Part shown: positions 1 to 64,000 of the stretch, in pieces
Layout: every line of letters begins with the position of its first letter
Position numbering within the stretch: position 1 is the first letter of the stretch
DNA from: an uncultured Bacteroidales bacterium
GTDB lineage: Bacteria > Bacteroidota > Bacteroidia > Bacteroidales > Paludibacteraceae
Direction: 5' to 3'
Assembly (NCBI GenBank): GCA_902778935.1
Contig: CACYZT010000006.1
Location: 62,001-126,000 of the forward strand
DNA length: 64,000 bases
The notes under the pieces: model-generated
The model's database searches: none
Told to the model about the DNA's origin: nothing
The model's input: only the letters and a program-made list of their open reading frames with translations
Program-made: the position numbers and the translations under genes

Positions 1-2
1 CC

Positions 3-2228
3 GTCTTCGAGCAGGCATTGCCCAAGTCGCTCGTTGAGGAGTATGCTTCCCTCTCGCCCTACGGCGATGAGATGGGACTCATGGCGTTCCTGCCTTTCGA
101 GCAGATGAAAGAGAACCAATCGGGTATCTACGAACTCGTCTTCAGTCCCAACGACAGGCGTATTTTCAAGGATTCGAAAGGAAATGTGCTCAACAAAATC
201 GTGCCGCTCGTCAGCGAACAGATGGTTACCGATGCGATGAAAGACAAGGTGGACCATGCGCCTGTACACAGCCACGGACAACTGACGAAGCTGCATTTCG
301 ACTGGTCGTTCAATAACGACGAACTGATTATCAATATCCTCAACAAGGACAATGAAATCAACAAGCAGTCCGTCTATATCACCGTCCGCAATGTGGAGGA
401 CCTCAACGGTAACCCGATGGCATCGCCTGTCACCTGGACAGCCTTCGTGGACCATAACAGCCTCAAATGGGAGGACGACGACATGGAGTTATACATGACG
501 TACGGCGATCCGATAACGGGCTATGAGTACCGCGACTTCCAGATTGTCAACAACAGTGGTATGCGCCACCAATACACCATCGAGTCGCTGCCATCATGGC
601 TGACGATGGACCGGAACTACGGTACTATCAAACCTATGGAGGACAAGTTCGTTCGCTTCTATTACAACACCTCTATGCCGCCGGGCAAGTATATGGATAT
701 CGTCTATCTCACCGATGAGGAAGGACTGTCCGAACCGCTCGAGGTGACCTATATCGTGGAGGCTCTGCCGCCTTATTCGAGTGTGGATAAGAATAAGTAT
801 CCGCTTAATATGTCCGTCTGCGGACAAGTCGTTATTGCTGACCATCCCGATGCCAACGATGATGATAAACTCTATGTCCTCTATCGCAACGAGTGTGTGG
901 GTATGGCGAATGTCAATGCTAACGCCAATGCCAATCCAGGCGAAGTGTTCCTCACTATCTATGGCAATGAGTCCATGGGTGGCAAGGACCTCAATTTCCT
1001 CCTCTGGCAGGCATCAACGGGCAAGACGCTCAATCTCACGCCTAACCGGGAGGTGCCGTTCCTCGCAGGTAGCGTAGTCGGTTGTCGCGATGACCAACCC
1101 GTCATTTTCGCCTCCTCCGGTGCCCAGACGCAGAATATCACCCTCGATGCCGGATGGAGCTGGGTATCGTTCAATCTCGATGTGCAGACCGACAAGAGTC
1201 CTATACGCAGTGTCATGTCCGCTGCCGAACCGTGGACCGACGGAGATATCATCAAGAACCCTGCTACGCAGCAGTTCGTCAGCTATTCCAATGATATGGA
1301 TGCGTTCATCGGAATGTTCAAGGCGCTCGATTATCATCATGTCTATATGGTCTATGCCAAGAATGGCAATATCATGCGCGTCAGTGGAAACCAACTCACG
1401 TCGGAGCAGATGAATATCACCATCAAGGGTAACGGCGCATGGAGTCCGCTGCCATGCTTGCTCGACGAGTCAACGCCCATCTCCGAAGCGCTCGCAGGCT
1501 ATTATGACTATGCCGCACCGGGTGACCTCGTCAAGGCGCATAATAGCTTCGCCGTCTTCTCTTCCGGCAAACGATGGATAGGAGACCTGCAGACTCTCCG
1601 TCCGGGCGAGGGATATCTGTTCCAGCGCCTCGCTGACGGCGATGTCACCGTGCCGTTCTATAACAGAGCTGTCAGTCCGCAGCAAAGTCCGTCTGCGAAG
1701 CGGTCTGTCAGTACGCAGGACGGTCTGTTTACCAACCCGAAGGCTGCTACCAACATGACTATGATTGCGGCGATTGAAGGATTAGAGGATGAGGAGAGTA
1801 GAGGATTAGAGGTGTATATTGACGACGATTTGGTCGGAGTAGCTGAGCCTCTCTCCCTTGAGCGGGTGAAGAGCTTTGCTCGATCGATCGTCCGGGGGAC
1901 GGTCGTAGAACATCCTGGAGAGGAGTTATTTTATTTCCTGACCATCCAGAGCGATAAAGCCGGCACACTCGACTTCCGCACCGCCGATGGCACTCCTCTC
2001 TCCCTTGTGCGGGTGAAGAGCTTTGCTCGATCGAGCGTCCGGGGGACGGTCGTAGAACATCCCGGAGAGGGGTTATTCTATGAACCCGACGCTCACTTCG
2101 GTTCGCTGGAGTCGCCGATTATGCTAATGCCTACGGACGACAACCGGCCGTACAAAATCATTGACAACAACCATGTTATAATCATTCGCAACAATGAAAA
2201 ATATGATGTTACAGGTAAAAAACTATAA
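3..2228 (+). CDS. C-terminal part of a very large surface protein with C-terminal tag (5' end outside window)
   Basis: The reading frame is open to the first base of the window, so this is the 3' part of a larger gene. A TTG at 18 is only an internal codon. The visible part holds Ig-like beta-sandwich sequence at about residues 150-250 (motifs such as ESLPSWLTMDRNYGTI and a GNPMASPVTW segment), an Asn/Ala-rich stretch near residue 300, and a beta-rich region with W-S-W-V-S-F-N. Near the end, two in-frame copies of an 87-bp DNA repeat encode a duplicated V-K-S-F-A-R segment. The last residues (NNHVIIIRNNEKYDVTGKKL) match a C-terminal tag shared with other exported proteins here. Inference: an exported surface protein, perhaps delivered by type IX secretion. 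The exact role is unknown. Confidence 0.75.
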   Translation, partial: VFEQALPKSLVEEYASLSPYGDEMGLMAFLPFEQMKENQSGIYELVFSPNDRRIFKDSKGNVLNKIVPLVSEQMVTDAMKDKVDHAPVHSHGQLTKLHFDWSFNNDELIINILNKDNEINKQSVYITVRNVEDLNGNPMASPVTWTAFVDHNSLKWEDDDMELYMTYGDPITGYEYRDFQIVNNSGMRHQYTIESLPSWLTMDRNYGTIKPMEDKFVRFYYNTSMPPGKYMDIVYLTDEEGLSEPLEVTYIVEALPPYSSVDKNKYPLNMSVCGQVVIADHPDANDDDKLYVLYRNECVGMANVNANANANPGEVFLTIYGNESMGGKDLNFLLWQASTGKTLNLTPNREVPFLAGSVVGCRDDQPVIFASSGAQTQNITLDAGWSWVSFNLDVQTDKSPIRSVMSAAEPWTDGDIIKNPATQQFVSYSNDMDAFIGMFKALDYHHVYMVYAKNGNIMRVSGNQLTSEQMNITIKGNGAWSPLPCLLDESTPISEALAGYYDYAAPGDLVKAHNSFAVFSSGKRWIGDLQTLRPGEGYLFQRLADGDVTVPFYNRAVSPQQSPSAKRSVSTQDGLFTNPKAATNMTMIAAIEGLEDEESRGLEVYIDDDLVGVAEPLSLERVKSFARSIVRGTVVEHPGEELFYFLTIQSDKAGTLDFRTADGTPLSLVRVKSFARSSVRGTVVEHPGEGLFYEPDAHFGSLESPIMLMPTDDNRPYKIIDNNHVIIIRNNEKYDVTGKKL
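1848..1934 (+). repeat. In-frame 87-bp palindromic repeat, copy 1
   Basis: This stretch is nearly identical to 1995-2081, 147 bp (49 codons) downstream in the same frame. The ends are roughly inverted (cctctctcc against ggagagg). Inside are gagc-ttt-gctc and a 9-bp hairpin, cgatcgtcc-ggg-ggacggtcg, with one G-T pair. The structure suggests a small mobile palindromic element tolerated inside a coding sequence. Confidence 0.7.
1995..2081 (+). repeat. In-frame 87-bp palindromic repeat, copy 2
   Basis: Second copy of the element at 1848-1934, differing at only a few positions. It keeps the same terminal inverted arms and the same internal hairpins. Because 87 and 147 are both multiples of three, the host reading frame is undisturbed. 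Confidence 0.7.
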
Positions 2229-3024
2229 CCTCTCCCTTCGCCGTTCGTCCCTTATCGCCGGCCTGTTAGCGTTCGCGGTCCTCTCTGCGTATGCGCAACC
2301 CGCCGACTGCGGTACGAACCTGCAGTGGGAGTTCGAGTCCGCTACCGGACGACTCATCTTCACTTCTCCGGAACCCACACAGCGGGCTACGATGTCTTAT
2401 TTGATAGACGAAGGAGTGCCTTGGGCGGAGCATAGTACTGCTATCATCTCGGTTGTCCTGCCCGATAGCCTGACCAATATCGCACCGATGGCTTTCAGCG
2501 GTTGTACGGCACTGACGGCGGTCACGCTGCCTGACAGCCTAACCTCCGTTGGTACGCAGGCTTTCAGCGGATGCACGGCATTGGCGAATGTCAGTCTGGG
2601 CAATGTGAAATCGATTGCTACCTACGCTTTCTCCGGATGTGTAGCGCTCGAGGCGATTAGCCTGCCGGCATCGCTTGAGTCCATTGACAGTTATGCCTTC
2701 TATGGCTGTTCCTCGCTCGCGATGATTGAGTGTCTGCCCGTTACACCGCCGGCTTTGAACACGAACGATGTCTTTGCCGGTTGTGCAGAGAACTTTAAGA
2801 TTTGTGTGCCTGCCGCCTCGCTTGCTATCTACCAAAGCAATGATAACAACTGGGGACATTTCTACAGTGCGCATATCTCTGACTGCACCTCTCCGCCCAC
2901 GGACCTCGAAGAATCCATCGTCCAATCTTCAAATCCTCAAATCCTCAAATCCATCAAGGAAGGCCACCTCTTCATCCTCCGTGACGGCAAGACTTACACC
3001 ATCGACGGCCGAGAAACAAAATAG
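2194..3024 (+). CDS. BspA-type leucine-rich-repeat secreted protein with C-terminal tag
   Basis: The first residues form a signal peptide (hydrophobic core LIAGLLAFAVLSAYA, then Q). Four BspA/Treponema-type leucine-rich repeats follow, with the units A-F-S-G-C-T-A-L and L-P-D-S-L-T-S-V at about residues 80-180. Such repeats usually mediate surface adhesion. The C-terminus (GHLFILRDGKTYTIDGRETK) carries the same tag as the preceding protein. The ATG at 2194 lies inside the last codons of the upstream gene (35-bp overlap); ATGs at 2203 and 2206 are alternatives. A degenerate repeat (tcaaatcc units, about 2926-2955) encodes the linker before the tag. Confidence 0.8.
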   Translation: MKNMMLQVKNYNLSLRRSSLIAGLLAFAVLSAYAQPADCGTNLQWEFESATGRLIFTSPEPTQRATMSYLIDEGVPWAEHSTAIISVVLPDSLTNIAPMAFSGCTALTAVTLPDSLTSVGTQAFSGCTALANVSLGNVKSIATYAFSGCVALEAISLPASLESIDSYAFYGCSSLAMIECLPVTPPALNTNDVFAGCAENFKICVPAASLAIYQSNDNNWGHFYSAHISDCTSPPTDLEESIVQSSNPQILKSIKEGHLFILRDGKTYTIDGRETK

Positions 3025-3056
3025 AGTTTTTCTATTCATTTTTTTTCTCCTTTTTC

Positions 3057-3106
3057 TTGCATATATGGAAAAAAAGTAGTAATTTTGCAACGTGAAAAAT
3101 GTTGCA
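3057..3106 (+). promoter_or_regulatory. Promoter of the sensor-regulator gene with possible autoregulatory half-sites
   Basis: A -33 TTG at 3057-3059 and a -7 TAATTTTG at 3080-3087 are separated by 20 nt, the Bacteroidota layout. ttttgcaac (3083-3091) and aatgttgca (3098-3106) resemble the two arms of the larger operator at 4606-4666, so the regulator may control its own gene (inference). Confidence 0.6.
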
Positions 3107-3108
3107 CT

Positions 3109-4584
3109 ATGAGAAACATTATTATCAGTAGTCTTGTTTTATTCCTTGTTTTGACAGGCTGTAACACCCGTCAGCCGCAGTATCGCATTGGTGTCAGCCA
3201 ATGTCTGGATGATGCGTGGCGACAGAAGATGAATGCGGAGATGGAGAGGGAATTGCTGTTGCATCCCGAAATGACTATCTCGCGCCGTATCGCGTATGGC
3301 AGTAATGAATTGCAATGCGCGCAGATTGACAGTTTTATCAAAGAGCGCGTTGACCTGCTCATCGTCAGTCCGAACGAGGCAGAAGATGTGAAACCGGCAG
3401 TGACGCGTGCATACCGCGCAGGTATTCCGGTCATCGTGGCTGACCGGCGTGTATCCGGAGATGAATGGACGGCCTTCATCGGAGGTGACAATTATCGAGT
3501 GGGACAATTGATGGCAGATTGGTTGTTATCTATACAAGCCGTAGAGAGACAGGCTATACATGTGCTGGAAGTAGCGGGTCTTCCCGGTTCAACCCCTGCT
3601 ACGCTTCGCCATCAAGGCATGATGGAAACGCTGGCTCGTAATGGCGGCGTGCAACCACAGGTCGAGTCTGTAATGGGCTCGTGGTATAAGGAGGAAGCAT
3701 ATCAGGTTGTTTCCGAATATTTGCGCATGCACAAGGATATAAAGGTCATCGTAGCGCATAACGACCTGATGGCTATCGGTGCAGCCGAAGCTGTGCGTGA
3801 CAGCAAGGGTTATGGCAAAGGTAGCGTACGTATCATGGGTGTGGATGGCATCAAGCTTGGACTGCAGGCGATAGCGGACGGCACCATAGAGTGCACTGCC
3901 ACCTATTCCTCGCGTGGCGACATGATTATCGAGACGGCAGCGCATATCTTGGCACACGAGCCGTATATTCACGATACGATACTGGAGACGATGATGGTGG
4001 ATGAGACAGCGGCCCGACCGATGCTGATGCAGTACGATGCCCGTATCCATGATCTGGAGACGCTGCATATCGTGCAGTTGCAATCCGAATCCCGCTGGCA
4101 GCAGATACAAAACGGCCGTCTGGTGATAATCATTAGCGTTGTGTTTGTATGCATCCTATTTATAATAGTGCTGTCATTCCTGATATACTCGCAGCGTAAA
4201 ATTAAGAAAGAAATCAAACGAGATATCCTGCCGCAGTTGGAGGAAGTGCAGGAGGCAATCCAGCTCAGCCATCGGGATGTAGCGTTTGCCGAGCGGATGA
4301 AGCAGATAGTGGATGACCACCTGACCGACCCGAATCTGAATGTGGAGTATCTGGGCAGTGCGTTGTCGCTGAGCCGCACGCAGGTCTTCCGTCGCGTGAA
4401 GACAGTCACCGGCAAAGGTCCGTTGGATTATATCCGTGAGCGTCGTCTGCTGCGCGCAGAGGAACTGCTCCGCACGACGGATATGACGATTCAGCAAGTG
4501 GCGCTTGAGCTCTGTTTCTCGTCACCGGGCTATTTCTCCAAATGCTATAAAGAGTACTTCGGCCATCTTCCAAGTGCTCGATAA
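3109..4584 (+). CDS. Membrane-bound sugar-binding / AraC hybrid transcriptional regulator
   Basis: The protein has a lipoprotein-like signal (V-L-T-G-C, Cys at about residue 18) and a LacI-type periplasmic sugar-binding domain at about 25-320 (N-E-A-E-D-V, A-D-R-R-V, H-N-D-L-M-A-I-G). One transmembrane helix lies near 340-362 (hydrophobic VVFVCILFIIVLSFLIY), and a C-terminal AraC-type double HTH ends in SSPGYFSKCYKEYFG. It lacks histidine-kinase and receiver domains, so it is a one-component sensor rather than the hybrid two-component system often found at fructan loci. Inference: it senses a periplasmic fructan-derived sugar and activates the genes that follow. The start is the ATG at 3109; an in-frame TTG at 3085 lies inside the promoter. 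Confidence 0.85.
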   Translation: MRNIIISSLVLFLVLTGCNTRQPQYRIGVSQCLDDAWRQKMNAEMERELLLHPEMTISRRIAYGSNELQCAQIDSFIKERVDLLIVSPNEAEDVKPAVTRAYRAGIPVIVADRRVSGDEWTAFIGGDNYRVGQLMADWLLSIQAVERQAIHVLEVAGLPGSTPATLRHQGMMETLARNGGVQPQVESVMGSWYKEEAYQVVSEYLRMHKDIKVIVAHNDLMAIGAAEAVRDSKGYGKGSVRIMGVDGIKLGLQAIADGTIECTATYSSRGDMIIETAAHILAHEPYIHDTILETMMVDETAARPMLMQYDARIHDLETLHIVQLQSESRWQQIQNGRLVIIISVVFVCILFIIVLSFLIYSQRKIKKEIKRDILPQLEEVQEAIQLSHRDVAFAERMKQIVDDHLTDPNLNVEYLGSALSLSRTQVFRRVKTVTGKGPLDYIRERRLLRAEELLRTTDMTIQQVALELCFSSPGYFSKCYKEYFGHLPSAR

Positions 4585-4605
4585 AAACAATACAGCGCTA
4601 TTAAA

Positions 4606-4666
4606 AATGTTGCAAAATATGTACGATTTGTTGCAGTGAAACATACGTGCCATATTTTGCAACATT
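4606..4666 (+). promoter_or_regulatory. Perfect 16-bp inverted-repeat operator upstream of the fructan locus
   Basis: aatgttgcaaaatatg at 4606-4621 and its exact reverse complement at 4651-4666 flank a 29-bp spacer. The site sits directly upstream of the -33 element of the GH32 promoter, where an AraC-family activator would bind as a dimer. Shorter versions of the same arms overlap the regulator's own promoter. The assignment to this regulator is inference. Confidence 0.7.
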
Positions 4667-4671
4667 ATTTT

Positions 4672-4702
4672 TTGCGTGCGTGCGTAATATGTAGTACCTT
4701 TG
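4672..4702 (+). promoter_or_regulatory. Promoter of the fructan utilisation operon
   Basis: TTG of the -33 element at 4672-4674 and TACCTTTG (-7) at 4695-4702 are spaced by 20 nt. The operator arm ends only about 5 bp upstream, consistent with direct activation. Confidence 0.75.
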
Positions 4703-4732
4703 CACCGTCAAAACCCGAAACAACATAATACA

Positions 4733-6145
4733 ATGAAAAAAACAGCATTCTTTTTCGCTCTCTTAGCCTTCGCCATGACAGCATGTGTGAATCAACCGGC
4801 TCATCATCCCACCGATGAACCGTTCCGCTCTGTTTATCATCATTCTCCTGCTCAAAACTGGATGAATGACCCCAATGGCATGTTCTACGATGATGCCGCT
4901 CAGGTTTGGCATCTCTACTATCAGCATAACCCCTTCGGCACCACTTGGGGTCCGATGCATTGGGCTCATGCCACCTCGACCGACCTCATCCACTGGGAGC
5001 AACAACCGATAGCCCTTGCGCCGGACTCTTTAGGCACTATCTTCTCCGGTTCGATTGTTATTGACCGCAATAACACAGCAGGCTTTGGCGAGAACGCTAT
5101 CGTGGCCATCTATACTCAATCGGAAGTATGCGGTCAGCATCAGTCGATTGCCTACAGCCTTGACGGCGGTATGACTTTTACTAAATACGAAGGGAATCCT
5201 GTTCTGATGGGCGACATCGCTGATTTCCGCGACCCGAAAGTATGTTGGGATGAGCAAACCAACCGCTGGCTCATGACGCTGGCATGTCAGCAGGAGATAC
5301 GTTTCTATTCCTCGGCTAATCTCAAAGAATGGAAATACGAGTCCTCTTTCGGAACCGGTTACGGAGCACACGGCGGCGTATGGGAGTGCCCGGAGTTGTT
5401 GCAGTTCGGCGATCAATGGGTCTTACTGGTGAGCCTTAATCCGGGCGGTCTTTTCGGAGGCAGTGCCACACAGTATTTCGTAGGGCAATGGAATGGACAT
5501 ACATTCACTTGCACCGACGATCCGGAGGAGACCAAATGGCTCGACTACGGCAAAGATAACTATAGTACTTTCACATGGCATAACGCACCGGATCACCGCA
5601 TTGTGTCTATGGGCTGGATGTCCAATTGGCAGTACGCGAACAACGTACCGACGATAGCCTTCCGCTCGCAGAACACCATCGCGCGTGACCTATCCTTATA
5701 TAAAGATGACGCGGGCGAGTGGCGCGTACGCGTGATACCTTCGCCGGAAAGTATGGCTATCAAAGGCGAGGAGACGAAGAAATTAGGCGACATCGCTATC
5801 GTAGAGCTGGAGATGAGCAGCAACGAGACCGGTGTCATCACGCTCTCCAACAGCAAGGGCGAGAGCGTAGTGATGGCACTTGATGCACATCGGCAGACTT
5901 TTTCTATGGATCGCACGTCTTCGGGTGACTGCTCGTTCTCTCAGGATTTTGCAGCACATACCACCACGCCGCTCTTTGTCAAGCAAGACACATACAAAGT
6001 TATCTTGTTCATCGACCACTGCTCTATCGAGGCATTTGATGCCAACGGCTACTGGGCGATGACGAACCTTGTTTTCCCGACCACACCGTATAACCAAATT
6101 GACGTACAGGGAGGCAAGGCGACTATTTATAATTGTAATTTGTAA
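4733..6145 (+). CDS. GH32 glycoside hydrolase lipoprotein (fructan/levan/sucrose beta-fructosidase)
   Basis: This is a full-length family GH32 enzyme that releases fructose from beta-fructans or sucrose. The signal peptide ends in a lipobox (A-M-T-A-C, Cys18), so the enzyme is probably a surface or periplasmic lipoprotein. The three catalytic signatures are intact: W-M-N-D-P-N-G with nucleophile Asp46, F-R-D-P at 165-168, and W-E-C-P with acid/base Glu218. A C-terminal beta-sandwich follows. The chosen ATG at 4733 is the one with a signal peptide; a TTG at 4700 lies inside the -7 element. It is the first structural gene after the operator. Exo or endo mode cannot be told from sequence. Confidence 0.92.
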   Translation: MKKTAFFFALLAFAMTACVNQPAHHPTDEPFRSVYHHSPAQNWMNDPNGMFYDDAAQVWHLYYQHNPFGTTWGPMHWAHATSTDLIHWEQQPIALAPDSLGTIFSGSIVIDRNNTAGFGENAIVAIYTQSEVCGQHQSIAYSLDGGMTFTKYEGNPVLMGDIADFRDPKVCWDEQTNRWLMTLACQQEIRFYSSANLKEWKYESSFGTGYGAHGGVWECPELLQFGDQWVLLVSLNPGGLFGGSATQYFVGQWNGHTFTCTDDPEETKWLDYGKDNYSTFTWHNAPDHRIVSMGWMSNWQYANNVPTIAFRSQNTIARDLSLYKDDAGEWRVRVIPSPESMAIKGEETKKLGDIAIVELEMSSNETGVITLSNSKGESVVMALDAHRQTFSMDRTSSGDCSFSQDFAAHTTTPLFVKQDTYKVILFIDHCSIEAFDANGYWAMTNLVFPTTPYNQIDVQGGKATIYNCNL

Positions 6146-6162
6146 TTGGTAATTTAATACTT

Positions 6163-7323
6163 ATGGAAAAGAAAACTTCCTTTTTGGCTTTTTTGCCGGT
6201 GATGCTGACGTTCTTCACGATGGGATTTGTGGACCTTGTAGGTGCAGCATCGAACCATGTGCAGGCCGACCTCGGTTTGACGGAATCGCAAACCTATTTC
6301 ATTCCGAGTCTGGTCTTCTTCTGGTTTCTTATCTTCTCCGTGCCGACATCGGCGCTGATGAACCGTATCGGACGCAAGAACACCGTTCTCGTCTCGTTAG
6401 GCGTTACGCTGCTCTCGCTCGTTTTACCGCTTTTTGGTAACGGTTATCACCTGATGCTGATTGCTTTCTCGCTGCTCGGTATCGGCAACGCCATCATGCA
6501 GACGAGTCTCAACCCGCTTGTGACCAACCTTATCAGTGGTGATAAATTGGCTGCTACGCTGACCTTTGGTCAGTTCGTCAAGGCTATTGCATCGTTTATG
6601 GCGCCCATCATTATGACCTGGGGTGCCGTGGCGGCTATCCCGTCCTTCGGTCTGGATTGGCGTATCATCTTTGTCATCTATGGCATCATCGGTGTGCTGG
6701 CTGCTATTTTCCTTTATATGACCAAAATTGAGGAAGAGCCGATTCAGGGCAAGGCATCGGGCTTTGCGGACTGCTTCAAGTTGCTTGGTCGTCCGTTCGT
6801 GCTGCTCTGTTTCCTCGGTATCATGTGCCATGTGGGTATTGACGTAGGTACGAATACTACGGCTCCGAAGTTGTTGATGGAACGTCTCGGCTGGTCGTTG
6901 CATCAAGCGGCATTCGCTACATCGCTCTATTTCATCTTCCGTACCATCGGCTGCTTCAGCGGTTCGTTCATCCTTCGTTATGTATCGAGCAAGACTTTCT
7001 TCGCCATCTCGGCTTTGATGATGGTGGTAGCGATGGTGCTGATGAGTATCGGCCAGACGCAAGCTGTGCTCTATACGGGTATCGCACTCGTTGGTTTCGG
7101 TAACTCGAATATCTTCTCTATCGTCTTCGCGGAGGCACTCAAAGCGGAGCCGGAGAAGCAGAATGAGGTATCCGGTTTGATGATCATGGGTCTGTTCGGC
7201 GGAACGATTTTCCCGCTCTTCATGGGCTATGCATCGCAGGCGTTCGGCACCATCGGCGCCGTATGCGTGATGACCGTAGGTGCGCTCTATTTGTCGTTCT
7301 ATACGTTGAAAATCAAGAAATAA
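6163..7323 (+). CDS. MFS sugar permease (probable fructose importer)
   Basis: A hydrophobic protein of 386 residues with about 12 transmembrane helices and the MFS loop signature N-R-I-G-R-K near residues 66-71. The layout resembles the fucose/glucose/galactose permease group (FHS family). It starts 17 bp after the GH32 gene and is followed 7 bp later by a fructokinase. In comparable Bacteroides fructan loci this slot holds the inner-membrane monosaccharide importer. Fructose as substrate is inferred from neighbours, not from a residue motif. Confidence 0.85.
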   Translation: MEKKTSFLAFLPVMLTFFTMGFVDLVGAASNHVQADLGLTESQTYFIPSLVFFWFLIFSVPTSALMNRIGRKNTVLVSLGVTLLSLVLPLFGNGYHLMLIAFSLLGIGNAIMQTSLNPLVTNLISGDKLAATLTFGQFVKAIASFMAPIIMTWGAVAAIPSFGLDWRIIFVIYGIIGVLAAIFLYMTKIEEEPIQGKASGFADCFKLLGRPFVLLCFLGIMCHVGIDVGTNTTAPKLLMERLGWSLHQAAFATSLYFIFRTIGCFSGSFILRYVSSKTFFAISALMMVVAMVLMSIGQTQAVLYTGIALVGFGNSNIFSIVFAEALKAEPEKQNEVSGLMIMGLFGGTIFPLFMGYASQAFGTIGAVCVMTVGALYLSFYTLKIKK

Positions 7324-7330
7324 ATATATT

Positions 7331-8233
7331 ATGGAGAAGTACGTAGTAGGAATAGGCGAGGCATTGTTCGACTGCCTGCCTGACGGACGCAAGCTTGGCG
7401 GTGCTCCCGCTAACTTTGCCTATCATGTTTCCCAGTTCGGTCTCAATGGTTGGGCTATCTCTGCCATCGGTGATGACGAGTTGGGCGAAGAGATTGTTGA
7501 GACATTTGAGAAAGTAGGTCTGGATCATATCCTGCCGGTTGTGGAACAACCCACGGGTACGGTTAAAGTGACGCTCGACTCCAAAGGTATCCCGCAATAC
7601 GATATCTGCCTGGGCGTGGCATGGGATAACATTCCTCTGACCGATGACATGCTCTATGTGGCTCGTCATGCACAGGCTATCTGCTTCGGTTCGCTCGCGC
7701 AACGCTCGCAGACCAGCCGTGAGACCATTCATGCTTTCCTGGACGAAGCGCCGAAAGATGCCCTGCGTGTCTTTGATATCAACCTGCGTCAGAGCTGGTT
7801 CACGGCAGAAGTGATAGCTGAATCGCTTAACCGCGCCAATGTGCTCAAGATTAACGATGAGGAACTGGACGTAGTGGCCACGATGCTGCTTGGTGTACCT
7901 TCCGTACCCGGCAAACTCATTGCGGAGGACCCGGAAAAGACACGCCTCGTTTGCCGCGACCTCATTGCCAAATATGACCTGAAGATGCTCATCCTCACCT
8001 GCGGCGCTATCGGTTCGTATGTATTCACCGAAACCGAGGAGAGCTATGTAGCAACCCCGAAAGTGAAAGTGGCGGATACGGTCGGAGCCGGTGACTCGTT
8101 CACGGCGACCTTTGTGGCGCAGATACTGCTCGGCAAATCGATTCGCGAGGCGCATGAGAAAGCCGTAGCCGTTTCGGCATTCGTATGCACGCAGAACGGC
8201 GCTATGCCGGTTATACCTGAAAACTTAAAATAA
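7331..8233 (+). CDS. PfkB-family fructokinase
   Basis: A ribokinase/PfkB-fold sugar kinase of 300 residues. The N-terminal signature G-G-A-P-A-N-F-A-Y-H lies near residues 20-30, and the C-terminal D-T-V-G-A-G-D-S-F motif has catalytic base Asp255. It presumably converts imported fructose to fructose 6-phosphate for glycolysis in the cytoplasm; no signal peptide is present. It starts 7 bp downstream of the permease gene, which supports the fructose assignment. The length is normal for the family. Confidence 0.9.
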   Translation: MEKYVVGIGEALFDCLPDGRKLGGAPANFAYHVSQFGLNGWAISAIGDDELGEEIVETFEKVGLDHILPVVEQPTGTVKVTLDSKGIPQYDICLGVAWDNIPLTDDMLYVARHAQAICFGSLAQRSQTSRETIHAFLDEAPKDALRVFDINLRQSWFTAEVIAESLNRANVLKINDEELDVVATMLLGVPSVPGKLIAEDPEKTRLVCRDLIAKYDLKMLILTCGAIGSYVFTETEESYVATPKVKVADTVGAGDSFTATFVAQILLGKSIREAHEKAVAVSAFVCTQNGAMPVIPENLK

Positions 8234-8252
8234 TTCTAAATAACAAACTATC

Positions 8253-11200
8253 ATGAGAAAAACATTTTTTACATGGCTACTGATGGTGGTTTTTGCCGTT
8301 CCTGTGATGGCTCGCCCTGCTTCGGGTGTGGTTATCGATCAGGCAACTGGCGAACCGATTATCGGAGCCAGTGTATTGGAGAAAGGCACGACCAACGGAA
8401 CGATTACCGATTTTGACGGTAATTTCAGCCTGGACGTGGCCGATGGAGCGACGCTGGAAATCAGTTACGTAGGCTATGCCTCTCAAGCCGTGAGCTCCGG
8501 CGAGAATTTGAAAGTGCTTCTGTCGGAAGACAGCGAATTGCTGGAAGAAGTGGTAGTGACCGGTTATACTACGCAGCGCAAAGCGGACTTGACCGGTGCT
8601 GTGACCGCTATCAGTGCCTCCGACTTGGAGAAACAGCAGGAGAACAACCCGATGAAAGCACTGCAAGGTAAAGTGCCGGGTATGAACATCTCTGCGGACG
8701 GTAACCCATCCGGAACGGCTACGGTGCGTATCCGCGGTACGGGTTCTTTGAACTCTTCCAACGACCCGCTTTATGTCATTGACGGTGTTCCTACGACCTC
8801 GGGTATGCACGAGCTCAACCCCAATGATATTGAGTCCATTCAGGTCCTCAAAGATGCCGCGTCCGCGTCTATATACGGTTCTCGCGCTGCGAACGGTGTG
8901 ATTATCATCACCACTAAGAAAGGCGCAGAGGGTAAGCTCAATGTTACGCTGGACGCCTCAGTAGCGGTACAGAACTATGTAAACCGGATGCATGTCCTCA
9001 ATTCAGAGCAGTTCGGCCGCGCTATGTGGCAAGCCTATATCAATGACGGTACATCAGACCCGAACACGAACGTATTGGGCTATCGTTATGACTGGGGTTA
9101 CAATGCCCAAGGTCAGCCGGTGCTGAATAATATCATGCTCAATAAATATCTGGACGATGCCGGTACCGTTCCGGTAAGCAACACCGACTGGTTCAAAGAG
9201 ACGACCCGACCGGGTATCATCCAGAACTATAACGTGTCCGTTTCCAATGGCGGTCCGAAAGGAAGTGCCTTCTTCTCACTCGGCTACTACAAGAACGACG
9301 GTATTATCAAGACGACTGACTTCGACCGTTTCTCGGCGCGTATTAACAGTGACTATAAGATGCTGAAAGATATTGTGACCATCGGCGAGAACTTCACGCT
9401 CAACCGTACTTCGGAAGTAGGAGCTCCCGGCGGCTATATCGAGAGTGTCCTTCAGTACCATCCGCTTCTGCCGGTCTATAACACGAACGGCGAGCTGGCT
9501 CAGGCTCCTTCGTCCAGCGGTTTTCCGCAACGCGAGAACCCCTTGTCTATCCTGGAGCGCAACAAAGACAACCGCTATGTCTATTGGCGTATCTTCGGTA
9601 ATGTGTTCCTGGATATCAACCCTATCAAGGGTCTGCATATCCGCACCACAGCCGGTCTTGACTATGCGCAGAAGAAACAGCGTTTCTTCACCTATCCCAT
9701 CAAAGATGGTGTGGTCGCCAATGACAAGAACGCCGTTGAGGCGAAGCAGGAACATTGGACCAAATGGATGTGGAACGCCATCATTACCTATAATTTAGAG
9801 AAAGGCAAGCACCGTGCTGACTTCTTGTTGGGTACGGAGCTCAACAGACAGATAGACGAGTGGTTCTCTGCCTATAAAGAGGACTTCATCGTTCTCAAGC
9901 CTACCTACATGTGGCCATCCGCGGGAACGGGTACTGCACAGTCGTACGGCGGTGGTGGTAGTTTCTCGCTAATCTCTTTCTTCGGGAAGGCCAACTATAG
10001 CTACGACAACCGATACCTCGTATCTCTGACCATGCGTTATGACGGTTCCAGCCGATTTGGTAAAAACAACCGTTTTGCTTTCTTCCCCTCTGTGTCTGCC
10101 GGTTGGCGTATCAGTCAAGAGAAGTTCATGAGCGGTGCTTCGTCATGGTTGGACGACCTCAAGCTTCGCGTATCATGGGGACAGACGGGTAACCAGGACA
10201 TCAATGCCACCGCACGCTATACCATCTACGACTCCAACTACGGCGTGAACGAGAGCGGCGGTCAGTCCTATGGTACATCCTACGACATTGCCGGCACCAA
10301 CGGAGGCGCAATTCTTCCTTCCGGTTTCCGCCGTCTTCAGTTGGGCAACGACGATATCAAATGGGAGACCACCTCGCAGACCAACGTCGGTCTCGACTTC
10401 TCTTTCTTCAAGCAGACGTTCTACGGTTCGTTCGACTGGTTCTACAAGCAAACGAAAGATATTCTCGTGCTGATGACGGGCATCGGAGTGATGGGTGAAG
10501 GCGCATCGCAGTGGGTGAACGCCGGTGCGGTGGATAATATGGGTGTAGAGTTCCAGTTGGGTTACCGCAACCAGACCAAAGGCGGTTTCAAATATGATAT
10601 CTCCGCCAATATCTCTCATTATGACAATAAGGTAATCGATATGCCGCCCACGGTAGCGGCCAGCGGTGCCTTCGGTGGCAACGGCGTGCAGTCGGTTATT
10701 GGTCATGCTATCGGTTCGCAGGTAGGATATATTGCCGACGGTATTTTTAAGAGCCAGGAGGAGATAGACAACCATGCCTATCAGGAAGGAGCCGGTCTCG
10801 GACGTATCCGTTACCGCGATATCAACGGCGATGGCGTGGTTTCCGAGAAAGACCAGACATGGATATATACTCCTATACCCGCGGTTGCTTTCGGTGCAAA
10901 CTTCTACTTTGAATACAAAGGTTTCGACCTCACCCTCTTCTTCCAAGGCGTAGGCGGTCAGCAGATCATCACGAAAGACTACAAACAGCAGACCGACCTC
11001 TGGAGCGGCGTGAATGTAGCGAACCTAAATAAAGGAACGCGCGTATTGGACGCATGGAGTCCTACCAACCCCAACAGCGATATCCCTGCGCTCTCAACCA
11101 ACAATAACAACAACGAGACACGCGTCAGCACCTATTTCGTAGAGGACGGTTCGTTCCTTAAGCTGCGCAACCTGCAGTTGGGTTACAACCTGCCAAAATC

Positions 11201-11363
11201 GGCTTGCAGTAAAATGCTGATGCAGAACTGGCGTTGGTTTGTTTCGGCGCAGAACGTATTCACTATCCACTCGGCTAAATTCACGGGTGTGGATCCGGAG
11301 GTTCCGACATTCGGCTATCCTATCCCGCTGACCGTAACCTTGGGTACCAAAGTGACGTTCTAA
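8253..11363 (+). CDS. susC: SusC-like TonB-dependent outer-membrane oligosaccharide transporter
   Basis: After a signal peptide (ends near residue 21, A-R-P) comes a CarboxypepD-like domain (G-V-V-I-D-Q-A-T-G-E-P-I-I-G-A-S). A plug domain follows (D-P-L-Y-V-I-D-G-V-P, S-I-Y-G-S-R-A-A-N-G-V-I-I-I-T-T), then a 22-strand barrel. The 1036 residues are typical of the family. SusC imports oligosaccharides over the outer membrane using TonB energy. Its partner SusD follows 44 bp later. The substrate is inferred to be fructan from the GH32 and fructokinase neighbours. Confidence 0.95.
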   Translation: MRKTFFTWLLMVVFAVPVMARPASGVVIDQATGEPIIGASVLEKGTTNGTITDFDGNFSLDVADGATLEISYVGYASQAVSSGENLKVLLSEDSELLEEVVVTGYTTQRKADLTGAVTAISASDLEKQQENNPMKALQGKVPGMNISADGNPSGTATVRIRGTGSLNSSNDPLYVIDGVPTTSGMHELNPNDIESIQVLKDAASASIYGSRAANGVIIITTKKGAEGKLNVTLDASVAVQNYVNRMHVLNSEQFGRAMWQAYINDGTSDPNTNVLGYRYDWGYNAQGQPVLNNIMLNKYLDDAGTVPVSNTDWFKETTRPGIIQNYNVSVSNGGPKGSAFFSLGYYKNDGIIKTTDFDRFSARINSDYKMLKDIVTIGENFTLNRTSEVGAPGGYIESVLQYHPLLPVYNTNGELAQAPSSSGFPQRENPLSILERNKDNRYVYWRIFGNVFLDINPIKGLHIRTTAGLDYAQKKQRFFTYPIKDGVVANDKNAVEAKQEHWTKWMWNAIITYNLEKGKHRADFLLGTELNRQIDEWFSAYKEDFIVLKPTYMWPSAGTGTAQSYGGGGSFSLISFFGKANYSYDNRYLVSLTMRYDGSSRFGKNNRFAFFPSVSAGWRISQEKFMSGASSWLDDLKLRVSWGQTGNQDINATARYTIYDSNYGVNESGGQSYGTSYDIAGTNGGAILPSGFRRLQLGNDDIKWETTSQTNVGLDFSFFKQTFYGSFDWFYKQTKDILVLMTGIGVMGEGASQWVNAGAVDNMGVEFQLGYRNQTKGGFKYDISANISHYDNKVIDMPPTVAASGAFGGNGVQSVIGHAIGSQVGYIADGIFKSQEEIDNHAYQEGAGLGRIRYRDINGDGVVSEKDQTWIYTPIPAVAFGANFYFEYKGFDLTLFFQGVGGQQIITKDYKQQTDLWSGVNVANLNKGTRVLDAWSPTNPNSDIPALSTNNNNNETRVSTYFVEDGSFLKLRNLQLGYNLPKSACSKMLMQNWRWFVSAQNVFTIHSAKFTGVDPEVPTFGYPIPLTVTLGTKVTF

Positions 11364-11407
11364 GTTGAAAATCTCGAAATATCGACCTATCGAAAAAAAG
11401 AATCATT

Positions 11408-13135
11408 ATGAAAACGCTAAATAAAATAGTACTTGGTACTTTGTCCCTTTGTACCTTGCTTTTTGCCTCCTGCGATAATTTTCTGAACCAGGATGTGCCG
11501 CAGGCCACGCTGAGCGAGGACCAGGTTAATGACCCGCTGTATATCGACAATATCTGTATCTCCGCATACGCCATCTTCATCTCTGCGGAGGATATCAACT
11601 CGTCCTTCTCGATGTGGAACTTCGATGTCCGCTCCGATGATGCCTACAAAGGCGGTATCTCGGAAAACGACGGCGATGTATTCCATCAATTGGAGATTAG
11701 CCAGGGTATTCTGACGACGAACTGGAATATCAATGATATGTGGGTACGTCTGTATAACTGTCTGAGCCGTGTGAACGCCGCCATTGCTGCGTTGGAGAGT
11801 ATGCCGAACACCTATGAACTGAAATCACAGCGTCTGGGCGAAATGCGATTCCTGCGTGCCTATGGCCATTTCCTGCTGAAACGTCTGTACAAGAATATCC
11901 CGTTTGTCATGGATCCGCGGATGAAGCAGGAGGACTATAACGCATTAAGCAACACCAAATATACCAACGATGAAGGATGGCAACTCATCGCCGATGACCT
12001 TGAATATGCGTATGGCGTATTGCCCGCTACGCAGGCAGAGAAAGGCCGTCCGACGCAGGCATCGGCTGCCGGTTTGCTGGCCAAAGTATATCTCTACAAG
12101 GCTTACCGTCAGGACGATCCTTCTTCGCATGCAGTCACCTCTATCAACCAGCAGGATTTGGAGAAAGTGCTTCTCTATACCGAGGAAGCTATCTATACCG
12201 CCGGCGGATATGGCTTGGAGGACGATTTCCACAATAACTTCCGTCCCGAGCCGCAGTATGAGAACGGCAAGGAAAGCCTCTGGGCACTGCAGTATTCGAC
12301 CAATGACGGAACCAAACTCGGTAACTGCAACTGGTCGTACGGTCTGATGGTTCCGGGTATTGAGGGTGTGACCGATGGCGGTTGCGATTTCTACAAACCC
12401 AGTCAGAACATCGTCAATGCCTTCCGCACCAATGCCGAAGGACTGCCGTATATCGGCAATTTCAACGACAAGGATTTCGATCCCGCTACCGAGACCGCCG
12501 ACCCGCGTCTGTGGCTCACCGTTGGTATCCCGGGTTTCCCGTATGAGTTCAATCCGGAGCTCATGATGAGCCGCACCCACAACTGGAGCCGCTCCAACGG
12601 CTTGTACGGCTACTATGTGACCCTCAAGCACAACGTGGACCCGGCCAGTGGATATCTGATTCGCTCTGCCCTGTGGTTCGGAACACCGATGAACCGTATC
12701 GTCGTTCGCTATGCTGACGTGCTGCTGATGCGCGCTGAGGCTATGGCGCAACTCGGCCGCGATGACGAGGCTATCGAACTCGTTAACCGTCTCCGCAACC
12801 GCGCTTCGCGCAGTATGGGCATGTTAGCCGGATACGATGTTAATTACGGTGCTAAGATTCGCATCAAACCATACACCGACAATTCCAACGCTTTGGCGCG
12901 CGTCAAGATGGAGCGCCGTCTGGAACTGGCGATGGAGTCCGAGCGTTTCTTCGACCTCGTTCGTTGGGGTGAAGCAGAACAAACCATCAACAAGTACTAC
13001 GTAGAGGAGGCTAATGACTGCCGTATCTATACCTCTGCGCGCTTCACTGCCAATAAAAACGAGTATCTGCCTATTCCTCATGAGCAGATAGCTGCTTCCA
13101 ACGGACATTATACACAAAACATCGGAGGATGGTAA
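11408..13135 (+). CDS. susD: SusD/RagB-family glycan-binding outer-membrane lipoprotein
   Basis: Lipoprotein signal with Cys22 (L-F-A-S-C). The 575 residues carry the SusD hallmarks: N-terminal TPR-like helices with L-R-A-Y-G-H-F-L-L near 150, the R-Y-A-D-V-L-L-M-R-A-E-A motif near 435-450, and a C-terminal R-R-L-E-L-A-M-E-S-E-R-F-F-D-L-V-R-W-G segment. SusD caps the SusC barrel at the cell surface and captures the glycan. Immediate upstream neighbour is the matching susC. The gap before it (11364-11407) holds one of the window's degenerate short repeats (tcgaaatatcgacctatcg). Confidence 0.95.
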   Translation: MKTLNKIVLGTLSLCTLLFASCDNFLNQDVPQATLSEDQVNDPLYIDNICISAYAIFISAEDINSSFSMWNFDVRSDDAYKGGISENDGDVFHQLEISQGILTTNWNINDMWVRLYNCLSRVNAAIAALESMPNTYELKSQRLGEMRFLRAYGHFLLKRLYKNIPFVMDPRMKQEDYNALSNTKYTNDEGWQLIADDLEYAYGVLPATQAEKGRPTQASAAGLLAKVYLYKAYRQDDPSSHAVTSINQQDLEKVLLYTEEAIYTAGGYGLEDDFHNNFRPEPQYENGKESLWALQYSTNDGTKLGNCNWSYGLMVPGIEGVTDGGCDFYKPSQNIVNAFRTNAEGLPYIGNFNDKDFDPATETADPRLWLTVGIPGFPYEFNPELMMSRTHNWSRSNGLYGYYVTLKHNVDPASGYLIRSALWFGTPMNRIVVRYADVLLMRAEAMAQLGRDDEAIELVNRLRNRASRSMGMLAGYDVNYGAKIRIKPYTDNSNALARVKMERRLELAMESERFFDLVRWGEAEQTINKYYVEEANDCRIYTSARFTANKNEYLPIPHEQIAASNGHYTQNIGGW

Positions 13136-13176
13136 TAGAGATTTGAAGAATTTGAAAATTTGAAGATTTTAAGATT

Positions 13177-14580
13177 ATGAAAAGTATAAATAAGCTTTTA
13201 TCTTTGAGCGTAAGCGTTCTTTTATCTTTGAGCGCAGCGGTCTTTATGACCTCCTGCTCCAAGCAGGATAGCCCGTTCGATGTATCCGGGGACTGCCATA
13301 TCGACAGCCTGGTATTGGATGATATCTACACCGGTGTGGTCGATCATGCTGCACGGACGGTGGTGGTAGGTGTGCCGGAGGTACACGATGACCATTTGAT
13401 GACCCTGACCACTCTCCGCCTGTCTCCGGGAGCGACCTCAAACCCGAAGCAAGGTGACAAAGTGAATATGACATCGCCTATTGTCGTACATGTAGAGAAC
13501 GGCAATGTGTATCTGGATTATAAAGTGAGCGTCAAGCACGACGAGGCGCGTATTCTCTCGTTCGTGCTCAACGACATCTATATCGGTATTGTTGACCAGG
13601 TGGCGCATACCATCACCGTGTCCGTGCCTGTTGGTACCAATATCAAATCGCTCGTTCCTACCATCAAGACCACGGAAGGCGCAACCGTCAAGCCTGCCGG
13701 TGGTATGCCGTGCGATTTTACCAATCCTGTGGATTTCACGGTTACCTATAACACCGCTTCTACCACTTACACCGTTACCGTCAAGGAGAAAGGTAATCCT
13801 GTCTTCCTCTATCTTGGATTGGCGGAAACGGTATCCCAACTCAATCCGGAAGAGCAGGAGGCTGTCAACTGGCTGCTGGCTAACGTAGAAAACTCCGATT
13901 ATGCTTCGTTTGAGGACCTCAAGTTGGGTCGCGTAGTAATGACTGACTGCAAGGTGATCTGGTGGCACTTCCATAAGGACGGAGGTCTGGAGGGTAAAGG
14001 TGCTTTTGAAGCCAATGCTCCGGAGGCTGTGGACCCGCTGGTAACCGACAAACTCAAAGAGTTCTACCAAGGTGGCGGTTCGTTCCTCTTGACGCGTTAT
14101 GCGGTCAATCTGCCATTCTACCTGGGCGAAGCGGAGTGCTTCCCGAATAACTGCTGGGGAAAGAAAGAGGACGAGGCAGAGCGCGTAGGCGGTCCGTGGG
14201 AGTTCGCTATCACCGGCCATACCGACCATGCGCTGTGGCAGAACCTGCTGATGAATAACGATGCTCCCGACCATGTCTATACCTGCGATGAGGGTTACCG
14301 CATCACCAACTCCACCGCCCAATACCATATCGGCGCAGACTGGGGTGGATACGCTGACCGTACTGTCTTCTGCGAGAAGACCGGTGCGCACGATATCGCC
14401 GGAGGCAACGATGCCGTAGTGGCGTGGGAATTCCTGCGCACGGCGGAACACGGAGCTATCGTTTGTATCGGTTCCGGATGCTATGACTGGTACTCCGTTG
14501 CCGGCGATGAAGGTACGCAGTATTACCACAAGAATATTGCCAAAATTACCGAGAACGCGTTGAACTATTTGAAACAATAA
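13177..14580 (+). CDS. Surface lipoprotein with two Ig-like repeats and a DUF4960-like domain (probable fructan-binding protein)
   Basis: The signal peptide ends in M-T-S-C (Cys27). Two tandem domains of about 80 residues follow; their starts D-S-L-V-L-D-D-I-Y-T-G-V-V-D-H and S-F-V-L-N-D-I-Y-I-G-I-V-D-Q show clear duplication. The C-terminal half (about 205-467) resembles DUF4960 proteins of fructan loci. Lying directly after SusC/SusD, it occupies the slot of an accessory surface glycan-binding protein. No catalytic motif was recognised. The signal-peptide DNA contains an internal repeat (tatctttgagcg twice) that is also present in the next gene. Confidence 0.7.
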   Translation: MKSINKLLSLSVSVLLSLSAAVFMTSCSKQDSPFDVSGDCHIDSLVLDDIYTGVVDHAARTVVVGVPEVHDDHLMTLTTLRLSPGATSNPKQGDKVNMTSPIVVHVENGNVYLDYKVSVKHDEARILSFVLNDIYIGIVDQVAHTITVSVPVGTNIKSLVPTIKTTEGATVKPAGGMPCDFTNPVDFTVTYNTASTTYTVTVKEKGNPVFLYLGLAETVSQLNPEEQEAVNWLLANVENSDYASFEDLKLGRVVMTDCKVIWWHFHKDGGLEGKGAFEANAPEAVDPLVTDKLKEFYQGGGSFLLTRYAVNLPFYLGEAECFPNNCWGKKEDEAERVGGPWEFAITGHTDHALWQNLLMNNDAPDHVYTCDEGYRITNSTAQYHIGADWGGYADRTVFCEKTGAHDIAGGNDAVVAWEFLRTAEHGAIVCIGSGCYDWYSVAGDEGTQYYHKNIAKITENALNYLKQ

Positions 14581-14586
14581 GTCATT

Positions 14587-16224
14587 ATGAAAACAACAAA
14601 TAAGCTTTTATCTTTGAGCGTTAGCGGTCTTTTCGCTTTGAGCGTAGCGCTCTTAACCGGCTGCGAGCAAAAAATCCCGCAGGAACAGAAAGACTGGGAG
14701 AACACAACCGTCTATTTCAACTCGATGGACGAGATAGCTGCCACTACCTATTACAAGCCTTCGGCCGGCTCGGTAGGTGACCCGCTGCCGTTCTACGATC
14801 CGGTGGAGAAAGAGTACAAAATTCTCTACCTGCATAACTTCGAGCAGAATATGGAGGAGACTTTCCACCCGCTTTGGGGAGTTCGCACAACCGATTGTGC
14901 TACCTATACCCCGATGGGCGAAGTGCTGCCTACCGGCCGCGCCGGCGAGCAGGACGCAGCCCTCGGTACAGGCTGCATCGTGTATGACGAGCAGGAGAAA
15001 TTGTATTATATCTACTACACCGGCGAGCGTTACAAACCTGCTTCCGACGAGGACCGTCAGGTTGTGATGCGCGCTACCAGTCCGGATTTCAAGACCTGGA
15101 CCAAGGACCCGCTCTTCCGTCTGCGCGGCGGTGACTACGGCTATAGCACGCTCAATTTCCGCGACCCGTTTATCTGGAAAATGGAGGACGGCTGGCACAT
15201 GATTGTGGCCACCAAACCGATGGCTGCCGGTTCTCGCACCGAGGATAAGGACGGTTGCTTCGCTGAGTTCACCTCACCCGACCTCAAGACTTGGTCGCAT
15301 GCCGGTAAGTTCACCAAGATGATTTGGGACCGCTTCCTCGAGTGCCCGAATGTATTCAAGATGGGCGACTGGTGGTATCTCACCTATAGTGACATGAGCT
15401 CTTTCGAGCGCCGTGTGCACTACCTCAAAGGACATACCATCGATGAACTGAAGGCGGCTACTAACCCCACTTGGCCGGATAGCAAAGAGGGTGCTTTGGA
15501 CGGACGGGCTTTCTATGCCGGCAATACGGCTTCCGACGGTACCGACCGCTATATGTGGGGATGGTGCCCGGAGCGTCGAGGCAGGGATAACACAGATATC
15601 AGTCCCGATGCTGAACCTAAATGGGGTGGCACACTGGTCGTTCACCGACTCATGCAGCGCGAAGATGGTACACTCTATACCGCAGAAGTACCGGCTATAC
15701 GCACCAAATACAACCTTACCGCTACCCTCAAAGCTGTCAAGACTTGGGGCAAAGAGGAAGGCAATCTCACGGAGACGGAAGGCGGCTATACGATGAAAGC
15801 GTACAGCAGTGTGATGTTCAATACACTGAACTACCACAATCATATCTCCATGACAGTTACCACCTCCGACAAAGCGGACCGATTCGGTATCTCCTTCGTT
15901 CGCGGCGACCGCAAGGATGGTGACAAGACCTACGAGAAATACTACTCCATCATGGTATGCCCGGATGGTAACAACAATTTCATCCGCTTTGAGGAAGAGC
16001 AGGGCAAATGGGAACTCAAGGGAGGCGGCAGCTATCCGTTCCCCATTCCTGCGGATAGAACGTACAATATCAATATCTATACCGACAACTCCGTGCTGAC
16101 CATGTACATCAACGATGTACTGTGCTATACCCAGCGTATCTACAACCTCCCGCGTAACTGCTGGTCGGTTAACTGCTACGAAGGTGGCATGACCGTAAAG
16201 GATATTCAAGTCAAGCAATATTAA
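14587..16224 (+). CDS. Divergent GH32 glycoside hydrolase lipoprotein
   Basis: Lipoprotein signal with Cys26 (L-L-T-G-C). The five-bladed propeller of GH32 can be traced by V-G-D-P-L-P-F-Y (candidate nucleophile Asp65, replacing the usual W-M-N-D-P-N-G context), F-R-D-P with Asp193, and L-E-C-P-N with candidate acid/base Glu252. The C-terminal 170 residues look like a concanavalin-type beta-sandwich (D-N-S-V-L-T-M-Y-I-N-D-V). It is the second GH32 of the locus and only distantly like the first, so the two probably divide endo- and exo-cleavage (inference). It starts 6 bp after the binding-protein gene, so the two are likely translated together. Confidence 0.82.
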   Translation: MKTTNKLLSLSVSGLFALSVALLTGCEQKIPQEQKDWENTTVYFNSMDEIAATTYYKPSAGSVGDPLPFYDPVEKEYKILYLHNFEQNMEETFHPLWGVRTTDCATYTPMGEVLPTGRAGEQDAALGTGCIVYDEQEKLYYIYYTGERYKPASDEDRQVVMRATSPDFKTWTKDPLFRLRGGDYGYSTLNFRDPFIWKMEDGWHMIVATKPMAAGSRTEDKDGCFAEFTSPDLKTWSHAGKFTKMIWDRFLECPNVFKMGDWWYLTYSDMSSFERRVHYLKGHTIDELKAATNPTWPDSKEGALDGRAFYAGNTASDGTDRYMWGWCPERRGRDNTDISPDAEPKWGGTLVVHRLMQREDGTLYTAEVPAIRTKYNLTATLKAVKTWGKEEGNLTETEGGYTMKAYSSVMFNTLNYHNHISMTVTTSDKADRFGISFVRGDRKDGDKTYEKYYSIMVCPDGNNNFIRFEEEQGKWELKGGGSYPFPIPADRTYNINIYTDNSVLTMYINDVLCYTQRIYNLPRNCWSVNCYEGGMTVKDIQVKQY

Positions 16225-16251
16225 TTATTAACCCTTTAAAAATTAAACATT

Positions 16252-17100
16252 ATGAAAAAAATTTCTCTTTTGGCTCTTTTTGCAGCCCTTGTAATGAGTG
16301 TTAACGCTACGGACATTTGGACAGGTTCGAAGCATGTGTCTTGGGATGACGGCGGTCTTCAGATTGCAGCCGATCAGTTCGCAGCGGCTCAACCCGGCAA
16401 CTTAATTAAAGTGCACTTCACCGGTGCTACTGATGGTATCGAGTTTAAGGTAATGAATGCCCATTTTGACCATCTGGCAGGTAGCCGTGAGGCTGCATGG
16501 ATCAGTGGTGACGGCGCTTTCGAGCAGTTCCTTACCCAGACCGCTGTGGATAGCCTCAAAGCCTATGGACTCGAAATCATCGGCGCTAACTTCACTTGCA
16601 CGAAGGTAGAACTTCTTGAGAGCAAAACCCTCAAGGAAGGTTTTACTGTTTGGACCGGTTTCTTCTGGGCTGACGAGTGGAGCACCCTCGAACTCTATCG
16701 TGACGGTTACTGCAATGTGGATTTAAGCCAAGCTACTGCGCTCCGCATTTATTCGGAGGCTAACCGCTCGGATTTTGTAATCAATATCAAAGAGAACTGG
16801 GATGAAGGCGGTCAAATTGCCGACCAAACCGCTATGACTGCAGGTGAGGGATACATGGAACTCCCGCTGACGGATGACCTCCGTACACGTCTCGCCAATG
16901 CAAGCCACTGGATGATTCAGTTCAACAAAGAGGCCGGTGATCCGTTCAATGTAACCGACATCGTGCTCGTTATGGCAAAAGAGGAAGGCTTTGAGAACAC
17001 CGCTGTTGATGCCAAAGCCGTTAAATCTTTCCGCAACGGCATGCTCGTAATCGAGAAGAACGGCAAGTTCTACAACGCCCTTGGCGCAGAAGTTAAATAA
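16252..17100 (+). CDS. Secreted two-domain protein of unknown function with C-terminal tag
   Basis: The signal peptide ends near residue 19 (V-N-A). The mature part seems to be two similar beta-rich halves of about 110 residues: I-W-T-G-S-K near 22 and V-W-T-G-F-F near 132 begin the halves, and each is rich in Trp and Asp as in carbohydrate-binding modules. The C-terminus (SFRNGMLVIEKNGKFYNALG, then A-E-V-K) matches the tag of the two proteins at the left edge of the window. It is the last gene of the fructan operon, followed by a strong terminator. A surface fructan-binding role is inference; no family was recognised with certainty. Confidence 0.6.
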   Translation: MKKISLLALFAALVMSVNATDIWTGSKHVSWDDGGLQIAADQFAAAQPGNLIKVHFTGATDGIEFKVMNAHFDHLAGSREAAWISGDGAFEQFLTQTAVDSLKAYGLEIIGANFTCTKVELLESKTLKEGFTVWTGFFWADEWSTLELYRDGYCNVDLSQATALRIYSEANRSDFVINIKENWDEGGQIADQTAMTAGEGYMELPLTDDLRTRLANASHWMIQFNKEAGDPFNVTDIVLVMAKEEGFENTAVDAKAVKSFRNGMLVIEKNGKFYNALGAEVK

Positions 17101-17151
17101 ACAACTTCATCATAGCATTTTTCACAACTAATTAGATTTGAGTTAGTAAGG

Positions 17152-17186
17152 AAACGCATCGCTGCGAAGCGGTGCGTTTTTTTTTT
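17152..17186 (+). terminator. Rho-independent terminator of the fructan operon
   Basis: The hairpin cgcatcgc-tgcgaa-gcggtgcg (one G-T pair) is followed by ten T residues. It lies 50 bp after the last gene of the locus. Confidence 0.88.
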
Positions 17187-17271
17187 CTATAAATATTCAT
17201 TATTCATTATTCTTTATTCTTTATTCAATGACAAAGTATCAATTTCTGCTCAAAAAAAAGAAGAAGGAGAA

Positions 17272-17445
17272 TTGAGCATCCTCCTTCAAATCGGACTCTC
17301 CGTAAACATCCTCCAGCAGATGGAAATATATGCCTTCCATCTCAATCATCCTAACCTAAGCCAACTGCAAGTTGCCATCGAAATGCGCACCAGCAAGATA
17401 ACTGTCTGGCGCGCATATCTATCTATGTCTCAACTGATTATATGA
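17272..17445 (+). pseudogene. Short HTH-like reading frame, possible gene relic
   Basis: This frame encodes 57 residues with the look of a winged-helix end (N-L-S-Q-L-Q-V-A-I-E-M-R-T-S-K-I-T-V-W-R). It has no ATG, and the frame is open upstream right through the terminator. A purine-rich aagaaggaga lies too close to the only possible start (TTG). It may be the remaining end of a transcription-regulator gene. The rest of 17187-17486 shows only AT-rich sequence with attcattatt repeats. Confidence 0.3.
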
Positions 17446-17486
17446 ACGGCTCAAAAATATGGGTCGCTCATCTCAAATAAAAGCAG

Positions 17487-17494
17487 TACCTTTG
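17487..17494 (+). promoter_or_regulatory. -7 element of the accessory-region promoter
   Basis: TACCTTTG followed by GCAG, the Bacteroidota -7 consensus, lies 116 bp upstream of the first gene of the accessory strip. No TTG is present at the expected -33 position, so promoter strength is uncertain. Confidence 0.5.
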
Positions 17495-17610
17495 CAGCGG
17501 ATTTCGAAAGAAAGCCGCAGATAAACTAATTTATTAACCGCGAAAGTTTTGACACTTGTGCGCACAAGAACGGCCGTTCAATCAAAGCCAAGCACAAAAC
17601 TTTCACAACA

Positions 17611-18030
17611 ATGAGTAAGAAACAAAATCTGACGTTCGAGAAGAACAACCAAACGGAGAAACATCTTCAACCCTATTGCGCACAGGCAGCTATTGCCGCA
17701 GTCGAAAAACAAAAAGCAGACGAACTGCGCGAACAGGCGTCGAAGGAACTGCAAGACAAGCTGGAAAGCGACCCGGAGACGCGAGACTTCACCGGCACGG
17801 TGGTCTATATCTGCGAGGGCGAGATGTATAAGATTCGCGTACAACGGCCGGACAAAACCGACTGGCTGAGCAAGCGACTTAGCGACCCACAATTCAAAGA
17901 GTATAAGGCTCTTATGGACGAGTTGGAGAAGAAGGAGTCTCGCCGGAAAGAACTGGAGACAGGCCTTGCAGCCGCCCATCCCAAGTGCGTCGAAAAAGGG
18001 TTCGTCATCGGTTTGCTCAGTAAGCGATGA
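17611..18030 (+). CDS. Hypothetical protein with coiled-coil ends
   Basis: A cytoplasmic protein of 139 residues rich in Glu, Lys and Gln. Helical charged segments at about 28-55 (A-V-E-K-Q-K-A-D-E-L-R-E-Q) and 100-125 (M-D-E-L-E-K-K-E-S-R-R-K) flank a short beta-like core (F-T-G-T-V-V-Y-I-C-E-G-E-M-Y-K-I-R-V). No family was recognised. It is the first gene behind the accessory promoter, and its stop overlaps the start of a 40-residue reading frame (ATGA), suggesting coupled translation. Confidence 0.6.
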   Translation: MSKKQNLTFEKNNQTEKHLQPYCAQAAIAAVEKQKADELREQASKELQDKLESDPETRDFTGTVVYICEGEMYKIRVQRPDKTDWLSKRLSDPQFKEYKALMDELEKKESRRKELETGLAAAHPKCVEKGFVIGLLSKR

Positions 18031-18149
18031 GCCGGTATCTCTCACTCGAGCAGTTCCGTAAGCGGTTTGAGGTTGTCCATAGCGACGACCTCACCGCCCG
18101 CGAACCCACGAAGTATGCCGATCCTTTTGTCGAACGCGAGGATGTATAG
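18027..18149 (+). CDS. 40-residue microprotein translationally coupled to the preceding gene
   Basis: The ATG at 18027 shares the ATGA overlap with the upstream stop. The product (begins M-S-R-Y-L-S-L-E-Q-F, ends V-E-R-E-D-V) is hydrophilic and acidic at its end. Overlap coupling and a composition like its neighbour favour a real small gene. No function can be given. Confidence 0.4.
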   Translation: MSRYLSLEQFRKRFEVVHSDDLTAREPTKYADPFVEREDV

Positions 18150-18256
18150 CTTGTATCTTTTTTACTAAAAAACAAGTAAACGGACTCTTAAAAATAACAC
18201 AGGCTATATCTTAAGAAATCGATAAAAAGAAAAAGAACCAAAAAGAAAAATTAAAA

Positions 18257-18346
18257 ATGTCAAGTCCTGTATCTGTAGTCCCCTATATACTGCGTATATT
18301 GTCCCCTAAGGACTGAAACAGACTACAGGTACGGGACAAGACATTG
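18257..18346 (+). repeat. Long imperfect inverted repeat (25-nt arms)
   Basis: The left arm at 18257-18281 and right arm at 18322-18346 match at 21 of 25 positions, plus two that would be G-U in RNA. The 40-nt centre contains tatac-tgc-gtata and two gtcccctа-like direct copies (gtcccctat, gtcccctaa). It lies in a gene-free stretch between the microprotein and a 73-residue gene. It could be a structured RNA, an operator, or a recombination/replication site. Confidence 0.6.
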
Positions 18347-18392
18347 AAAAGGATTATGGACTTTGAACACTATTGGACTTTAATAGGCGGCG

Positions 18393-18614
18393 ATGTCAAT
18401 TTTGCGGACCGCAAGATGGCTGCGCAACGCGCTTGGAGCCTATGTGCTCCGGAATCCCTATTTCTTCATCTTGGATTTTCAGGTCAAACGCCGCGAGACA
18501 CTGACCTTTGCGCAGTACTATGCCAAGTACGGCACGACTGCCGAAACCGACGGCTGGAAGATGGAGAACCCGACAGGAAACCAAGTGATTTATGTGCGAT
18601 TTTCGAACAATTAA
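18393..18614 (+). CDS. Hypothetical 73-residue protein
   Basis: A small basic protein (L-R-N-P-Y-F-F-I-L-D-F-Q-V-K-R-R-E near residues 18-34, then an A-Q-Y-Y-A-K-Y-G segment). An in-frame TAG just upstream of the ATG fixes the earliest start. There is no signal peptide or recognised family. It lies 46 bp after the long inverted repeat and 39 bp before an HTH gene in the same direction, so it may share their transcript. Confidence 0.45.
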   Translation: MSILRTARWLRNALGAYVLRNPYFFILDFQVKRRETLTFAQYYAKYGTTAETDGWKMENPTGNQVIYVRFSNN

Positions 18615-18653
18615 CAAGACCATCACGGGAGCATCTCCCGACGACAAACCAAC

Positions 18654-18845
18654 ATGAAAGCAATGACAAAAGCCGAGTTGGCAGAGGCAGCCGGAGTAAG
18701 CCGGCAAACGATGCGTTTGTGGTTGAAAGACCCGTACATCAGAGACCGCCTCGCGTCCATGAACCTGAAGAAAAATCAACACATCTTACCGCCAGCCGCG
18801 GTAGAAATAATCGTCGAGCACTACTCGATAGAAATTGAAAAATGA
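18654..18845 (+). CDS. Small HTH DNA-binding protein
   Basis: The 63 residues form a MerR/DUF4248-like helix-turn-helix: T-K-A-E-L-A-E-A-A-G-V-S-R-Q-T-M-R-L-W-L near 5-24, then a C-terminal P-P-A-A-V-E-I-I-V-E-H-Y. Similar short HTH proteins are common in accessory and mobile regions of Bacteroidales. It probably regulates the local gene strip. The next gene begins 13 bp downstream. Confidence 0.6.
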   Translation: MKAMTKAELAEAAGVSRQTMRLWLKDPYIRDRLASMNLKKNQHILPPAAVEIIVEHYSIEIEK

Positions 18846-18858
18846 AAGGAGGAAAAGA

Positions 18859-19227
18859 ATGTTACTAAAACTAATTAAAACCAGACCCTATATCTCCGGG
18901 AGTCACTGCGAGATATGGGAGATAAACCATTTGAGCTCCAACCGCCTTTTGGCCGAAGTATTTGTGCTGAACGAACATTTGCCGGCAGAGTTATTCTACC
19001 GTTTGACGGTAAGCGTACGGGGCATTTGTATCCAGGGCAGACATTGCGGTTTCCAATGGGAAAGCGAACGGCAAGAGGAAGCTGTGACAGAGTATCTGCG
19101 GGTTGTGCAGGAATGCCGCGAAGAGATACGAATCGAGGTTTGCCAACCTACACCCGACTTACCCGGTTATCAGGAAATCGACTACAACCCGGATGATTAT
19201 CCGATAGTGTTGGGAGTGGATGATTAA
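18859..19227 (+). CDS. Hypothetical protein
   Basis: The ATG at 18859 is preceded by a good Shine-Dalgarno (aaaggagg), which decides this start over the TTG at 18835. The 122 residues contain several Cys and Glu and an acidic end (I-D-Y-N-P-D-D-Y-P). No signal peptide, no membrane segment and no recognised family. It is the last plus-strand gene before a convergent ATPase gene, with a hairpin between them. Confidence 0.55.
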   Translation: MLLKLIKTRPYISGSHCEIWEINHLSSNRLLAEVFVLNEHLPAELFYRLTVSVRGICIQGRHCGFQWESERQEEAVTEYLRVVQECREEIRIEVCQPTPDLPGYQEIDYNPDDYPIVLGVDD

Positions 19228-19231
19228 CAAA

Positions 19232-19258
19232 CAGACGCGGCGCGAAAGGCCGCGTCTG
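19232..19258. terminator. Hairpin between convergent genes
   Basis: A perfect 10-bp stem, cagacgcggc / gccgcgtctg, with a 7-nt loop sits in the 43-bp gap between two convergent genes. It lacks a clear T-tract on either strand, so it may act as a weak two-way terminator. Confidence 0.55.
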
Positions 19259-19270
19259 ATGGTATGCTAA

Positions 19271-20572
19271 TTATCGTAATAACCAGTCTTCTATACCGAC
19301 AACCTGTATTGTATAACCATCCTCTTCTATGGTCTCTTGCCGGTCCCGCGTAACAATGGTCAACTTGGTGCATTTAGTGCCTTTTGCAGTTTCTTTGATG
19401 CCGTCTATCTCGCGTTGACGCGTGTCATCATCATCCATATCCCAGCATACTTGCAGCAGTTCTTCCACGCATTCGTTGCGCTGTATGACAAAGTCGCACT
19501 CATGCTTTTCCTGCCAATAGAATATCTTCCTTTCCTCTCCGCGCCGGCGGAACAAGTCGATAGCCACGATATTCTCCAGCAGTTTGCCACTATCGGCCGA
19601 TTGGGGCATCAAAACGGCCTGACGCATTCCCGTATCGATGATATAGTACTTCCGCAGCGATTGGTTTTCTTTAACCATAGACGGAGTGTACTTGGGGAAA
19701 CGGACGAACATATACGCTTCCACCGCCCAGTCTGCCCAATTGTAAAGGTCATCTTTGTTCACATTGGCTCCGCTGGAGCGCATATCATTGCAAATACCAT
19801 TGATGGATGTTGTCTTCGTCAGCGTCAGCATGATACGTTTGAGGAAATAGCGCAAGCCTTCCACATTCTTTATCTTATGTCTCTCTGCCAAATCACGCAG
19901 GAGCATCACGTTGAAATATCCCTGCAGGCGTTTCAGTTTGGTTGATTGGTCGGGCGTGAGTACCACTTGCGGGAAAGCACCGCCATGCAAATAGTTCTCC
20001 AAGGCGGCATGCCTTTTGGCTCTGTCGCTCTCCAAGTAACTATGCGCATCAATACCCACAAAGCGGCAGTACTCCGCAAAACTGAGAGGTAACATCTCAT
20101 AATCAAGCGTCCAGCCGCGCAATGCGGTTGATATTTCCCTTGACTGCAGTTTGGCATTACTTCCCGTAATGTACACATGAGGGCAATAAGACTTGAATAC
20201 GCGAAGGACAAATAAATCCCAACCGGCGATGTTCTGTATCTCATCGAAGAACATATATACATCCTTGAGATTCGTCTCCGGATACATTTCTCGATACGCA
20301 GTGAGCACCTCGTCCAACTCTTCCGTAGGCATTCCGGATAAACGCTCATCGTCAAAGTTGATCCATAGAATCTGCTCGCGTTTAACCCCAGCTGCTAACA
20401 GTTTATTGACCGTGAGCATCAAAAGCGAGGACTTGCCGGCACGGCGTACGCCCGGAACGGTTATTATCGCATCCGGATTATCCGGTATGACCACTTCGCG
20501 CTCCATGCGTTCAAAAGGCAATTCTGCTTGCGTCAGAGCGATTAATGTCTTGAATAGTTCTCTTTTTGCCAT
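19271..20572 (-). CDS. AAA ATPase with DUF4143 C-terminal domain
   Basis: The 433 residues show the AAA_14/DUF4143 pattern: an atypical Walker A G-V-R-R-A-G-K-S-S at 41-49, Walker B V-Y-M-F-F-D-E-I-Q-N with Asp110-Glu111, a sensor T-G-S-N-A near 137, and a C-terminal nuclease-like core (C-D-F-V-I-Q). Such proteins are frequent in host-associated bacteria and often sit in variable regions. Their substrate is unknown, and roles in toxin-antitoxin or mobile-element biology have been suggested. The gene runs against the neighbouring small genes and has its own promoter, so it is probably an independent cargo gene. Confidence 0.85.
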   Translation of the reverse strand: MAKRELFKTLIALTQAELPFERMEREVVIPDNPDAIITVPGVRRAGKSSLLMLTVNKLLAAGVKREQILWINFDDERLSGMPTEELDEVLTAYREMYPETNLKDVYMFFDEIQNIAGWDLFVLRVFKSYCPHVYITGSNAKLQSREISTALRGWTLDYEMLPLSFAEYCRFVGIDAHSYLESDRAKRHAALENYLHGGAFPQVVLTPDQSTKLKRLQGYFNVMLLRDLAERHKIKNVEGLRYFLKRIMLTLTKTTSINGICNDMRSSGANVNKDDLYNWADWAVEAYMFVRFPKYTPSMVKENQSLRKYYIIDTGMRQAVLMPQSADSGKLLENIVAIDLFRRRGEERKIFYWQEKHECDFVIQRNECVEELLQVCWDMDDDDTRQREIDGIKETAKGTKCTKLTIVTRDRQETIEEDGYTIQVVGIEDWLLR

Positions 20573-20635
20573 ACAATCTTTCCGTATTTTCAGGAAACTT
20601 TTCTAAAATCTTTCTGTGATTTTCGGAAACTTGCG

Positions 20636-20666
20636 CAAAGGTACTGCTTTTTTTTGATTTGTGCAA
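20636..20666 (-). promoter_or_regulatory. Promoter of the AAA/DUF4143 gene
   Basis: On the minus strand, TACCTTTG (-7) occupies 20643-20636 and TTG (-33) occupies 20666-20664, separated by 20 nt. Confidence 0.7.
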
Positions 20667-20775
20667 ATAATTTGTGTTTTTTTGTGCATTTTTGTCAATT
20701 TTTGAGCCAAAACGTAAAGGTAGACCGTTTCGCCGTGTATATTGCATGTCGCTTGAGTTAAAAAACACAACCATT

Positions 20776-20943
20776 ATGAAACGATTATTGATTATGACAG
20801 TCATTATGACGAGTATGGTGATGGCCAGTTGCAATGTGACGCGAACCATCACAACGCAAAGCCAGTATTACCAACGAGGCGACACGACATGCACCATCGT
20901 TACCAAAACCATTGAGACGTACGACGCGAAGAAAAACCTGTAA
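20776..20943 (+). CDS. Very small lipoprotein
   Basis: The ATG at 20776 gives a 55-residue product with a lipoprotein signal (M-V-M-A-S-C, Cys19). A short polar tail follows, with repeated Thr (T-R-T-I-T-T-Q-S, R-G-D-T-T-C-T-I-V). An upstream in-frame ATG at 20746 would spoil the signal peptide. Short lipoproteins of this kind occur in Bacteroidales accessory clusters. It begins the second half of the strip, 12 bp before the first MAKVE-type gene. Confidence 0.5.
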   Translation: MKRLLIMTVIMTSMVMASCNVTRTITTQSQYYQRGDTTCTIVTKTIETYDAKKNL

Positions 20944-20955
20944 GAGTTTAAGACA

Positions 20956-21219
20956 ATGGCAAAAGTAGAGTTTGACTCGGGGATAGAGTCGGTGCGCGGG
21001 ATACTGATGGGAACAGACCCTTTCTATATCCGCCGTTACCCAAGTAAAGACGGCGTGATGCATATCGTTCAAGCCCGTCCCGACCGCTCGGGTCACACTC
21101 CCTCCGCCGCCGAAAGCACCGCCCGCATCGTCTTCGCAGAGAAATACGGGCACCAGAAACATCTCGCGTTCCTCGAACGCACGATGAAAAATCAATTAAC
21201 AATTAACTTTAACGATTAA
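20956..21219 (+). CDS. Small protein of the MAKVE family, copy 1
   Basis: The 87 residues begin M-A-K-V-E-F-D-S-G-I-E-S-V-R-G, very like the start of the gene at 21655 (M-A-K-V-E-W-S-A-G-I-D-H-V-S-G). The middle is polar with Y-I-R-R-Y-P near 25, and the end carries E-K-Y-G-H-Q-K-H. No signal peptide. Its final codons fall in an AT-rich caattaac repeat, so the tail may not be functionally important. Function unknown; the family resemblance is seen directly. Confidence 0.55.
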   Translation: MAKVEFDSGIESVRGILMGTDPFYIRRYPSKDGVMHIVQARPDRSGHTPSAAESTARIVFAEKYGHQKHLAFLERTMKNQLTINFND

Positions 21220-21224
21220 CAAGT

Positions 21225-21545
21225 ATGGCAAAAATCACATTACATGGCATGTTTGCCCGGGTGAAGGGCAAGTTCAACAAGTCGGAAACACTGTATTTCA
21301 AGGGTTGCCCGTGCGGCAAAGAGCAGTTAGGCGTCGATTTGCTGAACCCGTCCAAGGCAAAGCATGCGAAGAACATCCTCGCGCAAGAAGCGCTCAAGAC
21401 GGCAGCTCTGGCTGCACAGACTGCTCTCGCTGACCCGACTGAACGAGCCACCCTCGAAGCCGGTTTCAAGGCACAATCGAAGTACACCTCGCTCTTCGGC
21501 TACGCCGTGGCGCAGAAGTACGTGAAACCGAATTTCGGCGAGTAA
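21225..21545 (+). CDS. Small protein of the MAK family, copy 2
   Basis: The 106 residues begin M-A-K-I-T-L-H-G-M-F-A-R-V-K-G, resembling its two neighbours. A Cys pair (G-C-P-C-G near 28-32) and an Ala-rich helix at 55-75 (A-L-K-T-A-A-L-A-A-Q-T-A-L-A) are visible. It starts 5 bp after the previous gene. Function unknown. Confidence 0.55.
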   Translation: MAKITLHGMFARVKGKFNKSETLYFKGCPCGKEQLGVDLLNPSKAKHAKNILAQEALKTAALAAQTALADPTERATLEAGFKAQSKYTSLFGYAVAQKYVKPNFGE

Positions 21546-21624
21546 CTCGCCAGACCGGCCTGTCGGCCTGACAGAGTACAGACCGCCCTACGGGCTGACA
21601 GACCGTTACACTGACAGACAACAA
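21546..21624 (+). repeat. Short ctgacaga repeats between two small genes
   Basis: Three copies of ctgacaga appear in this spacer at irregular intervals, with a gcctgtcggc palindrome next to the first. It is one of the window's degenerate intergenic repeats. Confidence 0.5.
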
Positions 21625-21654
21625 CTATTATTAACAAACATAAACTTAACTATT

Positions 21655-22035
21655 ATGGCAAAAGTAGAATGGAGTGCGGGAATCGACCATGTGTCGGGCG
21701 CACTGAGTAAACCCGGAAAGAATGGACAGCACAGTTGTGCAAAGATGCTGCTTGGCACGCACCGTACGGCAGCGACACAGAGCAGTGATTGCAACCGATT
21801 GTACCTGCGAAAGAAAGTGAAGCGTACCACACCGCTCAAACCGAAAGAGGTGGCAATTCGTCAGCGCTTCCAGGCCGTGCGTGCGATGGTCGCTGCGCGT
21901 AAGGAAGACCTGAGCAAGGTCACCCAGGACCAGATTGACTTCCTCGCCCAGAAGGACCTCGCCAACGGCAAAAAGACCATGAACGCCTACCTCTGGCTCG
22001 TCTGCGGCAGAGAGTACGACGAGAGCCAAGACTAA
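21655..22035 (+). CDS. Small protein of the MAKVE family, copy 3
   Basis: The 126 residues begin M-A-K-V-E-W-S-A-G-I-D-H-V-S-G. They continue with a basic patch (Y-L-R-K-K-V-K-R-T-T-P-L near 49-60) and a helical R-Q-R-F-Q-A-V-R-A-M-V-A-A-R segment. The overall plan recalls small proteins found in Bacteroidota prophage-like clusters that start M-A-K-V-K-F and carry an N-P-Q-T/R-Q region; that likeness is from memory and weak. The end lies at a gtaccaa repeat. A terminator follows at 22094. Confidence 0.55.
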   Translation: MAKVEWSAGIDHVSGALSKPGKNGQHSCAKMLLGTHRTAATQSSDCNRLYLRKKVKRTTPLKPKEVAIRQRFQAVRAMVAARKEDLSKVTQDQIDFLAQKDLANGKKTMNAYLWLVCGREYDESQD

Positions 22036-22093
22036 GTACCAAGTACCAAGTACGATGTACGATTTATGTACCAAGGACCAAGGCTAAAGCCGG

Positions 22094-22121
22094 AAAAATC
22101 GCTCATTCGGGCGATTTTTTT
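22094..22121 (+). terminator. Terminator of the small-gene strip
   Basis: aaaaatcgc and gcgattttt form a 9-bp stem around tcattcgg, followed by further T residues. It separates the accessory strip from ftsK. Confidence 0.8.
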
Positions 22122-22131
22122 GTCTAATTGC

Positions 22132-22162
22132 TTGCATATGTCAAACTTTTGTTGTATCTTTG
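22132..22162 (+). promoter_or_regulatory. ftsK promoter
   Basis: TTG at 22132-22134 and TATCTTTG at 22155-22162 are separated by 20 nt. The start codon lies 19 bp after the -7 element, so the leader is very short. Confidence 0.75.
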
Positions 22163-22181
22163 CACGCTAATTTGCTTTTTT

Positions 22182-24788
22182 ATGCCTCGTACAACGTCAA
22201 AATCGAGAAATATAGGCTTGGAACCAACCGCTGAGAGAGCCATCAAAGTGGAGAAGGGTAGTTCGTGGGAGTCGTTCAAACGATTCATCACTGCCCGTGA
22301 GACACGTATGGTCATCGGTATTCTGATGCTCACTTTTGCCGTTGTAGCCCTGCTGGCGTATGTCAGTTTCCTCTTTACCGGTTCGTACGACCAGGACCTG
22401 CTGTCCATGAGTCACGCTGACCGCATCGCTAACCGCGAGTTGATACGCAACTTGCTCGGCTTGCCCGGTGCTGCGCTGGCGCAGTTTATGATTGACGACA
22501 GTTTCGGCTTCGTGTCCATCCTGTTCGTGTTCATGCTTACCATCTATGCGTTGCGTCTGATGCACGTGTTCCGTGATATCCATGCTATCAAGCTGTTCTG
22601 CGGTGGTACGTTTTGGGTTCTATGGGGTTCGACAGTGCTCGGTTTTGCGCAGCAGATGACCCACATGGGTCAGTTCCATTGGGGCGGTGCTTTCGGCGCA
22701 TGGGCGGCTAAATGGCTGACCAGTTATGTGGCTATCACCGGTACCGTGCTGATTCTTACGGCGTTACTGGTTATCTTCCTTATCGTGACCGACCCGCGCT
22801 TCATCGACCATTGCAAGGCTTTCGGCGAATGGTGCAAAAATCTCTTCGCGCGCAAACCTAAAGATAATAATGAGTTAACGGACGAAGGGACGAACGGACA
22901 AACGGGCGAAAGTGGCGATGACGAGATTGTGCTTGACCTGCCGATTGTTCCGGAGAATAACGATAACGATAACGACGACGAAGTGCCTTTCACTATCGAA
23001 CCGACCATAGAGGAAGAGGGACAAGAAGTTCCAGAGGTTCCGGAAGTTCAAGGGGTTCAAGGTGTTCTAGAGGTTACAGAGACTACGGATGAGAACGGAG
23101 AACCCTTGGGCGATGCTCCGCTGCCTGCTGAGGAACCCGAGGAGAACGCTAACGCTGATGCAGAGTTGACCATCAACGATACACCGGAAGAGGAGTTGTA
23201 TGCCAAGGACCCGGACAAACTGCTTGAGAAACTCGGTCCGTACGACCCGCGCAAGGATTTGGAGTTCTATAAGTTCCCTTCGCTCAACCTGCTCAAAGTG
23301 TATGACAATGAGGCAGCTCCGGTGATTGACGAAGAGGAACAGCGCGCCAACGGAGCACGTATCGTGACCACGCTTCGCAACTATGGCATAGAAATTGATA
23401 GGATACAAGCAACGGTCGGTCCGACCGTAACGCTCTATGAAATAGTGCCGAAAGCCGGTGTGCGTGTGGCGAAGATACAAGCGCTGGAGAACGATATCAT
23501 GATGTCCCTCTCCGCGACAGGTATCCGTATCATCGCTCCGATGCCGGGTAAAGGAACTATCGGTATCGAAGTGCCGAACGAGAAGCCGCAGACCGTATCC
23601 ATGCACTCCGTGCTGGCGTCCAAGCGATTCCAGGACGAGCAGAAAATGCGTCTGCCGATAGCCTACGGACGAACCATCACCAACGAGGTATTCATGTTCG
23701 ACCTCGCCAAGACGCCGCACTTGCTTGTGGCGGGTGCTACCGGAACCGGTAAGTCCGTTGCCATCAACGCTATCATCACTTCGCTCCTGTACAAGAAACA
23801 TCCGGCGGAGCTCAAGTTAGTGATGGTGGACCCGAAGATGGTGGAGTTTGCGCCTTACAAACCGCTGCTCAAGCATTATTTGGCAGCCATGCCGGATACC
23901 GACCCTGAGCAGATCGTCATCACCGAGTGCGACCGCGTCATTAACACGCTCAACTCGCTTGTCATTGAGATGGAGAACCGCTACAAGTTGCTCATGGATG
24001 CCGGTGTGCGTAACCTGGAGGACTACAACGACAAGTTCGTCAAACGTCGTCTGAACCCGAATAAACTGGTAGGCGACAGCTTGCATCACCAGTACCTGCC
24101 TTATATTGTCATCATCATCGATGAGTACGGCGATTTCATCATGCAGGCGGGCAAACAGGTGGAGACGCCGATAGCGCGTATCACGCAGAAAGCGCGTGCC
24201 GTGGGTATGCACATGATTCTCGCTACCCAGCGTCCGTCCGTGAACATCGTCACGGGTGTTATCAAGGCGAATATCCCGACGCGTATAGCGCTGCGCACGC
24301 AGTCCGTCATCGACTCGCGTACCGTGCTGGATGCCAAGGGTGCGGAGCAGCTCATCGGACGAGGTGACAGCCTCTATGCCGGCAACGCCAGCATCACTCG
24401 TGTGCAGTGTGCGTTCGTTGATACACCCGAAGTGGATGCTATCGTAGGACATATAGCCAAACAGCAGCGCTATACCGAGCCGTATCAGTTGCCGGAATAC
24501 GTAGGCGAAGGCGGCGAAGGCGAGGCACTCGCACCGGGCAGCGTGGATATGAAACGTCTCGACCCGATGTTCGCTGACGTAGCGCGTTACGTAGTCACGA
24601 AGCAGGAAGGTTCGACCAGTCGTCTGCAGCGTGCTTTCGAGATAGGATACAACCGCGCCGGCAAACTGTCCGACCAACTCGAAGCGGCAGGCATCGTAGG
24701 ACCGAACAAAGGACCTAAAGGCCGCGACGTGCTGATACAAGACTTGGACCAACTGGATAAACTGTTAGAAGAGCTGGGAGTGAGATAA
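22182..24788 (+). CDS. ftsK: FtsK/SpoIIIE DNA translocase
   Basis: This enzyme pumps chromosome ends through the septum at division. Four N-terminal membrane helices (about 45-210) anchor it. A long acidic linker (about 225-350) follows, then the motor with Walker A G-A-T-G-T-G-K-S near 518 and Walker B I-I-I-D-E-Y-G-D near 643. A gamma winged-helix lies at the C-terminus (S-T-S-R-L-Q-R-A-F-E-I-G-Y-N-R-A). The ATG at 22182 is chosen because the promoter covers the upstream TTG at 22128. Two degenerate repeats inside the linker (about 22875-22912 and 23028-23080) encode low-complexity E-V-P-E-V-P-E-V-Q-G-V-Q-G-V. Confidence 0.95.
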   Translation: MPRTTSKSRNIGLEPTAERAIKVEKGSSWESFKRFITARETRMVIGILMLTFAVVALLAYVSFLFTGSYDQDLLSMSHADRIANRELIRNLLGLPGAALAQFMIDDSFGFVSILFVFMLTIYALRLMHVFRDIHAIKLFCGGTFWVLWGSTVLGFAQQMTHMGQFHWGGAFGAWAAKWLTSYVAITGTVLILTALLVIFLIVTDPRFIDHCKAFGEWCKNLFARKPKDNNELTDEGTNGQTGESGDDEIVLDLPIVPENNDNDNDDEVPFTIEPTIEEEGQEVPEVPEVQGVQGVLEVTETTDENGEPLGDAPLPAEEPEENANADAELTINDTPEEELYAKDPDKLLEKLGPYDPRKDLEFYKFPSLNLLKVYDNEAAPVIDEEEQRANGARIVTTLRNYGIEIDRIQATVGPTVTLYEIVPKAGVRVAKIQALENDIMMSLSATGIRIIAPMPGKGTIGIEVPNEKPQTVSMHSVLASKRFQDEQKMRLPIAYGRTITNEVFMFDLAKTPHLLVAGATGTGKSVAINAIITSLLYKKHPAELKLVMVDPKMVEFAPYKPLLKHYLAAMPDTDPEQIVITECDRVINTLNSLVIEMENRYKLLMDAGVRNLEDYNDKFVKRRLNPNKLVGDSLHHQYLPYIVIIIDEYGDFIMQAGKQVETPIARITQKARAVGMHMILATQRPSVNIVTGVIKANIPTRIALRTQSVIDSRTVLDAKGAEQLIGRGDSLYAGNASITRVQCAFVDTPEVDAIVGHIAKQQRYTEPYQLPEYVGEGGEGEALAPGSVDMKRLDPMFADVARYVVTKQEGSTSRLQRAFEIGYNRAGKLSDQLEAAGIVGPNKGPKGRDVLIQDLDQLDKLLEELGVR

Positions 24789-24819
24789 TGTCGAATTATC
24801 AAGATATCGAAATATCGAA

Positions 24820-25383
24820 ATGACGAAATTACTAATTATATTAACCGTATTGAGTTCGTTCCTGACGAATCTCGAGCAGAAGACCTTGAAGTCGGATTTT
24901 TCCATCACGGTAACCGAAGAGGTCAATGCGCCGATGAATTTCCCCGGTTGGATTCTCATGCAAGGCGATAAGTTCCGGTTGGAGATGATGGATATAGAAG
25001 CGGCTTATGACGGCAAGACGATGTATATGTATTCGAGCAACACGGATGAGCTGACGCTCTCCAACCCGACCGAACAGGAGTTGCTCGAAGCCAATCCGTT
25101 CCTCTACGCCAAGGCGCTGGTTGATGTATGCAATATCGTGGAGAAAGCCAGCGGCGAGAACACGCTTATCACGCTCACGCCCAAAGACCAATCCATCGGC
25201 ATCAACCGCTTTGTGCTTAAAGTGCGCAACGCAGACCTTATGCCGCTATCCGTCGAACTCAAAGAGGGCAAGAAAAATACGACACTCAAATTCAAAGAGC
25301 CGAAGTTTGTGCCAACAAACCCCGACTACATATTTGTACTTAAACCCAGTAAGAATACATACGTCATAGATATGCGATTATGA
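24820..25383 (+). CDS. LolA-like outer-membrane lipoprotein carrier
   Basis: A 187-residue exported protein with an N-terminal hydrophobic segment and an uncleaved-looking start. The LolA-type pattern of a half-barrel is visible: F-S-I-T-V-T-E-E-V near 27, G-D-K-F-R-L-E near 50, D-G-K-T-M-Y-M-Y near 64. Such genes commonly follow ftsK in Bacteroidetes. Role by family: shuttling lipoproteins across the periplasm. The gap before it (24789-24819) is filled with a tatcgaaa repeat. Its stop overlaps the trxB start by 4 bp. Confidence 0.75.
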   Translation: MTKLLIILTVLSSFLTNLEQKTLKSDFSITVTEEVNAPMNFPGWILMQGDKFRLEMMDIEAAYDGKTMYMYSSNTDELTLSNPTEQELLEANPFLYAKALVDVCNIVEKASGENTLITLTPKDQSIGINRFVLKVRNADLMPLSVELKEGKKNTTLKFKEPKFVPTNPDYIFVLKPSKNTYVIDMRL

Positions 25384-26312
25384 ACAGAGTAAAATGTATT
25401 ATCATAGGCAGCGGACCTGCGGGTTATACTGCCGCTATATATGCTTCTCGCGCCAACTTACAGCCGGTGCTGATTGAGGGACCGCAACTCGGAGGACAGT
25501 TGACCACCACCACCGAGGTGGAGAATTTCCCCGGTTATCCCGATGGCGTGGAGCCCTTCACGATGATGGAGGATATGCGTCGTCAAGCGGAGCGCTTCGG
25601 TACACAGTTTGTTTCGGGTATCGTGACGAAGGTGGATTTCTCCGTTAGTCCGAAGAAAGTGATTGTGGAGGACACCGAGGAGTACGAATCCGATGCTGTG
25701 ATTGTAGCTACCGGCGCAAGTGCCAAATATCTCGGATTGGAGTCCGAGCGCACCTATCGCGGTCGTGGCGTGAGTGCCTGTGCTACCTGCGACGGATTCT
25801 TCTATCGCAAGAAAACTGTAGCCGTTGTAGGCGGTGGAGATACGGCTTGCGAAGAGGCAAGTTACCTCGCCGGACTTTGCGAGAAAGTGTATCTGATTGT
25901 GCGCAAACCTTACCTCCGTGCATCGGAGATCATGCAGCAACGTGTGCTGAACAATCCGAAAATAGAAGTGCTCTTTGAGCATAACACCCTTCAGTTGACG
26001 GGTGAAGGAAAAGTGCAAGGAGCCGACCTCATCTATCGCAAAGGTGAACCTGACGAAGAGATGCGCCATATCGCTATCGACGGATTCTTCCTGGCGATAG
26101 GGCATCATCCCAATACGGACCTGTTCAAGGATTATCTCAACCGCGATGCGGAGGGTTATATCCTCGTGGACGGAGACAGTCCCCGCACCAACGTACCGGG
26201 AGTGTTCGCAGCCGGCGATTGTGCCGACCCGCATTACCGTCAGGCGATTGTGGCAGCTGGTTCCGGTGCAAAAGCCGCTATCGAGGCTGACAAATATATC
26301 AAATCGCTCTAA
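25380..26312 (+). CDS. trxB: Thioredoxin-disulfide reductase
   Basis: NADPH-dependent flavoenzyme that reduces thioredoxin in the cytoplasm. The FAD site I-I-I-G-S-G-P-A-G-Y-T-A lies at 7-18, the redox pair Cys134-A-T-Cys137 is intact, the NADPH site V-V-G-G-G-D-T-A is near 149-156, and the C-terminal FAD signature V-F-A-A-G-D-C-A lies near 277. The 310 residues are the normal length. ATGA overlap with the LolA-like gene points to one transcript with ftsK. Confidence 0.95.
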   Translation: MNRVKCIIIGSGPAGYTAAIYASRANLQPVLIEGPQLGGQLTTTTEVENFPGYPDGVEPFTMMEDMRRQAERFGTQFVSGIVTKVDFSVSPKKVIVEDTEEYESDAVIVATGASAKYLGLESERTYRGRGVSACATCDGFFYRKKTVAVVGGGDTACEEASYLAGLCEKVYLIVRKPYLRASEIMQQRVLNNPKIEVLFEHNTLQLTGEGKVQGADLIYRKGEPDEEMRHIAIDGFFLAIGHHPNTDLFKDYLNRDAEGYILVDGDSPRTNVPGVFAAGDCADPHYRQAIVAAGSGAKAAIEADKYIKSL

Positions 26313-26323
26313 ACACAACGCTT

Positions 26324-27454
26324 ATGGCAGTAGAGATTCGACCGATACAAACCAAATGTGAGTTGCGTAAGTTCATACAGTTTGCCAATGACCTGTATGC
26401 TGATTGCCCGTATTACTGTCCGCCTTTACTGTTCGATGAGATGAACTGCTTCGACCGCGAGAGCAACCCTGCGCTCGAGGTGTGCGAGTACCAGCTTTGG
26501 ATGGCGTACCGTGATAACAAACCCGTAGGGCGTATCGCAGGAATCATCAATCATAAGGCGAACGAGAAATGGAATTACAAGCATGTCCGTTTCGGCTGGT
26601 TTGATTTCATCGATGACTTCGAGGTGAGCAAGGCACTGCTGGACACGGTAGCTGCATGGGGCGTAGCGCATGGCATGGACGCGCTCAACGGACCTGTCGG
26701 CTTCACGGATTTTGACCATGAGGGTCTCCTGCTCGAGGGATATGAGTATCCGGCGGTGATGGCGTCGCTGTATAACTATCCGTATTATGTGAAGCATATC
26801 GATCAATACGGTCTGACCAAAGAGGCGGACTGGATTGAGATGCAGGTCTATCCTCCGCAGGGCTGTCCGGAGCGACTCGTGCGTATCGCAGAGATCGTCA
26901 AGCAGCGCTCCCATGTGCGTATCGACAAAGTGAAGAACTCACGCGAGCTCGTGCGCAAATACGGCATTCAGTATATGGACGTGATAGACGAAGCATACCA
27001 GAAACTCTATAACTTCCAGCCGATGACCGTCAAGCAGAAGAACTACTACAAGAATATGTATTTCCCGCTGCTGAACTTCGATTTTGTGACGCTCGTGGTC
27101 AATGAGAAAGACGAGATAGTGGGTGTAGGTCTCGGCATGCCGGATATATCGGACGCTTTGCGTAAGTGCGGCGGTAAACTGTTCCCCTTCGGATGGTATT
27201 ATCTGCTCAAAGCACTCAAAGCAAAGAAGATGGAAGCCTTCAGTTTTCTGCTCATCGCCATCCGACCCGACTACCAGGACAAGGGTATCAACGCGCTCTT
27301 CTTTGAGGACCAGATACCCTATATCAACCAATATGGTATCACTCGATTGGAGACAACCAATATACTGGAAGCGAACACGAAGAATATAGCTAACTTTACG
27401 CAGTTTGACCATAAGATACACAAGCGTCATCGTGCGTATATATTGCAACTCTGA
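26324..27454 (+). CDS. GNAT-like acyltransferase, uncharacterised
   Basis: The 376 residues appear to be two acetyltransferase-fold parts: N-terminal with W-M-A-Y-R-D-N-K-P-V-G-R-I-A-G-I-I near 62-79, and C-terminal with L-V-V-N-E-K-D-E-I-V-G-V-G and a final E-T-T-N-I-L-E-A-N segment. Proteins of this make-up are widespread in Bacteroidales and unstudied. It starts 11 bp after trxB, and its stop overlaps the next start (TGATG), so it belongs to the same operon. The substrate is unknown. Confidence 0.65.
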   Translation: MAVEIRPIQTKCELRKFIQFANDLYADCPYYCPPLLFDEMNCFDRESNPALEVCEYQLWMAYRDNKPVGRIAGIINHKANEKWNYKHVRFGWFDFIDDFEVSKALLDTVAAWGVAHGMDALNGPVGFTDFDHEGLLLEGYEYPAVMASLYNYPYYVKHIDQYGLTKEADWIEMQVYPPQGCPERLVRIAEIVKQRSHVRIDKVKNSRELVRKYGIQYMDVIDEAYQKLYNFQPMTVKQKNYYKNMYFPLLNFDFVTLVVNEKDEIVGVGLGMPDISDALRKCGGKLFPFGWYYLLKALKAKKMEAFSFLLIAIRPDYQDKGINALFFEDQIPYINQYGITRLETTNILEANTKNIANFTQFDHKIHKRHRAYILQL

Positions 27455-27924
27455 TGGCTGTTGGACAAAGGGCATATAAGATGGCTCAGGAGAAACTGGA
27501 TGCCTATATCCACGAGAATGGAAAGAGGTTTTCTCCGGTTCGCAATATGATATTGGAGCAGGTATGCGCTTTGCCGCAACCGTTTACGGCGGAGCAGTTA
27601 CAAGAAGCCTGTGCAGGCGAACGGATATCGCAAGCATCCATATACAATGCGCTGCAGTTGTTCCTGAAATTGCACATCATCAGTGCTACTAAGCGCCAGC
27701 AAGGACAATCCGTTACGGAGTACGAACTGACGACCGTCAATACGATACGGATGCAGCAGTTATGCTGCCGGTGCGGACGAGTGACGGAGATACACGACCA
27801 GGCTATCACTCGATTGTTGCGCGAAAGAGCCTATCAGAATTTTAAAATGCAGCGCTTCACGCTCTTAGTATATGGCGAATGTAGGAAGTGCCGCAAATCG
27901 GAAACAGACAAAAAGAAGAAATAA
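27454..27924 (+). CDS. Fur-family regulator lacking the usual metal-sensing histidines
   Basis: The N-terminal winged helix is clear (F-S-P-V-R-N-M-I-L-E-Q-V near 30; I-S-Q-A-S-I-Y-N-A-L near 64). The C-terminal domain keeps two structural zinc pairs (C-C-R-C-G near 107 and C-R-K-C near 144). The H-H-D-H motif before the first pair is replaced by N-T-I-R-M-Q-Q-L, and the His before L-L-V-Y-G-E-C is missing. It may therefore sense something other than iron, or act constitutively (inference). It overlaps the upstream gene by 1 bp. Confidence 0.8.
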   Translation: MAVGQRAYKMAQEKLDAYIHENGKRFSPVRNMILEQVCALPQPFTAEQLQEACAGERISQASIYNALQLFLKLHIISATKRQQGQSVTEYELTTVNTIRMQQLCCRCGRVTEIHDQAITRLLRERAYQNFKMQRFTLLVYGECRKCRKSETDKKKK

Positions 27925-27926
27925 GT

Positions 27927-28613
27927 ATGACATCGTTATATTGGATATTATTTATCGGCATCGTTCTCGCGAGTTGGTTAGTGTCGATGTCCGTTGAAGC
28001 GAAATACAAGAAATATTCGCAAAACCGTCTGCCGCTTACCGGAAAAGAGGTAGCGCAGAAAATGCTGAATGACAACGGTATTTATGACGTTCGTATTACC
28101 TGCGTCAAAGGTCAGTTGACCGACCATTATAACCCGGCAACCAAGACAGTAAACCTGTCGGAAGGTGTGTATAACGGAGCCAATGTGGCTGCTGCTGCGG
28201 TGGCAGCACATGAGTGCGGTCATGCTTTGCAGCATGCACAGGCGTACGGCCCGCTCAAACTGCGTTCAGCGCTGGTACCCGTCGTCTCGTTCAGCAGTAA
28301 CTGGGTGACATGGATTATCTTGGGCGGCCTGCTGCTCCTGGGTACGAGAGCAGGGCATGTGATGCTCCTGGTCGGTATAGGCCTCTATGCTATCCTGACG
28401 CTGTTCTCGTTCATCACTCTGCCGGTGGAAGTGAACGCCAGCCAACGAGCAGTCAACTGGTTGGAAGAGTCCGGTATCACCGACCGCGAGACCACGCAAA
28501 TGGCCAGTGACGCACTCCATAGTGCCGCTTATACCTATGTGGTTGCAGCCCTCAGTTCGCTTGCCACGCTGATGTACTATATCATGCTCGCCTTAGGCAG
28601 CAGAAGAAATTAA
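27927..28613 (+). CDS. YugP-family membrane zinc metallopeptidase
   Basis: The 228 residues from the ATG at 27927 (2 bp after the Fur-like stop) carry one N-terminal helix, the zinc motif His95-E-C-G-His99, and several C-terminal membrane helices (L-G-G-L-L-L-L-G; V-V-A-A-L-S-S-L-A-T-L-M-Y-Y). This matches the neutral zinc metallopeptidase family of YugP type. Substrates are not known. It ends the ftsK-trxB transcript; tRNA-Arg begins 20 bp later. Confidence 0.85.
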   Translation: MTSLYWILFIGIVLASWLVSMSVEAKYKKYSQNRLPLTGKEVAQKMLNDNGIYDVRITCVKGQLTDHYNPATKTVNLSEGVYNGANVAAAAVAAHECGHALQHAQAYGPLKLRSALVPVVSFSSNWVTWIILGGLLLLGTRAGHVMLLVGIGLYAILTLFSFITLPVEVNASQRAVNWLEESGITDRETTQMASDALHSAAYTYVVAALSSLATLMYYIMLALGSRRN

Positions 28614-28633
28614 CATACGCGTCTCTGACGCAC

Positions 28634-28707
28634 GGCCCCGTAGCTCAATTGAATAGAGTGTCAGATTCCGGTTCTGAAGGTTCTGGGTTTGAGCCCCAGC
28701 GGGGTCA
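28634..28707 (+). tRNA. tRNA-Arg (anticodon CCG)
   Basis: The cloverleaf is complete: acceptor ggccccg / cggggtc, D arm gctc...gagt, anticodon stem tcaga / tctga with loop ttccggt, T arm ctggg-tttgagc-cccag. The discriminator is A, and CCA is not encoded. The last 13 nt, plus one more, recur twice downstream. Confidence 0.92.
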
Positions 28708-28818
28708 CAGAGCAGAAGCTCGCACCGCAGGTGCAAATTAGTAAATTTGCCCAGCGGGGTCACAGAGCAGAAGCTCGCACCGCAGGTGCAAATTAGTCAA
28801 TTTGCCCAGCGGGGTCAC
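28695..28818 (+). repeat. 55-bp tandem repeat containing the tRNA-Arg 3' end
   Basis: cccagcggggtcac occurs at 28695, 28750 and 28805, exactly 55 bp apart, so the tRNA 3' end is present three times. The 41-bp spacer is the same in both units except one base. It consists of three small perfect hairpins: gagc-agaa-gctc, gcacc-gca-ggtgc and caaatt-agta-aatttg (agtc in unit 2). The pattern looks like stacked integration (att) scars. Confidence 0.8.
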
Positions 28819-28819
28819 G

Positions 28820-28852
28820 AAAACGCCACAACTCGATGTTGCGGCGTTTTTT
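28820..28852 (+). terminator. Terminator behind tRNA-Arg
   Basis: The stem aaaacgcc-a-caac / gttg-c-ggcgtttt closes on tcgat, followed by a T-tract. Confidence 0.8.
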
Positions 28853-28894
28853 ATTGACGATTAGACGATTGACGATTTATCAAGTACTATTTAG

Positions 28895-30178
28895 TCATTT
28901 ACTATTTAGCAATTTGACATCTACGATTATGGGGTCGTGGTCAGCGTAGCGGTGCATCGATTTGTCCTTCATCTTGTATGCCCCGTGCGAGTAGTACCAG
29001 TCGGCGTTGATATGCCACGGCCGCACGCGCACAATCTGCACAGCCATGCTCGGACTGGCAAAGCAGCGGTCGAGATAACCCGCTTCGCCTTTGAAACTGT
29101 ACGAGTAGTCGTTCGCTTGTCCCAGCGGTAACATCTCTGCATAACCGGCACGGACGATAGCTTGGATAGGCCCTTCCTGGGTATAGCAGTTGTAGTCGCC
29201 AAGTAGCAGGATGTCTGTATCGCCGAAGTGCTCTACGGCTTGAGGCAGCATAACTAACAGCGAATCGGTATTCTGCATTCGCTTGAGATGGGTGTCGTAG
29301 TTACCACGGCCTGCGCGTTTGGATTTGAGATGGTTGAGGCTGATGATAAACCGTTCGCCGGTGGTTGTCTCTTCAAAAGGCATGGCGAACATCCGCGCGT
29401 AGTAATGATTAGCCGTGTCGCGATAGGCAGAGAGCGGTTCGGCGCATGTGCGCACGCGTTTCGTATTATAGATAAAGCACCCGCCTATGCGGTCATTGTC
29501 CGCCAAAGGCATTGTGGCGTACGCATAGTGCTGACAGCCTTTGTTCAGCGCTTCGAGGAGCATCCGAGGTGCTTTGTCGCCTACCTGCATCTCGCAGCAC
29601 GCGATGATATCGGCATGCATGGCTCGTAACGCTTTGACTACCTTCCGCGTCTTCATCGCTTGCTGGGCAGGCGTGGTGCGCTTGTGTGCATAGCCGCCTA
29701 GGTCGGCGAAGTAATTCTCTATATTCGCACCTACTATACGCAATTCCTTTTTGCGCGGTTTGGGCAAGCGGTCCTTCGGCTGATGACGCGTCATGACAGA
29801 CTTGCCGGTCAGTAGTTGTCGCGGACCTGTCACGCGCGCCTGCAGACCCCGTATCACATCGCCCGTGCGCACATCGTAATACGCGTTGCGACAATGCAGA
29901 CACACGCTGGAGGCATGATTGTGCGCTTGAATCGCATAGTACATCGTGCTGTCTCCGTCCGCCAGACCAAGGGCGCGTTCGTCCGGACAGAACAGACGCT
30001 CCGGAGCCAGTAACAGCGAGTCGAAGAAACTGCCGCACACCACGAGTGGGGTAGTGATGAGTACGGTCTGATTGGTGTAATGAGACCAATCGGCTTGCAA
30101 TTGCTCTAATGAAACACGCTCCACCGCGTGAACGGAGAGCGTGCTGATGATGAATAGAAAAAGAATGTGTTTTCTCAT
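28895..30178 (-). CDS. Secreted endonuclease/exonuclease/phosphatase-family protein
   Basis: The start at 30178 gives a signal peptide (ILFLFIISTLSVHA) and 427 residues. An N-terminal OB-like segment (Q-T-V-L-I-T-T-P-L-V-V near 25-60) precedes an EEP nuclease fold: I-V-G-A-N-I-E-N-Y near 145, C-C-E-M-Q near 193, L-G-D-Y-N-C near 340, and D-H-D-P near 415. It probably cuts extracellular nucleic acids or phosphoesters; the metal-binding residues appear intact. Its ATG lies 3 bp after tRNA-fMet on the same strand, so the two may be one transcript. An earlier in-frame start at 30205 lies inside the tRNA and is rejected. Confidence 0.8.
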   Translation of the reverse strand: MRKHILFLFIISTLSVHAVERVSLEQLQADWSHYTNQTVLITTPLVVCGSFFDSLLLAPERLFCPDERALGLADGDSTMYYAIQAHNHASSVCLHCRNAYYDVRTGDVIRGLQARVTGPRQLLTGKSVMTRHQPKDRLPKPRKKELRIVGANIENYFADLGGYAHKRTTPAQQAMKTRKVVKALRAMHADIIACCEMQVGDKAPRMLLEALNKGCQHYAYATMPLADNDRIGGCFIYNTKRVRTCAEPLSAYRDTANHYYARMFAMPFEETTTGERFIISLNHLKSKRAGRGNYDTHLKRMQNTDSLLVMLPQAVEHFGDTDILLLGDYNCYTQEGPIQAIVRAGYAEMLPLGQANDYSYSFKGEAGYLDRCFASPSMAVQIVRVRPWHINADWYYSHGAYKMKDKSMHRYADHDPIIVDVKLLNSK

Positions 30179-30181
30179 AAG

Positions 30182-30253
<72 letters not shown>

Positions 30254-30301
30254 ATACATCTTCCGAGGACAGCCAAAAGGACTATTTCTCAAAAGCGGGT
30301 G

Positions 30302-30332
30302 CAAAGGTACTGCTTTTTTTTGACATAACCAA
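30302..30332 (-). promoter_or_regulatory. Promoter of tRNA-fMet
   Basis: On the minus strand TACCTTTG (-7) occupies 30309-30302 and TTG (-33) occupies 30332-30330, with a 20-nt spacer. It lies about 50 bp before the tRNA, back to back with a plus-strand promoter 90 bp away. Confidence 0.75.
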
Positions 30333-30422
30333 AAAAAACGAGCATTTTTTTGCAAAAATGTGCAATTTCTGCGTTTTTGCGTGCAAAATTTGAAGTTCTT
30401 TCTCCTTTTTTGACATCTATTC

Positions 30423-30453
30423 TTGCATATTTGCATTTTTTGTTGTACCTTTG
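30423..30453 (+). promoter_or_regulatory. Promoter of the GDSL esterase gene
   Basis: TTG at 30423-30425 and TACCTTTG at 30446-30453, spaced by 20 nt, 19 bp upstream of the start codon. Confidence 0.75.
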
Positions 30454-30472
30454 CAACCTAATTTTATTTAGC

Positions 30473-31792
30473 ATGCGAAAAGTCTTAATCCTTATTTTAT
30501 GTTCCGTCTTTCTTGTTCCCGTATGGGGTGCGAAACGGAAAGTGCACACTATCGGTGATAGCACGATGTCGGAATACAAGCCTTCGGCGACACCCAAACG
30601 CGGATGGGGTATGTATCTTCAGGCTTTCTTCAAGACCGATTCGGTAAAAGTGAATAACCGCGGTAAATCAGGTGCTTCTACCCGTACCTTCTACGAGACT
30701 GAGGCTTTGTGGCCGAGCGTGAAGAGTCAAATGGAAGCCGGTGATTATCTTATTATCCAGTTCGCCCACAACGACGAGAAATGCAAAGGCGAAGATGTCT
30801 ATGTCAAGAATGCCGACCTTCGTGCTTTAGGCATGGATACACTGACCGATATGCGTGGTACCGAACCGAATACGACCTACAAGGAGTATTTGGGCAAATT
30901 CATTCATGAGGCGCGTGAATTGGGTGTGACGCCCATTCTGATGGCGCCTATCTGCCGTGCTTACTTCCTGCCGGATGGCACTATCAATGATGAGGGAAGG
31001 CATAAACTTGGTCCCAACAAAGACTATGTGCGCTGTATGCGCGAGGTGGCTGAAGAGATGGATGTTCCTTTCCTCGATATGACGGAGCGCAGTCGTGCCT
31101 TATACGAAAAAAACGGGCAGAACTACTGCATGCGTATGTTCTTCAACTGCGGCGACAAGACGCACACCGGTGCTGCCGGAGGAATGGCAATAGCTCAATT
31201 GGCGAATGATCTGATTACGGAGTGCGACCGCTTGGCGGAGATGCGACCATGGATGAATCCGCTGTCTATGCAGCGCTACGAAGCCTATGCGCAAGCGATA
31301 GAGGAGAAAGGCAAGATGGCGGCATTCAAGGCACAAGGTATATCGTTCAAGCAGACACTCAAGCCGGCAGGGACAAAGAACCTGAAACTCGTTCACCATG
31401 AGTATATGCCGACGAGCGAACTATGGCCTGCGGGTGAGATAGACGAAGTAGCCAACCGCTATGTCGAGTTCCTCATCGCGGCGGAGAAGAAAAGAGCGCT
31501 GGTGATAGACCGTATTGTTGTGCCCGTATGTGCTCGAGGCGGTAACGGTATGAATATCCATATCAACTACGGTTTCGGCAACCAGTTCAGAGACGTGACG
31601 ACCGCTTATGAGAATACGGCACTGAAGAAGGGGCAACCTATCCTGGTGACGCTTGACCAACCGATATTAGTGCCGGCAGGCGAGATACTCCATATCCGCG
31701 TATTACCGTGGTATGACTCCGATGGCAAGCCGCAGAAAGGCAAAGGTCTTGAATTGGGCGATGTTCAGGTATCGGGAAAGAAACTGAACTAA
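30473..31792 (+). CDS. Secreted SGNH/GDSL esterase (rhamnogalacturonan acetylesterase-like)
   Basis: The signal peptide ends near residue 20 (V-W-G-A). The SGNH blocks follow: I-G-D-S-T with catalytic Ser30, N-N-R-G-K-S-G near 63, H-N-D-E-K near 104, and the C-terminal D-K-T-H with Asp228 and His231. This matches CE12-type acetylesterases that remove acetyl groups from pectic sugars. A further 200 residues with a beta-sandwich look follow, so it is longer than the basic enzyme and probably binds its substrate with this part. The start is set by the promoter 19 bp upstream. Confidence 0.85.
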   Translation: MRKVLILILCSVFLVPVWGAKRKVHTIGDSTMSEYKPSATPKRGWGMYLQAFFKTDSVKVNNRGKSGASTRTFYETEALWPSVKSQMEAGDYLIIQFAHNDEKCKGEDVYVKNADLRALGMDTLTDMRGTEPNTTYKEYLGKFIHEARELGVTPILMAPICRAYFLPDGTINDEGRHKLGPNKDYVRCMREVAEEMDVPFLDMTERSRALYEKNGQNYCMRMFFNCGDKTHTGAAGGMAIAQLANDLITECDRLAEMRPWMNPLSMQRYEAYAQAIEEKGKMAAFKAQGISFKQTLKPAGTKNLKLVHHEYMPTSELWPAGEIDEVANRYVEFLIAAEKKRALVIDRIVVPVCARGGNGMNIHINYGFGNQFRDVTTAYENTALKKGQPILVTLDQPILVPAGEILHIRVLPWYDSDGKPQKGKGLELGDVQVSGKKLN

Positions 31793-31814
31793 CAGTCGGT
31801 TCAATATGCTACGA

Positions 31815-31840
31815 AAAGAGCCACCTTGACGGGTGGCTCT
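31815..31840 (-). terminator. Terminator of the exbB-exbD operon
   Basis: A perfect 8-bp stem, gagccacc / ggtggctc, followed on the minus strand by a short T-tract. It may also stop the convergent esterase transcript. Confidence 0.7.
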
Positions 31841-31878
31841 ATCGTTTGCTCAGCTATCAGAACAGCTTTGTTTTCTGC

Positions 31879-32349
31879 TTAATAGCTGGTACGTTGCGTA
31901 GCAGCGTAGCTGATCTTCAGTGCGTATGCGCGACGCAGTTCCTGCTTGATGTCAGCGATGACACCCATGCGTGTCTCCTTGTCGGCCTTAATCGAAACGG
32001 TCATCAAACCCTGCTCGCTCTCTTTCATAGACGAACGCTCATTAACGATATATTCGCCAATCTCCTTCGTCTCTGCGAAAGCATCATCGAGTTGGATACG
32101 CGTCTCAGCACCATACTGCTTGCGGAACTCTGCGGTCGGCGTACCGACGTAGATATAGCGCACGAGTGATTTCTTCTCCAGCTTGGTGAGTTCGGTAGCC
32201 TGCGGTGTCTTGAATTGCACCTTGTAGGTCACCTCCTTCATCGAAGTAACGGACATGAAGAAGAACAGCAGCATGAAGATAATATCAGGGAGCGACGACG
32301 TATTCAACGCCGGCATCTCACGTTTCTCATTTCTACGTATCTTTGCCAT
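31879..32349 (-). CDS. exbD: ExbD/TolR biopolymer transport protein, second copy
   Basis: From the ATG at 32349 the product has 156 residues: a short charged N-terminus, one membrane helix (I-I-F-M-L-L-F-F-F-M near 25), with the essential Asp of L-P-D-I-I just before it, and a periplasmic domain. ExbD with ExbB uses the proton gradient to energise TonB. The stop of the upstream exbD is 1 bp away, so the two are co-translated. Two ExbD copies behind one ExbB is usual in Bacteroidales. Confidence 0.88.
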   Translation of the reverse strand: MAKIRRNEKREMPALNTSSLPDIIFMLLFFFMSVTSMKEVTYKVQFKTPQATELTKLEKKSLVRYIYVGTPTAEFRKQYGAETRIQLDDAFAETKEIGEYIVNERSSMKESEQGLMTVSIKADKETRMGVIADIKQELRRAYALKISYAATQRTSY

Positions 32350-32350
32350 A

Positions 32351-32932
32351 TCAGTTTCCTCCGTAGTTTTTAGGCTCAGCCTCCGAAATCTTCTGAGGAT
32401 AGATCTTTTGAATCTGCTTTTGCTGATCCTCATCGAGTTCGTTGTAGCCTTTGTGGAAATACTTCTGCGCGCATTCTTCACGCAATTCATTATACGCCGC
32501 TACGAGTTCGTTCTGAACATCCAGGTACGCCTGATATTGGGTATCGACGTCATTCTGGACAGAGATAACGTGGTCCTTGGTGTATTTGATAACACCGAAC
32601 GGAGCACCGAAATCCTCTTCGAACAATTTCGGATAGTAATCCGCATTGCTCTCGTTCTTAATAAACTCTTTAGCTCTCTCGCGAAGCTGCTTCACATCCA
32701 TCAACTGGCCTTGTACCATCAGTTGGTTAGCAGAGTTAATCTTCACTACCAACAGGTTGCGCTTGTTAATATCCTTATCCTCGATTTTCTGGTCGGGAGG
32801 AATAGGGGCAGGCAGACGGCGAGCCAGTCCTTGGTTCACATCCATAGAGGTGGTTACCAAGAAGAAAATCAGCAACAGGAACGAGATGTCGGCCATAGAG
32901 CTGGCGTTAATCTGTGGGATTTTCTTTGCCAT
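32351..32932 (-). CDS. exbD: ExbD/TolR biopolymer transport protein, first copy
   Basis: A 193-residue protein beginning M-A-K-K-I-P-Q-I-N-A-S-S-M-A-D-I-S-F-L-L, with the conserved Asp15 next to the membrane helix (LLLIFFLVTTSMD). The periplasmic part is longer than the family's typical 140 residues, with a Gln/Glu/Tyr-rich helical insert near 125-190. Its different length suggests the two ExbD subunits are not interchangeable. It follows the small membrane-protein gene at 32945 by 12 bp. Confidence 0.88.
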   Translation of the reverse strand: MAKKIPQINASSMADISFLLLIFFLVTTSMDVNQGLARRLPAPIPPDQKIEDKDINKRNLLVVKINSANQLMVQGQLMDVKQLRERAKEFIKNESNADYYPKLFEEDFGAPFGVIKYTKDHVISVQNDVDTQYQAYLDVQNELVAAYNELREECAQKYFHKGYNELDEDQQKQIQKIYPQKISEAEPKNYGGN

Positions 32933-32944
32933 GATAAATGTGAT

Positions 32945-33421
32945 TTACTTCAGTTTTCTTGTGTGGATATATCCCCAAATCATTGTACAGAGGGTAGCAG
33001 CGATCAGGAAGTAGCATGCATAGATGACTGCGTCAGCCAGCTGTGCCCATGCGCCTTGGTTATCTGTACCTTCGTAACCGATGATATTGATTTTCTCCGG
33101 GCTGCCGAGGAACCAGCAAACGAGCGCCAAGCAAACAAAGCCGGCTACAACGCCAAGCGTCATGTATGCTTTACGGCGGTTGGTCTTCCAGTTATTAACA
33201 AATTCAACGACTACCACTGCAAGGGTAATGAGAACTACAAGTCCGAACAGGATGTAGTTCCAAACGAGGAAGGCATCGGTGAAACGAGGAATATCCAGAA
33301 AATCACCAGCCACCTCAAGACTACCATTAGAGCCACCGAGGAAGAACATCAGAATGAACACGATGCCCAGACCCAGCAATGCCCATAAGGCAATCTTTGG
33401 TATCATTTTATAGTTTTTCAT
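32945..33421 (-). CDS. Small membrane protein of the exb operon
   Basis: The 158 residues hold four likely transmembrane helices (A-L-L-G-L-G-I-V-F-I-L-M-F-F near 13, L-F-G-L-V-V-L-I-T-L near 58, M-T-L-G-V-V-A-G-F-V near 87, Y-F-L-I-A-A-T-L near 137). A gene of this kind lies between exbB and exbD in many Bacteroidales, implying a role in the same energising complex, but it has no known function. The gap to exbB (33422-33497) holds an atttacaa repeat. Confidence 0.7.
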   Translation of the reverse strand: MKNYKMIPKIALWALLGLGIVFILMFFLGGSNGSLEVAGDFLDIPRFTDAFLVWNYILFGLVVLITLAVVVVEFVNNWKTNRRKAYMTLGVVAGFVCLALVCWFLGSPEKINIIGYEGTDNQGAWAQLADAVIYACYFLIAATLCTMIWGYIHTRKLK

Positions 33422-33497
33422 AAAGTAATTTACAATTTAATGATTTAACAATTTACAATTAACATTGCTCAAGCAATCCGTAAAATGCCATTATAAA

Positions 33498-34319
33498 TTA
33501 CTTCTTCTGAGCTTTGTCGTACTCTACTACGATATCGAGCAGGCTAATCGAGCTGTCCTCCATCTCGTTTACCAGACCCTCGATGAGGCTGAGGATGTAG
33601 TTATAGAACAACTGCAGAACAATAGCAATAATCAAACCGAGCAAGGTGGTCAAAAGAGCGACCTTGATACCACCGGCAACAACGGTAGCCGAGATATCAC
33701 CCACCTGTTGAATCTTATCGAAGGCAGCGATCATACCGATGATGGTACCCAAGAATCCGAGAGACGGAGCGATAGAGATGAAGAGCGAAATCCAAGAGAG
33801 GTTCTTCTCCAGCAAACCGAGCTGAACACCACCGTAGGAAGCAACAGTCTTCTCCACTACGTCGATACCCTCGTCATAGCGGCTGAGACCTTGATAGAAG
33901 ATAGAAGCCACAGGGCCACGAGTGTTACGGCAAACGTCAAGAGCTTTCTCAATGCCACCCTCTTTGAGCGCAGCCTCGATATTAGCGAGCAACTCTTTGG
34001 TGTTCGTTTTGCTCAAAGACAGATAGATAATACGCTCGATACACAGCGCAAGACCGAAAACGAGAGTAACGAGAGTAAGCGCCATAAAGCCGGCACCACC
34101 TTCGATAAATTTCGTCTTCAGCGTTTTGTGAAGAGCTACTAAACCGCCAGCCTCCTCAGCGGGAGCCTCAACTGCTTCTTCTACTGCTGCAGGAGCAGCT
34201 TCGTCTACGTTCTCTACAGCTGCCTCCTCTGCAGGAGCGGCTGCATCTTGTGCCATTACAACTGCGCTGCCGAATGTCAGCATAGCCAGTACCGTAAGGG
34301 TTGCAAATACTTTTTTCAT
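33498..34319 (-). CDS. exbB: ExbB/TolQ/MotA proton-channel protein
   Basis: The 273 residues begin with a signal-like helix. An Ala/Glu-rich linker (about 25-62, A-P-A-E-E-A-A-V-E-N-V) follows, then three membrane helices with the conserved G-F-L-G-T-I-I-G-M block near 192. The extra N-terminal periplasmic extension is common in this phylum. The complex powers TonB-dependent transporters such as the SusC of this window. The transcript may begin at the tRNA-Ser promoter, since no good -7 element lies between the tRNA and this gene. Confidence 0.9.
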   Translation of the reverse strand: MKKVFATLTVLAMLTFGSAVVMAQDAAAPAEEAAVENVDEAAPAAVEEAVEAPAEEAGGLVALHKTLKTKFIEGGAGFMALTLVTLVFGLALCIERIIYLSLSKTNTKELLANIEAALKEGGIEKALDVCRNTRGPVASIFYQGLSRYDEGIDVVEKTVASYGGVQLGLLEKNLSWISLFISIAPSLGFLGTIIGMIAAFDKIQQVGDISATVVAGGIKVALLTTLLGLIIAIVLQLFYNYILSLIEGLVNEMEDSSISLLDIVVEYDKAQKK

Positions 34320-34383
34320 GAGATAATAAAATTAAATTTTGTTATTTGATTTGTGTTTTTTGTTAGTTGGCATTCCATTTTTG

Positions 34384-34471
34384 CGGAGAGACGGGGATTC
34401 GAACCCCGGAAACCCTTTTGGAGTTTACACGCTTTCCAGGCGTGCCTCTTCAACCACTCGAGCATCTCTCC
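34384..34471 (-). tRNA. tRNA-Ser (anticodon GGA)
   Basis: The minus strand gives a type II tRNA: acceptor ggagaga / tctctcc, anticodon arm cacgc-ctggaaa-gcgtg, a long variable arm and T arm cgggg-ttcgaat-ccccg. Discriminator G; CCA not encoded. Confidence 0.92.
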
Positions 34472-34487
34472 TTCCAATATTCGGCTA

Positions 34488-34518
34488 CAAAGGTACTGCT
34501 TTTTTTGCAAATACGCAA
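34488..34518 (-). promoter_or_regulatory. Promoter of tRNA-Ser(GGA), possibly also of exbB
   Basis: On the minus strand TACCTTTG (-7) covers 34495-34488 and TTG (-33) covers 34518-34516, with a 20-nt spacer. Confidence 0.75.
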
Positions 34519-34547
34519 GTATTTGTGCTTTTTTTTACATTTTTTCG

Positions 34548-35336
34548 TTATTTTATGCCAAAAAGAAGCTTTGCATTGGCCGTTGTGACCTCATTTATGT
34601 GTTCAATCGGGCAATTATACACCTGCGTTAACCGTTCAACCACGAACGTCATCAGACGACTTTCATTGCGTTCTCCGCGATGGGGTGTCGGAGCCAAATA
34701 GGGTGCATCGGTCTCCAATACTATCCGATCCAACGGCACCGAGTCGAGTGTCTCGGACAATTTGCAGTTTTTGAACGTCAGCACTCCTCCGATACCCAAG
34801 TAGAACCCCATCTGCAGAATTTGCTGCACCGTCTCTTTGCTGCCATTGAAACAATGTATGACACCCCGCAAAGTATTTGGGGCTTGCTCTTGGTTCTGTT
34901 GAGCCTCCTTGAGGATACGCAGGGTATCTTCTGTCGCTTCGCGGTTATGAATCATTACCGGTATGTTCAACTCCATGGCTAAAGCCAGTTGCAGACGGAA
35001 AACCTCTTGTTGCTCCGCTTTGAAGGTAGTGTCCCAATAATAATCAAGACCAATCTCTCCGATAGCCACCAGTTCATGCCGGTACGTACAGATAGCTTTC
35101 TCGATGATTGCCCATTGCTCTTTCCAGTCGGCTTTCACATCCTGCGGATGGAATCCCAAGCCTGCATAGCAGTAGTTGGGATGACGACGGCATATATCCA
35201 GCACGGCGTCTATGGACGATGCGTTGACTCCCGGGATAATCATTGCCTCCACGCCGTACTCACGCTGACGCGCAATGACTTCTTCCCGGTCAGCCGCGTA
35301 CGCCTCTTCATCCAAATGTATATGGGTATCAATCAT
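34548..35336 (-). CDS. tatD: TatD-family metal-dependent hydrolase
   Basis: A 262-residue TIM-barrel enzyme with the metal-site motifs D-T-H-I-H-L-D at the start, G-E-I-G-L-D-Y-Y near 94, P-V-M-I-H-N-R near 130, H-C-F-N-G near 163 and E-T-D-A-P-Y near 213. Family members are DNases or tRNA/D-aminoacyl hydrolases in the cytoplasm. It follows queA by 21 bp on the same strand; the gap holds a tttacgatt repeat. The length is normal. Confidence 0.9.
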   Translation of the reverse strand: MIDTHIHLDEEAYAADREEVIARQREYGVEAMIIPGVNASSIDAVLDICRRHPNYCYAGLGFHPQDVKADWKEQWAIIEKAICTYRHELVAIGEIGLDYYWDTTFKAEQQEVFRLQLALAMELNIPVMIHNREATEDTLRILKEAQQNQEQAPNTLRGVIHCFNGSKETVQQILQMGFYLGIGGVLTFKNCKLSETLDSVPLDRIVLETDAPYLAPTPHRGERNESRLMTFVVERLTQVYNCPIEHINEVTTANAKLLFGIK

Positions 35337-35357
35337 TTTAATTTACGATTTGACGAT

Positions 35358-36590
35358 TTACGATTGGCGTGTGAGGATGGAACTGTCTCCATAGGAGAGA
35401 AAACGGAAATCATGGCTCAGGGCGTAGTCGTATATCTTTTTCCAGTCGCCATTTACAAATGCGCTGACCAATAGTAAGAGAGTGGACTGCGGTTGATGGA
35501 AATTGGTAATCAACTGGTCCACTATCCGGAACTGATATCCGGGTTTAATCATGATTTGCGTCTCAGCGTGGAGTGTCTCTTGTCCTGTTGAGTCAAGATA
35601 ATCCACTATAGCCTGCAGAGCATCCTTGGCTTCAAGCGACTGACTGCCGGCGATTGGTTCATAGGGCTCGAACTGGTCAATATGCAGGTTGTCTATGGTC
35701 CATTGTCCGTTTTGTTTTTGGGCAAGGGCAAGCCGTCTGCCGATGAAATAAAGACTCTCCAGCGTTCTCATGCTGGTAGTCCCGACAGCCACAATCTTGC
35801 CAAGTTTCCGAATAATATGCTCTATGGCGCTTTTCGGAACAGCGATGATCTCGGTGTGCATGGTGTGCTCGTTGGCATCGGCTGTCTTGACGGGAAGGAA
35901 TGTACCTGCACCTACATGAAGCGTTACCTCATCGGTTTCGATTCCTCTTGACCGAAGTCCGTCAAGTACCGTATCCGTAAAATGCAGCCCTGCCGTCGGT
36001 GCAGCTACCGAACCTTTGATACGCGAATAGACCGTTTGGTAGGTTGTCTTATCGCTCTCTTCGGTCTTACGATTCAAGTAAGGCGGTATAGGCAGTTCGC
36101 CTGCCGCATCCAATATCTCTGCGAAAGAGATATTCTCTCCGTCCCAATCGAAGCGCACGGCAAAGGTATTGCCTATCACTTGCTCTTTATGGGCGCGGAG
36201 TGTGAATTGTCCGGCTTGGAGTTCCACTGCCTCATCGTGCCATTTCTTGGCATTTCCCACCATGCATTTCCATGTACAGCTGGTGGTGGAACCAAGCGAA
36301 AGTTGGTAATCGTGTGGCATGAGCGGTTCGAGGCAGAAAACCTCAATGCGTGCGCCCGTCGGTTTGTGAAACTCCAGACGCGCCTGAATCACGCGCGTAT
36401 TATTATATATGAGGAGTGAGGAGGGAACGATGTAATCGCCGACGTTGTAAAATCGGTCTTCACTCACTTGCCCGTTGCGATAGATCAGCAGTTTGCTATG
36501 GTCGCGTTCAGCCAATGGATACTTGGCTATCCGCTCGTCCGGTAATGGGTAATTGTAATCAGCTATGTAAATGGGTTGCACGTTTTCCAT
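35358..36590 (-). CDS. queA: S-adenosylmethionine:tRNA ribosyltransferase-isomerase
   Basis: It makes the epoxyqueuosine precursor on tRNA. The 410 residues begin Y-I-A-D-Y-N-Y-P-L-P-D-E-R-I-A, and carry A-A-P-T-A-G-L-H-F near 195-203, L-H-V-G-A-G-T-F near 224 and the C-terminal T-N-F-H-Q-P-Q-S-T-L-L block. The length is longer than the Escherichia coli enzyme but common in Bacteroidetes. The first 32 bp overlap the end of the upstream methyltransferase gene, indicating one operon. Confidence 0.93.
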   Translation of the reverse strand: MENVQPIYIADYNYPLPDERIAKYPLAERDHSKLLIYRNGQVSEDRFYNVGDYIVPSSLLIYNNTRVIQARLEFHKPTGARIEVFCLEPLMPHDYQLSLGSTTSCTWKCMVGNAKKWHDEAVELQAGQFTLRAHKEQVIGNTFAVRFDWDGENISFAEILDAAGELPIPPYLNRKTEESDKTTYQTVYSRIKGSVAAPTAGLHFTDTVLDGLRSRGIETDEVTLHVGAGTFLPVKTADANEHTMHTEIIAVPKSAIEHIIRKLGKIVAVGTTSMRTLESLYFIGRRLALAQKQNGQWTIDNLHIDQFEPYEPIAGSQSLEAKDALQAIVDYLDSTGQETLHAETQIMIKPGYQFRIVDQLITNFHQPQSTLLLLVSAFVNGDWKKIYDYALSHDFRFLSYGDSSILTRQS

Positions 36591-37725
36591 TGAAGAGTTC
36601 GTATTTGTTGAACTGACAATCCAGTTCGCCGTTCAGCAGTCTGAGTTTCGCGGTTGGTTTAAGACCAATACACTTCATTGCGGTTTCGTTGGAAGAGATA
36701 ATCCACGCCGTGGCACCGGCAAACTGATGCTTGAGAGTTGTACCGATGGAACTATATAAATCCTCCATCTCTTTGTTGCTCTTCAGTCGCTCGCCATACG
36801 GCGGGTTTAGCATGACTAAAGCGTTGGTGTCGGCTATTGGCTTGAGTTCTTCTATTCGGATCTGCTTCAGTTCAATATCCTTCTGTACGCCGGCTGACTT
36901 GATATTCTTTGCCGCTTGCTGAATGGCATAGAATGAAGCATCCGAACCATAAATTGTATGTTCAAACTCGCGTTCTTGCGAATCGTCATTGTAGATGTCG
37001 CTCCACAAATCTGAATCGAAGTCCGGCCATTGCTCAAATGCAAAGGACTGACGGAATACTCCGGGAGCAATGTTTCGCGCTATGAGTGCGGCTTCTATCA
37101 GCAGCGTACCTGAACCGCACATAGGGTCGTAGAAATCACTCTGTCCTTTCCATCCTGCCAGCAGCAACATACCCGCAGCCAGGACTTCGTTAATCGGTGC
37201 TTCCGTCGTAGCCACGCGGTAACCGCGTTTGTGCAAACTCTCGCCGGAGGAATCCAACGAAAGTGTTACCTGCTCCTTGGCAATATGGATATTAAACAGC
37301 AAATCCGGTGTCTGGGTGCTCACGTTCGGTCGTTTGTGCGCGTTCTCGACCCAATAATCGGCAATCGCATCTTTAGCGCGATAGGTCACGAACCGGCTAT
37401 TACGGAATGCATCGCTGTAAACGGTAGCATCAATAGCGAAGGTGCTATCCACCTTCATGTATTGCGACCAATCCAACCGGCGTAGCTGTTGATAGAGTTC
37501 GTCCGTATCTTTGGCTTTGAAACTCACAATCGGTACCAAGATACGAATGGCGGTTCTCAGGCAGAAGTTCGCGCGGTACAGAAGTGCCTTGTCGCCACGG
37601 AAGGACACAGCCCTTCTCTCGAGCTGCACATCGTTGGCTCCAAGTTCTATCAACTCTTGCGCTAAAACCTCTTCCAAGCCCTTAAACGTCTTCGCTAACA
37701 TCAAAAAAGTGGCCGGTTGCTTCAT
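36559..37725 (-). CDS. THUMP-domain rRNA (guanine-N2)-methyltransferase
   Basis: Residues 1-160 hold a ferredoxin-like plus THUMP RNA-binding part (A-K-T-F-K-G-L-E-E-V-L-A-Q-E-L start). Residues 160-385 form a Rossmann methyltransferase with S-D-F-Y-D-P-M-C-G-S-G-T and the catalytic N-P-P-Y-G-E-R near 308. It matches the RlmL N-terminal/YpsC group that methylates 23S rRNA. A tRNA-Ser promoter faces away from it on the plus strand. Its end overlaps queA. Confidence 0.88.
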   Translation of the reverse strand: MKQPATFLMLAKTFKGLEEVLAQELIELGANDVQLERRAVSFRGDKALLYRANFCLRTAIRILVPIVSFKAKDTDELYQQLRRLDWSQYMKVDSTFAIDATVYSDAFRNSRFVTYRAKDAIADYWVENAHKRPNVSTQTPDLLFNIHIAKEQVTLSLDSSGESLHKRGYRVATTEAPINEVLAAGMLLLAGWKGQSDFYDPMCGSGTLLIEAALIARNIAPGVFRQSFAFEQWPDFDSDLWSDIYNDDSQEREFEHTIYGSDASFYAIQQAAKNIKSAGVQKDIELKQIRIEELKPIADTNALVMLNPPYGERLKSNKEMEDLYSSIGTTLKHQFAGATAWIISSNETAMKCIGLKPTAKLRLLNGELDCQFNKYELFNGKRATHLHS

Positions 37726-38750
37726 TTTTTTATCTTTTTATTTGTGTATGTCAATTTTTTGTAGTACCTTTGCACCCGCTTTTGAGGAAAGATGGCAGAG
37801 TGGTCTATTGCGTCGGTCTTGAAAACCGAAGTACTGAAAGGTACCGGGGGTTCGAATCCCTCTCTTTGGAACGGGAATGAGCCGATGAGGTTGCCGTCGC
37901 AGAAAAAGTCGATGGTATAGAACCCTTTCTGGACTGTTTGTCCTTCGTCCAGCGGGCAGTAACATACGCCTTCGAACGCCTCGCCGCTGTACTCAATCTC
38001 TTGCATCATCGAGTAGGGAATTTCTCCGCTCTCGAAGGCGAACAGTTTGCTCTCGCTCTCACCCATGATGTTTCCTTCCGGTGTGATTACGCGCGCATAG
38101 AGGTTTTTCAATCCCGGTGTGCAAGTGATGTTTTTCGCAATCACATAGTTGAATTGAAGTTTCCGAATACTGCTTGCCATCTTCGTTTTGCGGTCGTTTT
38201 TATTGAGCGTGGTAAGCGTACATGCACTAACCTCAAGCATGGAAGCACGCGTTACGGTCTCTGTTAACTGAGCGTTGGCTGTGGACAATTGTGTATTCTG
38301 CTCTTTGAATTGTTTGTTCTGAGCGCGATATTGCTGGTTCTCTTCGGTCAGTCGGGCATTGGTTGCGTTGAGGCTGTCTATTTGACGCACATAGTCTTTC
38401 ATGACGGCACGAACGGTAGCCAACTCTTTTTTCAGTTCCGCTATACGGCGGGCATTGGAGGCTTTGGTCTGGCGCAATTCCTCTAACAAGTCCTGCACGC
38501 GTTGTTGCTCACGGCTCAACAGGTCCTGCAGACTGTCATTGCGAATATCCATCTGCTGGTAACCATCGAACTGAATAGCCAGGTCTTCGTACTCTTCCTG
38601 CAGTTCTTCTTTCTCAATGGTCATCTGTTCTACCAGTTCATTCAACTCCTGACGCTGGCTAAGATTCCACCATACGAGTCCGCCGATAATCACCATCATT
38701 AAAGCGATGACCAGCCAAATCCAAGTATTATTTTTCTTTTGCTCTTCCAT
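37722..38750 (-). CDS. Membrane-anchored coiled-coil protein, 3' end lost into tRNA-Ser
   Basis: One N-terminal helix (W-I-W-L-V-I-A-L-M-M-V-I-I-G near 10-28) is followed by a coiled coil rich in Glu, Gln and Leu at 30-165, then a beta-rich domain at 170-295 (C-T-L-T-T-L-N-K-N-D-R-K; A-R-V-I-T-P-E-G-N; I-D-F-F-C-D-G-N-L-I-G). From residue 296 on, the frame is antisense to tRNA-Ser and its promoter, so the true C-terminus has been lost. The real part is about 37868-38750. Homologous proteins usually end a few residues after the D-G-N-L-I-G segment (from memory). Confidence 0.7.
   Translation of the reverse strand: MEEQKKNNTWIWLVIALMMVIIGGLVWWNLSQRQELNELVEQMTIEKEELQEEYEDLAIQFDGYQQMDIRNDSLQDLLSREQQRVQDLLEELRQTKASNARRIAELKKELATVRAVMKDYVRQIDSLNATNARLTEENQQYRAQNKQFKEQNTQLSTANAQLTETVTRASMLEVSACTLTTLNKNDRKTKMASSIRKLQFNYVIAKNITCTPGLKNLYARVITPEGNIMGESESKLFAFESGEIPYSMMQEIEYSGEAFEGVCYCPLDEGQTVQKGFYTIDFFCDGNLIGSFPFQREGFEPPVPFSTSVFKTDAIDHSAIFPQKRVQRYYKKLTYTNKKIKK
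37742..37772 (+). promoter_or_regulatory. Promoter of tRNA-Ser(TGA)
   Basis: TTG at 37742-37744 and TACCTTTG at 37765-37772 with a 20-nt spacer, 13 bp before the tRNA. Confidence 0.75.
37786..37870 (+). tRNA. tRNA-Ser (anticodon TGA) with damaged acceptor 3' end
   Basis: Everything up to the T arm is normal: anticodon arm tcggt-cttgaaa-accga, a long variable arm, and a ttcgaat T loop. The 5' acceptor strand is ggaaaga, but the 3' strand reads tctttgg instead of tctttcc. Pairs 1-72 and 2-71 are therefore G-G clashes. The sequence runs straight into the 3' end of the opposite-strand coding region. Confidence 0.75.
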
Positions 38751-39925
38751 TACAATAAGGGTATTACTTTTTCCAATTGATTACTTCTGCTGCCTTTGAG
38801 TAGAATGGAATAACCGCTTAACGGCTCTTTCTGCAAGTAGGCACACAATGCCTCTACGTTCTCAAAAACAGGATATGGAGCAGTTGTTTGTTTATATTCC
38901 TCTCCGACCAGCAGCACTTTGTCCGCCTTGCGCTCCAAGAGCATATTAACGATATTCTGATGCTCCAGTCGGCTGTATTCACCTAACTCACGCATAGCAC
39001 CGAGGATGTAGCATTGGCCGTTAGCCGTTGGCCGTTGGCTATTAGCAAAGGCATTGATGGCTGCAGTCATAGATGTCGGGTTGGCATTGTAAGCATCGAC
39101 GATGACGGTATTACGCTCGGTCTGCATGAGCTGCGAGCGGTTGTTGGTAGGAACATAAGCACGAATGGCTTCCAATGCCTGCTCGCGAGAGATACCAAAA
39201 TAGGCACCTACACAAATAGCCGCGGACACATTCTCTGCGTTGTAACCGCCTACCAGATGCGTACCTTCCGGCAGCGTGCCTGTCGTATATTCCACGGTCT
39301 TCAGATCGGCTGCCATTTTCGTCAAGTACGGGTTGTCTATATTGCGAAAACAGAACCCTCCGTGCGCACGGAGAAAATCATACAATTCCGCTTTGGTCTT
39401 TTGTACACCATCAAAGGAGCCGAAACCCTCCAAGTGCGCTTTGCCCACATTGGTAATAAGTCCGCATGTCGGTTCGGCTATCTCCACCAGCTCTTTGATG
39501 TCACCCGGATGGCTTGCTCCCATCTCAATGATGGCTACTTCGTGCGCGCGCGTGATAGATAATAAGGTGAGGGGTACGCCGAGTTGGTTATTCAGATTAC
39601 CCTGGGTATAGCAAACGTTAAATCGCTTGCTGAGCACCGCTGCCGTCAGTTCCTTGGTGGTGGTTTTTCCGTTCGTACCCGTAATGGCTATAACGGGAAT
39701 ATCGAGTTGTCTGCGCCAAGCGCGCGCCAAATCCTGCAGTTCTTGTAAAGCATTCTCGCCTTTGATGATATAGGCAGCCCCGTCACGCTCCGCTTGTTCC
39801 ACGAAGTCGTTTCCGTCAAAATGCTCTCCCTTCAACGCCACAAATATACAGCCGGGAGTTACCTTCCGGCTGTCTGTGGTGACATGTAAGGATTCTTTAT
39901 TTTTTATTAGGAAGCTCCAGTCCAT
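38750..39925 (-). CDS. murF: UDP-N-acetylmuramoyl-tripeptide--D-alanyl-D-alanine ligase
   Basis: It adds D-Ala-D-Ala to the peptidoglycan precursor. The 391 residues contain the ATP site I-T-G-T-N-G-K-T-T-T near 81-90, T-N-V-G-K-A-H near 158 and N-A-N-P-T-S-M near 277. It is shorter than the usual 430-450 residues. A degenerate DNA repeat (about 39012-39050, gttggcc/gttagcc units) encodes an inserted N-S-Q-R-P-T-A-N-G-Q loop near 293-302. Its start overlaps the end of the MFS gene by 29 bp. Confidence 0.93.
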   Translation of the reverse strand: MDWSFLIKNKESLHVTTDSRKVTPGCIFVALKGEHFDGNDFVEQAERDGAAYIIKGENALQELQDLARAWRRQLDIPVIAITGTNGKTTTKELTAAVLSKRFNVCYTQGNLNNQLGVPLTLLSITRAHEVAIIEMGASHPGDIKELVEIAEPTCGLITNVGKAHLEGFGSFDGVQKTKAELYDFLRAHGGFCFRNIDNPYLTKMAADLKTVEYTTGTLPEGTHLVGGYNAENVSAAICVGAYFGISREQALEAIRAYVPTNNRSQLMQTERNTVIVDAYNANPTSMTAAINAFANSQRPTANGQCYILGAMRELGEYSRLEHQNIVNMLLERKADKVLLVGEEYKQTTAPYPVFENVEALCAYLQKEPLSGYSILLKGSRSNQLEKVIPLL

Positions 39926-41267
39926 ATCCTTTACGTTTATCTTCTACTTTAAGTGCCAAACTCAGCAAGAATGCCAATACTCCGAAGGAAGCAAAGACAA
40001 TCATGGGGACGAGGTATCCATTGGTGGCTACACGCAGTTTTCCGATTAACAGCGGTACGAGGCACAGACCTACATTCTGAACCCAGAAAATAAGGCAGTA
40101 GGCAGAACCTAATACTTTCTCATCAATAATCTTCGGTACAGACGGCCACATCGACGCCGGAACAAGCGAGAAGCTGACGCCGAGAATCAGAATGGTGACG
40201 AGTGCAAGTGTCTTGCTCGGATACGCAGGCAGCACAAACGCGAAGACGAGATGACAAGCGGTCATGATAATTGCACCCAGAAGCATCATTGACGCTCCTT
40301 TTCCCTTATAGTCGATGAAGGCACCGAGGAAAGGAGTCAAGACCATTGCCAAAATAGGGAACCATTTGAACAGACCTGCTGCTTCTGCATTGGATATTTG
40401 CAGCGTCTCTTCGAGGAAGTTCGTTGCAAAACGCTGGAAGGGGAAGATAGCCGAATAATAGAGCACGCAGAGAAGTGCTATAATCCAGAACATCTTCGAG
40501 CGGAAAATCTGTCCGAGGTCGGATACATGGAACTCATCCTCAGGGTCTTTCTCTGTCGTCAGTTCGCCTACAGCAATCAGCTGTTTGTCGAATCGGCTGT
40601 CCATGAAGGTGAACACCAGGAAATTGAGCAGACCGATGACGAGGAGCGCTGAAGCGAAGAGCAGCGGAGCAATCACGGAGTTCGTGCCAGCCGTTGCGTA
40701 TTGCTCGCTGAGCATCGGTGAGAGCCACATAGCTGCGAACACGCCAAGACGGGCAATCGCCATCTCCAGACCCATGGCCAGCGCCATCTCTTTGCCCTTG
40801 AACCATTTAGCCAGGATTTTGCTGACCGTAGTACCTGCCATCTCACATCCGCAGCCGAAGATCATAAATCCGAACATCGCCAGTTTGGCGCTACCGGGCA
40901 TAGAAGGCCACCAAGCGTTAAGCCACTCGACTGTGTTCGCTTCCGGCCACCAAATACCGAAGAACTTGATTGCCGCGCCGATGACCATGAGTCCGGCACT
41001 CAGCGTACCTGTGAACCGAACGCCCATCTTATCGAGGATGATACCTGCGATGATGAGGAATCCGAACACGTTAAGCAGATACTCGCCTGCGGCGTAGGTA
41101 CCAAATACACCCTGGTCCCATCCAAGGCTCTCGTTGAGCAGGGAAGCCAGCGGAGAGAGAATATCCACGAACATATACGCGAAGAACATCATCGATGCCA
41201 CAAGGATGAGCACGGTCCAGCGCGCAATAGGTTTATCACGAAGCGTCTGTTGAAGTTTATCTACCAT
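39897..41267 (-). CDS. MFS transporter
   Basis: The 456 residues show 12 membrane helices in two halves. The N-terminal half holds S-L-G-W-D-Q-G-V-F-G-T-Y and D-K-M-G-V-R-F-T-G. A cytoplasmic loop with many acidic residues (T-T-E-K-D-P-E-D-E-F near 230) separates the halves. It belongs to the MFS superfamily; nitrate/nitrite-like or organophosphate antiporter groups are possible, but no substrate can be assigned. The C-terminus overlaps murF by 29 bp, so the two are co-transcribed. Confidence 0.8.
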   Translation of the reverse strand: MVDKLQQTLRDKPIARWTVLILVASMMFFAYMFVDILSPLASLLNESLGWDQGVFGTYAAGEYLLNVFGFLIIAGIILDKMGVRFTGTLSAGLMVIGAAIKFFGIWWPEANTVEWLNAWWPSMPGSAKLAMFGFMIFGCGCEMAGTTVSKILAKWFKGKEMALAMGLEMAIARLGVFAAMWLSPMLSEQYATAGTNSVIAPLLFASALLVIGLLNFLVFTFMDSRFDKQLIAVGELTTEKDPEDEFHVSDLGQIFRSKMFWIIALLCVLYYSAIFPFQRFATNFLEETLQISNAEAAGLFKWFPILAMVLTPFLGAFIDYKGKGASMMLLGAIIMTACHLVFAFVLPAYPSKTLALVTILILGVSFSLVPASMWPSVPKIIDEKVLGSAYCLIFWVQNVGLCLVPLLIGKLRVATNGYLVPMIVFASFGVLAFLLSLALKVEDKRKGYGLELPNKK

Positions 41268-41289
41268 AAACCGGAATTATTAATTAAAA

Positions 41290-41400
41290 TTATGAATTAT
41301 CAGTCGGTTTCTTATACGACCACTTGCTTTTCTTTTTGAGCCATTCAGCCTTTTTCTTCTCGTATTCGGCGTAGTGGCTCTCTAAATAACCGTCTGCCAT
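41290..41400 (-). CDS. 36-residue basic small protein
   Basis: The frame begins M-A-D-G-Y-L-E-S-H-Y-A-E-Y-E-K-K-K and ends W-S-Y-K-K-P-T-D-N-S. It is very rich in Lys, Tyr and Trp, unlike random antisense translation. It lies 22 bp before the MFS gene on the same strand. No ribosome-binding site is visible because a tgacgatt repeat fills the leader. Function unknown. Confidence 0.45.
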   Translation of the reverse strand: MADGYLESHYAEYEKKKAEWLKKKSKWSYKKPTDNS

Positions 41401-41432
41401 ATTGACGATTTGACGATTGACGATTGAACGAA

Positions 41433-41924
41433 TTACTTGATGCCAAGTTCTTTCTTGACAGCGGGTGTAGCATCGACCGCATCTGCGCCGATATGAACCA
41501 TAGCAGCAGAGTCGAAGATATAGGTGTAGTTCTCGCGCTCACCCACAGCCTTGATAGCTTTGGTCATCTTCTCGTGAACGGGTGCAAGGAGCTCCTGTTG
41601 TTTTTTCTGGATGTCCTGTTCAGCCGTTTGGTAGAACAACTGGATACGCTGCTGCATCTCCTGCAACTCCTGCTGGCGAATCTGCTTGATAGCATCTGCC
41701 ATGGTTGCTTCTTGCGACTGATAGTCCTGCACTTTCTTCTGGAACTCCTCGTTCATCGAAGCGAGTTGGTTCTCATACTGCGACTGAACGGTGTCCATTT
41801 TCAGTTTTACTTGATTCACTTCCGGCATCTGCGAGAACAGTTCCTGAGTGTTGATGTGTCCGAATTTCTGTGCACTTGCCAGCATAGGGATAGCCAGCAT
41901 GATTGTAATAATAATTTTTTTCAT
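41433..41924 (-). CDS. OmpH/Skp-family periplasmic chaperone, second copy
   Basis: A signal peptide (IIITIMLAIPMLASA, then Q) precedes a 140-residue Skp-type protein. H-I-N-T-Q-E-L-F lies near 24, a long charged coiled coil rich in Gln/Lys at 45-110, and Y-T-Y-I-F-D-S-A near 134. Skp trimers hold unfolded outer-membrane barrels on their way to BamA. It is the later of two tandem paralogues downstream of bamA. Confidence 0.85.
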   Translation of the reverse strand: MKKIIITIMLAIPMLASAQKFGHINTQELFSQMPEVNQVKLKMDTVQSQYENQLASMNEEFQKKVQDYQSQEATMADAIKQIRQQELQEMQQRIQLFYQTAEQDIQKKQQELLAPVHEKMTKAIKAVGERENYTYIFDSAAMVHIGADAVDATPAVKKELGIK

Positions 41925-42005
41925 TGCTTAATTTTGTATTTAATTAGTATATTTTCTGCTTTTAGTCGGCTTTTCCTCTTTGTCAAAGTATAGGATTGTG
42001 CCGCT

Positions 42006-42049
42006 TATCTATCGTGTATCTATCGTGTATCTATCGTATATCTATCGTG
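42006..42049. repeat. Four tandem copies of an 11-bp unit
   Basis: The unit tatctatcgtg occurs four times in direct succession, one copy with a final a. It fills the gap between the two OmpH genes and is the cleanest of the window's intergenic repeats. Confidence 0.9.
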
Positions 42050-42078
42050 TTTGTGTCGGGATTGGAGTACGATTGGAC

Positions 42079-42600
42079 TTATTTTGCTCCGAGTTTGCGC
42101 AGGACTTGGTCGGAGACGTCCAGTTTGGAGGACATGTAGATGAGCGAAGGGTCGGCAGAGCGGTCCTTGACCACGTCAATACGTTTCTCGTTCGCCAGGT
42201 CCTGTATGGCGTTGTATATGTCGTCTTGGATGGGTTTGATAAGCGCTTCGCGCTTTTTGTACAATTCTCCGTCCTGTCCGAAATACTTTCGTTTGAGTTC
42301 CAACACTTCCTGTTCCTTTTTTACGATTTCCTGTTCGCGCTCGGCGCGCATGGTTTCGGAGAGGAATATTTGCTCGGTTTGGTAGTTAGTCGCCATGACT
42401 CGTGCTTCCTGCTGCGCGGCGTCAATCTCTTTCTGCCAGCGTTTGGAGAGCATGGTCAACTGTTCGTTAGCCTGCTCATACTGCGGCAGATTTTTGAGGA
42501 TATAACTCATGTCGATATAGACTACCGCCATATCTTTAGCAAATACTGTGCCAAAACTAAGGACTAAGACACTCAGTACGATGTACAATTTTATTTTCAT
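42079..42600 (-). CDS. OmpH/Skp-family periplasmic chaperone, first copy
   Basis: The ATG at 42600 gives a tidy signal peptide (M-K-I-K-L-Y-I-V-L-S-V-L-V-L-S-F-G-T-V-F-A). An ATG at 42609 is an alternative. The mature part has V-V-Y-I-D-M-S-Y-I-L near 27 and a long coiled coil with R-E-Q-E-I-V-K-K-E-Q-E-V near 88-100. It is directly downstream of bamA, the classic placement. The two copies are diverged enough to suggest separate clients. Confidence 0.87.
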   Translation of the reverse strand: MKIKLYIVLSVLVLSFGTVFAKDMAVVYIDMSYILKNLPQYEQANEQLTMLSKRWQKEIDAAQQEARVMATNYQTEQIFLSETMRAEREQEIVKKEQEVLELKRKYFGQDGELYKKREALIKPIQDDIYNAIQDLANEKRIDVVKDRSADPSLIYMSSKLDVSDQVLRKLGAK

Positions 42601-42651
42601 AACATTCATTTTTCGATATATCGATATTTCGGTATTACGAGATATCGAGGT

Positions 42652-45216
42652 TTATAACTCTTGTCCGAGGACGAAGTGGAACTGGCTTCCGCCATATTGC
42701 TTGGAACCGTTGATTTCGTCGAATCCCCATCCCCAGTCGATACCTAACAGACCGAACATCGGCAGGAAGATGCGGACACCAAGACCTGCTGAACGCTTGA
42801 GGTTGAATGGATTATACTCTCTGATATCCGAGAAGCAGTTACCGGCTTCGAGGAAGACATGCGCCCAGATGGTAGCATTCTGCTCGAGGGAAATCGGGTA
42901 ACGAAGCTCCATGGTGAATTTATTATAGAGGTAACCCATGTTACGTCCGGTAGCGACGTCGTACGGCGTAAGCGAACCGGAGGAGTAACCACGCATGGAG
43001 ACGTATTCAGTAGAGTAACTCGTATAAGCGGACATACCGTCACCACCCATATAGAACGACTCGAACGGCGACTTGAGGTTCTGGTTATAGTGACCGAGGT
43101 AACCGAATTCCGCACGCGTCATGAGTACCAGTTTGCTATCGCGCGAGAGCGGCGTAAACACCTTACCTGTGAATTTCCACTTGTGGTACTCGATGAGGTG
43201 GTATTTCTCGTTGTTGGTCATGTGCGCGTAGTCCTTCGGGAAGAAGAGCGACCAAGGCGGAGTTATCTTCAGTCCGATGGTGAACTGGCTGCCGCGGCGT
43301 GTGTAAATCGGGTTGTCGATAGACGAACGCGATATCTGGAGGTTGAGCGCCAGGTTATGGCTCATACCATCGGATATAAGCAAGTACGGCCAGTCTTTCA
43401 TCATATAGAGCTGGTAACTGAGTTCGCCGTAGAAGGTGAAATAGTCATCGGGCCAGCGAAGACGCTTACCGTAACCGACCGACACACCGAAGGTGCGCAA
43501 GTATTTGTCTTTATCCGCTTCGGACTCCGCCAGCTGCTGGTAGTAATTGCTGTTGCCGGAGTAGTAATAGTAGTTCGAATAGGTGTTGTACAAGTTCTGG
43601 TACGCCTTTTGGTAACGGCTTGAATAACCGGTCTGGTTGGCGAAATAGATACTTGCACTCAGGCTGTTAGGTCGCTTACCACCGAGCCAAGGCTCAAGGA
43701 AGGAGAGCGATGCGGATGTATAATAAATACCGTTCGTGCGCGCGTTAATAGAGAAGGTCTGTCCTTCGCCTTGCGGCACGATGCGATACGCTTTCTTGTT
43801 AAACAGGTTCTGGATAGCGAAGTTAGTGAACTTCAAACCCAGCGAACCGACGAGACCCGTAGCGCCCCATCCGAGTGAGAACTCAATCTGGTCCGACGAT
43901 TTGGTTTCCAGTTGATAGGTGATGTCCACCGTACCTTCCTCGGGGTTCGGCTGAATGTCAGGCACGAGTCGCTCTTGGTCGAAATGGCCCATCTGCGCCA
44001 ACTCACGGAGCGAACGCATGATATCCGACTGGGAGTATAGTTGTCCGGGTTTGGTATATAACTCACGGCGGACGACATGTTCATAGACGCGTGTGTTTCC
44101 GACGATATTTACCTCATTGATGGTTGCGGGTTTGCCTTCGTACATACGCATTTCAAAGTCGATGGAGTCATTCTCTACATTCACTTCGACCGGCTCGACA
44201 TTGAAGAACAGGTAACCGCGGTCGGTATAGAGTTTGCTGACCGCGTCATCATCGTTGGTCAGACGGTCATTGAGGGTCTTGAGGTTATATACATCACCGG
44301 GTTTGATGCCCAAAGTAGCATCCAACAGTTCGTACGGATAGACGGTATTTCCCACCCATTTGACCGAACGGACATAGTATTGGTCTCCTTCGCTGATCGT
44401 CATATAGACATCGACGCGCGTCGGGTCTTCGGGGTTCGGCACCACGCTGTCCGCCACGATATATGCGTCGCGATAACCATATTCGTTGTATTTCTCAATA
44501 ACCGCCAGTTTGTCTTTTTCGTACTCTTCGGTTACGAATTTCTTGGTACGGAAGAGGTTGACGATATCGTTATCGTTGGTCTTTTTCATCGCCTTGTTAA
44601 TCTGGCGGTGCGTCAGCGCCTTATTACCCGTGATATAAATCTTTCCGACTTTGGTCTTGGCCTTCTTGTCGATAGCAATGAGCACGCGCACGTAACCCGG
44701 ATGGTCGGGGTCGTTGCGCTGCAGAACTTTGATATCGGCGTTATGGTAACCTTTCTCGGCGAGGTATTTCTTGATAACCGTCTTGGCGTGGTCTTCGAGG
44801 TTAGGCGTCATCTGCGAACCTTGCCGGATGCCAGCCTTCACTTCTATATCCTCTTTCTCGCTTTTCTTGAGTCCTTCGTAGCGTACTTCGCTGATACGCG
44901 GCCGTTGCTCGAGGGCGATGACGAGCCAAATCTTGTTGCCTTCGATTTTCTTGGCTTTAATCTTGACGCTGGAGAACAAGCCCTGTTTCCAGAACCGTTT
45001 GATGGCTTTGGTTATCTGGTCGCCCGGCACTTCAATCTTATCTCCCACAGCGAGTCCGGAGAAGCCGATGAGCACGAAGTCCTCGTAGCTGTCCGCTCCT
45101 TCCACTGAAATATCGGCAATCTCGTAGGTTTTTCGAGTCATGCCGTATTCGATGTCCTGCGCGAACAAGCCCAGACTGAATACCAAGAAAAGCAGTATGT
45201 TAATGTATCTGTTCAC
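42652..45216 (-). CDS. bamA: Outer-membrane protein assembly factor BamA
   Basis: After a signal peptide there are five POTRA repeats ([37 protein letters not shown]) and a 16-strand barrel with the R-G-Y-S-S-G-S loop and a final barrel strand F-H-F-V-L-G-Q-E-L. It inserts beta-barrels into the outer membrane. A GTG at 45216 starts a normal signal peptide ([15 protein letters not shown]); the ATG at 45258 would add 14 charged residues and lie deeper inside uppS. Either is possible. Confidence 0.93.
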
Positions 45217-45937
45217 TCGTTTTTCCAAATCTTCTTTCTCTTTTTTGATAATCCACAATGGCTTTGTAGAACTCTTCTTGAGTGAACTCCGGCCAGAGAC
45301 AGTCGGTAAAATATAACTCGCTGTACGCCAGTTGCCATAGTAGGAAATTGCTAATGCGGTATTCTCCGCTGGTACGGATGAGCAAGTCGGGGTCGGGCAT
45401 CGCTGCTGTTGTCATGAGCGAAGAGACGAACTGCTCGTTCACATCCTCCGGACGGAGTCCGTTGTGCGCTTGGCACACGGCCTTTCGCACGGCTTCGGTT
45501 ATCTCCCATCGCGCCGAATAGCTGAGGGCAATGACCATCGTCAGTCCCGTGTTACGGCTTGTCTGCTCGATGCAGCCGAGGAATTTCTGCTTCGTGCCTT
45601 CGGGCAGACGCTCGATGTCGCCGATGGTCTGCAGCCGCACATTGTTATTCATCAGCGTCGGTGTCTCTTTGGCAATCGTATCGACGAGCAAGGTCATGAG
45701 CGCATCGACCTCCTCTTTGGGTCTATTCCAGTTCTCGGTGGAGAAGGTATAAAGCGTCAGATACTCAATGCCCAATTCGGTAGCGGCTACGGTGATGTTA
45801 TGCACCGTCTCTACGCCTTGCTTATGTCCGAACATACGCGCCAAGCCTTGTTTCTTAGCCCAACGGCCGTTGCCATCCATGATAATAGCTATATGCCGCG
45901 GAAGGCGCGCTTTGTCTATTTGTTGTTTATAATCCAT
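45200..45937 (-). CDS. uppS: Isoprenyl transferase (undecaprenyl diphosphate synthase)
   Basis: A cis-prenyltransferase of 245 residues that makes the lipid carrier for peptidoglycan and surface glycans. [12 protein letters not shown] at 15-26 has the catalytic Asp21, F-S-T-E-N-W lies near 70, and the C-terminal [11 protein letters not shown] and W-P-E-F blocks are intact. It ends inside the bamA start region, so translation is probably coupled. Confidence 0.94.
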
Positions 45938-45941
45938 TTTC

Positions 45942-46610
45942 TTACCAGTTACATATTCTACAAGGTTTAGGCGCTCTGGCGAACTCTACGACCAGCGCTA
46001 CGGTGAACATACCCGTCAGGTCGCAGTTCATCCAGTTCCAACCGTTGAGTTGGTAGGTGTTATCCAGTTCTTTGCGTTGCTCCAGGTTATCCGCCATGTA
46101 GATGTTATGCTGCCATGCCACATTCAGTCCGCAGCGGTCGGAGAACTTCCACTTGAAGCCGATACCCAGCGGTACGTAGGGAGCCACCGAACCGTAGTAA
46201 CTCACGCCCAAACCGAGGAAGATATACGGCGTATAGGGTTTGATACGCTTGTCGTACTCATTCGATGAGCTGAACCGGAAGAAGTTAAACTCCGCCATCA
46301 CATCGGCGCTATACAAGCGGTTTTCCCATTTCGTAGTCTGCCTGACGCCATCCATCGAGTAGTCGTAACCCGTAATCCGCTGGCCGGACACTTTTGCCTG
46401 AATAGCCCACCGCTTGGTGAACTTATAGCGGAAATGGATGCCGTACGCTTCGCGCGGATTCATGAAGATATGCGGTGCTGCATCGCCGACATAGTATCCG
46501 GCGCCAGCCTGCAGACCTATCTCGCATAAATACGGCAGCTCTTGTGCGCGAGCCTGTAGTCCGCACCACAAAAACAATGCCATCAGTCCTATTTGTATGC
46601 TTTTTTGCAT
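45942..46610 (-). CDS. DUF6089-type outer-membrane beta-barrel protein
   Basis: The signal peptide ends at A-R-A-Q, and the 200-residue mature part alternates polar and aromatic residues as an eight-stranded barrel would ([20 protein letters not shown]). The C-terminus ends in C-R-I-C-N-W. Genes of this type commonly precede uppS-bamA in Bacteroidales; it may be a client or partner of BAM. It lies 4 bp before uppS. Confidence 0.75.
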
Positions 46611-46612
46611 GC

Positions 46613-47980
46613 TTAGTCTTTCTTTATCAATAATCTAAACGCGTCCGTCACTTTTTTTACCGGCACCACTTCGATGCCTGGTTTGTGTGAGCGATTGAGT
46701 CGCTCGACCTGTTCCGCGGGTATCAGGATGCGACGGAAACCGAGTTTCTGCGCCTCCTGGATACGTTGCTCGATGCGGTTGACGGGCCTGATTTCGCCTG
46801 CCAGGCCCACTTCGCCGCACAGACATGTGCCTGCATCCAGAGCGATGTCCATGTTACTGCTCAGCACGGCAGCCAGTACCGCCAGGTCAATCGCGGGGTC
46901 TTGAACTCGCAAGCCGCCTGCGATATTGAGAAACACATCTTTCTGCAGCAACTTAAAGCCCACCCGTTTCTCCAGCACCGCCAACAGCATGTTGAGTCGT
47001 CTGCCATCAAAGCCGGTTGATGAGCGCTGCGGCGTACCGTAAGCGGCAGAGGAGACGAGTGCCTGCACTTCAATCAGAAACGGACGCGCTCCTTCTACAG
47101 CCGCTGCGATAGCGATGCCCGAGAGTCCTTCGCGTGCCGTTGAGAGCAGGAGTTCCGACGGGTTGGACACCTCTCTCAGACCGTTCTGCTGCATCTCGTA
47201 GATACCCAGTTCGGAGGTTGAGCCGAAGCGGTTCTTCTGCGCACGCAGGATTCTGTACATATACTGCTGGTCGCCCTCGAACTGGAGGACGGTATCCACG
47301 ATATGCTCCAGCACTTTCGGTCCGGCGAGCGAACCCTCTTTGTTGATATGCCCGATGATGAAGAACGGTATATTCCGTGTCTTGGCGAACTCGAGGATAC
47401 GTGCCGCACACTCGCGCACTTGGCTCAACGAACCGATAGAGGCTTCGATAGCTTCGGTACCGATGGTCTGGATGGAGTCAATCACTACTATCTCGGGTTC
47501 TATCTCTTTGACTTGCTCCAGGATACGCTCGAGCGAAGTCTCGGAAGAGATATATAGGTTCTCCGCGTCTCCAGCGAGCCGTTCGGCACGCAGTTTGAGT
47601 TGGCGTACAGACTCCTCGCCCGAAGCGTAGAACGTCTTTCTTTCTCCTTGCTGCATCAGCACCTGTAGCGCCAGTGTCGATTTGCCGATACCCGGTTCAC
47701 CGCCCAGCAACACCAGACTGCCCGGTACTAATCCGCCTCCTAACACACGGTTCAGTTCGCCGTTGTGCATATCCAGCCGCATCTCCTCTGTAGCCTCTAC
47801 GTCTTGCAGACGTTTCGGCTGACCGCTTGCGCTGAAGGACCGCTTCGCTGTAGGGCCGCTGCGCTGTATGATTTCCTCTTCGTACGTACCCCATTCGCCG
47901 CAGACCGGGCAACGGCCTAACATCTGCGGAGCTTTTGCGCCGCAAGAAGAACAGACATATTGTACGGTTGCTTTTGCCAT
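46613..47980 (-). CDS. radA: DNA repair protein RadA
   Basis: A RecA-like branch-migration ATPase of 455 residues. The N-terminal zinc finger uses Cys10, Cys13, Cys24 and Cys27. Walker A is G-G-E-P-G-I-G-K-S-T at 93-102, followed by the RadA motif K-N-R-F-G-S-T near 257 and a C-terminal Lon-like domain. It helps process recombination intermediates. It starts at the stop of the RNase Z gene (1-bp overlap). Confidence 0.95.
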   Translation of the reverse strand: MAKATVQYVCSSCGAKAPQMLGRCPVCGEWGTYEEEIIQRSGPTAKRSFSASGQPKRLQDVEATEEMRLDMHNGELNRVLGGGLVPGSLVLLGGEPGIGKSTLALQVLMQQGERKTFYASGEESVRQLKLRAERLAGDAENLYISSETSLERILEQVKEIEPEIVVIDSIQTIGTEAIEASIGSLSQVRECAARILEFAKTRNIPFFIIGHINKEGSLAGPKVLEHIVDTVLQFEGDQQYMYRILRAQKNRFGSTSELGIYEMQQNGLREVSNPSELLLSTAREGLSGIAIAAAVEGARPFLIEVQALVSSAAYGTPQRSSTGFDGRRLNMLLAVLEKRVGFKLLQKDVFLNIAGGLRVQDPAIDLAVLAAVLSSNMDIALDAGTCLCGEVGLAGEIRPVNRIEQRIQEAQKLGFRRILIPAEQVERLNRSHKPGIEVVPVKKVTDAFRLLIKKD

Positions 47981-48789
47981 TAGAGTTCTATCACGTCGTT
48001 TTCCTCAGCGAGGATGGTGTTCTCAAAAATCGGTTTTGCTTCGTCAAGGAAGAGCGAATGGTCTTCCACACGGGCGCTGTAATGTCCCAAAATCAGTTTG
48101 CCGGCATGAGCCAGAGCAGCAATTTTTGCTGCATCAGCAGCCGTGGAGTGCTTCACCTCTTTGCTACGCTCTTCCATCGACTGAAGGAAGGTGGACTCGT
48201 GGTACAGCGTCTCGACGCCGTCGATGACAGGAACTATCTTCTCGCTGTACTGTGTGTCCGAACAATAGGCGTATTTCTTACGCGTCACATGGTCGAACGA
48301 ACCGTCCTCTTTCTTCACGCGCCGCGTCTCGCAGAACAGGAATCCGCATGTGGGCACGCCGTGCTTGAGCGGAATAGTCTCTACGCTGACCGTGCGGTCC
48401 CGGTAGATCACTTCGTGCTTGCGCGGGTTGATAGGGTGGAACACGATGTCGTACTGCCTGTCCGCACAATGGTAGTCCAGCAGCGGTTGCAGCAGTTTCT
48501 GCAAGTCCGGCTGGGCGTATATATGCATCGGTTGCGTACGTTTGAGCATCGAGAGGGTAGTCAGCAGACCGATGAGTCCGAAGCAATGGTCACCATGGAG
48601 ATGGGAGATGAAGATGGAGTACAAGCGTCCGGTACGGATACCGAGGCGCTGCATCGTCAGCAGCACGCCTTCGCCGCAATCGACGAGAAAACGCTTGTCG
48701 TGCAAGTCCACCAACTGTCCTGACGGAGAAGTGGTCTTCGTCGGCTTGGCGCTTCCGCATCCTAATATGGTTAACCGGCTATCGGCCAT
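47980..48789 (-). CDS. rnz: Ribonuclease Z (tRNA 3'-processing beta-lactamase-fold enzyme)
   Basis: The metal site S-H-L-H-G-D-H-C-F-G near 63-72 is intact, as are further ligands (H-G-V-P near 140, Y-C-S-D-T near 181, H-E-S-T near 203, and L-G-H-Y-S near 249). The enzyme removes tRNA 3' trailers, which matters here because the tRNA genes of this window do not encode CCA. At 269 residues it is shorter than the usual 305, but no catalytic residue is missing. Confidence 0.88.
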   Translation of the reverse strand: MADSRLTILGCGSAKPTKTTSPSGQLVDLHDKRFLVDCGEGVLLTMQRLGIRTGRLYSIFISHLHGDHCFGLIGLLTTLSMLKRTQPMHIYAQPDLQKLLQPLLDYHCADRQYDIVFHPINPRKHEVIYRDRTVSVETIPLKHGVPTCGFLFCETRRVKKEDGSFDHVTRKKYAYCSDTQYSEKIVPVIDGVETLYHESTFLQSMEERSKEVKHSTAADAAKIAALAHAGKLILGHYSARVEDHSLFLDEAKPIFENTILAEENDVIEL

Positions 48790-48802
48790 TGGTTTTTGGT
48801 TG

Positions 48803-50788
48803 TTAGCTTTTTATTGCGTTTAATTTTTTCAACACTTGCTCGCCCAAAGCGGTCTTGGTCTCGATATGCTCGAGAACGGCTTTGACGAAGGAGTTGGACT
48901 CGAACGAACCGCGTACTTCCTCGAAGTCGGCTTTTGCCTGCTGGCGGTCGCCGTCCACACCGAAACCGGTCTGGCTATTGAGGTCGAACTCCTTGCGCGC
49001 ATCGTCATAGACCATGCGGTCCAGATTGACCACGGCGTCACGCCATTCCTCTACGGTTCTGCGTATCTTATCGAGCGTCACGTGCTCAACGTCGCAGCCC
49101 CATACCTGCTGCAGTTTGTCCAGCGCCCATGTCCACTCGTACGAGTAGTAGTTAGCGTGGATGTGCTCCAGTTCTTTCTGAATGTCCGCGAGGCTGACGG
49201 TGCCTTGCTCTATCTTGTCCAGCAGTTTGCTCACTTCTCCGCGAGGTGCTATCAGACCAGCCAAGTCCACCCAGTCTCCGAGTCCAGCCTGGCTGTCCGG
49301 ACGCAAGGTTGCGCGTAACTCATCCATCGTGTGCCATTCTTTCTTCTCCAAACGGCTGATAAGACTGTTTCCGAGGAATTTCTGAATACCGATAGTATAT
49401 AACTCGCGTCCGTGGCGGAGCGAGGAGTTGCGTATCTTGCAGTTCTTGTATCCGTACACCTCCGTGTTCTCTCCGCTCAGTGCCTGCAGTTCGTTGAGCA
49501 CTTCGCGTCCGCGCCACATCTTCTGCACGGTATAGGGACTGAGGAGGTTGAAGTTAATCTGGTCAAGCTTATGCGGGTCCTTGCGGTTATCGCGTTTCGG
49601 CCATTTCTGTGCGTCACGGATGGTACCTACGGTACGCAGGTTGGCTCCGGGCACGAGGTAACTCTCAGAGTTATTCTCTATCAGATAGGAGAACGGCAGT
49701 TCCGAAGTGTCGGCATGGTGGGTATGCCGTCCCATGACGAGCGAGAACGCACCTATCTTGGATGGCCACAGCAGATAACTGTCGCTGGTGGTCTTCGCAC
49801 CGCGCTCGGCGATACCCTGGTGGATAGGACCGAGTTTGTACATGTGGTTCGACTGGTTGCTGCCCGAACCGGCATTCAGGAAAGAGAACATACCGGCTAT
49901 CAGGAGCGTGGACTTATGGTGCGTCACGGTATATGGTCCGGCGAAGATAGCACATGCCTCGCCGTGCATGCCCTGGCAGTTACTGAAGAACAGGCTCTCA
50001 CCGGCAGAGTAGTGCTTATCGAAGATACAACCCTGACCGACAAAGCACTTGTCCACCAGCGTTGAGTCACCGATATAGACACCCGATGAGATGATGAAGT
50101 CCGCGCATTTCACACCGCTGCCCAGACGAACCGGAGCAGCCTCGTTCGAGTTGATAGAACCGTTCTTGAGACGGCTCACGCCGCTCAGCTCTGCGTAGTC
50201 ACCGATATAGACATTCTTAATCGAACCGCAGTTGAGGATACGCACGTAGTCGCCTATGTATCCGTGTTCAGAGGCGTGTTCCTCGGCGTACGCATCGATG
50301 GCTTTCTCCAGCGCATGAATCATCGCCGGACGGTGACGATAGAGCGTCAGTATATACGCGAGGCTTGCGCTCAGCTCATTGAAGATAGGAATCTCACGAC
50401 CGCCGCCTTCGTTCATCACCGGCACGCGCACACCGTTACCAAACGTCGTCTTCCTGTCCACCAAGATTGAGTTGACATTCTCGATACACGTGTTGTCGCC
50501 GATGTGGTAGTTGGCGATATAATTGTGGATATTATACAGGTGACACTCGTTGCCTACTTCGCAGTTGTGCAACATGGCGTTATAGATACCCGTATGTACT
50601 TTGAGGCCGCCAGGCAAGGGAATCTCCTTGCCGTAAACGCCTAATTGGATGTGCCCCGAGAAATTCGTACGGCGCACAAAACGGGCGTCAAAAGCTTCAG
50701 CCACCTCTATCTCATTCCAGTCAGTAGCTTTGCACCCTTGCTCTTGTAGTTGCGCTATCTCTGCGCTTGTTAGTTTACGAAAAGCCAT
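48803..50788 (-). CDS. DUF4954-family left-handed beta-helix protein
   Basis: The 661 residues contain hexapeptide-like repeats of a left-handed beta helix (I-G-D-N-T-C-I-E-N-V; V-Y-I-G-D-Y-A-E-L-S-G-V; V-Y-I-G-D-S-T-L-V-D-K-C-F-V), as in nucleotidyl- and acyltransferases, then an all-alpha C-terminal part. It matches the DUF4954 family, found almost only in Bacteroidetes and of unknown activity; a sugar-nucleotide or acyl-transfer role is suggested by the fold only. It is encoded between RNase Z and dnaN. Confidence 0.85.
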   Translation of the reverse strand: MAFRKLTSAEIAQLQEQGCKATDWNEIEVAEAFDARFVRRTNFSGHIQLGVYGKEIPLPGGLKVHTGIYNAMLHNCEVGNECHLYNIHNYIANYHIGDNTCIENVNSILVDRKTTFGNGVRVPVMNEGGGREIPIFNELSASLAYILTLYRHRPAMIHALEKAIDAYAEEHASEHGYIGDYVRILNCGSIKNVYIGDYAELSGVSRLKNGSINSNEAAPVRLGSGVKCADFIISSGVYIGDSTLVDKCFVGQGCIFDKHYSAGESLFFSNCQGMHGEACAIFAGPYTVTHHKSTLLIAGMFSFLNAGSGSNQSNHMYKLGPIHQGIAERGAKTTSDSYLLWPSKIGAFSLVMGRHTHHADTSELPFSYLIENNSESYLVPGANLRTVGTIRDAQKWPKRDNRKDPHKLDQINFNLLSPYTVQKMWRGREVLNELQALSGENTEVYGYKNCKIRNSSLRHGRELYTIGIQKFLGNSLISRLEKKEWHTMDELRATLRPDSQAGLGDWVDLAGLIAPRGEVSKLLDKIEQGTVSLADIQKELEHIHANYYSYEWTWALDKLQQVWGCDVEHVTLDKIRRTVEEWRDAVVNLDRMVYDDARKEFDLNSQTGFGVDGDRQQAKADFEEVRGSFESNSFVKAVLEHIETKTALGEQVLKKLNAIKS

Positions 50789-50819
50789 AAACGGTTCAGT
50801 TCAAGACAATTGTCAATCG

Positions 50820-51944
50820 TTAGTCATTGAGGAGCATCGGCATGAGCAGCATCAGCACGTCTTCGTTCTCTGCGTTCTCAGCCGGCAGGATAAGACCTGC
50901 ACGTGCGGGGTCTGCCAACTTCAGCTGTACGTCCGCCGACTCAATCGAGTTCAGCAGGTCAATGAGGAACGGCGCCTTGAAGCCGATAGCCATCGGTGTA
51001 CCTGCGTACTCGCAGCTGATGATCTCTTCCGCGCTTGTGGAGAAATCGATGTCCTGCGCCGAGATTTTTATCTGGTTCTCGCTCAGCGCCAGACGCAACT
51101 GCGCCGTACCGTTGTTAGCGAACACAGCCACGCGCTTGCAAGCGTTGATGAGCGTCTGACGGTCCACGGTAACAACATTCTGGTTGCTCTGCGGAATAAC
51201 CGCATTGTAGTTCGGGAAACGTCCCTCAATCTGACGGCATACAACCAGTGTACTGCCGAACTCGAAACGGGCGTTCTTGGCGCCGAAGAGCACCTTCACG
51301 TCTCCTTCCTCTTTCGCCAACACGTTCTTCAGCAGACCTGCCGGTTTTTTCGGAAGGATGAAACTGGATGCTTCGCCGGACTGAACCGCTGTGTTCGAAT
51401 AGCGAACAAGACGGTGAGCGTCCGTAGCAACCATCGTCACTTTGTCCGCGGCGATGTCGAAGAAGATACCATTCATCACCGGACGGAGGTCGTCATCAGC
51501 CGTGCAGAAGATCGTCTTCTCAATCGCGCTCTGGAGCACGCCCGCAGGAATCGTCAGCGTTTTGGCATCAGCCTCCGCAGCCGGCAGTTCGGGATACTCG
51601 TTGCCGTTCACACCGACGAACGAATAGGTACCGTTCTGACTAATCATGCTGACTGCGAAATTGTTCTCGTCAATATGAAAAGCCAGGGGCTGCTCGCTGA
51701 ACTCACGCAGCGTCTCCAGCAGCAACTTGGCAGCCGAAGCCACTTTGCCGCTACCTTCTGCGCCCTCTACCTCTATGGCGGTACGGATGGTCGTCTCGCC
51801 ATCGGAAGCGGTCAGCGTAAGCTCGTTTCCTACTAAATCAAACAGCACATCGTCCAATATGGGCAGCGAATTTTTGCTGTTCAGCACACGGCACACTGCC
51901 TGTAATTGGGAAAAGAGTTTTGTACTCGATACATTGAATTTCAT
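50820..51944 (-). CDS. dnaN: DNA polymerase III beta subunit (sliding clamp)
   Basis: The 374 residues show the three clamp domains, with M-K-F-N-V-S-S-T-K-L-F at the start, L-T-A-S-D-G-E-T-T near 53, M-V-A-T-D-A-H-R-L near 172 and the typical C-terminal L-M-L-L-N-D. The clamp tethers DNA polymerase. It has its own promoter and no dnaA near it, so it is not at the classical replication origin cluster. Confidence 0.95.
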   Translation of the reverse strand: MKFNVSSTKLFSQLQAVCRVLNSKNSLPILDDVLFDLVGNELTLTASDGETTIRTAIEVEGAEGSGKVASAAKLLLETLREFSEQPLAFHIDENNFAVSMISQNGTYSFVGVNGNEYPELPAAEADAKTLTIPAGVLQSAIEKTIFCTADDDLRPVMNGIFFDIAADKVTMVATDAHRLVRYSNTAVQSGEASSFILPKKPAGLLKNVLAKEEGDVKVLFGAKNARFEFGSTLVVCRQIEGRFPNYNAVIPQSNQNVVTVDRQTLINACKRVAVFANNGTAQLRLALSENQIKISAQDIDFSTSAEEIISCEYAGTPMAIGFKAPFLIDLLNSIESADVQLKLADPARAGLILPAENAENEDVLMLLMPMLLND

Positions 51945-52002
51945 ACGCGTATATTTTTTAGTTATTTTAGCCTTTTTTATTAAATGTTTACATTTAAGCG
52001 TG

Positions 52003-52033
52003 CAAAGTTACAACATTTTTTTCAAATATACAA
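52003..52033 (-). promoter_or_regulatory. dnaN promoter
   Basis: On the minus strand TAACTTTG (-7) occupies 52010-52003 and TTG (-33) occupies 52033-52031, 20 nt apart, 59 bp upstream of the start codon. Confidence 0.72.
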
Positions 52034-52188
52034 GTTTTTAGCGCAAAATCTGCAAATTATTTCTATTATTTTGTCATTTTACAAGAAAAACGCGACGGGT
52101 TGCCTTCGGGTTGACTCCGAGATTAGTCCTCGATTAAGCCGGTGGAGAAATAGAACATTGAAGAAAAAACAGTAGTGCGCAAATGAGT

Positions 52189-52205
52189 TTGGCACGGAAT
52201 TTGTA
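52189..52205 (+). promoter_or_regulatory. Sigma-54-like promoter
   Basis: TTGGCACGGAATTTGTA matches the sigma-54 consensus TGGCACG-N4-TTGCA at all but one position (T for C at -12), with the invariant GG at -24. No protein gene starts downstream. The next signal is a terminator about 65 nt on, so it may drive a small RNA. Confidence 0.5.
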
Positions 52206-52216
52206 TATTGAAGGTA

Positions 52217-52298
52217 TCACACTATTTTTTTCATAGTGATTGATAGAGATTGTTTGTTATATCGTTAAAAAAAAGGCTGTCGGGAGACAGTCTTTTCT
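52217..52298 (+). ncRNA. Candidate small RNA
   Basis: Between the sigma-54-like promoter and a terminator hairpin lies an 80-nt stretch without any reading frame. It contains one further hairpin (tcacacta / tagtga). The end and promoter define a possible RNA; there is no homology evidence. The rest of 52034-52345 shows nothing coding, apart from a gcttttggc repeat at 52298-52346. Confidence 0.35.
52267..52298. terminator. Bidirectional terminator
   Basis: ggctgtc and gacagtc form a 7-bp stem with loop ggga, with an A-tract before it and a T-tract after it. It can end the minus-strand envelope operon and any plus-strand RNA from 52217. Confidence 0.75.
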
Positions 52299-52344
52299 TT
52301 TGGCTTTTGGCCGTTGGATTTTAGTTTTTAGCTTTTGGCTTTTG

Positions 52345-53664
52345 CTATTCCTCTACCTTGCGGTATTTGCCTTCGATAAGAAGCATACCGGGCAGGATTT
52401 CTCCTCCGGAGGTCTTGACGAACGTGGTGTAGGGTAGTGTGGAACCATCTGCCTGCTCGAGCACGGCGTTATAGCGATTGTCCCAGATAGCGCCTTTCTT
52501 GGGCTTGACCGTTGCGACATACTTGTATGTCGTCTTGCCTGTTTCGGGGTTCTGGATACACTGTACCACTTGGAACTTGGAACTCTCGCTGATGCCCTCT
52601 TTCATGCCGATTTTGGCTGCATAGCCTTCTATCTTGCCCCGTCCGTTGTCAAGCACGTCATAGACAGGTGTCTTAACCTTGAAATCTTCATACTGCTTAC
52701 CGAGCGAGACGATGTTCTTATCCATCGAACGGGCGCATATCGTGCGGACCAACTCGGTTCGGCTGTACTGACCTTTGAGCACGGATTTCTTGTCAAACTC
52801 ATACTCATGGGCGACATACTTAACGCGGAAGGTGGTCTTGTCGTCGAGGAAAGCTTGCACCTTCGCTGAGTCGGGTTTATCCGTATAGTAGAACTGATAG
52901 AAGATAGCGGCGATGGAGTCATTCCATTCGAGCCGGTAGAGATAGGAATGGGTTTTGACCTTGAATCCCGTGAAACTGTCAGCTATTTTCCCTGCCGTTT
53001 GAGCGAGGTCGCGTCCCGCACTTCCGCCTGTCAGTCCGTCCAGGATACCTCCGAGCACGCCCATCGCTATCTTAGCGGCAGCTGCTTCCTGCTCGGCGGT
53101 GATATAAGTGATGTCGTTGACGAGGACGTAGGTGTTACCGAGCAGTTCCTCTCCGGCATCGGAGAGCGTGTACAAGCCTCGCGTGGTCTGCAACGCCAGT
53201 TCGACATCGATATCGTTAGCGTTATACTGTCCGCGCTCCTGTACCAGACGGGTGTTGAATGTGGCGTCCGAGACGGTGTTGCCTTCGAACCCGAACCACT
53301 TGGCTATCATCTTCTTGCCTATCTGCGCCTCATTGAGCAGTCGCTCGGTATGACGGGCGTTCGCCTGCAACTCGGCTGCGGTCAGCTGGTGGCCGTAGGT
53401 GGCTTTGAAATAGCCGGAGTCGCGACGTTGCACACCGCCTATCTTCGCATTGTTGATGATGCGTGAGCCGATGATGGTGTGGTCATCATACTTATCGGGC
53501 ACAGGGAGTGAGTCGAAAGCCTTGTATATCTCGTTGCCGAACTCATCCTCCGGGTGATAGACGAGCACCGTAGCAAGCGAGTTGCGGCGGTAGTCCATAT
53601 TACTCTGTGCCTGTGCGGAAAAAATCGCACAAGCACAGAACAATGTCAGAAGGGTTTGTTTCAC
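52345..53664 (-). CDS. Secreted protein of the 52-58 kb envelope operon (last gene)
   Basis: A signal peptide (ends F-S-A-Q-A-Q) precedes 420 residues with no recognised domain. Visible features are Y-R-R-N-S-L-A-T-V-L-V-Y-H near 26, a Gly-rich turn (G-V-L-G-G-I-L-D-G-L-T-G-G-S-A-G near 200) and a beta-rich C-terminus (G-E-I-L-P-G-M-L-L-I-E). It is the distal gene of a minus-strand series of exported proteins, 37 bp after the next one. Function unknown. Confidence 0.6.
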   Translation of the reverse strand: MKQTLLTLFCACAIFSAQAQSNMDYRRNSLATVLVYHPEDEFGNEIYKAFDSLPVPDKYDDHTIIGSRIINNAKIGGVQRRDSGYFKATYGHQLTAAELQANARHTERLLNEAQIGKKMIAKWFGFEGNTVSDATFNTRLVQERGQYNANDIDVELALQTTRGLYTLSDAGEELLGNTYVLVNDITYITAEQEAAAAKIAMGVLGGILDGLTGGSAGRDLAQTAGKIADSFTGFKVKTHSYLYRLEWNDSIAAIFYQFYYTDKPDSAKVQAFLDDKTTFRVKYVAHEYEFDKKSVLKGQYSRTELVRTICARSMDKNIVSLGKQYEDFKVKTPVYDVLDNGRGKIEGYAAKIGMKEGISESSKFQVVQCIQNPETGKTTYKYVATVKPKKGAIWDNRYNAVLEQADGSTLPYTTFVKTSGGEILPGMLLIEGKYRKVEE

Positions 53665-53701
53665 AAACGTTAAATGGTTAAATCGTTAAACCGTTAAAGC
53701 G

Positions 53702-54643
53702 TTAACGAAGCGTGTTGAGGAACTCGATTGTGGTCTTCTGCTGGGGTTGGTGTTGACCGAAGGCTACGCCGATCTGACGCTGCGCCTCGATACGCTGACC
53801 TTCCAGTTTGACAGAGTCCTGATGTTTCTGCATCTGTTGGAATTTCCAGTCATCCAACACTTTGTTTCTAATCTCGTTGTACAGCTTCTGTGCCTCCTCA
53901 TAGCACCCTGCGTCGGGCATGATGAGCGCAAGGAACTCTCCGGCTTTTTCTGCAGCTTCCTTGTTCTGTCCGGCAGCCCATGCAGTACGAGCGGCAGCCA
54001 GATTAGCGTTGCACTCGTAGTTGAGGTACTGTTGATAGATATCCTGACTTGCCTCCAGTGCGGCATCGAAATGGTCGCATTGCTGAGGAATGAGTGCCAC
54101 GAGATTAAGTGCCTCCTCATAGTTACGCTGCTTAGCCAGATGGTTCGCACGCTTGATGAGCGCCGGAGCCTCGTGGTTGTAGTAATCGAGGATTTTCTGC
54201 TTGCCTTCCTGCACGAATTTCGCTACCTGCTCGCTCTGGAGCGGCATACGGCTGATGGCATTGAGATAGCATTTGTTTTCCGTCTCGCCCAGACCGCGAA
54301 CGGTCAGACTGGTGGCAGAGAAGATAGTGCGGGCATACGCATCGACGATGTAGAGATTGAGGTCCATCTTCTCCGCTATCTTAGCCGGAGGACCGGGGAT
54401 GATATCCTTGTCAAGCGGCGTGGCCGTTACGGTCAGCACGAACTGGCCGAGGTAGTCCATCCCGGCGATGCCGTTACGAGTGAGGAGTTGGGTGAGTTTG
54501 TTCTCCACCATGTCTTTCGCACCGAAGGGGAAGGTCTCGGTGTTATCGGCTGCATAGACCGAGATAGGAAGGAACTCGGTTTCTGCGGCGAGCATCGTAG
54601 CACTCATGAGTGCCGCGAGGCATATACTAAATAGTTTTCTCAT
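53702..54643 (-). CDS. Exported TPR-like protein of the envelope operon
   Basis: Signal peptide followed by an N-terminal CsgG/LpoB-like segment (F-G-A-K-D-M-V-E-N-K-L near 40; Q-F-V-L-T-V-T-A-T-P near 66). A helical repeat region at 160-270 resembles TPRs (N-Y-E-E-A-L-N-L-V; A-A-R-T-A-W-A-A-G-Q-N-K-E-A-A-E-K-A-G), and the C-terminus is Gln-rich. The similarity to outer-membrane assembly lipoproteins is weak and inferred from shape. It lies 1 bp from the next gene, so the two are tightly coupled. The spacer at 53665-53701 holds a gttaaa repeat. Confidence 0.6.
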   Translation of the reverse strand: MRKLFSICLAALMSATMLAAETEFLPISVYAADNTETFPFGAKDMVENKLTQLLTRNGIAGMDYLGQFVLTVTATPLDKDIIPGPPAKIAEKMDLNLYIVDAYARTIFSATSLTVRGLGETENKCYLNAISRMPLQSEQVAKFVQEGKQKILDYYNHEAPALIKRANHLAKQRNYEEALNLVALIPQQCDHFDAALEASQDIYQQYLNYECNANLAAARTAWAAGQNKEAAEKAGEFLALIMPDAGCYEEAQKLYNEIRNKVLDDWKFQQMQKHQDSVKLEGQRIEAQRQIGVAFGQHQPQQKTTIEFLNTLR

Positions 54644-54644
54644 A

Positions 54645-55595
54645 TTATTTTTCTCCTAAGATGATGACTGCTCTTCCCAGGCCTTTGACGAGCACCTTGT
54701 TCGGGATGTTATACGGTGCCTGCTTGAGCATTTTGGACAGTTGTTTGGCGAAGCCGTTAGCGTCTATGGCTCGTCCGCGCTCATCGTAGGTGGGGATACG
54801 AACCTGGGTGAAGTTAGCTACGTTCTCGCTAGAGTACTGACGTGAGAAACGACCTTGCACGGTATTCACTTGCAGCCAGTTCTCGATAATATCAACGAGT
54901 TCTTCGCCGTCAAACTCGCTCTCGAGGTCAATCCCGCGCTCGTTGTTAGCAAACACTTTGATGTCCAGAATGATTTCACGACCGATGTCCTGCATCTCTT
55001 GGAAATGGTCCATGAGGCGGTTGTTGAAATTGTCCATATTCGCCACGATAGCCTCTTCGAGCAGCACATCTACGTCAGCGGAGATGGACGGGGCACCGGT
55101 ACCTGATGCTGCACCGATGGACTTGCCGGTATAGGCATCGCGTCCCTCGAGGATATACGCCAGCGAGTGCTTCGGACCGAAGTCCTTCATCTCCCAGCTG
55201 AGCTCGAGGATGATATCGCATTTCGCCATACGTGCTACTTCGTCCAGCGGCGACTCGGCTAACTCGTTACCCGCCTTGCTGACGGTCATGTTATCCTCCA
55301 TACGGCGTTGCTCGAGGTTCTTAATCGTCTGCTCGAGGCTGATGAGCGGGAACTGACGTTCCGCCATAAGGTCGTTGAGTTTGGCTATCGCCAGCTTGAG
55401 GCCCATATTCTCCTGCAGCGCCTGTTTGTAATTCGGCACTTTGGTGGTCATTCCCATGTTCTCCACCTCGGTGTAATAGCCGTTGGTGATACACCATACG
55501 TCCGACGGAACAACCATCAGTTCGGGTTTCTTAATCTGTGCGCTCGCTATCAGCGCTACGCACGCAAGAACTATTGTAAAAATTGACTTTTTCAT
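54645..55595 (-). CDS. DUF6175-like exported protein of the envelope operon
   Basis: The start at 55595 gives a signal peptide (FTIVLACVALIASA). The in-frame upstream extension, repeats of L-P-F-G-H, is a translated DNA repeat and not protein. The mature part contains K-P-E-L-M-V-V-P-S-D-V-W-C, a basic linker near 95 and a C-terminal V-L-V-K-G-L-G-R-A-V-I-I-L-G. It resembles DUF6175 proteins of Bacteroidales, which lack a known function. It is very closely spaced with its downstream partner. Confidence 0.65.
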   Translation of the reverse strand: MKKSIFTIVLACVALIASAQIKKPELMVVPSDVWCITNGYYTEVENMGMTTKVPNYKQALQENMGLKLAIAKLNDLMAERQFPLISLEQTIKNLEQRRMEDNMTVSKAGNELAESPLDEVARMAKCDIILELSWEMKDFGPKHSLAYILEGRDAYTGKSIGAASGTGAPSISADVDVLLEEAIVANMDNFNNRLMDHFQEMQDIGREIILDIKVFANNERGIDLESEFDGEELVDIIENWLQVNTVQGRFSRQYSSENVANFTQVRIPTYDERGRAIDANGFAKQLSKMLKQAPYNIPNKVLVKGLGRAVIILGEK

Positions 55596-55603
55596 AAATG
55601 ACT

Positions 55604-55677
55604 GATTCTCTAAATGATTACATAAATGTCCAAATGGTAAATGTCCAAATGGTAAATGCTCAAATGGCAAATGGTTT
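55604..55677. repeat. Degenerate aaatgg/tccaaatgg repeat
   Basis: Seven aaatg-type units with drifting spacers (about 9-12 bp) fill the gap before the next gene. Confidence 0.7.
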
Positions 55678-56170
55678 AGTATCTGCCTTCCATCGGGATA
55701 ATTCCGTCTGCTTGCAGTTTCTTCTTGAGTGCAGCACGGTCCACGCTAACGGTCACATTTTCAATCATCTGCCGTCCATCGCGCTCGTAGGTGGTGGTAG
55801 CCGTACGCTTGTCGTGCAGACTGGCGTATTTGGTCCATTCGCCACCATCGCGGAAGAAAGCATTGAAATAGTCCTCATGTTTCTCCCGTGCATTGCGGTC
55901 GAAGCACAGCGGTTTGAGGTCGGCTATACCGTTGCTGCCGGCACTCACACCGTCAAAAATCACTTCCTGCACAGCCTTGCGTTGGCCATCGGTGAATGCG
56001 ATGGCTGCGTTGCGGGCACGAACCTGCACACGGATGACATACGAGCCGTCATAATTGGCGCTGAGCACCTTACTCGGAGCGGCGTAATACGCCTGCGAAC
56101 GGCGCGCTCCGCATCCGGCTAAAAGAAGTACGATGGTACCAAGTACGAAGTACAAAACTGTTTTTTTCAT
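55676..56170 (-). CDS. Small lipoprotein of the envelope operon, copy 1
   Basis: The lipobox L-L-A-G-C gives Cys20. The 145-residue mature part shares its plan with the gene at 56197: an N-terminal Y-V-I-R-V-Q-V-R-A-R-N-A-A-I-A segment against Y-L-V-K-V-W-T-Y-S-R-N-A-S-V-A there, then V-I-F-D-G against V-I-F-K-G, and E-D-Y-F-N-A-F-F against Y-K-T-Y-F-D-N-F-F. The pair therefore arose by duplication. The shape recalls LPP20/FlgT-like outer-membrane lipoproteins (inference). Confidence 0.6.
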   Translation of the reverse strand: MKKTVLYFVLGTIVLLLAGCGARRSQAYYAAPSKVLSANYDGSYVIRVQVRARNAAIAFTDGQRKAVQEVIFDGVSAGSNGIADLKPLCFDRNAREKHEDYFNAFFRDGGEWTKYASLHDKRTATTTYERDGRQMIENVTVSVDRAALKKKLQADGIIPMEGRY

Positions 56171-56196
56171 AACTCTACCAATTAAAGTTCTTGTTG

Positions 56197-56694
56197 TTAG
56201 AATCCGCTATTCAGTTTGCGGATGACACCTGCTGCTTCCAGGGCTTTGCGCAAGTCATCCTTGCGAACGCTGACTACTACGCCGACCTTGTATTCCTTGC
56301 CTACCTTGACCGTTTCGGTTGTTCCGCTCATGATAGAAGCATATTTCTGAAACTCACCGCCTGGCGCAAAGAAATTGTCGAAATAGGTTTTGTATTGGTC
56401 CTCGATGCCCGGTGTGTTAGCCAGTGGGCGCTGGGAAACGCATCCCTGACCACCTCCGTAACCCTTGAAGATGACGCCGTGAACGGCATTCTTGCGGCAT
56501 TGGTTCTCTGCCACGGATGCATTGCGGCTGTACGTCCATACCTTGACCAGATAGGTGCCTTGGATGGCATTGCCGGCACACTCGATTTCATAGCGGTACT
56601 GATTCGTGTCCGTGTTCGCCTGTTTCTGGCGAAGACTCTTACAAGAGGGCAGACAAAGGATTGCTACAAGTAGCGGTAAAAGAAATTTTTTCAT
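56197..56694 (-). CDS. Small lipoprotein of the envelope operon, copy 2
   Basis: A signal ending in C-L-P-S-C (Cys18) is followed by the same fold as the gene at 55676. The middle has K-N-A-V-H-G-V-I-F-K-G and a Gly-rich G-Y-G-G-G-Q-G-C turn with an extra Cys. Two diverged copies in one operon suggest a hetero-oligomeric structure at the outer membrane (inference). Confidence 0.6.
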   Translation of the reverse strand: MKKFLLPLLVAILCLPSCKSLRQKQANTDTNQYRYEIECAGNAIQGTYLVKVWTYSRNASVAENQCRKNAVHGVIFKGYGGGQGCVSQRPLANTPGIEDQYKTYFDNFFAPGGEFQKYASIMSGTTETVKVGKEYKVGVVVSVRKDDLRKALEAAGVIRKLNSGF

Positions 56695-56743
56695 TGTTGT
56701 GTATTGTTTTGGTTAATAATATGCTTGTTTGCAGGGGTGCGGC

Positions 56744-57805
56744 TTACTCAAACATGAGGCATATACCGGCTTGGCTATAGTTGGCTATCGAGCGGAACTG
56801 ACCGTACGGACAGTTACCGTGATAGACGCGCAAGCCCAGTGCTATTCGCGAGAAATAACCGTCGTAGTTAGGCGTGTTATACCGCGCACCCATGAAAATA
56901 TTATAGGTAAAGACACGCTTGTCTTTTTGCAGTCGTTTCGGGTCATCGGTAGCGAGTACGCTCAGGTCATAGCCGTAGCACTCGCGGTTGCGTACCTCAA
57001 TAGATGCCACTCCCTGGAAGCCATGTTTGCTCGTGGGCGACTGGTATTGGTACTGCAGGTACAGTTCCCATGGGTTTCGTTTGACATACGGAACAAATTC
57101 CGTACCATTCTTATCCACGATAGAAGCATCGCCGGCATCGGGGTCCATATTGAACCATCCTCCGTGCCAGAGAAGCATCAGTCCGAGCCGCAGGCAGTGG
57201 TTCTCCGCATAGCGGTCTTCGGCTTCATTCACAGTGAAAACAAATTCGGTATAGTTATAGGATACATTGACTCGTCGGATAGCGTATCCGCGGTCCATAT
57301 AGCGTATCTGCGTCTCATCGCCGATATGCGTGCTTTCGTGCTTGAACGGACTCCACTGAACGGAATAATTGTGCAGAAACCCCACACTGACGCGGTGCAG
57401 AAAAGTAATAGTGGGCAGACCTATTCGATAATCTGTGTCCACGATGGGCGAGGTGCTGAAATCAAACAGGTCCATCCATAGGTTCGCACTCAGGTGCATG
57501 TTCACCGACAGCGCGTAGGTCGAATCGACGATGTTCCCCGTCCATAGAGGCAGGTTAAGCCCGAACACTCCCATCGTCTGCCAGCGGTAACGCTTATCGC
57601 TATGGTTGCCGTAGTCATAGACGGGGTTGTTCTTGCAGTAAGGTATGTCCAGCCGCACAAAGTTCGGATGCATGTCTGCATAGAGGCTATGCCCGAACTG
57701 CGCGTAACGGAAGAGCCCACGCCCAAACGGAGTGGACGCGGACTCAATCGCACACAGCGTTATCGCTATGGTCATCAAAATCCCTATTAGCGATACGCGT
57801 TTCAT
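56744..57805 (-). CDS. Outer-membrane beta-barrel protein of the envelope operon
   Basis: The signal peptide ends near residue 19. The 334-residue mature part alternates aromatic and polar residues (G-V-F-G-L-N-L-P-L-W-T-G; V-S-V-G-F-L-H-N-Y-S-V-Q-W-S; L-G-L-M-L-L-W-H-G-G-W), as in an OM barrel of 14-18 strands, and ends with a phenylalanine-like C-terminal strand (A-G-I-C-L-M-F-E). It might be the pore or anchor for the lipoproteins next to it. The family was not recognised with certainty (DUF1207-like at best). Confidence 0.6.
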   Translation of the reverse strand: MKRVSLIGILMTIAITLCAIESASTPFGRGLFRYAQFGHSLYADMHPNFVRLDIPYCKNNPVYDYGNHSDKRYRWQTMGVFGLNLPLWTGNIVDSTYALSVNMHLSANLWMDLFDFSTSPIVDTDYRIGLPTITFLHRVSVGFLHNYSVQWSPFKHESTHIGDETQIRYMDRGYAIRRVNVSYNYTEFVFTVNEAEDRYAENHCLRLGLMLLWHGGWFNMDPDAGDASIVDKNGTEFVPYVKRNPWELYLQYQYQSPTSKHGFQGVASIEVRNRECYGYDLSVLATDDPKRLQKDKRVFTYNIFMGARYNTPNYDGYFSRIALGLRVYHGNCPYGQFRSIANYSQAGICLMFE

Positions 57806-57844
57806 TGGTTAAAATTTCTTAGCCACAAGGGCACGATTTTTTAA

Positions 57845-58426
57845 TTAAAACTTGTAGCGAACGCCCAGCGAAAGGCCGAAGATATCATAGTAGAAACCGG
57901 CTTGTGTACCCAAGTTGCCTGCATCTACCAGACCTGCACCTAACGTAGGACGATAGTCGATTGACAACTGCAGCGGGAACCAGAAGTCGTATTCTACACC
58001 TACGCGGCCTACACCGGCTGCGAAGCCCCAGTTACCGTCAGCTCCAGCAGTAACTCCGCCGGCAACGGTATAACCGTACCAGCCAAAACCTCCGGCTGCG
58101 CCGACACCCATGTACCAGTGCCATTCGCCTTTCTCAATCGTCGGGAACTTAGCGTTGAACGGATCAATCCAGTCATACGTGACAGCTACCTGTACATTAT
58201 GACCGTGCATGTTCCATTTCTGACCATTCTCCCAACCAACCATGCGGTTGCCCCACGGGTTACCAAAGTTAAAACCGGCTTCGATTTCCAGCATGTTGCT
58301 GTCGCCGAATCCGTGCTCATAGCTAAAACCGCAAAATTCACCAAGACGGCCACCAATTGCGCGCGGTTGCGCATAAGCCATTACACTCGCAAAAGCGAGA
58401 ACTGCTACAAAAAGAATCTTTTTCAT
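57845..58426 (-). CDS. Small outer-membrane beta-barrel protein (first gene of the envelope operon)
   Basis: From the ATG at 58426 (M-K-K-I-L-F-V-A-V-L-A-F-A-S-V-M-A-Y-A) the product is an OmpX-like barrel of about 173 mature residues, ending in the OM signature G-V-R-Y-K-F. A Gly-rich, beta-hairpin-like core (G-A-A-G-G-F-G-W-Y-G-Y-T-V-A-G-G near 115) is evident. It begins the series of exported proteins on this strand. Confidence 0.65.
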   Translation of the reverse strand: MKKILFVAVLAFASVMAYAQPRAIGGRLGEFCGFSYEHGFGDSNMLEIEAGFNFGNPWGNRMVGWENGQKWNMHGHNVQVAVTYDWIDPFNAKFPTIEKGEWHWYMGVGAAGGFGWYGYTVAGGVTAGADGNWGFAAGVGRVGVEYDFWFPLQLSIDYRPTLGAGLVDAGNLGTQAGFYYDIFGLSLGVRYKF

Positions 58427-58491
58427 CAATTTTCCTCCCAAAAATATACATCGGGATACCGATATGCTGAAATACCGGTATCCCTAAACAA

Positions 58492-59502
58492 TTACTTGTT
58501 CAATGCCAATGCTACGTTTACAGCACAAGCAACGGTGCAGCCTACCATCGGGTTGTTACCAATGCCGAGGAAGCCCATCATCTCAACGTGTGCGGGCACG
58601 GAGCTCGAACCTGCGAACTGAGCGTCACTGTGCATACGTCCGAGGGTATCGGTCATACCGTAGGATGCAGGACCTGCAGCCATGTTATCCGGGTGCAAGG
58701 TACGGCCTGTACCACCACCGGAAGCCACACTAAAGTACGGTTTGCCGGCGAGGATACGCTCTTTCTTGTACGTACCTGCTACCGGGTGCTGGAAGCGCGT
58801 CGGGTTGGTGGAGTTACCGGTAATCGAAACATCCACGTTCTCATGCCAGAGGATAGCTACACCCTCACGAACATCGTCTGCACCATAGCAGTTCACTTTC
58901 GCACGCGGACCGTCGCTGTATGCTTTCTTGCGAACGATTTTCAGTTCGCCGGTAAAGTAATCGAACTCGGTCTGCACGTAGGTGAAACCGTTGATACGGC
59001 TGATAATCATAGCAGCGTCTTTGCCCAGACCGTTGAGGATGCAGCGGAGCGGGTTCTTACGAACCTTGTTCGCCATCTCGGCAATCTTGATAGCGCCTTC
59101 AGCGGCAGCGAAAGACTCGTGGCCTGCCAGGAAAGCAAAGCACTGGGTCTCCTCGCGCAGCAGACGGGCTGCCAGGTTACCGTGACCCAGACCTACCTTA
59201 CGGTCGTCAGCTACAGAACCCGGGATACAAAATGACTGCAGACCGATACCGATAGCTTCGGCAGCGTCAGCGGCGTTCTTGCAGCTTTTCTTCAGCGCGA
59301 TAGCGGTACCTACTACGTAAGCCCATTTCGCGTTCTCAAAACAAATACGCTGGGTCTCCTCGCATGTCATGTAAGGATCGAGGCCATATTGCTCGCAAAT
59401 CCGGTTAGCCTCCTCGATGGAAGCGATGCCATTAGCGTTCAGAGCGGCGAGAATCTGTTTCTCGCGGCGGTCTTGCGACTCAAATTTTACTTCACGAATC
59501 AT
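58492..59502 (-). CDS. GGGtGRT protein
   Basis: The 336 residues contain the defining motif S-V-A-S-G-G-G-T-G-R-T-L-H near 265-277. A large Gly/Ala-rich core (S-F-A-A-A-E-G-A; M-V-G-C-T-V-A-C-A-V-N-V-A-L-A) and two Cys near the C-terminus may bind a cofactor. The family is conserved in Bacteroidetes and some anaerobes, always next to a NifU-like gene as here (12 bp away), and has no assigned reaction. Confidence 0.88.
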   Translation of the reverse strand: MIREVKFESQDRREKQILAALNANGIASIEEANRICEQYGLDPYMTCEETQRICFENAKWAYVVGTAIALKKSCKNAADAAEAIGIGLQSFCIPGSVADDRKVGLGHGNLAARLLREETQCFAFLAGHESFAAAEGAIKIAEMANKVRKNPLRCILNGLGKDAAMIISRINGFTYVQTEFDYFTGELKIVRKKAYSDGPRAKVNCYGADDVREGVAILWHENVDVSITGNSTNPTRFQHPVAGTYKKERILAGKPYFSVASGGGTGRTLHPDNMAAGPASYGMTDTLGRMHSDAQFAGSSSVPAHVEMMGFLGIGNNPMVGCTVACAVNVALALNK

Positions 59503-59514
59503 AGTGGTCCCTCC

Positions 59515-60216
59515 TTAGTTTTTACGTGGATCAATCGATTTAACTGCACCTTGCTCTTTGGTCGTGCGGCCATAGGTACCTGTAACGCTCTTGAGTGCTT
59601 CGTCTGCCGGAACACCTTTCTTGACAGCGTCCATGAATTTACCCATGTGAACGTATTCGTAACCGCAAACCTCGTTGTCCTCATCGAGGAACTCCTTGGT
59701 GATGTAACCTTCGGTTAACTGCAGGTAACGAACGCCTTTAGCCTTGGTCGAGTAGAGCGTACCGCACTGGCTGACGAGTCCCTTACCGAGGTCCTCAAGA
59801 CCTGCGCCGATGGTCAGACCGCCCTCACTGAACGCACTCTGCGTACGTCCGTAAACAATCTGCAGGAACAGCTCGCGCATAGCGGTGTTGATAGCGTCAC
59901 AAACAAGGTCGGTGTTCAGTGCCTCGAGAATCGTCTTACCCGGCAGAATCTCAGCCGCCATAGCAGCCGAGTGGGTCATACCCGAGCAACCGATGGTCTC
60001 TACGAGAGCCTCCTCGATAATACCGTCTTTTACATTCAGACTCAGTTTGCATGTTCCCTGCTGGGGAGCACACCAACCGATACCGTGCGTCATACCGGAG
60101 ATATCCTTGATCTCCGTAGCCTTCACCCATTTGCCCTCCTCGGGAATAGGTGCCGGTCCGTGCTTCGGACCCTTCGCTACAACGCACATTTCTTGTACTT
60201 CTTTCGAATAAATCAT
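59515..60216 (-). CDS. NifU-like iron-sulfur cluster scaffold protein
   Basis: The 233 residues contain a G-C-S-G-M-T-H-S-A-A-M-A segment near 75-86 typical of IscU/NifU-like scaffolds, two other Cys (W-C-A-P-Q near 48; D-L-V-C-D near 104) and an extended C-terminal part (Y-I-T-K-E-F-L-D-E-D-N). It probably supplies the partner GGGtGRT protein with a cluster. It is the first gene of this two-gene operon, with its own promoter. Confidence 0.85.
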   Translation of the reverse strand: MIYSKEVQEMCVVAKGPKHGPAPIPEEGKWVKATEIKDISGMTHGIGWCAPQQGTCKLSLNVKDGIIEEALVETIGCSGMTHSAAMAAEILPGKTILEALNTDLVCDAINTAMRELFLQIVYGRTQSAFSEGGLTIGAGLEDLGKGLVSQCGTLYSTKAKGVRYLQLTEGYITKEFLDEDNEVCGYEYVHMGKFMDAVKKGVPADEALKSVTGTYGRTTKEQGAVKSIDPRKN

Positions 60217-60375
60217 AAAGAGATTTACAATTTTAAAATTTACAATTAAGTTATTTATTTGGTTATTTTATGGATAATCGTCACTTGTTTTTATTCGTCA
60301 ATCAATCGTTCTTCGTACATCATCCTTCGTACTCCGTACATCGTCCTTTACTTTGATTGCACACATTTTGCGCTG

Positions 60376-60406
60376 CAAAATTACTGCTTTTTTTTGACAT
60401 ATGCAA
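60376..60406 (-). promoter_or_regulatory. Promoter of the NifU-like / GGGtGRT operon
   Basis: On the minus strand TAATTTTG (-7) occupies 60383-60376 and TTG (-33) occupies 60406-60404, with a 20-nt spacer. The leader (60217-60375) is long and filled with a tcgtacatc repeat. Confidence 0.7.
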
Positions 60407-60588
60407 GAAAAAGCGCATTTTCGTGCGTTTTTTCCAGTTTTGGTGTAGGTATTGGTTTTGGCTATTTGAGTAGGTGTTGCCTCTTACTTGCCCCTTACTT
60501 GCTATCGAGATGAGCCTTATTTGGTAACAGGAATGGCAAACGGATGACTAATGAATAACCAAGAAATAACTAACGCTCGCGTCAGCGT

Positions 60589-60704
60589 GGTCAAATAATA
60601 TTTGACCCAATGAACGAAACTTTCATTAAAAAAATCGCATGACCAAATTGACTAAATTGACTAAATCGGGTGTGAAATGGTCAAAATTGTCAAAATGGTC
60701 ATGC
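60589..60704. repeat. Palindromes and gactaaatt repeats in a gene-free stretch
   Basis: ggtcaaat-aat-atttgacc (60589-60607) is a perfect palindrome. Further on, gcatgacca (60637-60645) and tggtcatgc (60696-60704) form 9-bp arms around a run of ttgactaaa and ggtcaaaat units. The stretch 60407-60830 has no gene and, apart from these repeats, shows nothing recognisable. Confidence 0.6.
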
Positions 60705-60831
60705 AAATATTTTGCTCAGTACCACAGCATATTTAATCGAACCATGTGTTAATCACAAGCTGAACATTGCGTAAGCATGTACCAAAAATGCAGGAATTTT
60801 AGGTAAAATTAGTACATGGTATAACAGAAAA

Positions 60832-60868
60832 GTAAAGAAAAACACCACGCTTTTGCGGGCGTGGTGTT
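60832..60868 (-). terminator. Strong terminator behind an orphan gene end
   Basis: A perfect 10-bp stem, aacaccacgc / gcgtggtgtt, followed on the minus strand by a T-rich tract. Confidence 0.85.
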
Positions 60869-60895
60869 CGGTGATTTTGGTAATATCAGGAAGGA

Positions 60896-60958
60896 TTATT
60901 TTACTAATTGTCCGTCTATGGTGTAGTTCTTCTCCCCGCGGAGGATGAAGATTTGGAT
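60896..60958 (-). pseudogene. Orphan C-terminal tag, remnant of a tagged secreted-protein gene
   Basis: A short minus-strand frame reads I-Q-I-F-I-L-R-G-E-K-N-Y-T-I-D-G-Q-L-V-K and stops, the same tag found at 2180, 3000 and 17060. No signal peptide or body precedes it, and the upstream gene ends 2 bp before in a different frame. It appears to be the 3' end left after deletion of a gene, together with its terminator. A frameshift at the end of the upstream gene is less likely because that protein is anchored by its N-terminus. Confidence 0.5.
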
Positions 60959-60960
60959 TA

Positions 60961-61455
60961 TTACGGATGGGCGAAACGGAAGAAATTTTGCTTATATGCT
61001 TTTTCATAATACACCAATGAATCGGAAGAAGAGAGGCGTATCGTATATTCCTTATGGATAGGCACATCACGCACATCCATAGTGGCGTACTCATGCAGAG
61101 CTTTGCCTTTCTTCTCCCATCGGAACCAACCGTTGCCGTGGTATTTCAAATCGTCCTCATACACATCCTCGGCTTCGTTCCATTCTTTTCCCCAGAACAT
61201 CTGAGTATCCTCGTCCAAGTCATCGTAATAAACTTTGTACCATCCGCAATTGTGAGTGTTTTGCCATTTACCGACTATCAAAGGGTCTGCGTGCAGAATT
61301 TCTTCCTCATAATACCCGCCGCGGTCGGTAGGATGCATATAGAGTATCTCGCCCTCTTGCGTTTTTGTACTTCGCCTGTATATTCCGTACCCCACAGCAA
61401 CTGCTATAATGGCGAGAGACAAACCAATAAGTATAAACAGATGTTTTCGTTTCAT
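60961..61455 (-). CDS. Membrane-anchored hypothetical protein
   Basis: An N-terminal helix (L-F-I-L-I-G-L-S-L-A-I-I-A-V-A-V-G-Y-G near 6-24) is followed by a 140-residue acidic, Tyr/Trp-rich domain (H-N-C-G-W-Y-K-V-Y-Y-D-D-L-D-E-D near 68; G-N-G-W-F-R-W-E near 107). It is probably anchored to the inner membrane and faces the periplasm. No family was recognised. It lies 3 bp from the transglutaminase-like gene upstream, so they are one operon. Confidence 0.6.
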   Translation of the reverse strand: MKRKHLFILIGLSLAIIAVAVGYGIYRRSTKTQEGEILYMHPTDRGGYYEEEILHADPLIVGKWQNTHNCGWYKVYYDDLDEDTQMFWGKEWNEAEDVYEDDLKYHGNGWFRWEKKGKALHEYATMDVRDVPIHKEYTIRLSSSDSLVYYEKAYKQNFFRFAHP

Positions 61456-61458
61456 TGA

Positions 61459-63012
61459 TTATTTGAGCGCAATGATTTGTGCCTCCTTATTGTTCATATT
61501 CGGCATGGTTCGTCCCACGCCGGCATTGATAAAGGTTGGGTCACATACGACGTACTTGCGGTTCTTGTAGGTCAGGTAATCGCCCTTGACATCCTCGTTG
61601 AATGCTACGGCAGCAGCTAAGTGTCCGGGATAATAAAGGAGTACAACATCCAAACCCACCAAATCGCGTATGAGCCGCGAGAAAAGGATGGCGCGGTCTT
61701 CGCAATCGCTGTACGGATAATAGAGTGTCTCTTGCGCAAAGAACGCACGGTCTGCGCCCCAAATCTTGTCATCATAACCATATTCAAATGCCGTTTGTAC
61801 CCAGTTGAGCAGAATGCCCACCGCATCACGTTCGTTCATTCCGCTGATGGTCTTTTTGAGCGACGGATAGAGCATGTCCTTGACAGATTTCTCAATAGGA
61901 GTGTTTGCATAAGCCGCCCATCGGGTTGTCTGATTGCCATTGAAGCACGCCTGGGGATAGGTATTGAAGAAATCAATCATATTCTTGTTTACGCTGGCAT
62001 AAGTAGTAACTCCTTTCTTGGATGTCAGCGTGCGTTTGGGAGTCGGGTCGCTGCCAAAGGTCGGTAGCGATGTCATCTGCATAGAAAGCGATTTCTCTTT
62101 ACCGTATTGTGCTTTGGTAATCTGCATCTGCGTGCTGGCATTCCCGCTTACATTATAGTATTTGACACCATCCAAGACATAATAGCGCATACCAAACAGG
62201 TCATATAACGTAGCAACAAGCATGTACAACTTCGCTCCGCTCATACCGAGACGGATGCGATAGCCGGATTGCGTCATCAGAAATGCTTGCGTGAGTATCG
62301 CCTCGTTGGTTTTGCCGTACTGTTTCTCGGTAACCGCCTGAAGCAATTTCATATATGCCCAGTCACAGAGGTTGTTCGCTTTGCGGGCATTGAGCGCCGT
62401 ACTGATGGTAATATCATATCGACTATCCGATAGTTGCTCCCAAGCATCAGCGATGGCATTCTCCTCCAATGCTCGCAGTTTGAGATTGTCGTTAGTCGGG
62501 AAGCCGACGGTCACAATATTTCCGAAGAAAGCGATAGACACTTTCTTGTATGGTTCTTCCTTCGGCTTGACAGGCGCAATAGGTTCCGGTGCGGGTTGTG
62601 GCTTGGGAACAACCACTACTTTCGGTTTAACGGGAATTTGCACGGGTTTGGTGTCAATGGTCGGTTTAGGTGTCGTAATGGGTTTGATGTCCTCCTTGGG
62701 AATAGGTTTCTCTTCCTCTTGAGGTTTGGGCGCAGGAGTCGGGGCAGGTTCGTCATAGACAACAGGAGGAGCAGTTTTCTCCTCAATGGGTTTCTCCGCC
62801 TCATGCACAGGGAACGACTCCCATGCTTGTCGCATGAAGTCGGCATACTCCTCATTGACGCGTTTGCGGAAAGCATCAAACTCCGCCTGTTTGTTGGCAG
62901 CAAATTGGTCAAACTGGGCGTTCATCCGCCGTTTGTAGTCATCGAAATTGCTTTGCTGCGCCACAATCGGCAATGTCATAGCGGAAAGCAAAATAACCAA
63001 TAATTTTCTCAT
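61459..63012 (-). CDS. Secreted transglutaminase-like protease domain protein
   Basis: A signal peptide (ends I-V-A-Q-Q) is followed by a helical charged region (25-70) and a Pro/Lys/Glu-rich linker (75-165), of the kind that can span the periplasm. The C-terminal domain carries a complete transglutaminase-like triad: Cys437 (S-D-C-E-D-R-A), His464 (P-G-H-L-A-A-A) and Asp491 (V-C-D-P-T-F). Such enzymes cut or cross-link peptides. A role in cell-envelope peptides is inference. It starts the operon with the gene at 60961. Confidence 0.75.
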   Translation of the reverse strand: MRKLLVILLSAMTLPIVAQQSNFDDYKRRMNAQFDQFAANKQAEFDAFRKRVNEEYADFMRQAWESFPVHEAEKPIEEKTAPPVVYDEPAPTPAPKPQEEEKPIPKEDIKPITTPKPTIDTKPVQIPVKPKVVVVPKPQPAPEPIAPVKPKEEPYKKVSIAFFGNIVTVGFPTNDNLKLRALEENAIADAWEQLSDSRYDITISTALNARKANNLCDWAYMKLLQAVTEKQYGKTNEAILTQAFLMTQSGYRIRLGMSGAKLYMLVATLYDLFGMRYYVLDGVKYYNVSGNASTQMQITKAQYGKEKSLSMQMTSLPTFGSDPTPKRTLTSKKGVTTYASVNKNMIDFFNTYPQACFNGNQTTRWAAYANTPIEKSVKDMLYPSLKKTISGMNERDAVGILLNWVQTAFEYGYDDKIWGADRAFFAQETLYYPYSDCEDRAILFSRLIRDLVGLDVVLLYYPGHLAAAVAFNEDVKGDYLTYKNRKYVVCDPTFINAGVGRTMPNMNNKEAQIIALK

Positions 63013-63133
63013 ATAGTGCCTTTTGTACTTCTATCGCGTCCCTTTCGACTTCGGTTCGATTGTTGACCGATTGTTATGCATATCATTCGCATTACGGACA
63101 TCATAAATGGGTGCTGGGTAGGCTGCTTATAAG

Positions 63134-63793
63134 TCAAGTTTCAGAACTCACACGGTGGATGGTTCTTCTATTTTTTTCGTCCATCATTTCTTCAAGTCGT
63201 TTAGAAGCTCTGTTAATGGCTCTTAATATGACCATGATAAAGAAATTTCCTAATACTATTGTGGCCAACATTCCGACACCATGATACTTGTTGTCCAATA
63301 TGGTTGCTGTTAGCATTACAATAAATAATAGGATAAGGCGGAGTATCGCGGCCGCTTTCTTTTCCTTAACGAAAATATACCAGCACACCTGATTAAAGGA
63401 TAATATTATGAAAGGTATGGAAATGTGCCAATAGGTATCTAAATCATCAAAAACCTTCGTTGTGCTATCATACGTACTTCCGATTGCGGCACATACGTAA
63501 ATAAAGATACAAATGTCTACGCAGTCTGAAAGGAATGCTGATAATTCATAATTCTCAGAAACTTCTCTAATGTGCCAATATGCAAAGGTTGTTTGTATTA
63601 CCATGGATAGCCATAAAAGCAAATACAAGAACAACTCCACACTAAATACTCTAATTAATCCTTTTACCAAATCATTGGCTGCAGTAAACACTAAAAATAT
63701 CAATAGTGCTGTATAGAATACATTAATTAGTTCCGGGTATCCAATCTTTTTCCCAAGCAGACATTGAATCGGTTCTGTTTTATTGTTCTCCAT
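63134..63793 (-). CDS. Multi-spanning membrane protein of unknown function
   Basis: The ATG at 63793 gives 219 residues and about six membrane helices (A-L-L-I-F-L-V-F-T-A-A near 28; L-F-L-Y-L-L-L-W-L-S near 55; I-L-R-L-I-L-L-F-I-V-M-L near 150). The end is charged (E-E-M-M-D-E-K-N-R-R). The region is clearly more AT-rich than the rest of the window, which suggests recent acquisition. It has no recognised family. The 63013-63133 gap shows no signal. Confidence 0.5.
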   Translation of the reverse strand: MENNKTEPIQCLLGKKIGYPELINVFYTALLIFLVFTAANDLVKGLIRVFSVELFLYLLLWLSMVIQTTFAYWHIREVSENYELSAFLSDCVDICIFIYVCAAIGSTYDSTTKVFDDLDTYWHISIPFIILSFNQVCWYIFVKEKKAAAILRLILLFIVMLTATILDNKYHGVGMLATIVLGNFFIMVILRAINRASKRLEEMMDEKNRRTIHRVSSET

Positions 63794-63843
63794 AATAATA
63801 GGAACGATTAACCTATACATCGTGAGATGTTGAAATACTTATC

Positions 63844-64000
63844 CTAACTATTTTTCTTCTCGTATTGGGCGAACATTAAAATAAATGCCATCACTGCCGC
63901 TACTAGTGTTTTGTACCCCATCATTAAAATTAACCGTATAGCAAATGCGATAAGACCCATTAAAATAATAAGAGGAAGACCAATATATGCATGGGGCAGA
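63844..64000 (-). CDS. C-terminal end of a membrane protein (5' end outside window)
   Basis: The minus-strand frame is open to the window edge and gives 51 residues of hydrophobic sequence (L-P-L-I-I-L-M-G-L-I-A-F-A; V-A-A-V-M-A-F-I-L-M-F-A) ending in Y-E-K-K-N-S. It is probably the last membrane segments of another small integral membrane protein belonging to the same AT-rich island as 63134. Confidence 0.45.
   Translation of the reverse strand, partial: LPHAYIGLPLIILMGLIAFAIRLILMMGYKTLVAAVMAFILMFAQYEKKNS

Follow-up and report, generated by a model that had tools for sequence, protein, structure and literature searches.

What does it mean when a serine tRNA gene fails to close its acceptor stem at exactly the base where a protein encoded on the opposite strand loses its normal end: is it a working arrangement, damage to the genome or an error of its assembly? 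This question is raised by a 64,000-nucleotide stretch of DNA (hereafter the window; contig CACYZT010000006.1) from an uncultured Bacteroidales bacterium of the Paludibacteraceae, whose genome assembly (2.18 Mb in 41 contigs) is 90.2% complete.

A serine tRNA gene with a broken acceptor end

An ARAGORN search, together with comparisons to an intact relative and to 29 other loci, defines a tRNA-Ser(UGA) gene with a broken acceptor end at positions 37786-37870 of the forward strand; both the anticodon UGA and the long variable arm are present. Its acceptor strands, taken from ARAGORN and the sequence, are 5' GGAAAGA and 3' TCTTTGG, with A as the next base. The original prediction had read a tctttgg end with clashing pairs 1-72 and 2-71, and this is borne out, with G.G found at both; the remaining five acceptor pairs form. 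Positions 71-73 read G, G and A instead of the expected C, C and G, the base at position 73 (37870) being A and not the discriminator G73. Compared with the intact tRNA of the relative L045, the differences are confined to positions 71, 72 and 73 of the tRNA, and the predicted folding energy is 6.7 kcal/mol weaker (-21.9 versus -28.6 kcal/mol). Among the 32 distinct tRNA genes scored in the same genome (39 tRNA matches were listed), 30 form all seven acceptor pairs under a scoring that chose the best end offset for each tRNA and is thus biased toward pairing; the two that fall short are a tRNA-Met with a 1-72 mismatch and the tRNA-Ser(UGA) of the window. Upstream of the latter lies TACCTTTG (37765..37772, forward strand), which resembles the Bacteroidetes -7 promoter element, the consensus of which is TAnnTTTG; similar stretches are found at many other places in the genome. 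The tRNA body and leader up to the break are identical at 88 of 88 nucleotides in six other genomes, and the rest of the gene is therefore undecayed.

We then considered how widely the broken end is distributed. Across 178 genomes of the genus, the exact GG end is found in a single one, the window's own. A tRNA that ends exactly in CCGC is present in 128; in the 50 others, only some of which were inspected, the bases vary or the tRNA is not assembled. Of 30 tRNA-Ser(TGA) loci that we inspected, the 29 other than that of the window all have CC followed by GC. With 29 of 29 other loci of this form and the GG end in one genome of 178, the end is not a matter of chance.

In PMC9976931, G73, C72, the G2-C71 pair and R4-Y69 are listed as the bacterial acceptor determinants of serine identity, and the conservation of G1-C72 and G2-C71 is described as absolute in tRNA-Ser of E. 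coli and most bacteria. Three of the four listed determinants (G73, C72 and G2-C71) are lost in the window, and because of their loss the tRNA-Ser(UGA) as assembled would be expected to be defective. Were this a working arrangement, it would break the identity rules of serine tRNAs; the evidence points to damage or artefact, and the gene should not be annotated as functional.

It had been proposed that, if the break were real, the cell would depend on another tRNA for UCA codons or would edit the acceptor. To our knowledge, no acceptor editing of this kind is known in bacteria. The other tRNA finds no support either, as no second tRNA-Ser(TGA) is present in the 90.2% complete assembly. The codon itself is in use: UCA occurs 79 times (4.0 per 1000 codons) in 34 of the window's 57 ORFs of at least 100 aa. 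Given this use, the lack of a second copy and the rarity of duplicates (two copies of the intact-end tRNA in 2 of 128 genomes), a fixed loss is improbable unless the assembly has missed a copy. A lesion that is real, fixed and tolerated, whether the tRNA works with two G.G pairs, has its 3' end edited or rebuilt, or is backed by an unassembled second gene, is a very improbable explanation: the incompleteness of the assembly and the two genomes with two copies leave some room for it, but C72, G2-C71 and G73 are among the listed bacterial serine determinants (PMC9976931), none of the relatives inspected has the GG end and no second copy is assembled.

A foreign tail on the opposite-strand protein

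The minus-strand ORF at 37722-38750 codes for 342 aa and falls into two parts. The first, recognized through homologues, consists of 295 codons (37866..38750, minus strand) of an uncharacterized protein that matched no Pfam family; by eye it has a hydrophobic stretch at the N-terminus and a long middle part that looks like a coiled coil. The second is a tail of 47 codons and a stop (37722..37865, minus strand), which runs antisense to the tRNA and its promoter. Homologues from the same genus stop three codons past query residue 295. In 71 of the 76 named loci the protein ends in a short native tail, usually SFPFQ-[LIV]KK (SFPFQ-xKK), followed by the stop; of the other five, L129 begins at the broken codon, and the distant L201-L204 have different ends. 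The 342-aa protein was matched in 57 of 61 genomes searched, although some of these rows cover the antisense tRNA stretch only.

These homologue ends bear out the claim that the protein loses its normal end at the tRNA break and then runs on for 47 antisense codons; judged by the aligned sequences, the tail of the 342-aa protein is not native, and its length is not to be trusted at face value. Homologues with the same tail and the same tctttgg end, along with continuous read support, would, according to the original prediction, argue for a conserved arrangement rather than damage. None of the 71 named loci in which a related C-terminus can be read has the tail, and the GG end is confined, among the 178 genomes, to that of the window. 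We therefore rejected a conserved tRNA-protein fusion and a conserved GG end, as no relative inspected has either.

Gene order in relatives and the deletion junction

In the window, the tRNA adjoins a gene for an RlmL-type rRNA methyltransferase (rlmL; 36559..37725, minus strand), and on the far side of the protein is a Mur ligase gene (38750..39925, minus strand), which is murF by its place and domains; both were recognized with Pfam. Among named relatives the closest are uncultured Bacteroidales and Paludibacteraceae, many sampled from the rumen or elsewhere in the ruminant gut. In these, murF precedes the protein in 72 of the 76 named loci, and the tRNA-Ser(TGA) is kept between the protein and rlmL in 24, within about 340 bp of the protein. 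All 24 of these tRNAs end in TCTTTCCGC (the same end is also given as CTCTCTTTCCGC). In 14 of the loci the tRNA is directed toward the protein, as it is in the window, and in the other 10 it is inverted (all 24 within L130-L191). As relatives keep the order murF-protein-tRNA-rlmL, the arrangement of genes in the window is ancient, and the sequences on either side of the breakpoint are natural neighbors.

Measured from SFPFQ to a fixed point in the T-arm, the 14 relatives of the same orientation have 43-347 nt, versus 5 in the window; thus the spacer is highly variable in length anyway, and these 14 of the 76 named loci, with the same order and orientation, carry 38-342 bp more than the window. 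This points to a local deletion between naturally adjacent sequences, with its junction at 37866..37869, where position 70 of the tRNA is joined to the SFPFQ codons of the protein. The flanks share one or two bases at the join, so that the position of the breakpoint is uncertain by that much. The window lacks C71, C72 and G73 of the tRNA, the protein's stop along with the three codons preceding it, and the spacer, which includes terminator-like hairpins in relatives.

A deletion or inversion breakpoint, or a mis-join in assembly, had been placed at 37867/37868. The breakpoint stands, as a local deletion or a skip by the assembler; conserved synteny speaks against an inversion and against a mis-join of distant sequences. 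That the tRNA is reversed in 10 of 24 named loci does mean that a small segment has inverted within the genus, but 14 named loci have murF-protein-tRNA-rlmL in the very order and orientation shown by the two flanks in the window, and we regard this pair of explanations as highly improbable.

Some assemblies of relatives break at or near this site. Of the named relatives, RUG281 has the protein most like that of the window (83% identity; DNA 77% identical over the aligned 1.8 kb), and its contig (ONGK01000012.1; locus L129, G003:C56) starts exactly at the codon where the window protein breaks; the rlmL of RUG281 is located elsewhere, on contig G003:C24, and its assembly contains only T-arm scraps of the tRNA-Ser(TGA). 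The contigs of some other relatives end near this tRNA; for instance, G073:C10 begins at the tRNA's end.

A recent local deletion as the probable cause

The lesion is either very recent or artefactual, because the 88 nucleotides before the break are identical in six genomes, no second copy of the tRNA is found and UCA is used. As a feature it is ordinary damage and has no function of its own. We favor, as somewhat the more probable account, a local deletion that is real but recent and probably unfixed. The ancestral order would have been the protein gene, a spacer, the tRNA facing the protein, and rlmL; the spacer would have contained hairpins resembling terminators and, in many cases, part of the 3' end of this tRNA in a second copy. 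The deletion would then have taken this spacer, three bases from the 3' end of the tRNA and, from the protein gene, its stop and the three codons before it. We infer that an intact copy exists unassembled or that only part of the population carries the deletion; a fixed deletion is disfavored, since the loss of a single-copy decoder of UCA should not survive. The account is supported by the same gene order in 24 of 76 loci, with the same orientation in 14 and intact tRNA ends in 24 of 24, by the recurrence of partial tRNA 3' copies in the spacer, and by the 88 of 88 nucleotides shared with six other genomes.

The main alternative is an assembly artefact, in which no cell has the junction and the assembler, scaffolder or gap filling skipped a repeat-bearing spacer; we consider this a real possibility, though not a probable one. 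It would fit the absence of other decay in the tRNA and the fact that the lesion would cripple an apparently single-copy tRNA. Moreover, the place is awkward in RUG281 as well, where the contig starts at the same codon and nothing of the tRNA-Ser(TGA) is found in the assembly except T-arm scraps. However, the window is otherwise clean (94% lies in ORFs of at least 100 aa), and in 24 of the 76 named loci the tRNA and spacer were assembled without trouble. The usual short-read assemblers join sequences on k-mers longer than one or two bases; as the flanks share only one or two bases, a real deletion is favored over an assembly join.

The partial copies of the tRNA 3' end bear on how such a deletion might have come about, as direct repeats favor deletions. 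An exact copy of at least 11 nt of the tRNA 3' end is found within 400 bp downstream in 13 of 30 tRNA-Ser(TGA) loci. A partial second copy is present in 6 of the 14 same-orientation relatives: in four (L131, L138, L149 and L173) it lies 0-5 nt past the stop codon of the protein, and in L135 and L161 the copies are in tandem. The window has no such copy or remnant downstream of its tRNA-Ser(TGA). A clean recombination between the tRNA end and a downstream copy was rejected, as the xKK-stop codons, which stand before the copy in relatives, would then still be present in the window. Because these codons too are lost, direct repeats do not fully explain the junction, and we retain direct repeats in the spacer only as a predisposing cause of the deletion.

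A repeat that trails tRNA and tmRNA genes

In the course of these comparisons, we observed a genus-restricted repeat that trails tRNA and tmRNA genes, which we term the split T-arm repeat (loci L236-L286, e.g., L238, L246, L263 and L273; tmRNA loci L291 and L292). In this genus, such genes are often followed by partial duplicates of their 3' ends. Each unit reads as a duplicate of the T-arm and the acceptor 3' strand of its gene, in which the T-loop is interrupted by about 40 nt that form hairpins. The motif CGATTATTGC(N1-16)GCAAT occurs at 9 sites in the genome of the window, 8 of which follow a same-strand tRNA at a distance of up to about 200 bp, with no exact match in the window itself. 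Seven genomes of the genus have 22 such sites, with the motif present in six of the seven; it is absent from four genomes of other families. Seventeen of the 21 distinct contexts of the motif lie 20-230 bp behind a same-strand tRNA, and 4 are elsewhere. The longer form ending in TTTTCGA is found in one genus of the 33 searched in the family: 18 of 35 genomes of this genus have it, versus 0 of 165 from the other 32 genera.

We examined 30 of the 31 places with such a unit. A same-strand tRNA lies 20-429 bp upstream in 24 of the 30 loci; 14 of these 24 units carry the 3' end of that very tRNA at 19 or more of 21 positions, and the other 10 at 13-17 of 21. Two of the six remaining units follow a tmRNA and carry the tmRNA 3' end. 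Upstream of three further units, at L287 (~18,900), L290 (~6,700) and L293 (~12,300), are a good T-arm and a tRNA-like 3' end, for which ARAGORN recognized no 5' half; these are candidates for displaced fragments, or for broken or interrupted tRNA genes. A simple rule for stem and loop places a T-arm in the 300 nt upstream of 29 of the 30 units; for positions taken at random in these loci, it does so in 171 of 1500 cases. The helix is invariant in a consensus fold of 33 units, which is mostly forced by the search motif and hence provides no evidence from covariation. At the gathering score, Rfam gave no match other than tRNA or tmRNA in 12 loci (searched as sets of 7 and 5), and we recognized no description of them in a search of open-licence PMC full texts.

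The 3' ends of some genes and units look as if they had changed places across species. In genome G000 the tRNA-Ala(GGC) is of one type, its first trailing unit is of the other and the next unit is of the gene's own type; G190 shows the reverse (L238 vs. L286). A similar pattern of types holds for tRNA-Arg(CCU) between L261 and L280. Such patterns suggest that 3' ends may have been swapped between the active gene and its trailing unit, and we infer that the repeats could be mobile, could take part in exchange and could have a function. The broader idea that this genus-specific repeat, with its copy of the gene's T-arm and acceptor 3' strand and about 40 nt (two hairpins) in the T-loop, exchanges 3' ends with the active gene, and that the tRNA-Ser(UGA) of the window bears the scar of an exchange or excision that failed, appears doubtful. 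A repeat tied to the T-arms of tRNAs and tmRNAs could offer a new route to the duplication, exchange and occasional loss of tRNA 3' ends; the family matters more than the lesion itself and merits a separate study.

Within the window, we also found a tandem array of a 55-bp unit (2.3 copies; 28695-28818) behind a tRNA-Arg(CCG) gene (28634-28708). Each unit starts with the last 14 nt of this tRNA, which recur twice in the array, and the array is without the hairpin motif.

Comparison with known systems

Tandem repeats behind the tyrT tRNA gene of E. coli include a copy of the tRNA 3' end. The array behind tRNA-Arg(CCG) likewise includes a tRNA 3' copy, as in tyrT and the RtT RNA of E. coli (PMC4986893). 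In contrast, the trailing units have hairpins inside the T-loop copy and no Rfam match beyond tRNA and tmRNA (12 loci). Like PINSR of Prevotella intermedia, the split T-arm repeat is small and intergenic and is confined to a sublineage within the Bacteroidales; PINSR is set apart by its description, at 188 bp with 177-184 copies per genome and, in the part of that source consulted, no mention of a link to tRNAs (PMC4755523). The repeat also recalls genomic islands as catalogued by Islander, in which an intact tRNA or tmRNA gene is followed by a displaced 3' copy on the same strand (PMC4383910). In 24 of 30 loci, however, the trailing unit is separated from its tRNA by 20-429 bp, a spacing that leaves no room for an integrase gene between the two.

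As for the lesion, tRNA genes truncated by small deletions and local mis-assemblies in metagenome-assembled genomes are general kinds of event. The window is like them in that one gene end is lost, the neighbor reads through and relatives show no trace of it. Nothing fundamental sets it apart; its site is one that is rich in partial copies of the 3' end of this tRNA.
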